Source: Prochlorococcus sp. AG-424-E20
GTDB taxonomy: Bacteria > Cyanobacteriota > Cyanobacteriia > PCC-6307 > Cyanobiaceae
Assembly: GCA_003213355.1 (NCBI GenBank)
Contig: QCND01000009.1
Span: 1-33,379 of the forward strand
DNA length: 33,379 bases
Direction of reading: 5' to 3'
Both the position numbers and the translations under genes were made by a program. The notes beneath the pieces are model-generated. The model was not told the origin of the DNA and did no database searches. It was given only the letters and a program-made list of their open reading frames with translations. This document shows, one piece after another, positions 1-33,379 of this stretch (position 1 is the stretch's first letter; each line of letters opens with the position of its first letter).

Positions 1-134
1 AGCCTGTTGAAGAAGAAAAGCCTGTTGAAGAAGATAAGCCTGTTGAAGAAGATAAGCCTGTTGAAGAAGATAAGCCTGTTGAGGAAGATAAGCCTGTTGA
101 AGAAGAAAAGCCTGTTGAAGAAGATAAGCCTTAG
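1..134 (+). CDS. 3' end of a CDS (truncated at window edge) ending in a (PVEE[D/E]K)7-P tail; product unknown
   Basis: Frame 3 reads PVEEEK-PVEEDK-PVEEDK-PVEEDK-PVEEDK-PVEEEK-PVEEDK-P-TAG, stop at 132-134. The acidic/Pro periodic tail is more protein-like than the KKISLL reading of the supplied ORF. Confidence 0.75.
   Translation, partial: PVEEEKPVEEDKPVEEDKPVEEDKPVEEDKPVEEEKPVEEDKP
3..128 (+). repeat. 18-bp in-frame tandem repeat (unit cctgttgaagaagataag), 7 copies
   Basis: Seven consecutive 18-nt units with gaa/gag and gat/gaa variants only; the array may continue left of the window. Confidence 0.95.
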
Positions 135-180
135 TAAGCCATTAGTATTGGATAGCTTTAATCATTTCTCAAGTTTTTTA

Positions 181-396
181 ATGGATACAAATGCAAAAAA
201 CAGTTTTTGGGATTCAAAGCCTTATTGGTGTCAACCTTGGTCAATTATTAGCTTTGGAGTTTTAGTTCTAATTTTCAGCTTTAAACTTTTAAATAACATT
301 ATAATAACTTCTATTTTAGGCATTTTTATTCTTGTTTGGTGGATTGTGTTTTTAATACTTGCTCCGAATTCGTATCCAGCAAATAATGATAAATAA
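181..396 (+). CDS. small conserved cyanobacterial membrane protein (DUF6737-like)
   Basis: ATG at 181 gives MDTNAKNSFWDSKPYWCQPWSIISFGVLVLIF...; FWDSKPxWCQPWSI plus two hydrophobic segments. The 7..396 ORF start is an artefact of the repeat. Confidence 0.7.
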   Translation: MDTNAKNSFWDSKPYWCQPWSIISFGVLVLIFSFKLLNNIIITSILGIFILVWWIVFLILAPNSYPANNDK

Positions 397-1098
397 TAAC
401 CATTACTTATTAATTTGTTTTTTGCAATAGCCTTAATAATAAATTATCTACTTAGATCTGAAAACAAAAAAAGAAATTTTAAGCTCGACCTTTATTTCTC
501 CTAATCACTAATTATTTCTTTAGGAAAGCCTAAGTAACCTCCTGAAAATCGCTTACGATTTGTCCAGTAAAATTCAACTAACTCTCTTGTGGGGCTTGTT
601 ATTAGCGCTTCTCTTCCACCTTCTAGTCCGTTTGAAAGCTTTAGGCTCTTTGTCGACTCCCAGCTTGAAGTGCTTGAAGATTCCATTAGATGCTCCAGTT
701 GATTGGTTGATTAAATACGCCAAGATCCCTATTCCTCTGGTGCCTTTTTCATTAATCATGCTCAGCAAATTAAATGATTTTGTTAGAGTGGGTGAAGGGA
801 AATTGAGACTCATCGATGCGATCGAAGTGTATTATTATAGTACATTAGTACCAGGCAATGTCAATTTTCTTTCCTTGATGGCTTAAAATAAACTTGCCTA
901 TTCGATTCAATTATATACGTATTTTTATTACTATTTAATGAATAAATATAGAAATAAATTTTTTTATTTAATGTAAAATCTTATTATTCAATTCAAAAAT
1001 TATACTAATAAAATATACTCCAATTATATATACAATTAAAATTATTTAAATCTTTAAAAATTATACGAATATTTTTAACTAGAATAGAAATATTAATT

Positions 1099-1293
1099 CT
1101 AGGTAAATGTAAACTTATCTATTACTAGAATCTCTTGCTCTGAGAAATCACTAGCAGATATGCAATTTATCCATTCTTTATACTCTTGGGCAATTGCTAA
1201 TTGATCCCTTGGACTTACCTCTACTGTTCTTTTTAAAACATGAGATAAACCTTTGACTAATAAATCTTCTATGCTTTTTGGATCTTCTTGCAT
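1099..1293 (-). CDS. small hypothetical protein (64 aa)
   Basis: Complete ORF; contains DQLAIAQEYKEWINCI, similar to the 25325..25555 product. Confidence 0.65.
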   Translation of the reverse strand: MQEDPKSIEDLLVKGLSHVLKRTVEVSPRDQLAIAQEYKEWINCISASDFSEQEILVIDKFTFT

Positions 1294-1403
1294 TTACTTT
1301 TTGTATATTTCCTAGACTACCTTTTATTAAATTGTTTGTAAAGAGATAAATTGTTTTATATTAGGAATGATTTGCTAGCAATATATATATATAATAAAAT
1401 TAA

Positions 1404-1745
1404 TTATGATGCATTCGTATTTTTTCTCTTATCTATTGATGGTATAAAACCTAATTCTTCAATTTGTTCAACTAATGTGAGCTTGGTATCTATTTTATTT
1501 GATTTCATATAAATTGTATTGGAATTTATTTTACTATCGTTTTCATATGACTCTTTAGATTCTTTTTTTATAACTATATTGTTACTTATAGATTTTGTTA
1601 GATTATTAATCATATCAATATTTATTAAATACAATGAAAATGTAATACCAATTAGAACTAGAAAAATATTATGAACGAAAAAATAAGAGAGAATAAATGT
1701 CGGAGCTAAATACTCTATCAACTGATTTATTTTAATCTTTTTCAT
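1404..1745 (-). CDS. small hypothetical membrane protein (113 aa)
   Basis: Hydrophobic N-terminal half, C-terminal LVEQIEELGFIPSIDKRKNTNAS; starts 2 nt after the upstream gene's stop. Confidence 0.7.
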   Translation of the reverse strand: MKKIKINQLIEYLAPTFILSYFFVHNIFLVLIGITFSLYLINIDMINNLTKSISNNIVIKKESKESYENDSKINSNTIYMKSNKIDTKLTLVEQIEELGFIPSIDKRKNTNAS

Positions 1746-1747
1746 AA

Positions 1748-2068
1748 TTAGGCGACATCCTCTTGAGTTCTGTTGTTTTGTCTTTCTATTAAGGTAAGAT
1801 CATAGGAAGATTGTATTTGATTGCTATAATCTAAATCATCTATGAATCTTGATAGAGATGCTTTATTTTGCATCCATTTACGCCTTATTGTTTTAGGTAA
1901 ATCAGGCAGATCGACCTCTTTCTTGTTAAGTGACTTTATATATCGTTTTCTTTGCCCACTGTCTACTGTCGAGCTGTAGGTTTCATCGTATTGAAAGACC
2001 TGCTTTTGGCTGTCTCTTGACTCTGTAATGGCCATCAGCTCTGAAAGACTTCTAATAAATGGAATCAT
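1748..2068 (-). CDS. hypothetical protein (106 aa)
   Basis: Complete ORF; its ATG overlaps the upstream sORF stop in an ATGA junction. Confidence 0.6.
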   Translation of the reverse strand: MIPFIRSLSELMAITESRDSQKQVFQYDETYSSTVDSGQRKRYIKSLNKKEVDLPDLPKTIRRKWMQNKASLSRFIDDLDYSNQIQSSYDLTLIERQNNRTQEDVA

Positions 2069-2226
2069 GCTGCATACCTATCCTTATCGTTTTTGTTTAG
2101 ACTATTTTTAGATTTTTTATCTTTTTTATAGGCATTTATATAGTGTACGTCGTAGGACCCTAATCCTTCTTTCTTTGGGTTGTACAAATGGATGAATCCA
2201 TTTCTAGAATTTAAATTCTTATTCAT
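2065..2226 (-). CDS. short hypothetical protein (53 aa), absent from ORF track
   Basis: Reads MNKNLNSRNGFIHLYNPKKEGLGSYDVHYINAYKKDKKSKNSLNKNDKDRYAA*; TGA overlaps the next ATG. Confidence 0.5.
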   Translation of the reverse strand: MNKNLNSRNGFIHLYNPKKEGLGSYDVHYINAYKKDKKSKNSLNKNDKDRYAA

Positions 2227-2230
2227 AATT

Positions 2231-2404
2231 TCAAGCCACTTTCCTTTGAAATTTGTTCTCGTTCAAATTCTCCATGCAGCCAGGAACTTTAACCTTGTAT
2301 TTCTCCAGTAATGCCTTTGTGATCCCTTGCTCTAAGGTGTTAATGTCGTCGTTTTTTGATTTTATTTGTTCAGGGATCCTAGATCTAAAGTTGATGCTTT
2401 TCAT
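2231..2404 (-). CDS. short hypothetical protein (57 aa), absent from ORF track
   Basis: Reads MKSINFRSRIPEQIKSKNDDINTLEQGITKALLEKYKVKVPGCMENLNENKFQRKVA*; 4-nt gap to next ORF. Confidence 0.5.
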   Translation of the reverse strand: MKSINFRSRIPEQIKSKNDDINTLEQGITKALLEKYKVKVPGCMENLNENKFQRKVA

Positions 2405-2445
2405 TTTGAATAATAGTAAAGGATAAATACTTTTTAGGGTAAGCG

Positions 2446-3195
2446 CTAGACAAGCGACTCAATCTTCTCTCTGTTCGTTAGTAATTTACTTAGTTTTTTA
2501 TTTTCATCCTGAAGATTGTTGATGACTTTTTTGTAAGTCTCGATCTTTTCTTTTAGGGATTTAATCTTTTCGCTTTCTGTCTTTTGGGAGGTTTTTTTTG
2601 CCTTTTTATTGCCTCCCTTCACCAAGCCCCTTACCGTAGCTTCTGTCATTCTTTCTCCATTTTCAACTGCCTCGAAAACTTTTTGCCTCTCCTTGTCGGT
2701 CACTCCTTTGCTTCCCATTAAAGCCAATGACCTGGGCGTTAGCGACGCAAGCAAGTTGTCGTTTATGTCAGAGCCACCTAGCCAGTTCGTGTATGCACTT
2801 ACAAGGTCGATTGCAAATCTTTCTGAGCAATTAATAGCTCCAGACTTTAAGAAGGCTCTCCAGTTCCCAGGCTTGATATTACTCTTTATGTCGGAGAGGT
2901 TCGCCGCTACAGCCCTAAGGGACTGCCCAACGCAGCTCAATTCCTCGTTGATTTCGACAACTGACTCTTTGACGTACTCCACCTGCGCGGGCACGAGCCC
3001 CTTGGTGACTTCGCTATTGAGCGGAATATTTGCTAAGTCAACCACCTCCGTAGGCGATAATTCCATGGGTTTAGCTAAATACGTATTCAATATACGCTTT
3101 GTGACGAACCGGAACAATGGGTACTTATGTACTATCTTTATCTGTCTTTTGCTGTTTATTCTCGTATCTTGTTGGTATAACCTAATCTGTTTCAA
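2446..3195 (-). CDS. DUF3102/ParB-like helix-turn-helix type protein with C-terminal coiled coil
   Basis: SLRAVAANLSDIKSNIKPGNWRAFLKSGAINCSERFAIDL...LASLTPRSLALMGSKGVTDKERQKVFEAVENGERMTEATVRGLV resembles the 'G.f..WL...g.s.RtA...m..A' / 'alalLa.ps....r..a...a.GekvT...vk.l' layout of DUF3102-type proteins; Lys/Glu-rich coiled-coil tail. Start codon is TTG and uncertain. Confidence 0.6.
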   Translation of the reverse strand: MKQIRLYQQDTRINSKRQIKIVHKYPLFRFVTKRILNTYLAKPMELSPTEVVDLANIPLNSEVTKGLVPAQVEYVKESVVEINEELSCVGQSLRAVAANLSDIKSNIKPGNWRAFLKSGAINCSERFAIDLVSAYTNWLGGSDINDNLLASLTPRSLALMGSKGVTDKERQKVFEAVENGERMTEATVRGLVKGGNKKAKKTSQKTESEKIKSLKEKIETYKKVINNLQDENKKLSKLLTNREKIESLV

Positions 3196-3215
3196 ATTTT
3201 TGCGATAGTATAATA

Positions 3216-3246
3216 AAACATTTTATTTATTCCAAATAAAATGTTT
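3216..3246. promoter_or_regulatory. perfect 13-bp inverted repeat (aaacattttattt - attcc - aaataaaatgttt)
   Basis: Arms 3216-3228 and 3234-3246 are exact reverse complements; located ~21 bp upstream of the 3195 minus-strand start. Confidence 0.6.
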
Positions 3247-3709
3247 AAACTTCTGACTTTGCAGTGTGCTGAGGCTTAATTCTTTTCTGAATACAAATAT
3301 TTTTTGAATTAGCATGAAATTCTTGTATGATTTATTATAATATCCTAATTTGTTATTCGTTTCTGTTTTAATAGTGAGCCAAGGAGAGCTTTCTCCTTTT
3401 GACGCGTTAGGTATTTATACTGATTTTTTATTTTGTCATCGTTTAGACGTTCAGCTTTAAATACTCGATTGTTGATTTAGGATTTAATTAATTTTATCGC
3501 TCGAGCTTTTTGATAACGAGGGTTCAGGAGATACTTCTTTGTCGTAATCCTTTCAAGCTAAGTCGATCACTTCTTATTCGTTTATATCAACACTGATGTA
3601 TCTCTAGGACATAAATACACTGCTTAAGTTGTTGTCTCAACAATTCAATTTTATTTTGTTTTCAATCCATTCATTACAGCTTTATAAGATCTTAAGGCAA
3701 TTTTCTATT

Positions 3710-3778
3710 ATGATTCCCCCCCTTGTAGAGAATGAGGAGGTCAGAGAAGAGATGATTCCTGATGAAAATAATCACTAA
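3710..3778 (+). CDS. possible 22-aa sORF overlapping the start of the 2OG oxygenase gene
   Basis: MIPPLVENEEVREEMIPDENNH*; frame is open from ~3608; GAGGAGG at 3734-3740 lies inside it. Confidence 0.25.
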   Translation: MIPPLVENEEVREEMIPDENNH

Positions 3779-4412
3779 AATACCACCCGTAACTCCTTTT
3801 ATTGAAGTAAAACTAGATAAAGAGATTATTGATTACCTTTGGAAGATAATCAATAATAGCAAGACAGAGAATACAAGCCATAAAAAATATTTAGCGGGTA
3901 ATATCTCAAAGAGTTATTTATTAGAAGATATTAATAATTTTTTCTTTAAAAATGTTTGTGTATCATTGATTACAAATTTTCGTCAAAATAATCTAGGAAT
4001 AGATCCAAGTACTGTTAATCTCTCATTCAAGAATGATCATCAAATTGCTTTCAAATTGACTAGTTTATGGGTTAATTACCAATATAAAACAGAGTTTAAT
4101 CCCTTTCATGATCACGGTGGTGTATACTCTTTTGCTATTTGGCTGAAGATTCCATACGATAGTAAACAGCAACAAAAGCTACCTATATTTGCTGATATGG
4201 ATGATAAAAATAAAAAGGCCGGAGATTTCGAATTCGAATATCATGACTCACTTGGAGGTATTAGAAATATTTCATATAAACTTTCTAAAAATTACGAAGG
4301 AACTATGCTTTTTTTTCCTGCAAAACTAAGACATTGTGTTTATCCATTTTATGGAACTGATGAACCAAGGATTTCTATCGCAGGTAATTTAAATTATTAT
4401 CTAGAGGATTGA
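3762..4412 (+). CDS. putative 2OG-Fe(II) oxygenase, cyanophage/picocyanobacterial type
   Basis: FNPFHDHGGVYSFAIWLKIP (first metal ligands) and LRHCVYPFYGTDEPRISIAGN (distal His...Arg). Confidence 0.7.
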   Translation: MKIITKIPPVTPFIEVKLDKEIIDYLWKIINNSKTENTSHKKYLAGNISKSYLLEDINNFFFKNVCVSLITNFRQNNLGIDPSTVNLSFKNDHQIAFKLTSLWVNYQYKTEFNPFHDHGGVYSFAIWLKIPYDSKQQQKLPIFADMDDKNKKAGDFEFEYHDSLGGIRNISYKLSKNYEGTMLFFPAKLRHCVYPFYGTDEPRISIAGNLNYYLED

Positions 4413-4639
4413 AACATCTTATTTATTGAAAATCTTCTATATTTAAAATCTTACTCTCTAAGTATGAAAATTTATAAATGACAGATGCAAATCATTAGAT
4501 AACAATAAAAAACACCATTGAGTATAAAATTCTTATATGACTAATTCTCCTTTTTTAGTGCAAACATTCCTGTAATCTTTATCACTTGGAAGTTCTATCC
4601 ATTTGGATCTTATTGTTTTCCTCTTGTTCTTTAGTTAAT

Positions 4640-4862
4640 AGCTACTTAGTCTTAGGTTGTTGATTTATCAAGATTCCTGTGGAAGATTAACTGATAGAGG
4701 GATGTAGGTATTAGCAATCGCGCTCAGCATTGTTTTCGATATCAATTTCTTGTGAAACCTTTTATAGATGTCAGTCAAAATTTTACTTGAAGTCTTTGGC
4801 GCTATTGGAGATTTAGGCTAAAGATCATGAAATTAGACTTGTTGAAGATAATCAGGGACTCC
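4640..4862 (+). pseudogene. glyQ: glyQ fragment (degenerate partial copy of glycyl-tRNA synthetase alpha subunit)
   Basis: 4716-4760 encodes NRAQHCFRYQFLVKP vs [15 protein letters not shown] in intact GlyQ; 4817-4852 encodes AKDHEIRLVEDN vs [12 protein letters not shown]; intervening frameshifts and stops. 4681-4862 aligns collinearly with ~6412-6596. Left edge uncertain. Confidence 0.88.
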
Positions 4863-4890
4863 AAAAATAAGCGATGGGTTCTTATCCTTT

Positions 4891-5808
4891 TCAATTAAAA
4901 GAAGATAATAATCCCATAACAGTTCGAATATGACGATCGTATATGCTTGATAATTCTGAATGATCAAGATAAAAATGGCTTCCATGGTAACCAACACTCT
5001 TATGAAAATCCGCCTCTATTGAAAAACGATTGATAATATTTATATTGGATGGAAGGTTCTTTGTATATTTTTTTAGATGTTTGCTAAAGAAAATATCTTC
5101 ATTCTCATTAGGATTTGAAGTTTCATTTGAACAGATTTTTTCCATTATTTCGCAATTTCTAATTGATAGTCCTCCATTACCCATTAATAGTCCAGGACTT
5201 AAGTCCTCATTATATTTCTGTGTTATCCAAGTATTTCCATTTGCTTCTCTTGTCTTGTTATTGAAATGAGGAATACTTATACATCTTGATTTTCCTCTTG
5301 AAAATAATGCGCCTATATAATCATAATTAAATTTTGTGAATTCTAAAGGCTCTATTAATAGAGTATCTGTTTGAAAAATTAGGACTTCTTTGGCTATTAA
5401 GCTTGACCAGAAATTTGAAGACTTTAACAAATTATTATAGAGATCTATATTGATTGAATCGATTTCCAAAGCATTTATTGTTATTAAATTTGTAAAATCA
5501 AGAATATCTAAAAATAATTTCTTGGTATCCGAGAGTGATTTTTGGGTGGTATAAATTTGAATAGGTAGATTTAAATCAGTCATTAAAAGTGTATTTAGTA
5601 CTGAAAACCTAAGTATTTCATTAGGTCTATCATCTATTATCAATCCATATCGCTTATTGCTAATATCTAAATTGTTTTTTAATGATCTAGAGAGATGTCT
5701 ATCTGCCCATGGGTTTAAGAATCTTCGCAGTATATAAATTCCATGACTTTCAAAAATCTCTTTTCTATATTTTTTGAACTCAGGCGTGAAATCTTTTGGC
5801 TCTATCAA
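4891..5808 (-). CDS. DUF5672-like (glycosyltransferase-like) protein
   Basis: VLIFQTDTLLIEPLEFTKFNYDYIGA, GNGGLSIRNCEIMEKI and NEDIFFSKHL motifs. Confidence 0.75.
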   Translation of the reverse strand: MIEPKDFTPEFKKYRKEIFESHGIYILRRFLNPWADRHLSRSLKNNLDISNKRYGLIIDDRPNEILRFSVLNTLLMTDLNLPIQIYTTQKSLSDTKKLFLDILDFTNLITINALEIDSINIDLYNNLLKSSNFWSSLIAKEVLIFQTDTLLIEPLEFTKFNYDYIGALFSRGKSRCISIPHFNNKTREANGNTWITQKYNEDLSPGLLMGNGGLSIRNCEIMEKICSNETSNPNENEDIFFSKHLKKYTKNLPSNINIINRFSIEADFHKSVGYHGSHFYLDHSELSSIYDRHIRTVMGLLSSFN

Positions 5809-6242
5809 ATCAATAAATAATTTTCTAATTAAATTAATTTAGATTGCTAACGCTCTCTTTAATACTTATTGATGTAAATATCAAAATTTAAAAAAGTTAT
5901 AACCTCTTTAATTCTTTAAGTTAAAGTCCAATTGTCTGACTTTTACCAGCTTTTCGAATTGAATCTAGAGTGAATTCTTAAACTGTTCTCAATAAGTCTC
6001 AAAAATCAAAGGAGCTTGTTGTTACCTGTTTGATTATTCATGGATATTTTCGTGTCATTGATTACACAAATAGATAGGATTAGTTGAGTGAAAGAAATAG
6101 GAGAGCAAATCCAAATTAAGATTATGCTCTCTCCTCGTTCTCATTACACATCACTCATCTGTTCTCCTAAGTTAGTTTTGAATCGCTGTTCTCCCCTTGT
6201 GCTCCTAAATCTGAGCTTCAAAATCATTGGGAGGACTGTATA

Positions 6243-7115
6243 GTGTACTTTCAGGACATAATTTCTAGCCTCAATAATTTCTGGAGTGAGAAAGGTTGTT
6301 TGCTTCTACAGCCATACGATTTAGAGAAGGGCGCAGGGACGATGAGCCCTCATTCTTTTTTAAGAGCGATAGGACCTGAGCCTTGGGCTGTAGCTTACCC
6401 AGAACCCTGTCGAAGACCAACTGATGGTAGGTATGGAGACAATCCAAATAGAGCGCAGCATTATTTTCAATATCAAGTTCTTATCAAGCCCTCTTTAGAC
6501 GGTATTCAAGAAATTTATTTGTCTTCTCTTGAAGCTTTGGGGATTTCGGCTAAAGACCACGACATTAGATTTGTTGAAGATAATTGGGAATCTCCAACTT
6601 TGGGCGCCTGGGGAGTGGGTTGGGAAGTTTGGCTTGATGGGATGGAAGTTACCCAATTTACTTATTTTCAACAATGTGGAGGTCTTGATTGCAAGCCTGT
6701 TTCAATTGAGATCACTTATGGCTTGGAGAGATTGGCAATGTATCTACAAAATGTCGAAAGTATTTGGGAACTTTCCTGGAATAAAAAGACTAAATATGGT
6801 GATATCTGGCTTCCTTTTGAAAAAGGTCAATGTAAGTATAATTTTGAAGAATCTAACTCGGAAAATTTAAGGAAACTTTTTGAAATTTATGAGGAAGAGG
6901 CTCATCAATTAATCGCTAAAAAACTACCTGCACCTTGTCTTGATTACGTTTTAAAATGCAGTCATACATTTAATTTATTAGAAGCAAGAGGGGTTATTTC
7001 TGTTACTGAGAGAACTAAGATTATTGCACGAATTCGATCTTTAGCTCGTAAGGTTGCTGAAGCTTGGCTAGAGGAAAGAGATGCCCTTGGCTTCCCTCTT
7101 TGTGCCGAAAATTAA
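6243..7115 (+). CDS. glyQ: glycyl-tRNA synthetase alpha subunit
   Basis: [73 protein letters not shown] start with upstream gggagga. Confidence 0.98.
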
Positions 7116-7266
7116 TTAACTCTAAGTAATAATTTTAGATTAATTCGCTAACAAACAGTACGAATAGTATATATCGCTGTATAAAAAGCTACCTCTAAAA
7201 GTTTTCGCTCTGGAATGTCTTATTGAATACACTATTATTCTGATGACATATTTGTGTGAGGACACA

Positions 7267-8514
7267 ATGAAGCTTTTTCAGCGTTTGCTGGTAGCTCCTG
7301 CTGCTTTGGGCCTTATGGCACCATTAGCTGCAAATGCCGACGTTACTTCGGTATCTAACGAGTCAGATCTAAGTTCTGAAGTTATTCAAGCTCGTGTTGA
7401 TGGCGTTGAAGCTCAACTCGGCGAAATAATGGCTGGTCAGTTCTCTTCATCTACAAAGATGAGCGGAAAGGCTGCTTTCATAACTGGTTATGTTGATGAT
7501 GATGCTGAGTCAGATACTGACAGCATCACTATGGAATATATGTATCAGTTGAACATGAACACCAGTTTTACTGGTGAAGACCTTCTTTATACAAGGATTA
7601 AGGCGGGTAACGTATCTGATCATTTCGTAGACAAAGGTCAAGGTACTTATCTTTCAGCGGGTAAGAACACATCAGATGCTTTAAAAGTTGACAAGATTTG
7701 GTATCAATTCCCAGTTGGCGATACTCTTACAGTTTGGGTTGGACCAAAAATTGAGAACTACTACATGCTTGCAAGTTCTCCTTCCATCTATAAGCCAGTA
7801 ACTAAGCAATTTAGTCTTGGTGGCAATGGAACTGTTTATGGTTCAAGCACTAAAGCAGGTTTTGGCGCTGCATGGACACAGCAAACTGAAGATCCTTCTG
7901 ATGGTAGATGGGCACTAAGTGCAGCATATACAAGTCAGGGTGGAGCAAAGTCTGAAGAAGGCCAAGGTTTATTTGGAGATGATGCTAAGTCAGCTTTGTT
8001 AACGAAGCTTGAATATGGCACACCACAATGGCAAGTATCTGGAGCTGTTGCTTTCAAAGATAATGGCTGGTCAGATAGCTATTTCACAACAGCTAAAGGC
8101 AAGTCAAGAGCTTCAGATAGTTCTGAAACTGCTATTGGTTTGAGAGCATATTGGAGACCTGATAATTCAGGCGCAGTTCCTTCTGTTCAGCTTGGTTATG
8201 ACACTTCTAGTATCGATGATGCTGGAACTGGTTTTGCAGATGAGGCGTCAGGTTGGATGGTTGGCCTTAATTGGAAGGACCTATTCATTGATGGAAACAG
8301 AGCAGGACTTGCTGTTGGCTCAAGAGTTAGTGCTACAAACATCGTTGGCGGTGGCGAAGATCCTTCAGAGGATAACTCTGTTTGGGAAGCTTATTACTCC
8401 TTCAAAGTTAATGACGGCGTAACAGTTACCCCTGCTGTATTTGGCAGTACTGATGTCGAAGCTGATGGAAAAGACGTCACAGGAGCAGTTCTTCTAACTG
8501 AATTCAGATTCTAA
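7267..8514 (+). CDS. outer-membrane porin (cyanobacterial Som/OprB-like, marine picocyanobacterial type)
   Basis: Signal peptide MKLFQRLLVAPAALGLMAPLAANA; beta-barrel-like alternation; C-terminal TEFRF. Start at 7267 fits better than 7243. Confidence 0.85.
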   Translation: MKLFQRLLVAPAALGLMAPLAANADVTSVSNESDLSSEVIQARVDGVEAQLGEIMAGQFSSSTKMSGKAAFITGYVDDDAESDTDSITMEYMYQLNMNTSFTGEDLLYTRIKAGNVSDHFVDKGQGTYLSAGKNTSDALKVDKIWYQFPVGDTLTVWVGPKIENYYMLASSPSIYKPVTKQFSLGGNGTVYGSSTKAGFGAAWTQQTEDPSDGRWALSAAYTSQGGAKSEEGQGLFGDDAKSALLTKLEYGTPQWQVSGAVAFKDNGWSDSYFTTAKGKSRASDSSETAIGLRAYWRPDNSGAVPSVQLGYDTSSIDDAGTGFADEASGWMVGLNWKDLFIDGNRAGLAVGSRVSATNIVGGGEDPSEDNSVWEAYYSFKVNDGVTVTPAVFGSTDVEADGKDVTGAVLLTEFRF

Positions 8515-8534
8515 TTTCTAATTAGGAACTTTTG

Positions 8535-8563
8535 AAACGCCCCGAAAGGGGCGTTTTTTTTTT
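8535..8563 (+). terminator. rho-independent terminator after porin gene
   Basis: aaacgcccc-gaaa-ggggcgttt followed by a T tract. Confidence 0.95.
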
Positions 8564-8583
8564 GTTTATTTACGTATTTGGTA

Positions 8584-8614
8584 TTAAAAAAAGCCCCCTA
8601 TATGGGAGCCTCTT
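8584..8614 (-). terminator. rho-independent terminator for the 8634..8879 gene
   Basis: Minus strand: aggctccc-atata-gggggct then TTTTTTT. Confidence 0.7.
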
Positions 8615-8633
8615 TATTGAATTTAAAAAATTC

Positions 8634-8879
8634 TTACCAACAATTTTCTCCCTCACCAATAGGGATGCAAACATTAGCTTTCTTGGCTTTATCAGCTGCT
8701 TTTTGCGCAGCTTCGTCAAGCTTGCCATCCTCATCTGCTTTTTGATCTGTCGTCCATTCCTTTAAACCACCCATATTCCCATATTTTTCCCCAGCCATTG
8801 AATTTTCAGGAATAATTGCATTAGTCCCTAAAGCAGCTGCCGCCGCAAGGAATATTCCGATAGGTGTTTTACTTGGCAT
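8634..8879 (-). CDS. small exported hypothetical protein, C-terminal CIPIGEGENCW
   Basis: Signal-like N-terminus, charged middle, Cys pair at C-terminus; own terminator. Confidence 0.7.
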   Translation of the reverse strand: MPSKTPIGIFLAAAAALGTNAIIPENSMAGEKYGNMGGLKEWTTDQKADEDGKLDEAAQKAADKAKKANVCIPIGEGENCW

Positions 8880-8965
8880 ACCATTTTTTATTTATATATA
8901 TTTTGATGGGACCCCCCTCTTATTGAAAGTTCTTTTTTTACCTCTACTTGTATAAAGTGATCGAT

Positions 8966-9631
8966 TTAATCTCCTAGTCGCTTTAGGATATTGCTGTAAG
9001 CCTGGAAAATTAAATCTAATTCATCTGATTTTCCATGTTTTGCTAGTAAGCCTTTTGCTCCTGCATCCAGTCCGAATAGGAAATTTCTATCTTCATTATT
9101 TTGTACATAGCTTTGAATCCAGCCTACACATACATGACGTTCACCATCTTTGACTTCAGCAACAGAATGTAGTTGAGTGCTGGGATAAATTATCATCTCT
9201 CCAGAAGATAGTTTGATTTTTTCAGTTTTATTTATCGTCTGAATACATAATTCACCACCTTCGTAATCTTCTGGTGAGTTTAAAAATAACGTAAAAGAAA
9301 GATCACTCCTTCCAGAGGGCATATAAGGATTATCAATATGTGATCCATAACTGTGTCCAGCTAGGGATTGAGTAAACATGACTCCATGTATAAGACTAGG
9401 TAATGTAAAACTTTTTAGAAGTGGATTTGAAATTATTTTGCTAACAATAATTTCTCTAAGCTCAATTGATAATTTTGAATTTTTATCTAATTGAAAATTA
9501 GATTTTATCTCTGCAGCGTGACTTCCAGCTGTCTTTTTGCCATCTTGCCATGAGGATTTTTCTGCTTTTAGTTTCTTAATTATTTCATGAGCTTCTGATT
9601 TTTCGATTAGCGAATGAGTTAAATATTCCAT
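8966..9631 (-). CDS. PKHD-type Fe(II)/2OG hydroxylase (PiuC/YbiX-like)
   Basis: GHSYGSHIDNPYM (HxD), GGELCIQ, YPSTQLHSVAEV, GERHVCVGWIQSYV. Confidence 0.88.
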   Translation of the reverse strand: MEYLTHSLIEKSEAHEIIKKLKAEKSSWQDGKKTAGSHAAEIKSNFQLDKNSKLSIELREIIVSKIISNPLLKSFTLPSLIHGVMFTQSLAGHSYGSHIDNPYMPSGRSDLSFTLFLNSPEDYEGGELCIQTINKTEKIKLSSGEMIIYPSTQLHSVAEVKDGERHVCVGWIQSYVQNNEDRNFLFGLDAGAKGLLAKHGKSDELDLIFQAYSNILKRLGD

Positions 9632-9779
9632 CTTTATTAGCTAGGTTTAGTTACCATCCTAAAGTATAAATAAGATATCAATTTATACTTAAATAGGTAT
9701 CAAAGTTTAGAATCTATTTTTAGCAGGATCTTCTTGCCTAGTCTATGAAAAGTTATTAATCCCTTCCCTAGATAGATTA

Positions 9780-10805
9780 ATGAATTTAATTAAGCGTCTT
9801 TTTACTTCAGTAATAGCAGGTACTCTTTTAGTCTCTTCAAGTTTTAGTCATGTAAAAGCTTCTGGGAGAGAAGTAAGAATTTATTCAGGCAGACATTACA
9901 ACACCGATAAGCAGATATATAAGCAATTTGCAGAAGAGACTGGGATAAAAATCCGATTAATCGAGGCGACAGGAATTTCTCTAGTTGAAAGATTGAAAAG
10001 GGAAGGATCAAATTCTAAAGCTGATGTGATTCTTCTTGTTGATGCGGCTAGAATTAGCAATGCTGCTAAAAGTGGTCTTCTTCAGTCATATAGGTCTTCC
10101 AACTTAGATAAAAATGTTCCAGTGGAATATAGAGATCCTCAAGCCAGATGGTATGCCTTGACAAGAAGGGTGAGAGTCATGGTTGCTAATCCAAAGAAAG
10201 TTGATATAAATTCAATCAAAGATTATTCAGATCTTGCTAATCCTTCTTTGGACGGTCTCGTCTGTGTGAGGAAAAGGAGCAGTCCTTACAATCAATCTTT
10301 AGTCGCTAATCAAATTGTCAATAAAGGAGAAGACCAAACTAAAGAGTGGTTGAAAGGGATGATTTCAAATATTTCTCAGCCTTTTTTCCCTGGTGATATT
10401 GGTGTTATAAGAGCTGTTGCTCAAGGGAAATGTGGAGTAGGTATTGTTAATCACTACTATGTTTCAAGAATGCTTGCAGGTGTCAATGGTAGAAAAGATC
10501 AAAGGTTGGCTAAAAAAGTAGAGGTTCTAACTCCTAATCCTGCTCATGTGAATGTCAGTGCAGGTGGAATTGCTAAATATGCTGAAAACAAAGAAGAAGC
10601 TATTCAACTCCTGGAGTATCTTGCCTCTCCTGCTGGGAGTAGTGGGTTGGCTGGCCCAACATTTGAACACCCTTTAGTTGGTGTTAATAAAACTGATGAG
10701 GTTTCACTATTTGGAGGATTTACTCCTGATGGTGTGACCATTGATCAATTAGGAGCTAATAATAAAAAAGCAATTCAGCTTATGAGAAAGGCAGGTTGGG
10801 ATTAA
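9780..10805 (+). CDS. iron(III) ABC transporter substrate-binding protein (FutA/IdiA-like)
   Basis: Signal peptide, then REVRIYSGRHYNTDKQIYKQFAEETGIKIRLIEA; VAQGKCGVGIVNHYYVSRM. Confidence 0.9.
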   Translation: MNLIKRLFTSVIAGTLLVSSSFSHVKASGREVRIYSGRHYNTDKQIYKQFAEETGIKIRLIEATGISLVERLKREGSNSKADVILLVDAARISNAAKSGLLQSYRSSNLDKNVPVEYRDPQARWYALTRRVRVMVANPKKVDINSIKDYSDLANPSLDGLVCVRKRSSPYNQSLVANQIVNKGEDQTKEWLKGMISNISQPFFPGDIGVIRAVAQGKCGVGIVNHYYVSRMLAGVNGRKDQRLAKKVEVLTPNPAHVNVSAGGIAKYAENKEEAIQLLEYLASPAGSSGLAGPTFEHPLVGVNKTDEVSLFGGFTPDGVTIDQLGANNKKAIQLMRKAGWD

Positions 10806-10879
10806 ACAATTAAGAATTAGATTTTTAATTCTGCTTATTCTTAAGTGGAAAGGGAAGATTGCCTTAAACTAACTTCTAG

Positions 10880-10966
10880 GGAGAGGTGGCTGAGTGGTCG
10901 AAAGCGAACGACTCGAAATCGTTTGATAGGTAAAACTATCCGTGGGTTCGAATCCCACCCCCTCCG
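10880..10966 (+). tRNA. tRNA-Ser (anticodon CGA)
   Basis: ggagagg acceptor, actcgaaat anticodon loop, long variable arm, gtgggttcgaatcccac T-arm, discriminator G; 87 nt. Confidence 0.95.
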
Positions 10967-11072
10967 TTCTTTGACTTTTATCAAAAAAATTTATCCCGAA
11001 CACGTAAATAAGTGGAATTCCTTTTTGCCTTTAATACTTTTTAAATTTAATTAGTAAAAGTATCTATTCCTA

Positions 11073-11183
11073 ATGAAATACAGAATCCTTTGTGATAACG
11101 AGCTTATCTGGTGTTTATTGTTTAAAGCAGCTGAGGCAATATATCTGGCTATGAAGAACACACGTTTTTGTTTTGCAAGTTAA
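11073..11183 (+). CDS. possible 36-aa sORF
   Basis: MKYRILCDNELIWCLLFKAAEAIYLAMKNTRFCFAS*; no independent support. Confidence 0.2.
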   Translation: MKYRILCDNELIWCLLFKAAEAIYLAMKNTRFCFAS

Positions 11184-11217
11184 GTGTTATTTTGATTATG
11201 GATATACCTAAACTAAC

Positions 11218-12444
11218 GTGAAAGATAACTTGATTTCTAATAATATTGATAAAAAAGTCTTTTATGCTGAGGCCGATTATTCTCAAAATGAAATCGATGC
11301 GGTAATAGATGTCCTACAAAATAATAGACTTTCTTTAATGGGAGGGGAGAAAAGTAAATTATTAGAGAAAGAAGTGGCGCATATTTTCAATAAGAAATAT
11401 GGATTAATGGTAAATAGTGGTTCATCTGCAAATCTCATCGGATTGTTATCACTTAAGCTAGAAAAGGGTACTAAGGTTATAACTCCTTCTTTAACTTTCT
11501 CAACAACAATTTCTCCAATTGTTCAATGTGATCTAATCCCTTATTTCGTTGATGTTGAGGAAGATACCTTGCAGCTAGATACATCCAAACTCAAGAAAAT
11601 GGATTTAGATAATGTGTCTGCAATTTGTGTACCGAATTTAATTGGAAATATAGCTAATTGGAATGAAATATATAATTTTGCTAAAGAGAATAATCTAAAA
11701 GTTATAGAAGATTCTGCAGATACTATAGGATATACATATAAAACTAAACTTAAAAATTGGTCCGATATTTCGACAACTAGCTTTTATGCCTCTCATGTTA
11801 TTACTGGTGCTGGCTTCGGTGGTATGGTCACCTATTCAGATTCAGAAGAATATAATCATGGACTTTCTTTAAGAGCTTGGGGAAGGAGATCCTCTCTTTA
11901 TGGTGAATCAGAAGATTATCAGAGAAGATTTTCTGCGAAAATTGATGGGATTGATTATGATGACAAATATATATTTGATGATCTCGGGTATAATTTTTTA
12001 CCTTCTGAAATATCTGCAGCATTTGCACTTGTGCAGCTAAATAGTTTAAAAGAAAACATAAAAAAAAGGTCTAATAATTATAATTTACTTAGGAAAGAAT
12101 TTTCTTCTTCTAGTAATTTTTATATTCCTATTTCTTATAATAATGTAGAAACTGGCTGGTTGGCTTTCCCTTTAATTCTTAAAAATAAATTAGCTTCAAA
12201 AAGAAAGCAAATTCAAATTTTCTTAGAAAAAGCGGGGATTCAAACTAGGCCAATTTTTACAGGCAATATAATGAGACAACCAGTCGCAAAGAAATTTAAA
12301 TGGGATAAATATGGAACATTTGAAGTTAGTGATAATATAATGGAATCAGGAATACTTTTAGGTATTCATAACAGACAAAGTCAGGATAATCTTAATTATA
12401 TAATTAAGAAAGTTTATGAAGCAGAAGATTTATTAATTAATTAA
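11218..12444 (+). CDS. DegT/DnrJ/EryC1/StrS-fold PLP protein, RfbH/ColD-like 3-dehydratase subtype
   Basis: VNSGSSANLIGLLSL, ITPSLTFSTTISPIVQ, VIEDSADTIGYTY, TSFYASHVITGAGFGGMV (His where aminotransferases have Lys), YIFDDLGYNFLPSEISAAFALVQL. Confidence 0.8.
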   Translation: MKDNLISNNIDKKVFYAEADYSQNEIDAVIDVLQNNRLSLMGGEKSKLLEKEVAHIFNKKYGLMVNSGSSANLIGLLSLKLEKGTKVITPSLTFSTTISPIVQCDLIPYFVDVEEDTLQLDTSKLKKMDLDNVSAICVPNLIGNIANWNEIYNFAKENNLKVIEDSADTIGYTYKTKLKNWSDISTTSFYASHVITGAGFGGMVTYSDSEEYNHGLSLRAWGRRSSLYGESEDYQRRFSAKIDGIDYDDKYIFDDLGYNFLPSEISAAFALVQLNSLKENIKKRSNNYNLLRKEFSSSSNFYIPISYNNVETGWLAFPLILKNKLASKRKQIQIFLEKAGIQTRPIFTGNIMRQPVAKKFKWDKYGTFEVSDNIMESGILLGIHNRQSQDNLNYIIKKVYEAEDLLIN

Positions 12445-12609
12445 GTTTACTTCTTCTTTTAAAGAAAAAGTAAACAGTTAATGTTCTATATACTTAGAAG
12501 TGATCAGGTGAATATTTAAAGTAAACGAATGATTATAAGTTTGACCATAAACTTTCATGCAGAAATTTAAAAAAGAATCTACTAAAAATCAATCTGAAAT
12601 GAGAGAAGA

Positions 12610-12774
12610 ATGCGTATAATTATTTATTTCGCAGAGCGATTCTTTTTTAGGATCTTATTCAATAAGGATCTTCTCTCTCAATATTTTAAGATAGATCCTT
12701 GGCTTTTCTGCTTCATCGTCATTGTGTCCTTTTTTCAGTGGTTTAGTTTATGTGCAATATTAGTGGGTAATTAA
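12610..12774 (+). CDS. possible 54-aa single-TM small protein, absent from ORF track
   Basis: MRIIIYFAERFFFRILFNKDLLSQYFKIDPWLFCFIVIVSFFQWFSLCAILVGN*. Confidence 0.4.
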   Translation: MRIIIYFAERFFFRILFNKDLLSQYFKIDPWLFCFIVIVSFFQWFSLCAILVGN

Positions 12775-12968
12775 TTCTCCTTCATTCTCATGAAATTCTC
12801 CTCATTTAATAGTTTTGTAACTTAGAGCAAAAGCTATGAATGTACATTAGATTGAATGGATGGAGATGTTACTATCTCACCTCAAGGCCTTCAGGTTCTT
12901 TTGAACCTCATACTTTGAATCTCATAGAGTTTCTTCCTTTATGATTTTTTTTATTAGATGATTATCTT

Positions 12969-13610
12969 ATGAAAAATCTTGATAAGGCATCATTTTTTTA
13001 TTACGAAGTAATTAATTTGATTGATTTAGATGATTACGAGGCTGCAATCGATATAATTAAAAATAATATTTATACTCTTAGAAACCCAGACGATATCTCC
13101 TTGGCATATCTTAATTGTGGTTTTTTGAATGATAAATTGGGCGATCATCTTTCTGCTATTGATGATTTTACAAAATCAATTTTAATAGAATGTGAATTAG
13201 ATTTTATAAATAAAAGATCTAAAAATATTTCATATAATGGAAGAAGTAATTCTAGATATAAACATGAGGATTATTATGGAGCTATAGAGGATAAACGTGA
13301 AGCGAAAAAGGTTAGATTAATGGAAATTAAAAAATTTTCAGACTTTACTAATCAACAAATAGCTTATGAAAATATTTTAATGGGTAATTTTTCTCAAATT
13401 GATCTTGAGGTAAAATATACTACTTTGATTAGGGCCTCAACTATTAAAAAAAGTAAATATGATTTAATTGCAGACTATAAAAAAGTAATTAGTAAGAAAA
13501 GAAAAGATGAGGTGATAAGAAAATTAGAGACACTCAGTGAATCAAAGTATAAAATCGGAGATTTTAAAGGTGCTATAAAATCTATTAGAAGAGCAGAGAA
13601 ATATTATTAA
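12969..13610 (+). CDS. TPR-like hypothetical protein
   Basis: DDYEAAIDIIKNN..., AYLNCGFLNDKLGDHLSAIDDFTKSI, YKIGDFKGAIKSIRRAEKYY. Confidence 0.65.
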   Translation: MKNLDKASFFYYEVINLIDLDDYEAAIDIIKNNIYTLRNPDDISLAYLNCGFLNDKLGDHLSAIDDFTKSILIECELDFINKRSKNISYNGRSNSRYKHEDYYGAIEDKREAKKVRLMEIKKFSDFTNQQIAYENILMGNFSQIDLEVKYTTLIRASTIKKSKYDLIADYKKVISKKRKDEVIRKLETLSESKYKIGDFKGAIKSIRRAEKYY

Positions 13611-13638
13611 TTATCTAATGAATTAAATATCTTCACTT

Positions 13639-13872
13639 TCACCAATAAGGGTCACTAAAAAATTCAACATTGAGTTCCTTTTTATCCGGAACTGTTGCAA
13701 TACATGCACGGACTACTTCACCATTAACTTCTATTTCGCATGCCCCGCAGCTTCCTCCTAGGCATCCAGTAGGGATCTCTATATCGGCATCATAGGCAGC
13801 TTTTAACCAATCATCTCCAGGAGAGCAATTGCTTGATTTCTTATTTGGCCAGTTTATTTTTACAATATTCAT
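13639..13872 (-). CDS. 2Fe-2S plant-type ferredoxin-like protein
   Basis: CLGGSCGACEIEVNGEVVRAC cluster motif. Confidence 0.9.
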   Translation of the reverse strand: MNIVKINWPNKKSSNCSPGDDWLKAAYDADIEIPTGCLGGSCGACEIEVNGEVVRACIATVPDKKELNVEFFSDPYW

Positions 13873-13880
13873 TGTTTAAA

Positions 13881-15395
13881 TTATTTGATTAAAATATCTA
13901 TATTTATATTTTTTTCGAAGGCATCAGTTAATAAATCTAATAATTTTTCTCTTTTATCACCATTGTTTTCTTCATTAATTTTTAAATGATTTAATCCCTT
14001 TTTCTGTCTTATTTTATTCAGCCATTGCCTACGCCATTCATCATTTTCAAAAATTCCATGTAAATAAGTTCCTCCAATAAAGCTTTTATCTTTTTTTTCA
14101 ATTACCCACCCTAAAGAACTGTTTTTGAATAGAGAAATAATTTCAGAATCTTTATTATTGATTAAATCACTTTCCCCATAATGCATTTCAAACCCCTTTA
14201 TATTCTGAGAACATGGCCATGAAGCTTCTTCTTCTCTTTGTGAGGTGTGTTTGATTTCTCCAAATCTTGTTTTGATTGGAAGAAGGTTCATCCCTATATT
14301 TGGAAATGCATTTATTTCATTAATACTTTCCTGCTGATGTGGGTCTTCCAATGATTTTCCTAGCATTTGTAATCCTCCACATATGCCAAAAATATTTCCC
14401 CCATTTTTGGCATAATCTTTTATTTGATTGCTCAAACCAGCTTTATTTAAACTCTCTAGATCTTTAATCGTTTGTTTGCTTCCAGGAATTATTAATACAT
14501 CTGGTTTACCTAGTTCTTCTCCAGGTTCTATCCAGCGCATTTGAATACTTGAATCGCTAAAGAAAGGATCTAAATCAGAAAAATTGCTAATTCTAGGTAA
14601 TTTTATTATTGCTATTTCTATTTCTGCACTTTGATTTATTTGCTTCCTTTCAAGTAAGTCAAGGGAATCTTCAGGTGGAAAAATCTCTTTTAGCCACGGC
14701 AATATTCCTAAAACTGGGATTCCTGTTTCTTTTTCTATCCATGTAACTCCTGATTCGAATAAGGCTTTATCGCCTCTGAATCTATTAATAATTATTCCTT
14801 TAATTAATTTTTTTTCATCAGGTTTCATCAATGCAATTGTTCCAATGATTTGAGCAAAAACGCCTCCTCTTTCAATATCTGCTACTAAAATACAATTTGC
14901 ATTTAGAAATTTTGCTAATTTCAAATTTGTAAGATCTTTATGTTGCAAATTCACTTCTACGGGGCTTCCAGCCCCTTCAAGAATCAGTCTTCCGTTGGTT
15001 TTACTCTTTAATAATATTGCTAGGCCTTTTTTAATAGCTTCCCACCCAGAATCGAACCAGTCTTCGTAATAATTAATCGCTTTGCTAGTGCCGACACTTT
15101 TGCCTAGATGAATTACTTCACTTGTGCAATCCCCTTTTGGCTTTAGAAGCACAGGATTCATTTCAGCACTTGGCTCTAAGCCTGCAGACCAAGATTGTAG
15201 GGCTTGAGAATATGCCATTTCTCTTCCCTGTGTATCAACCCAAGCGTTATTGCTCATGTTTTGGCCCTTAAAAGGTATTGGCTGTTCCCCTTTCCTTTTT
15301 AAGCATCGACAAATAGCAGTAGCTATTAGCGTTTTACCTGCGCCACTAGAGGTTCCTAAAACCATTAGTGGAGTCCTTTTGAGATCTATGTTCAT
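13881..15395 (-). CDS. cobQ: cobyric acid synthase
   Basis: MVLGTSSGAGKTLIATAICR, PFKGQNMSNNAWV, IEGAGSP-type motif, FGICGGLQMLG. Confidence 0.97.
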   Translation of the reverse strand: MNIDLKRTPLMVLGTSSGAGKTLIATAICRCLKRKGEQPIPFKGQNMSNNAWVDTQGREMAYSQALQSWSAGLEPSAEMNPVLLKPKGDCTSEVIHLGKSVGTSKAINYYEDWFDSGWEAIKKGLAILLKSKTNGRLILEGAGSPVEVNLQHKDLTNLKLAKFLNANCILVADIERGGVFAQIIGTIALMKPDEKKLIKGIIINRFRGDKALFESGVTWIEKETGIPVLGILPWLKEIFPPEDSLDLLERKQINQSAEIEIAIIKLPRISNFSDLDPFFSDSSIQMRWIEPGEELGKPDVLIIPGSKQTIKDLESLNKAGLSNQIKDYAKNGGNIFGICGGLQMLGKSLEDPHQQESINEINAFPNIGMNLLPIKTRFGEIKHTSQREEEASWPCSQNIKGFEMHYGESDLINNKDSEIISLFKNSSLGWVIEKKDKSFIGGTYLHGIFENDEWRRQWLNKIRQKKGLNHLKINEENNGDKREKLLDLLTDAFEKNINIDILIK

Positions 15396-15766
15396 CTAGG
15401 TGATAGTTGATACTTTAGGCATGTAATTAATTTTTTTATAAGCGATATTCTTTTAGTAAATAAATCTGCACGGCTTTCTAGTACTTTTCTTCCTGTTGGT
15501 GTAATACGAACTTTGGAAGTAAGACCTTGGCCATCAACTTCCCTTCTTAATACTCCAATTTTAATTAATTTAAGAAATTCATTCTCTATGAATAAAGAAC
15601 TATTGATAAACATAAATTCTTGACTCAAATATTTTGTTTTATTTTCAAAAACATCTTGAGCACTGAGACTCTTTTTTTGAAGACTTTGAAAAAGAAATAA
15701 GTTAAAGGGAGAATTCCTAATCCCTTTCTTTGCTCTTCTAAAGATTTTTTGGTCAATCAGCAACAT
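15392..15766 (-). CDS. conserved cyanobacterial hypothetical (Npun_F0494-like, winged-helix-like)
   Basis: 124 aa, basic, ATGA overlap with cobQ; family name from memory. Confidence 0.6.
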   Translation of the reverse strand: MLLIDQKIFRRAKKGIRNSPFNLFLFQSLQKKSLSAQDVFENKTKYLSQEFMFINSSLFIENEFLKLIKIGVLRREVDGQGLTSKVRITPTGRKVLESRADLFTKRISLIKKLITCLKYQLSPR

Positions 15767-15836
15767 TTAATTAAAAGGATTTATTTTTAAATGGAAGATC
15801 AATAATGATCGTAAGATTTAAAAAATTTAGATTTCT

Positions 15837-16472
15837 ATGTTTGTGCTTGCCTCTGCATCCAAAGCACGTCAAAAATTACTTGATCAAATAGCTTTGAGAC
15901 ACAGAGTTATTGTAAGTGATTTTGATGAGACACAGCTTCAGGAACCAGATCCAATCTTGAAGGTCAAATTATTAGCCAAGGGTAAAGCTGACAGTGCATT
16001 AAAAAAGTTGATAGAAGAAAATCAAGCCTTAAATACTTATCAAGCTTTATTAGGTTGTGATTCTTTGTTTGAGTTTAAGGGGGAAATTTTTGAAAAACCA
16101 ATTAATAAAGAGCAATTGATATCGAGATGGCAAAGGATGTCTGGTCAATCTGGTTTTTTACATACTGGTCACTATTTGATTTCGTTGGATAAGCCCAAAG
16201 CTGATATGGAAAGTATTTCACAAAATAATAGTTGCGAAGGAGTTGTGAGCACAAAAATTGAATTTATGAATTTATCCAATTTTGAGATTAATAAATATGC
16301 TTCAACTTCAGAACCATACAATTGTGCAGGAGGATTTGCGATTGAGGGAAATGGAGGACTTTTTATAAAAAAAATAGATGGATGTTTTACTAATGTTATT
16401 GGGCTCAGCTTACCTTGGTTAAAAAATAATTTAGAAAAATTTGGTTTATCTCGCTTGCTTTTAGATATGTAA
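15837..16472 (+). CDS. maf: Maf-like nucleotide pyrophosphatase
   Basis: LASASKARQKLLDQIAL, DETQ, GCDSLFEF, EPYNCAGGFAIEG. Confidence 0.93.
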   Translation: MFVLASASKARQKLLDQIALRHRVIVSDFDETQLQEPDPILKVKLLAKGKADSALKKLIEENQALNTYQALLGCDSLFEFKGEIFEKPINKEQLISRWQRMSGQSGFLHTGHYLISLDKPKADMESISQNNSCEGVVSTKIEFMNLSNFEINKYASTSEPYNCAGGFAIEGNGGLFIKKIDGCFTNVIGLSLPWLKNNLEKFGLSRLLLDM

Positions 16473-16501
16473 ATAATAGTAAGATCAAATATTTTAACCA
16501 T

Positions 16502-16536
16502 AAAAAAAGCCCTCTATTAAGAGGACTTTTTTTATT
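16502..16536. terminator. bidirectional terminator between maf and psbC
   Basis: aaaaaaagccctct-atta-agaggactttttttatt hairpin with flanking A and T tracts. Confidence 0.8.
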
Positions 16537-16547
16537 TATTGATGGAT

Positions 16548-17930
16548 CTAATCTAGATCAGGCATTGAAAGAGCAGGTTCTTGTGAACGACTGATACCTT
16601 TTTCAAATCCAGCTGCAGCAGCTCTCGCACGACCAGCATGCCAAAGATGACCTACAAAAGTAAACCAACCAAGGAAGAATTGAGCACCTGCTAGCCATTG
16701 ACGCAAGTTAACAAAGTTAACAGCATTAGGCTCAGTAATGATTCCACCAACAGAGTTGATAGATGCGTTTGGAGCATGTGTCATGTATTCAGCTGCACGG
16801 CGAACCTGCCAAGGCTGAATATCATTTTGAATCTTCTCAAGGCTGAGACCATTTGGTCCTCTAAGAGGCTCAAGCCAAGGTCCACGGAAATCCCAAAAGC
16901 GCATAGTCTCTCCACCAAAGATGATTTCACCAGTAGGAGAACGCATTAGGTATTTACCTAAACCAGTTGGACCCATTGTTGAACCTACATTTGCTCCAAT
17001 TCGTTGGTCACGAACTAGGAATGTAAAACTTTGGGCCTGAGAAGCTTCAGCGTTTGTTGGACCGTAGAACTCAGATGGATAAGCAGTGTTGTTAAACCAG
17101 ATGAAACATGAAGCTACAAAACTTGCAACACAAATCCCACCTAATGCATAACTGAGAAGTCCTTCACCATTCCAGATAAAGGCTCTTCTTGCCCATCCAT
17201 AAGGCTTAGTGAAGATATGGAAAAGTCCACCAATTATTTCGATTACACCCAGGTAAACATGTCCTCCGACAATATCTTCCATTGAGTTAACACCAACCAT
17301 CCAACCACCACCACCCCATGGGGTTGATAGTAGATATCCAAAAATAATTCTTGGATCGAGTGTTGGGTTGATCAACCTAACTTCTCCCCCACCAGGAGCC
17401 CAAGTGTCGTATGCGCCTCCTATGTACATCCAGTTAATGGACCACAAAAGAGCACCAACGCCTAGAACAACCAAATGAAAACCAAGAATGTTGGTCATTT
17501 GATTTTTATCTCTCCAGTCAGTTGAGAAGAATGGGAAATCTTCTTCAAGTTTCTCTGGACCAGCTAAGGAGTGGAAAACTCCTCCAAAGCCAAGGATTCC
17601 AGATGCAACAAGGTGAATCACACCTGCGATGAAGAATGGCCAAACATCAGTGACTTCTCCACCTGGACCAATCCCGTATCCAAACATGGCTACGTGAGGC
17701 ATACAAATTAAGCCTTGTTCCCACATGGGTTTATCCATGGTGAAATGACTTACTTCGAAAAGCATCATCGCGCCTGCCCAGAACACAATTAGTCCTGCGT
17801 GAGCGATATGAGCACCTAATAGTCTTCCAGAGAGGTTGATTAGCCTTGCATTTCCTACATACCAGGCGTAACCAGTCTCTTCGAGACTTTGATTAGGGGC
17901 TTTAAGTAAACTATTAAAGGGCGTTTCCAC
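16548..17930 (-). CDS. psbC: photosystem II CP43 protein; GTG start inside psbD
   Basis: (V/M)ETPFNSLL...; SD-like gaggaggt (minus strand, ~17938-17946) just upstream of GTG 17930; the ORF-track start at 17957 is an extension. Confidence 0.97.
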
Positions 17931-18990
17931 GTGGGAGTACCTCCTCAGGGAATACAAAGTTTTCGTGTGGCTGGTCTACAGAAGACATCCATGCACGCAT
18001 ACCTTCATTTAGAAGGATGTTTTTGGTATAGAAAGTTTCGAATTCAGGATCTTCAGCAGCTCTGATTTCTTGGCTAACAAAGTCGTAAGCACGAAGGTTT
18101 AGAGCTAATCCGACGATTCCAATTGATGCTGCCCACATTCCTGTTACTGGAACGAAGAGCATCAAGAAGTGAAGGAAACGCTTATTTGAGAAAGCAATAC
18201 CGAAAATCTGACTCCAGAAACGGTTTGCAGTAATAAAAGAGTAAGTTTCTTCTTCTTGAACTGGATCGAAACCTCTAAATGTTGAACTCTGAGCTTTACC
18301 GTCAGAGTACTGACTTGAATCTTCGTAAAGAGTGTTCTGAACTGTTGCGCCGTGAATAGCACAAAGAAGAGCACCACCAAGAATTCCAGCTACTCCCATC
18401 ATGTGAAAAGGGTTAAGCGTGATGTTATGGAATCCTTGAATGAAAAGAATGAAACGGAATATTGCTGCAACTCCAAATGAAGGAGCAAAAAACCAACTGT
18501 GCTGTCCTAATGGATAGATAAGGAAGCAAGCAGTAAATACTGCAATAACTGCTGAGAAAGCAAGTGCGTTATATGGACGGATACCAACTAGTCTTGCAAT
18601 TTCGAATTGACGAAGCATGAAGCCGATAAGACTAAATGCGCCGTGAAGAGCAACGAAATTCCAGAGGCCACCAAGTTGGAACCAACGTGTTAAATCGCCC
18701 TGAGCTTCTGGACCCCAAAGGAATAGAAGACTATGACCCATGGCGTCGCCAGGGGTGCTAACAGCGGCTGTGAGGAAATTGCATCCCTCAAGGTAAGAAC
18801 TGGCTACACCGTGGGTGTACCAGGAAGAAACGAAGGTTGTACCTGTAAACCATCCACCTATAGCTAGGAAAGCCGTAGGGAAGAGTAGTAGTCCAGACCA
18901 ACCAACAAATACGAATCGGTCGCGCTTTAACCAGTCATCGAGGGCGTCAAACCAACCTCGTTCTGTTGCGCTTCCAACAGCGATCGTCAT
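17914..18990 (-). CDS. psbD: photosystem II D2 protein
   Basis: [38 protein letters not shown]... Confidence 0.99.
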
Positions 18991-19190
18991 GGGAGGAGCG
19001 TTGCTGAGCTTTTGTATACGTCGAGGACTTTAACAACGATGACGGGGTTTGTGGGTAAATCTTTAACTTGATGAAATCCCTTGTATTGAAATGAGATAAA
19101 ATCAATTTTTTTTATTTCTACTTATTAATTGTCAAAAACTTAGTCTCTATAATGTTTTGAAAGGGATGTTCTTCCAAATTTCATTAGATT

Positions 19191-19766
19191 ATGTCATCTG
19201 AATCAAAGTTAAGCCAATCAGAAAAAGAGCTATCTGGTTTGGTTCTAGAACAGAAAATTAAAGGTTCGCGTAAGGTTTCGAACTATCTCGTTGCTTCGAT
19301 GCTAAGTATCGGAGGTGTTGGATTTTTATTGGCTTCATTCTCTAGTTATTTTGGAAGAGATTTTTTACCACTAGGAACCCCTTCGACCCTGATTTTTGTT
19401 CCTCAAGGCTTGGTTATGGGGCTATACGGTGTAGCGGCTTTCTTGTTGGCTATTTATTTTTGGAGACTGATAAATATTGATTATGGTTCTGGAGTAAATA
19501 GATTTGACAAAAATAAAGGAGTTTTATCTTTATCTAGGAGAGGTTTATTCAAAAATATAGAAATAGAAATCCCCATCGATGAGATTAAAGCTGTGAAATT
19601 AGAGGTAAGAGAAGGCTTTAATCCACTAAGAAGAGTATCTTTGAGAATTAAAGGTAGGAAGGATTTACCTATATCTAGAGTTGGATCTCCTACACCATTA
19701 TTAGATTTAGAGAATGAAGGGGCTGAAATTGCGCGATTTTTAGAGGTTAACCTTGAAGGAATTTAA
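19191..19766 (+). CDS. ycf4: photosystem I assembly protein Ycf4
   Basis: [42 protein letters not shown]-type C-terminal half. Confidence 0.95.
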
Positions 19767-20463
19767 TAATAAAATTACAAAACTTTCAAACAATTCAATT
19801 TTATCTTGTAAATTCTTTCAACCTGTTTATATTTTTCTGTTTGTCAATTTGTTTTTGATTTTGGGATGTGCAAATATAAATAGAAACGAAGATATCAATA
19901 TATGCTCTACGACAAAACTCCCCTGTATAGAATCAAATGAATATGTCTTGTTTATTACTAATAAAGGCAAGATAAAATTAGAGCTATATGGTAAATCAGC
20001 TCCAATAACTGTTGGGAACTTTATAGATTTTGTCGAAAAAGGTGCCTTAAATAAAACAATTTTTAACAGGGTTATTAAAAAACCTTACCCTTTTATTATT
20101 AGAGGTGGAGACCATACATTAATAGGAAATCAAAATAAGTTTATAGAGACTAAAACAAAAGATAAAAGATATATTCCCTTGGAAATCAAACTAAAGACAA
20201 GTAATTTACCAATATATGGAAAAGAAATTGATTCACCTAGTCAAATAAATAATATTGAACTTAAGCATAAAAGATCATATTTATCTATGGCAAGATCTAA
20301 AGCAGTAAATTCAGCAAGTTTGCAATTTTATATTATACTCAAATCTTTACCAGAACTTGATGGAAGGTATGCTGTTTTTGGAAAAGTGGTTAGTGGTATG
20401 GATATAGTTGATTTAATTCAAGAAGAGGATTTTATAATTGAAGCTAAAAGAGTTGACTCTTAA
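19753..20463 (+). CDS. cyclophilin-type peptidyl-prolyl isomerase, probable lipoprotein
   Basis: Lipobox-like [67 protein letters not shown] start overlaps ycf4. Confidence 0.85.
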
Positions 20464-20479
20464 AAAAAATTATTTTTTT

Positions 20480-20983
20480 TTAGGTTTTTAACATTTCTGT
20501 GTTTACACCTGAGGCCCTCTTAAGAGCAACTTTCCCTGTTCTTGCAATTTCTAAAATTCCATAAGGCTTCAATAAATTTTCCAGAGCAACAAGTTTGCCT
20601 GGATCTCCAACAACTTCAAGTGTCAGAGCAATATCCGAAACATCTACAACTTTTGCTCTGAAAACTTGAACAAGATCTAATATTTTCCCTCTGTTCTCAG
20701 ATGATGCAGAGACTTTCAAGAGCATTAACTCTCTTTCTACAGCTGGTAAAGTTGTCAAATCGAGAACTTCTAAAACATTTATTAATTTGTTGAGTTGTTT
20801 GGTCATTTGTTGAAGCGTTGAGTCGTCCCCTTGAACGACCATTGTTAATCTTGATATCCCTTTGGCTTCTGCAGGACCAACAGCCAAGCTATCAATATTA
20901 AATCCTCTTCTTGCAAAAAGGCCTGCAATCCTGCTTAGTGCTCCAGATTCATCTTCAACTAAAACTGAAAGTGTGTGCTTCAT
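20480..20983 (-). CDS. ilvH: acetolactate synthase small subunit
   Basis: [36 protein letters not shown]. Confidence 0.97.
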
Positions 20984-20988
20984 ATTTT

Positions 20989-21960
20989 TTACTTAGAAGT
21001 TTTTAAGTTCTTCAGCCATTTCATAACAATTTGATTGAAATGTTTCGGTAATTCATCGTGGATACAATGACCTGCTTCGTTAACTACGGTTAATTTAAGC
21101 CAAGGATGGAGCTTTATTAGTTTTTTTGCTAAAAATATAGGTATCAATTTATCCTGTTTTCCCCAAATTAATAAAATTGGGGGACGATTTGGCAGGTTTT
21201 GAATCTTCTCAATAATAGATGGACCTTTTGCCGAATTTGGTCTATTGCTCATTCCAATACACATAGCTCTAAGAGCTTTGGATGCGTTGACTCTCTTAGC
21301 TGGTACTGTGACTATCCTTTTTAGAGGAGTGTCATTTGAAATTGAACGAAAATAGGCACTTTGAAGAGCAAAAGTAATTAATTTTGTTCTTGATATCAAA
21401 TTTATTAATGTCTTAAGTGGAAATAAATGAAAAACAATTTTTATGAGAAAACTTTTAACTTTTAAAAGCCAATTTGGAAAAGAAAATTTAATTGGATTAA
21501 CAAAAACTGGCTCTGGTAGTGGTGCGGCAATTATTGTTTTTATTAACTCTGCTCTCATAGAGAGTGTTGTGATTGCTGTTAAAGCTCCCAATGAATTTCC
21601 AATCAATATAACCTTTCCGTTCTTTTTTATATCTACAATTTCATCAAGAAAAGAAGCTAATTGATTTGCCCAAAATTGATTCTCTAAATACTTTATTTTA
21701 CTTTGAAGACTTTGCTCTGATTTCCCAAAACCTATTAAATCGATTCCGAAAACCCTAAAACCTTCTGATGCAAATATTTCTGCATTATTTCTCCAGTGAT
21801 CGCTGCTAGCTCCAAAACCATGAATTAGAACCATGGGAGGATTAGATTCCTCTCCGGTCACTCTGAAGTGGACCCTAAGATCTTTGTAGCTCCAATATTT
21901 AGATTCACCCCAATCAGGAGATCCCATTGAAGGCTCTTTATTAAAAATATTTTGCTGCAT
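20989..21960 (-). CDS. alpha/beta hydrolase
   Basis: [46 protein letters not shown]. Confidence 0.93.
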
Positions 21961-22103
21961 TTAGATCAAGACTCGCTTTAACTTTGTTTTTTATTATTTA
22001 TAGTTTCATTTTAAGTTTATTTTAAAAATTTGCTCATGCTTTTTGATTGTGGTCTGAATGTAAGGTCTTTAGGTTTTAATAGTAAATGAGTTAAGTTAAT
22101 TGA

Positions 22104-22202
22104 ATGGCATCAGAAATTTTTGGAATCGCTGCAGTCTTTTGGGTTTTGATTCCCGTTGGGCTTTTAGGAGGAGTTCTTCTCTTGAAACTTCAGGGTGATT
22201 AA
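22104..22202 (+). CDS. petM: cytochrome b6f complex subunit PetM (32 aa; absent from ORF track)
   Basis: [32 protein letters not shown]. Confidence 0.97.
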
Positions 22203-22245
22203 TTTCCACAATCCATAGTTTGCCCATTTAAGCTCGACTCTTGTA

Positions 22246-23220
22246 ATGAATTCAACTATGCAAGTTCTGGTGATTGGTGGCACAGGAACTCTTGGTCGCC
22301 AAATAGCCAAAAACGCTATAGATGCAGGGCATAAAGTGCGTTGCATGGTTAGGAAACCAAAAGCTGCTTCATTCCTTCAGGAGTGGGGCTGTGAGTTAAC
22401 TCGTGGCAATTTAATTAATAAAGAAGATATTGAGTATGCGCTTGATGGAGTTGATGCTGTTATTGATGCAGCAACCAGTAGACCTGATGATCCACGCAGC
22501 GTCTACGAAACTGATTGGGATGGAAAATTAAATCTATTTAATGCTTGTGAAGAAAAAAATGTAAAAAGAGTAGTCTTTTTATCTTTGCTAGCAGCAAAAA
22601 AGTATAGAGAAATTCCATTAATGGATATCAAATACTGTACTGAAGAATTGCTGGTAAGTTCCTCCTTGGATTACACCATTCTGCAAGGCGTTGCTTTCAT
22701 GCAAGGAGCCATAGGTCAATTTGCTATTCCAATATTAAATAATGAACCAGTTTGGATAAGTGGAAATCCTACGGATATTGCTTATATGAATACACAGGAT
22801 ATTGCTCGATTTGCTGTTGCAGCTTTAGATAGGCCTCAAACCATAAAAGGAAGATTTCCAATAGTTGGACCGAAAGCATGGAGTGCTAAAGAATTAGTTG
22901 TTTTATGTGAAAAGTTCAGTGAAAAAAAAGCAAGAGTATTAAAAGTTTCCCCAACAATAATTTCTATTGCTCAATCAGTTGTATCGTTTTTCGAATCAAC
23001 ATTGAATGTTGCAGAGAGGCTCTCTTTCTCTGAATTGAGCGGCAGTGGAGGGAAGCTGGATGCTCCGATGGAGGATACTTATACAGCTTTTGGGCTTAAT
23101 AAAACTGATACAACAACAATGGAGGATTATATAAAAGAGTATTACGGAGTCATCCTGAAAAGGCTTAAAGATATAGGAGTTGATCTTGATATTGAAGAGA
23201 AGAAGAAATTCCCAATTTAA
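22246..23220 (+). CDS. ycf39: NmrA/SDR-like Ycf39 (PSII assembly)
   Basis: MQVLVIGGTGTLGRQIAKNAIDAGHKVRCMVRKPKAASFLQEWGCELTRGNL. Confidence 0.93.
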   Translation: MNSTMQVLVIGGTGTLGRQIAKNAIDAGHKVRCMVRKPKAASFLQEWGCELTRGNLINKEDIEYALDGVDAVIDAATSRPDDPRSVYETDWDGKLNLFNACEEKNVKRVVFLSLLAAKKYREIPLMDIKYCTEELLVSSSLDYTILQGVAFMQGAIGQFAIPILNNEPVWISGNPTDIAYMNTQDIARFAVAALDRPQTIKGRFPIVGPKAWSAKELVVLCEKFSEKKARVLKVSPTIISIAQSVVSFFESTLNVAERLSFSELSGSGGKLDAPMEDTYTAFGLNKTDTTTMEDYIKEYYGVILKRLKDIGVDLDIEEKKKFPI

Positions 23221-23271
23221 GCTATTGCAATAAAATAGTTAATATGTACTATTAAGAAAACTATTTTTGCA

Positions 23272-23487
23272 ATGTCTATTAGTCAAATTAAGAACCTCAA
23301 CAGGAGATTGGAAAATCTATCTAAAGAAGCGTCTTCGGAACTAGATAAGTTATGTGGTAATGAATTGTGGAAAAGTATTGGTTTTGAAGCTTTTGATGGT
23401 TTAGCTGATGCAGGCTTAAGAGCTTCTGCGAATTATTATTATGGACAATTTCAAACTGCTAGAGAGTTGCAAGACATTTTTAGTTGA
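23272..23487 (+). CDS. small hypothetical protein (71 aa)
   Basis: Complete ORF between ycf39 and infA; protein-like composition. Confidence 0.6.
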   Translation: MSISQIKNLNRRLENLSKEASSELDKLCGNELWKSIGFEAFDGLADAGLRASANYYYGQFQTARELQDIFS

Positions 23488-23563
23488 TTATACATTTATT
23501 GGTTAATTAAAGACTTTTTAGAATACAATCATTTTAGTTAATTAGTGATGCAAAAAAAAACAC

Positions 23564-23833
23564 ATGATTGAAACATCCGGCGTTATTGAAAAAGAACAAG
23601 GCAATGGATTCTATCTTGTAACTCTTGAACAGCCCGCTGGACATCAATGCTTGTGTAGGGCCGCAGGAAAATTAACAAAATTCAGAATAAAATTGCTTGC
23701 AGGAGATAAAGTTCTTGTTGAAATCAGCCCCTATGATTTAACACGTGGTCGTATTACATATAGAGAAAGAAACGTAGGTCCTGGAGGAGGAAGGCAAGGT
23801 GGAAACAGACCAGGAGGGCCCAGAAAAAGATAG
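23564..23833 (+). CDS. infA: translation initiation factor IF-1
   Basis: MIETSGVIEKEQGNGFYLVTLEQPAGHQCLCRAAGKL...LVEISPYDLTRGRITYRER. Confidence 0.96.
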   Translation: MIETSGVIEKEQGNGFYLVTLEQPAGHQCLCRAAGKLTKFRIKLLAGDKVLVEISPYDLTRGRITYRERNVGPGGGRQGGNRPGGPRKR

Positions 23834-23844
23834 ACCTTGAATCA

Positions 23845-25221
23845 CTAGTCTAATAGTTTATCTAATGCGGCTTTATATTCACTTCTTGCTTTAACACCTT
23901 TCCATTGTTTTTTTAATTCCTTATTTTTAAAAAGATGTACCGTTGGTGTCCCACTTACTTCAGCTTGCTTAGCAATATCTTGGTCGATTTCAATATCAAT
24001 TTCAACACCCATAGCTTTCCCTTTTGACTCGTTAAGAACTCTATGAAGTTGTGGCTTGAGTATGTGACAAGGGCCACAACTACTTGATGTATATACTACG
24101 AAGAGAGGTTTTTCTGTTTCATGATACAACTTTCTTAGTGCGAAGCTTCCTTTTTGCCATGTCTTTTCGTGGTCGAAATTTGCCTCGTTGCTAATTTCTA
24201 AAGTTTTTGTTGTCTCAGCCTTTGAGGGCTCTAATTCAACTCTTTTGATAAGTGTTGCTAGGTTGTTTTTTGTGAGCCATCTTTCAGCAGCCAAAGCTGC
24301 CTTGCAACCGCTGCCTGCCGCAGTAACTCCTTGACGCCATTCGGAATCAGCAACATCTCCAGCAGCATAAACACCTTCTAATGAGGTCTCAGGCCTCCCA
24401 GGTTTTGTTAGTAAGTAACCTTTTGAGTCTGTATTTAACTGATTGGTAAACAAAGACGTGTTGGGAGTATGTCCAATTGCATAAAAAAGTCCCTTGGCTA
24501 AAATTTCATCTTCTTGGTTAGTGTCTCTTCGTTTAACTTTTAATTTCTCTAGCCAATTATTACCCAAAACATCTAAAAGCTCAGTCTCCCAATGAATAGT
24601 AATATTGGGATTTGCTTCTACTCGATCGGCCATTGCAGCTGAAGCCCTTAGTTTTCTTGATCTGACTAACAAATGTACATGGCTTCCATATTTTGTTAGA
24701 TATTCGGCTTCTTCACAAGCCGAGTCCCCTCCTCCAATTACGGCAAGTTCTTCATCTCTAAATTGAGGGGTTGCTCCATCGCAAATTGCACAGGCACTAA
24801 TACCTTTACTCCAGAATAATTTCTCATTTTTAAGACCTAGACGATTAGCGCTTGCTCCGGTGGAAATAATTAAGGAGTTTGTTTTGATTTTTTGAGTGGT
24901 GGTAACAATAGAAAAGGGTCTTTTGCTTAAATCAATTGATATGGCATCTTCTTCAATTAACTTTGTACCCCATCTGACTGCTTGAGCTTTTATTAAATCC
25001 ATCAATTCAGGTCCTTGAACTCCATTTGGGAAGCCTGGGAAATTTTCTACAAATGTTGTTGTCATTAACTGACCACCGGGTATGCCACCTTTTTCAAAAC
25101 CAGTAATGAGTAATGGTTGGAGATTCGCTCTTGACGCATATATCGCAGCAGTATATCCCGCAGGTCCTGAACCTATGATTACTAAATTTTCAGTTTTTAA
25201 TTCTTTTTTCTCCGCGCGCAT
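23845..25221 (-). CDS. trxB: NADPH-thioredoxin reductase fused to thioredoxin domain (NTRC-type)
   Basis: [25 protein letters not shown], then C-terminal [14 protein letters not shown]. Confidence 0.96.
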
Positions 25222-25324
25222 GCCATACCAGAATCATATTAATTTATACGATATAAGAAAATATCTTGAAAGTGTATTTAAAGAATAAAAAGTGGATCAT
25301 TTTTAGATCCCAAATTTATTTAAA

Positions 25325-25555
25325 TCAAAGTTCTAAAAGTTCATCAGCGTCAAAATTCTCTCTTTGAAAGTTAGGAACTTGTAAGGTTGAGGCTTTTAAT
25401 CCCTCTGGGTAAGTATTGAGACAAGTAATCCATTCACAGAATTCCTGGCTGATTGCGTAACTATCTTCATATCTTTCAACGCTATCAAGTAAACCTATTC
25501 TGCTTGCTGCCCAACAGCTTGCGATACTTATTCTCTTGTTGAAAGAAGCATTCAT
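25325..25555 (-). CDS. small hypothetical protein (76 aa)
   Basis: Complete ORF; DSYAISQEFCEWITCL motif shared with 1099..1293. Confidence 0.7.
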   Translation of the reverse strand: MNASFNKRISIASCWAASRIGLLDSVERYEDSYAISQEFCEWITCLNTYPEGLKASTLQVPNFQRENFDADELLEL

Positions 25556-25765
25556 AATTAATCCCCAACAAGCTCACCTTTACATGCCAATGGGAGGTTA
25601 ACTTGTGTTTTTTGGTACAAATTTGCGTTTTGTCTGGAAAACGAAATTATCACTTAAGATTTTAGATTCTCTTTATATTTCACAAAAAAGAGAATCTTGT
25701 AGTTAATATGTGATATTATTGTTAATCGATTCAAGTCTATATATTAATAATTATTCTCTTTGTCG

Positions 25766-26344
25766 TTATACCGCCTCGGTATGATTCATTAACAGTTTTT
25801 CAACATCATTTATGCCTTCAACTGCTGCATTCTTGGCTAATTCAAAATTTCCATTTGCCTCTTCTTCCAGTGCTTTAGCAATCTTGTTAGTTAACTCTTC
25901 TTTCCTTCCTTCGATCATTACTATTATTTCATTTTCTATTACTTTTCTAACAGCTTTAGATGGCAATTTGTCATCTTTTGCTTCAGCAAATGTTCCTTGT
26001 ACAAGTTCTTGGATAAATAATCGATGAACCTCGCTACTTCTTAAAAAGCTCTCAGTAGCGTTAATTATTCCTTCGACCAATGCTTCGTCTGGTTCAGATT
26101 GATTGTTCGCAAGTTTGAATTCCCAGTCAAGATGTTTCCTCTGCCATCCGGAGGAATGAAGGCTTGGCATAACTGTCTGAGAAAACGTGTCTACAGACAT
26201 TTCGTAAATTCGTTCTGCTAAGCGCTCGCACCATTCTTTTCCGTGGCTTTGTAGATTTTTTTGCATGGCTGTTCTGGGGACAGCATGCCCACCGTGATGG
26301 CTATGACAAACACCATCAGGACATTCGATCGCGGTGAGGCTCAT
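25766..26344 (-). CDS. conserved hypothetical protein with N-terminal CPDGVCHSHHGGH
   Basis: 192 aa complete ORF, mostly helical, Cys/His-rich N-terminus. Confidence 0.8.
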   Translation of the reverse strand: MSLTAIECPDGVCHSHHGGHAVPRTAMQKNLQSHGKEWCERLAERIYEMSVDTFSQTVMPSLHSSGWQRKHLDWEFKLANNQSEPDEALVEGIINATESFLRSSEVHRLFIQELVQGTFAEAKDDKLPSKAVRKVIENEIIVMIEGRKEELTNKIAKALEEEANGNFELAKNAAVEGINDVEKLLMNHTEAV

Positions 26345-26450
26345 TTTTTCTTGATCGATAACATTTTCTCATTTCCTTCATAGCCAAGAAAAACTATTAG
26401 GAAAACCTTTCTTAACTAAAAATGCTGGTATTCAAACGTTTCCTCTCCTA

Positions 26451-27623
26451 ATGTTAGGTAGGATAAATATTTTTACTTTGGTTAGTTTTTTAATTCCCTT
26501 CGAATCAGCTTTAGGGGAAACACGCGTTTCAGCTACTCCAGAGACTGTTAAAAAGTTTTTGGACCTAGGCTGTAAGATATTTTTTGAAAAAGGAGCAGGA
26601 GAGGCTGCGGGGTTTTTAGATAATACATATGTCGATGCTGGCGCCGAATTAGTTGAAAAGGAAAATAATGAAGTAAAAAAAATAGTGGATATTGTTCTTT
26701 GCGTGCAGCCCCCTGACGAAAAATTTCTCTCACATTTAAAACCTGGCTCTTTACTTGTGGGCTTATTGGATCCTTACGGAAATACATTATTGGCCGAAAA
26801 ATTAAAAACCCAAAAGATCTCAGCATTATCTTTGGAGTTGCTTCCGAGAATTAGTAGAGCACAGTCATCAGATGCATTGTCTTCCCAAGCAAATATAGCT
26901 GGATATAAATCCGTACTTTTGGCTGCTAGTGCTCTTGATCGATACTTTCCAATGCTGATGACTGCTGCTGGTACTATTCAGCCTTCAAAAGTTGTTGTTT
27001 TAGGAGCTGGGGTCGCAGGATTGCAAGCTATCGCAACAGCAAAAAGACTAGGTGCTGTTGTTTATGTGAGCGATATTAGAGAGGCTGTAAAGGAGCAAGT
27101 CGAATCACTAGGCGCAAGATTTATTGAACTTCCAAAGATTGACGAAACCCCATCAGAATCAGGCGGATATGCAAAACAAGTTTCTGATGAATTTCTTATT
27201 GCACAAAGAAAAGAATTGGCAACTCAATTGTCTGAGGCTGATGTAGCAATTTGTACCGCTCAGGTCCCAGGTAAAAAAGCTCCAAAACTTATTGATGAAA
27301 GTATGTTGGATGATATGCGTCCTGGTTCGGTAGTGATTGATCTCGCAGTCCTTAGTGGTGGGAATTGTGCATGCTCAAAACCTGGAGAAACTATTCTTAG
27401 AAAAGGGGTCAAGATTGTTGGTGCTTCTAATCTGCCTTGTTCAATTCCAAATCATGCCAGTTCTTTATATTCGAGAAATTTATTGTCTCTTCTTCAACCA
27501 ATGTTTAAAGAGGGTAAGTTTTTAATTGATAACGAGGATGAGCTTATTGCTGGTTCTTTGATTAGTAAGGATGGAGTAATACTTAAATCAGAGATTATTG
27601 AGAATGGAGGAACTAATTCATGA
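26451..27623 (+). CDS. pntAA: NAD(P) transhydrogenase alpha subunit part 1
   Basis: PFESALGETRVSATPETVKKFLDLG, VVVLGAGVAGLQAIATAKRLGAVV; exact start uncertain. Confidence 0.94.
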   Translation: MLGRINIFTLVSFLIPFESALGETRVSATPETVKKFLDLGCKIFFEKGAGEAAGFLDNTYVDAGAELVEKENNEVKKIVDIVLCVQPPDEKFLSHLKPGSLLVGLLDPYGNTLLAEKLKTQKISALSLELLPRISRAQSSDALSSQANIAGYKSVLLAASALDRYFPMLMTAAGTIQPSKVVVLGAGVAGLQAIATAKRLGAVVYVSDIREAVKEQVESLGARFIELPKIDETPSESGGYAKQVSDEFLIAQRKELATQLSEADVAICTAQVPGKKAPKLIDESMLDDMRPGSVVIDLAVLSGGNCACSKPGETILRKGVKIVGASNLPCSIPNHASSLYSRNLLSLLQPMFKEGKFLIDNEDELIAGSLISKDGVILKSEIIENGGTNS

Positions 27624-27913
27624 GTTTTTTTAGTGAAGCTCTTTGGGTGCTTCTTCTAGGGAGCCTTTTGGGGTTGGAGCTTATAGGTAAGGTCCCTCCA
27701 ACATTGCATACTCCACTCATGAGTGGGGCTAATGCGATTTCAGGAATCACGATGCTTGCAGCTTTAACATTAATAATAAAATCGGGAGACAATTTACCTT
27801 TACTAATAATTGGATCAATATCTCTTGGATTTGCTTTGTTTAATGTGATTGGCGGCTTTCTCGTTACAGACAGGATGCTTGCAATGTTTAGTCGTAAAAA
27901 AACTCGTAAATAG
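27620..27913 (+). CDS. pntAB: NAD(P) transhydrogenase alpha subunit part 2
   Basis: VPPTLHTPLMSGANAISGI, VIGGFLVTDRMLAMF. Confidence 0.94.
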   Translation: MSFFSEALWVLLLGSLLGLELIGKVPPTLHTPLMSGANAISGITMLAALTLIIKSGDNLPLLIIGSISLGFALFNVIGGFLVTDRMLAMFSRKKTRK

Positions 27914-27924
27914 GATTATCTCTT

Positions 27925-29364
27925 ATGACTTTTATTGCTCCCGTTAAGTTTGCTATTGATCTGCTGGCAGTTTTATTGCTCGCTTTAGGCATAAAAGGCC
28001 TTTCAAAAGTTAGATCAGCAAGAGATGCAAATAGGCTTGCAGCTATTGCAATGATATTGGCTGCTTTTGGAGTGTTGCTTAACTCTCAAGGAACAATAGG
28101 CATTTCTATTAACTCTTGGGTTTGGATCATTGGTGGAACTTTAATCGGAGGCCTTTTGGGCGCCTTAACTGCTAAAAGGGTTCCAATGACTGCGATGCCT
28201 GAGATAGTTGCTTTGTTTAACGGTTGTGGAGGGATGTCATCGCTATTGGTGGCACTTGGTGTGGCTTTGTTCCCATCCGAAGAAGGGGCAGATGGTGTGG
28301 TCGGTGAACTTATTAGAAATTTTTCAATAGTCGTTTCACTTTTTGTTGGAGCCATTACATTCTCTGGATCAATTGTTGCAATGGCCAAGCTTCAAGGTTG
28401 GCTGTCTACACCTTCTTGGACCCAAAGCAAAGCTAGGCATTTCTTTAATATTCTTTGTGCTGTTATTGCTTTGATAGGTGGAATCTATCTTTTAATTGAT
28501 GGACAGAATGGTCTTTTTCTAATTGTAGTTGCTTCATCTTTGCTTGGTATTGGAGTGACTCTTCCTATTGGTGGAGCCGATATGCCAGTAGTTATATCCT
28601 TGCTAAATAGCTACTCAGGAGTTGCAGCAGCAGCAGCAGGTTTTGTTGTTGGTAGTCAGCTTTTGATTGTCGCAGGTGCCATGGTTGGAGCTGCTGGATT
28701 GATCCTTACTCAAGTGATGTGCGATGGCATGAACAGATCTTTAGTTTCTGTATTATTCGGTGGTGCACTTGGAACTAGTTCTGTTTCTTCAGGAGGTGGA
28801 GGGGGAGAATATACAAATATAACTAGTTGTAGCCCGGAAGAATGTGCGCTCACTCTTGAGGCGGCAGAGAGAGTCGTAATTGTTCCTGGCTATGGTCTCG
28901 CTGTAGCTCAGGCTCAGCACACGCTAAGAGAGGTTACAAGGGTTTTAGAAAGCGCCGACATTGAAGTGACATATGCTATTCATCCTGTCGCAGGTAGGAT
29001 GCCTGGTCATATGAACGTTCTGTTGGCGGAAGCAGATGTTCCTTATGAGCAATTAAAAGAAATGGATGTAATCAATCCTGAATTTCCTGCGACGGATGTT
29101 GTCTTAGTTCTAGGAGCGAATGATGTAGTTAACCCTCAGGCTAAGAATGATCAGACTTCACCTTTGTATGGAATGCCAGTTTTAGATGTTCAAGAAGCTA
29201 GAACCGTATTTGTTGTTAAGAGAGGAATGAGTGCTGGATATTCAGGAATAAAAAATGACCTTTTTGATCTGCAAAATACTTCGATGGTCTTTGGTGATGC
29301 AAAAAAGGTTCTTGGAGATCTTTTATTGGAATTAAAGGAGCTTGGTGTTGGTAGTAAAGGATAA
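27925..29364 (+). CDS. pntB: NAD(P) transhydrogenase beta subunit
   Basis: PEIVALFNGCGGMSS, VIVPGYGLAVAQAQHT, GRMPGHMNVLLAEADVPY. Confidence 0.97.
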   Translation: MTFIAPVKFAIDLLAVLLLALGIKGLSKVRSARDANRLAAIAMILAAFGVLLNSQGTIGISINSWVWIIGGTLIGGLLGALTAKRVPMTAMPEIVALFNGCGGMSSLLVALGVALFPSEEGADGVVGELIRNFSIVVSLFVGAITFSGSIVAMAKLQGWLSTPSWTQSKARHFFNILCAVIALIGGIYLLIDGQNGLFLIVVASSLLGIGVTLPIGGADMPVVISLLNSYSGVAAAAAGFVVGSQLLIVAGAMVGAAGLILTQVMCDGMNRSLVSVLFGGALGTSSVSSGGGGGEYTNITSCSPEECALTLEAAERVVIVPGYGLAVAQAQHTLREVTRVLESADIEVTYAIHPVAGRMPGHMNVLLAEADVPYEQLKEMDVINPEFPATDVVLVLGANDVVNPQAKNDQTSPLYGMPVLDVQEARTVFVVKRGMSAGYSGIKNDLFDLQNTSMVFGDAKKVLGDLLLELKELGVGSKG

Positions 29365-30448
29365 TTTTAAAAGAGAAGATTTACTTTCAGATTTAGGCAT
29401 AAGCCCTTTTCAAGAGCGTATTCCTTGGATTGGTCCTGACCTTCAGACATTGAGAGATACCTTTGCCTCAGATGAATTGCCTGATGTTAACTCATCAGAA
29501 ATTCGGATAAATGTACCGCCTCTAAAAAGTAGAAAAATAGGGGGTGGATCATTAGTTGCATACTTAGATAAACCACCAATTACTTCTAGTCTTAATGGTT
29601 TAGTTATTCTTCTGCATGGACTGGGAGGCTCTTCTCGCAGAAGAGGCTTGACTAGGATGGCCAGTGCTTTGGTGCAGTCAAATTTTGCTGTTTTGAAACT
29701 TAATTTGAGAGGTTCAGATCCTTGTAGGAATTATGTTGATGGGACCTATGCTGCAGAGTGCAATAGTGATTTGATACCTGTTTTAAAACATGCGAGAGAG
29801 ATTTCATTTCAATTAACTAATGAGTATAGATGTGTAAAAAATATTCCTCTTTTTGGAGCGGGTATCTCTTTGGGTGGAACTATTCTTTTAAATGCTTGCA
29901 TAACTGAAGAATCTTTATTGGATGGTTTGGTATGTATCAGTAGTCCTTTGGATTTGCATGAATGTAGTTCTTCTATTGAAAGACCAAGAAATTTTATTTA
30001 TCAAAAATGGTTGTTAAATCGTTTAATTAGGCAAACTTTAGAAGATCCTTTTGGGATAGAAGAAACAGAAAAGAATGCTTTAGTAATAAATAAAAAATAT
30101 AAAAAAAGAAAAATAAATAATATTAGATCGTTTGATAACTTTATAACTGCTCCAAGGTGGGGATATAAAGATGTTGAGGAATATTATGCTAAGGCATCTC
30201 CATTTTTCTCTCTTATTAAGAATGAAAAATCTCTTCCTAAAACATTATTTATTCAATCTAAAGATGATCCATGGGTTCCTTCTTTAGCAGCTGAAAAACT
30301 AATGGAAAAAATGAAATTTTCGAAAGATCAAATGGTTAATCAATTTATTTTTACTGAGAAAGGCGGACACAATGGATTTCATGGCGTTGATGGATGCTGG
30401 GGAGATAAAGTTGTTTGCAAATGGTTTTTATCTTTGAAAACTATTTAA
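29342..30448 (+). CDS. YheT-family alpha/beta hydrolase
   Basis: LLHGLGGSSRRRGLTRMASAL, LNLRGSDPCRN, GAGISLGGTILLN; overlaps pntB 3' end. Confidence 0.88.
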   Translation: MVLVVKDNFKREDLLSDLGISPFQERIPWIGPDLQTLRDTFASDELPDVNSSEIRINVPPLKSRKIGGGSLVAYLDKPPITSSLNGLVILLHGLGGSSRRRGLTRMASALVQSNFAVLKLNLRGSDPCRNYVDGTYAAECNSDLIPVLKHAREISFQLTNEYRCVKNIPLFGAGISLGGTILLNACITEESLLDGLVCISSPLDLHECSSSIERPRNFIYQKWLLNRLIRQTLEDPFGIEETEKNALVINKKYKKRKINNIRSFDNFITAPRWGYKDVEEYYAKASPFFSLIKNEKSLPKTLFIQSKDDPWVPSLAAEKLMEKMKFSKDQMVNQFIFTEKGGHNGFHGVDGCWGDKVVCKWFLSLKTI

Positions 30449-30450
30449 TC

Positions 30451-31689
30451 TTAAATTGAAATTTTTGTAATATTTTTTTCTGAATAATCTAAGACTTCTT
30501 TTCTGGCCCAGCTGTCGATTTCGAGAATTTCACTGAGGCTTGGATTTAGATTTAGGTCGCATTTATGTTTCTCGCAAACAGCATCAATTACTTTTGGGAT
30601 ATCTATAAATTTGAATCTTTCTTCAAGAAATAATTCTACTGCTTTTTCATTAGCAGCATTAAGCACTGCTGGCATTGTCCCTCCCGATCTACCTGCGCTG
30701 TAAGCAAGTTCCATACATGGATATTTTTTAGTATCTGGGGCTTTAAAAGTTAAATTGCCTACCTCAGTAAGCTTTAATTTTGGCCATGGCGTTTTAAGCC
30801 GACTAGGCCAACTTAAACAATACAAAATAGGGAGTTTCATATCTGGCCATCCCAATTGAGCTAAAACTGATGAATCATCCAATTCAACCATCGAATGAAT
30901 GATGCTTTGTGGATGGATAATGATTTCGATTTGGTCATATGAAAGACCAAAAAGATAATGCGCTTCAATGACTTCGAGTCCCTTATTCATAAGGGTTGCA
31001 GAATCTACAGTTATTTTCTTTCCCATGCTCCAATTAGGATGGCTAGTCGCATCCTCGACAGTTGCTTTGACTAAATCTTCTGCTTTCCAATCTCTAAATG
31101 CTCCTCCTGATGCAGTTAATTGTATTGATTTAAATCCTGGAGTAGGAACTCCAGTAGAGAGTCTTGCATTGTCAGCCCATGGCGTTCCTTGGAGACATTG
31201 AAATATCGCTGAGTGTTCCGAATCTGCAGGTAAGAGTCTACTTCCACTTTTTTTTAAAGCAGGAATGACAACTGGTCCTGCTGCAATCAAAGTTTCTTTA
31301 TTTGCTAGAGCTAAGTCCTTACCTGCTTCAATAGCTGCAAGTGTTGGTAGGAGGCCTGCACAGCCAACTATTCCAGTTACTACAAGATCTGCACTTCCCC
31401 AAGCTGCTGCAGTATTAAGTCCTTCGGCTCCCGCCATCAATAAGGGCTTCTTTAATATTTTTGAATCTTCATTGAGACTATTTATTCGTCTAGACAGTTC
31501 TGGTAAAAGAGACTCATCGGCTAGTGAAACGACTTCAGGTTGATGAGTTTCAATTTGTTTGATGACTAAATCAAGATTCTTTCCTGCTGTTAGTGCAACA
31601 ATTTTGAATTGATCAGGAAACTCTTCTGCAATTTGAAGGGTTTGAGTTCCAATAGATCCTGTTGACCCTAAAACGCTTATGGCTTTCAC
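30451..31689 (-). CDS. dxr: 1-deoxy-D-xylulose-5-phosphate reductoisomerase
   Basis: [51 protein letters not shown]. Confidence 0.98.
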
Positions 31690-31781
31690 ATTGTGAAGTC
31701 AAGTATGACCAGTCTCCCATTTAAAGGTATAACCCAGTTATATATTTACCAGTTTCTGCTGGATTTTAATAGAGATTTATT

Positions 31782-33107
31782 ATGCAAGAAAGGGAACAAT
31801 GGAGATCAGGACTGGGATTCGCGCTCGCTGCGGCCGGTAGTGCTGTAGGCCTTGGAAATCTTTGGGGCTTTGCTTACAGGTCATCTCAAGGCGGTGGACT
31901 TGCTTTTCTTATCCTTTATGTACTGGTTGTTTTAGTTGTTTGCCTACCTGTCTTGGTTGCAGAGATGGTCTTGGGGAGAAGCACTGCAAGTAGTCCGTTC
32001 CTTGCTCCAATCAAAGCTGCTGGAGAAAATTGGAAGCCTCTAGGTTGGTTGTTTGCAATAGCTTCTTGTGGAATTCTTTCTTATTACGCAGTAATAATGG
32101 GATGGACAATTGATACTTTCTTCCATTCCTTATTTATTGGCCTACCCTCAGATATGACTGAGGCGGGAGAATTTTTTGGTAAAATTAGCAGTGGTAATAG
32201 TGTATTTGTAGGTCAAATAATCAGCTTATTGTTAACTGCTTTAGTTGTCGTTGCAGGTGTTCGTGGAGGTATAGAAAAACTAACAAAATGGGCAATGCCA
32301 TTTTTATTTGGACTCCTTTTGTTGTTAGCTATATGGGCTGCAACTTTATCTGGTGCATGGGAAGGATATACATCATTTTTACTTAAATGGGATTCATCTC
32401 AACTTTTTGATAAAAACACAATAAGTAATGCGTTTAAACAAGCTTTCTTTTCTTTAAGTTTAGGTATTGGAATTATGGTTGCCTATTCCTCATATCTAAA
32501 CCGTAAAAATCATCTTCCTAAAGAAGCTTTGAGAGTTGCAACTTTGGATACTGCTGTGGGCTTACTTGCAGGGCTGATTACATTCCCTGTCGTTATGAGT
32601 TTTGGTTTGAAAGATGTTATTAGTGAATCAACTGTTGGGACTTTATTTATTGCTCTTCCAACTGGATTTGCAAATCTTGGATTGTTTGGGAGATTGATTG
32701 CTGCCGTTTTCTTCGGATTGGCCTTCATAGCTGCTATTACTTCTTCTATTTCATTAATGGAAGTACCAGTATCTTCTTTAATGGACAGGCTGAATTGGAG
32801 TAGAAAGAAGGCCGTTTGGACTTCAACATTAGTGATCTTTTTGATTGGAATACCGTCTGCTATTTCTACAGACTTTTTAGGCAAGTCCGATGCTATATGT
32901 AATACACTCTTGATATTAGGTGGTCTTCTAATTTCAATTCTTTTGGGTTGGATTGTTCCAAATCGTTATGATGAGGATCTTGCAAATTCTAATGCTAATT
33001 TAAGAGTTAGAAGGTATCTAAAGTTTGTGCTGCGCTGGGTGTCTCCACCAGTTATTGCTATTGGACTTTATTTAACAGTTTTATCTACAATAGAAACATT
33101 TGCTTAA
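31782..33107 (+). CDS. sodium-dependent transporter (SNF/NSS family)
   Basis: REQWRSGLGFALAAAGSAVGLGNLWGFAYRSSQGGGLAF. Confidence 0.93.
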   Translation: MQEREQWRSGLGFALAAAGSAVGLGNLWGFAYRSSQGGGLAFLILYVLVVLVVCLPVLVAEMVLGRSTASSPFLAPIKAAGENWKPLGWLFAIASCGILSYYAVIMGWTIDTFFHSLFIGLPSDMTEAGEFFGKISSGNSVFVGQIISLLLTALVVVAGVRGGIEKLTKWAMPFLFGLLLLLAIWAATLSGAWEGYTSFLLKWDSSQLFDKNTISNAFKQAFFSLSLGIGIMVAYSSYLNRKNHLPKEALRVATLDTAVGLLAGLITFPVVMSFGLKDVISESTVGTLFIALPTGFANLGLFGRLIAAVFFGLAFIAAITSSISLMEVPVSSLMDRLNWSRKKAVWTSTLVIFLIGIPSAISTDFLGKSDAICNTLLILGGLLISILLGWIVPNRYDEDLANSNANLRVRRYLKFVLRWVSPPVIAIGLYLTVLSTIETFA

Positions 33108-33379
33108 TCTGAAAGTTGTTTCCATTCAGTAACCCCCCTAGGTTTATCAATTAAATCAATTCCAATATTTTTCAAATCAGCTCTTATCTTATCCGCGAGT
33201 AAAAAGTCTTTATTAGCTTTTGCTAAGGATCTATTCTTTATAAGTTCTTCAATTTTATTAGTGTCAAGTTCAGTATTGTTTTTTGGTTTTTCTTGATTTA
33301 AATTTACTTTTAAGCCAAGAACTCCTGCTAACTCAGAGAGTAGTTCCCACTTATTAAAAACTTGATTTAAAATATCTTC
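33104..33379 (-). CDS. cysS: cysteinyl-tRNA synthetase, C-terminal part (5' end beyond window)
   Basis: ...SLAKANKDFLLADKIRADLKNIGIDLIDKPRGVTEWKQLSD*; its stop overlaps the SNF gene stop within TTAA. Confidence 0.92.
   Translation of the reverse strand, partial: EDILNQVFNKWELLSELAGVLGLKVNLNQEKPKNNTELDTNKIEELIKNRSLAKANKDFLLADKIRADLKNIGIDLIDKPRGVTEWKQLSD

Follow-up and report, generated by a model that had tools for sequence, protein, structure and literature searches.

We interpret a run of five short genes in a Prochlorococcus genome as an operon that is probably controlled by LexA, fixed in one clade and descended from the control module of an integrative element, with the first gene (g1) encoding its autoregulator and the following four (g2 to g5) encoding effectors that would be made in a pulse; we put the probability of this reading at about 0.6. 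The window analyzed is a whole contig of 33,379 bases from a genome that is approximately 70% complete. All support for the operon reading is sequence-based, and background statistics were drawn from 400 kb of a relative (G003). The five minus-strand open reading frames described in the initial annotation are present where it had placed them, separated by gaps of 41, 4, −4 (an ATGA junction) and 2 nt. One boundary had to be revised: the TTG start of g1 at position 3195 was dropped in favor of the ATG at 3066, because several orthologs carry in-frame stops in the LexA-box region that lies between the two codons and because this DNA is a conserved, noncoding promoter stretch.

The initial annotation had proposed looking for the same five-gene order elsewhere. 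Using tblastn, we found all of g1 to g5 beside glyQ, in the same order and with nearly the same spacing, in 15 of 20 related loci, which argues that these ORFs are more than chance. A looser search recovered g1, g3, g4 and g5 at 21 of 21 loci and g2 at 18 of them. Within the genus, g1 and g4 occur in an identical set of 28 out of 41 genomes, including all seven that are at least 99% complete; the g1 orthologs, which share 82–94% identity, come from single cells (AG-402 and AG-363, for instance) as well as from the closed genomes G002 to G007. Four genomes that are at least 90% complete lack both g1 and g4: two of them also lack glyQ, and in two (G019 and G023) the contig ends within about 165 nt of glyQ. 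Because the absences that we inspected coincide with contig ends, they look like gaps of assembly rather than losses. Judging from its relatives, we take the genus to be of the low-light LLI type, and the five genes appear to form one operon that is fixed in this clade. It had also been suggested that the unit could be composite, with g5 a common picocyanobacterial hypothetical; this idea was abandoned, since g5 accompanies g1 to g4 wherever the region is assembled and is no general picocyanobacterial hypothetical. The operon copy is not itself mobile: it occupies a single locus across the clade, contains no integrase, and no direct repeats or element ends were identified for it.

Overall pN/pS was below 1 for each gene (g2, 0.64; g3, 0.33; g4, 0.40; g5, 0.55), with the lowest value, 0.19, for g1, where the calculation takes in part of the noncoding leader at some loci. 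As proteins, g2 and g5 are constrained only weakly. These values bear on the possibility that an old integrative element is decaying here and that the run is its remnant, retained through common descent and without present function. Such decay would fit the loss of integrase and polymerase, the fast evolution of g2 and g5 and the degenerate state of the g1 palindrome described below; however, the reading frames stay open in about 20 species despite near-saturated synonymous change (pS 0.53–0.70), g1 and g3 are under strong constraint, and the promoter block has been preserved next to upstream DNA that is unalignable. We consider a functionless remnant quite unlikely.

Alignment of the 330 bases upstream of the ATG at 3066 revealed a sharp block in all 21 loci, beyond which the upstream DNA could not be aligned. 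The block reads AGTACAnnnGTAyC, two bases, TTGTTC, 17 bases, TATATT, and its first 14 bases agree with the published cyanobacterial LexA box, given as RGTACNNNDGTWCB or AGTACWNWTGTACT (PMC3091678). In the window, the LexA-type box AGTACATAAGTACC (3120 to 3133, minus strand) lies 67 nt upstream of the g1 ATG, and it is found at the same place in 20 of 20 orthologs. The promoter beside it (3089 to 3117, minus strand), with hexamers read off the sequence, consists of a −35 element TTGTTC (3117–3112) and a −10 element TATATT (3094–3089), separated by a 17-bp spacer that contains a degenerate g1-type palindrome (CGGTTCGTCA). With a matrix built solely from the published picocyanobacterial sites quoted in PMC3091678, the window site scored 15.9, as high as none of 262 background upstream regions, and the box at −67 was the best site in all 21 loci, each with p ≤ 0.008 relative to the 262 background regions. 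In about half of the orthologs, the second half-site reads GTAT instead of GTAC. Genome-wide, the strict LexA consensus was not enriched over a reversed control (12 vs. 30 matches), so that the LexA argument rests on position and conservation. The repressor gene lexA was found in G000 and five relatives (E about 1e-22), and the lexA promoter of the genus has two LexA-type boxes of the same kind. We infer from this promoter that the operon would be under LexA control and induced by DNA damage. A literature search with NATL2A locus tags near lexA returned the LexA paper alone (PMC3091678). Marine Synechococcus are reported to induce recA, lexA, umuC and many genomic-island genes with mitomycin C (PMC3744912), so that damage induction of the operon is promising to test; g1 to g5 are not mentioned in the passages on this treatment.

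One other site in the window scored at least 11, a LexA-type box at 839 to 852 (minus strand) that aligned in 18 further loci and lies in a promoter with −35 TTGACA (864–859) and −10 TACTAT (842–837). Behind this promoter lies an LLI-specific gene of 61 aa (501 to 686, minus strand), the frame of which is conserved in the aligned loci; it was found in 3 of 101 family genomes, all of them of the LLI genus. The contig start (1–134) lies inside a truncated gene, within a tandem repeat of about 18 nt (KPVEED/E type) to which relatives give repeated matches.

The product of g1 (206 aa; 2446 to 3066, minus strand) had been described as DUF3102/ParB-like, and the first half of this description was upheld. 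Its AF2 model is all-helical and confident (pLDDT 90.4), and Foldseek matched it in BFVD to a DUF3102 protein of an uncultured virus (A0A0F7LAM6; E 8.5e-6, probability 1.0, TM 0.49); for the ParB half, there was no Pfam ParB match. The models and the family alignment point to a DUF3102 fold with a C-terminal coiled coil, and we predict g1 to be a probable autoregulator. The window protein stayed below the cut-off for Pfam DUF3102 (PF11300), and one of 20 g1 family members touched this family, at E 0.018; because the gathering score is unmet, we do not file g1 as a member of PF11300. Foldseek against the PDB gave no match, and a profile search of PDB sequences yielded nothing but coiled coils and SAM domains (E ≥ 0.09). 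The initial annotation had also proposed a search in viruses: neither g1 nor a paralog matched any of 50,697 phage records, and neither g1, its family alignment nor the element polymerase, membrane protein and integrase introduced below matched IMG/VR viral contigs, in scans that, run with single proteins, recover mainly close relatives. A phage origin thus found no support by sequence in either collection.

Relatives of g1 are scattered among other genomes. Searching 300 family genomes, we found g1 paralogs over eight genera and up to four per genome, which is the pattern of a mobile gene. Several of them lie within picocyanobacterial integrative elements that carry a tyrosine recombinase and a T7-like RNA polymerase, as reflected in Phage_integrase and RNA_pol Pfam matches beside paralogs, and the recombinases beside the paralogs in five loci (L033, L035, L038, L041 and L046) form one family. 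An 8.9-kb element in G003 (L035, 5280–14190) contains a g1 paralog, a tyrosine recombinase (PF00589, 2.6e-8), an intact T7-like RNA polymerase of 813 aa (PF00940, 1.5e-36; 27% identity with the enzymes of cyanopodoviruses), a membrane protein and a protein of 291 aa that matches nothing in Pfam. The order 291-aa-type protein, polymerase, integrase is recurrent. Only 4 of the 16 polymerase-bearing loci that we examined contain a g1 paralog, which makes g1 a recurrent rather than a constant part of these elements. The element polymerase family was seen in 27 of 300 family genomes, and the elements belong to marine picocyanobacteria (L035 and L100–L111). As a group, elements that combine a tyrosine recombinase, a T7-like RNA polymerase and a DUF3102-fold protein look undescribed; we found no paper on them, an uncertain result with the original tycheposon description outside our coverage, and the group may overlap known cryptic elements. 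Other paralogs are found next to tRNA genes. At L040:6583-8974 (G092), a pair of tRNA-Arg copies spaced by 2.3 kb flanks one paralog; the interval contains no integrase and may represent a minimal non-autonomous element. In L036, L037 and L051, the paralogs adjoin tRNA-Ala(GGC) genes and are not followed by small genes.

Upstream of 16 of 21 paralogs, for which start codons were picked by hand, lies a palindrome, TTGGACGA.TCGTCCAA, allowing up to 3 mismatches in 16 positions, as compared with 2 of 262 background regions; because the palindrome was recognized in these sequences first and counted afterwards, its p-values are descriptive. Its arms co-vary (TTGAACGA/TCGTTCAA and TTGGACAA/CTGTCCAA). 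The candidate operator of the L035 element, TTTGACGAGCTCGTCCAA, overlaps TTGACG, 17 bp from TAGAAC, as read by eye. Being in promoter position, the palindrome would look like an autoregulatory operator, and both autoregulation and a parS-like site fit. The fixed operon retains mainly the TCGTC half. A LexA-type site (p ≤ 0.004) at −41 to −96 was found in 10 of the 21 paralogs; with about half of them devoid of such a box, damage control is not universal in the g1 family. At L049:2690-2770 (G147), the g1 paralog is directly preceded by a perfect inverted repeat, the arms of which measure 33 bp, in place of the usual short palindrome. Small proteins encoded behind a probable autoregulator that has a palindromic operator are also what a toxin-antitoxin-like or partition (ParB-like) self-stabilizing module would present. 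Yet ParA was absent from the neighboring ORFs that we read, no ParB or toxin-antitoxin family was matched, there are four small proteins rather than a pair, and the nearest structural class of g1 is DUF3102, which makes such a module very improbable in our view.

Elements with g1-family genes use an integration site that directly borders the fixed operon, and this proximity supports our preferred reading that the operon descends from such an element. The site is the 5' end of glyQ (TAGTGTACTTTCAGGACA; 6241 to 6258, plus strand), which forms an 18-bp direct repeat at both ends of the G003 element; the repeats correspond to the first codons of glyQ and are single copy in genomes without the element. 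The site is empty in L003, L005, L008 and L020, and it holds a decayed element in G032. A degenerate second copy in the window (TGATGTATCTCTAGGACA; 3594 to 3611, plus strand) marks the edge of a 2.6-kb insertion (3612–6240) with a 2OG-Fe(II) oxygenase gene (3762–4412) and a DUF5672 gene (4891–5808); positions 3408–3614 and 6241–7300 are contiguous in the empty-site genomes L003 and L005. Related 2OG genes, in one or two copies, are found at the same spot in several relatives.

The arrangement at glyQ could also be read as an anti-phage or anti-element defence cassette, for example one that guards the glyQ site against elements of the same family: the operon adjoins a hotspot of related elements, the g1 family is common to both, and a membrane protein together with small proteins is a common defence layout. 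The initial annotation had likened the run to mobile-element control or to defence/satellite modules, and while the former comparison stands, PADLOC gave no match of weight for the latter (best E 0.0039, over the coiled coil). Moreover, in G003 and G032 elements are found next to an operon that is intact, which means that the operon does not exclude them. We therefore rate a defence cassette as unlikely.

The four genes downstream of g1 encode small proteins that fall outside the families of Pfam, NCBIfam, PHROGs and PADLOC. The g2 product (57 aa; 2231 to 2404, minus strand) is fast-evolving and ends in VA; that of g3 (53 aa; 2065 to 2226, minus strand) has the motif HLYNPKKEGLGSYDVHYIN and 15 invariant columns among 12 sequences and ends in AA. 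The g4 product (106 aa; 1748 to 2068, minus strand) carries the motifs DSGQRKRYIKSL and LDYNNQIQSSYDLTL, ends in DVA and was modeled by AF2 with low confidence (pLDDT 65); hhalign matched its middle part (DSGQRKRYIKSL) to the SGQRKRYLKTL tail of the element membrane protein at a probability of 92%. The g5 product (113 aa; 1404 to 1745, minus strand) has a hydrophobic N-terminal segment and ends in NAS in the window and mostly in AA or VA in orthologs. For g2, g3 and g5, no significant homolog was found in elements, g5 against the element membrane protein and g3 against small element proteins (P 0.003 over 22 columns) both being not significant. A sixth small gene (64 aa; 1099 to 1293, minus strand) lies 110 nt behind g5 and may be co-transcribed with g1 to g5. 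It is present in 20 loci, is at least as conserved as the five (pN/pS 0.19) and has relatives in element-bearing loci (L038, E 1.5e-20; L033, E 3.7e-6).

The C-termini of these proteins are unusual. VA or AA ends are shared by g2, g3, g4 and most g5 orthologs, and [AV]A ends occur in 2 of 268 background proteins. Among chained ORFs behind element paralogs, 9 of 29 end in AA, whereas the count in background chains is 2 of 129 (Fisher p 3e-6), and several of the AA-ending proteins behind paralogs are otherwise dissimilar. Tails of the AA/VA type resemble SsrA-like degrons, and their conservation in g2 to g5 suggests rapid proteolysis; the tails of g2 to g4 overlap the translation-start region of the next gene, and another constraint on them is possible. 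For comparison with the tmRNA tag, RF01851 was searched without a match in the incomplete genome.

Based on these findings, we propose that the operon's ancestor was the control module of elements with a tyrosine recombinase, often a T7-like RNA polymerase, a DUF3102-fold protein and small proteins. In such elements, g1-type proteins probably bind the palindrome overlapping the −35 and thereby regulate their own operon. Because the palindrome of the fixed copy is degenerate, we propose that LexA control dominates there: LexA would repress the operon from the box beside the −35, and DNA damage would relieve this repression. Damage would thereby trigger a burst of g2 to g5 synthesis, and the proteins would quickly be removed, their AA/VA C-termini acting as degrons for a ClpXP-type protease. 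Their likeliest role would be to transiently block or retune a process in the host, be it the cell cycle, replication or the takeover by a phage or element; our preferred guess is that they briefly halt division or replication, or that they control how a phage or element takes over. A more far-reaching version, which we regard as tentative and somewhat doubtful, is that g2 to g5 and their element relatives represent a new class of damage-induced, protease-tagged microproteins, and that the low-light clade has domesticated this programme and uses it, self-regulated through g1, as an SOS checkpoint; elements of the same family, with T7-like polymerases, would meanwhile still cycle through the adjacent glyQ site.

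Prochlorococcus is the most abundant photosynthetic organism, and to our knowledge SOS-induced effectors are almost unknown in it. Since the operon has a clean LexA-type promoter and is fixed in a clade that includes cultured strains, the idea of an SOS effector can be tested directly. The glyQ 5' end is a new place to seek genome plasticity, and the recurrence of AA C-termini in short, otherwise dissimilar proteins suggests a common mechanism of turnover.

In comparison with the cyanobacterial LexA/SOS regulon (PMC3091678; recA, lexA, umuDC), the box of the operon fits the consensus and adjoins the −35, and the genus has lexA with a like box; however, g1 to g5, as predicted members, are in none of the SOS gene sets that we found. 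With phage DUF3102 proteins (PF11300), g1 shares its predicted fold, whereas its sequence falls under the Pfam cut-off. SulA and YneA are small, short-lived division inhibitors induced by the SOS response. No sequence relation to the operon proteins was found, and the likeness of the operon to them lies in small size, a damage-type promoter, a hydrophobic member and C-termini that are predicted to resemble protease tags. Tycheposons and related tyrosine-integrase elements are known from picocyanobacteria (PMC10872708, PMC10187409). The window operon differs from them in having neither an integrase nor a tRNA border. Common ground lies in a tyrosine recombinase, site-specific integration and the occurrence of elements in Prochlorococcus and Synechococcus; the G003 element is set apart by its T7-like RNA polymerase and by its use of the glyQ 5' end rather than a tRNA.
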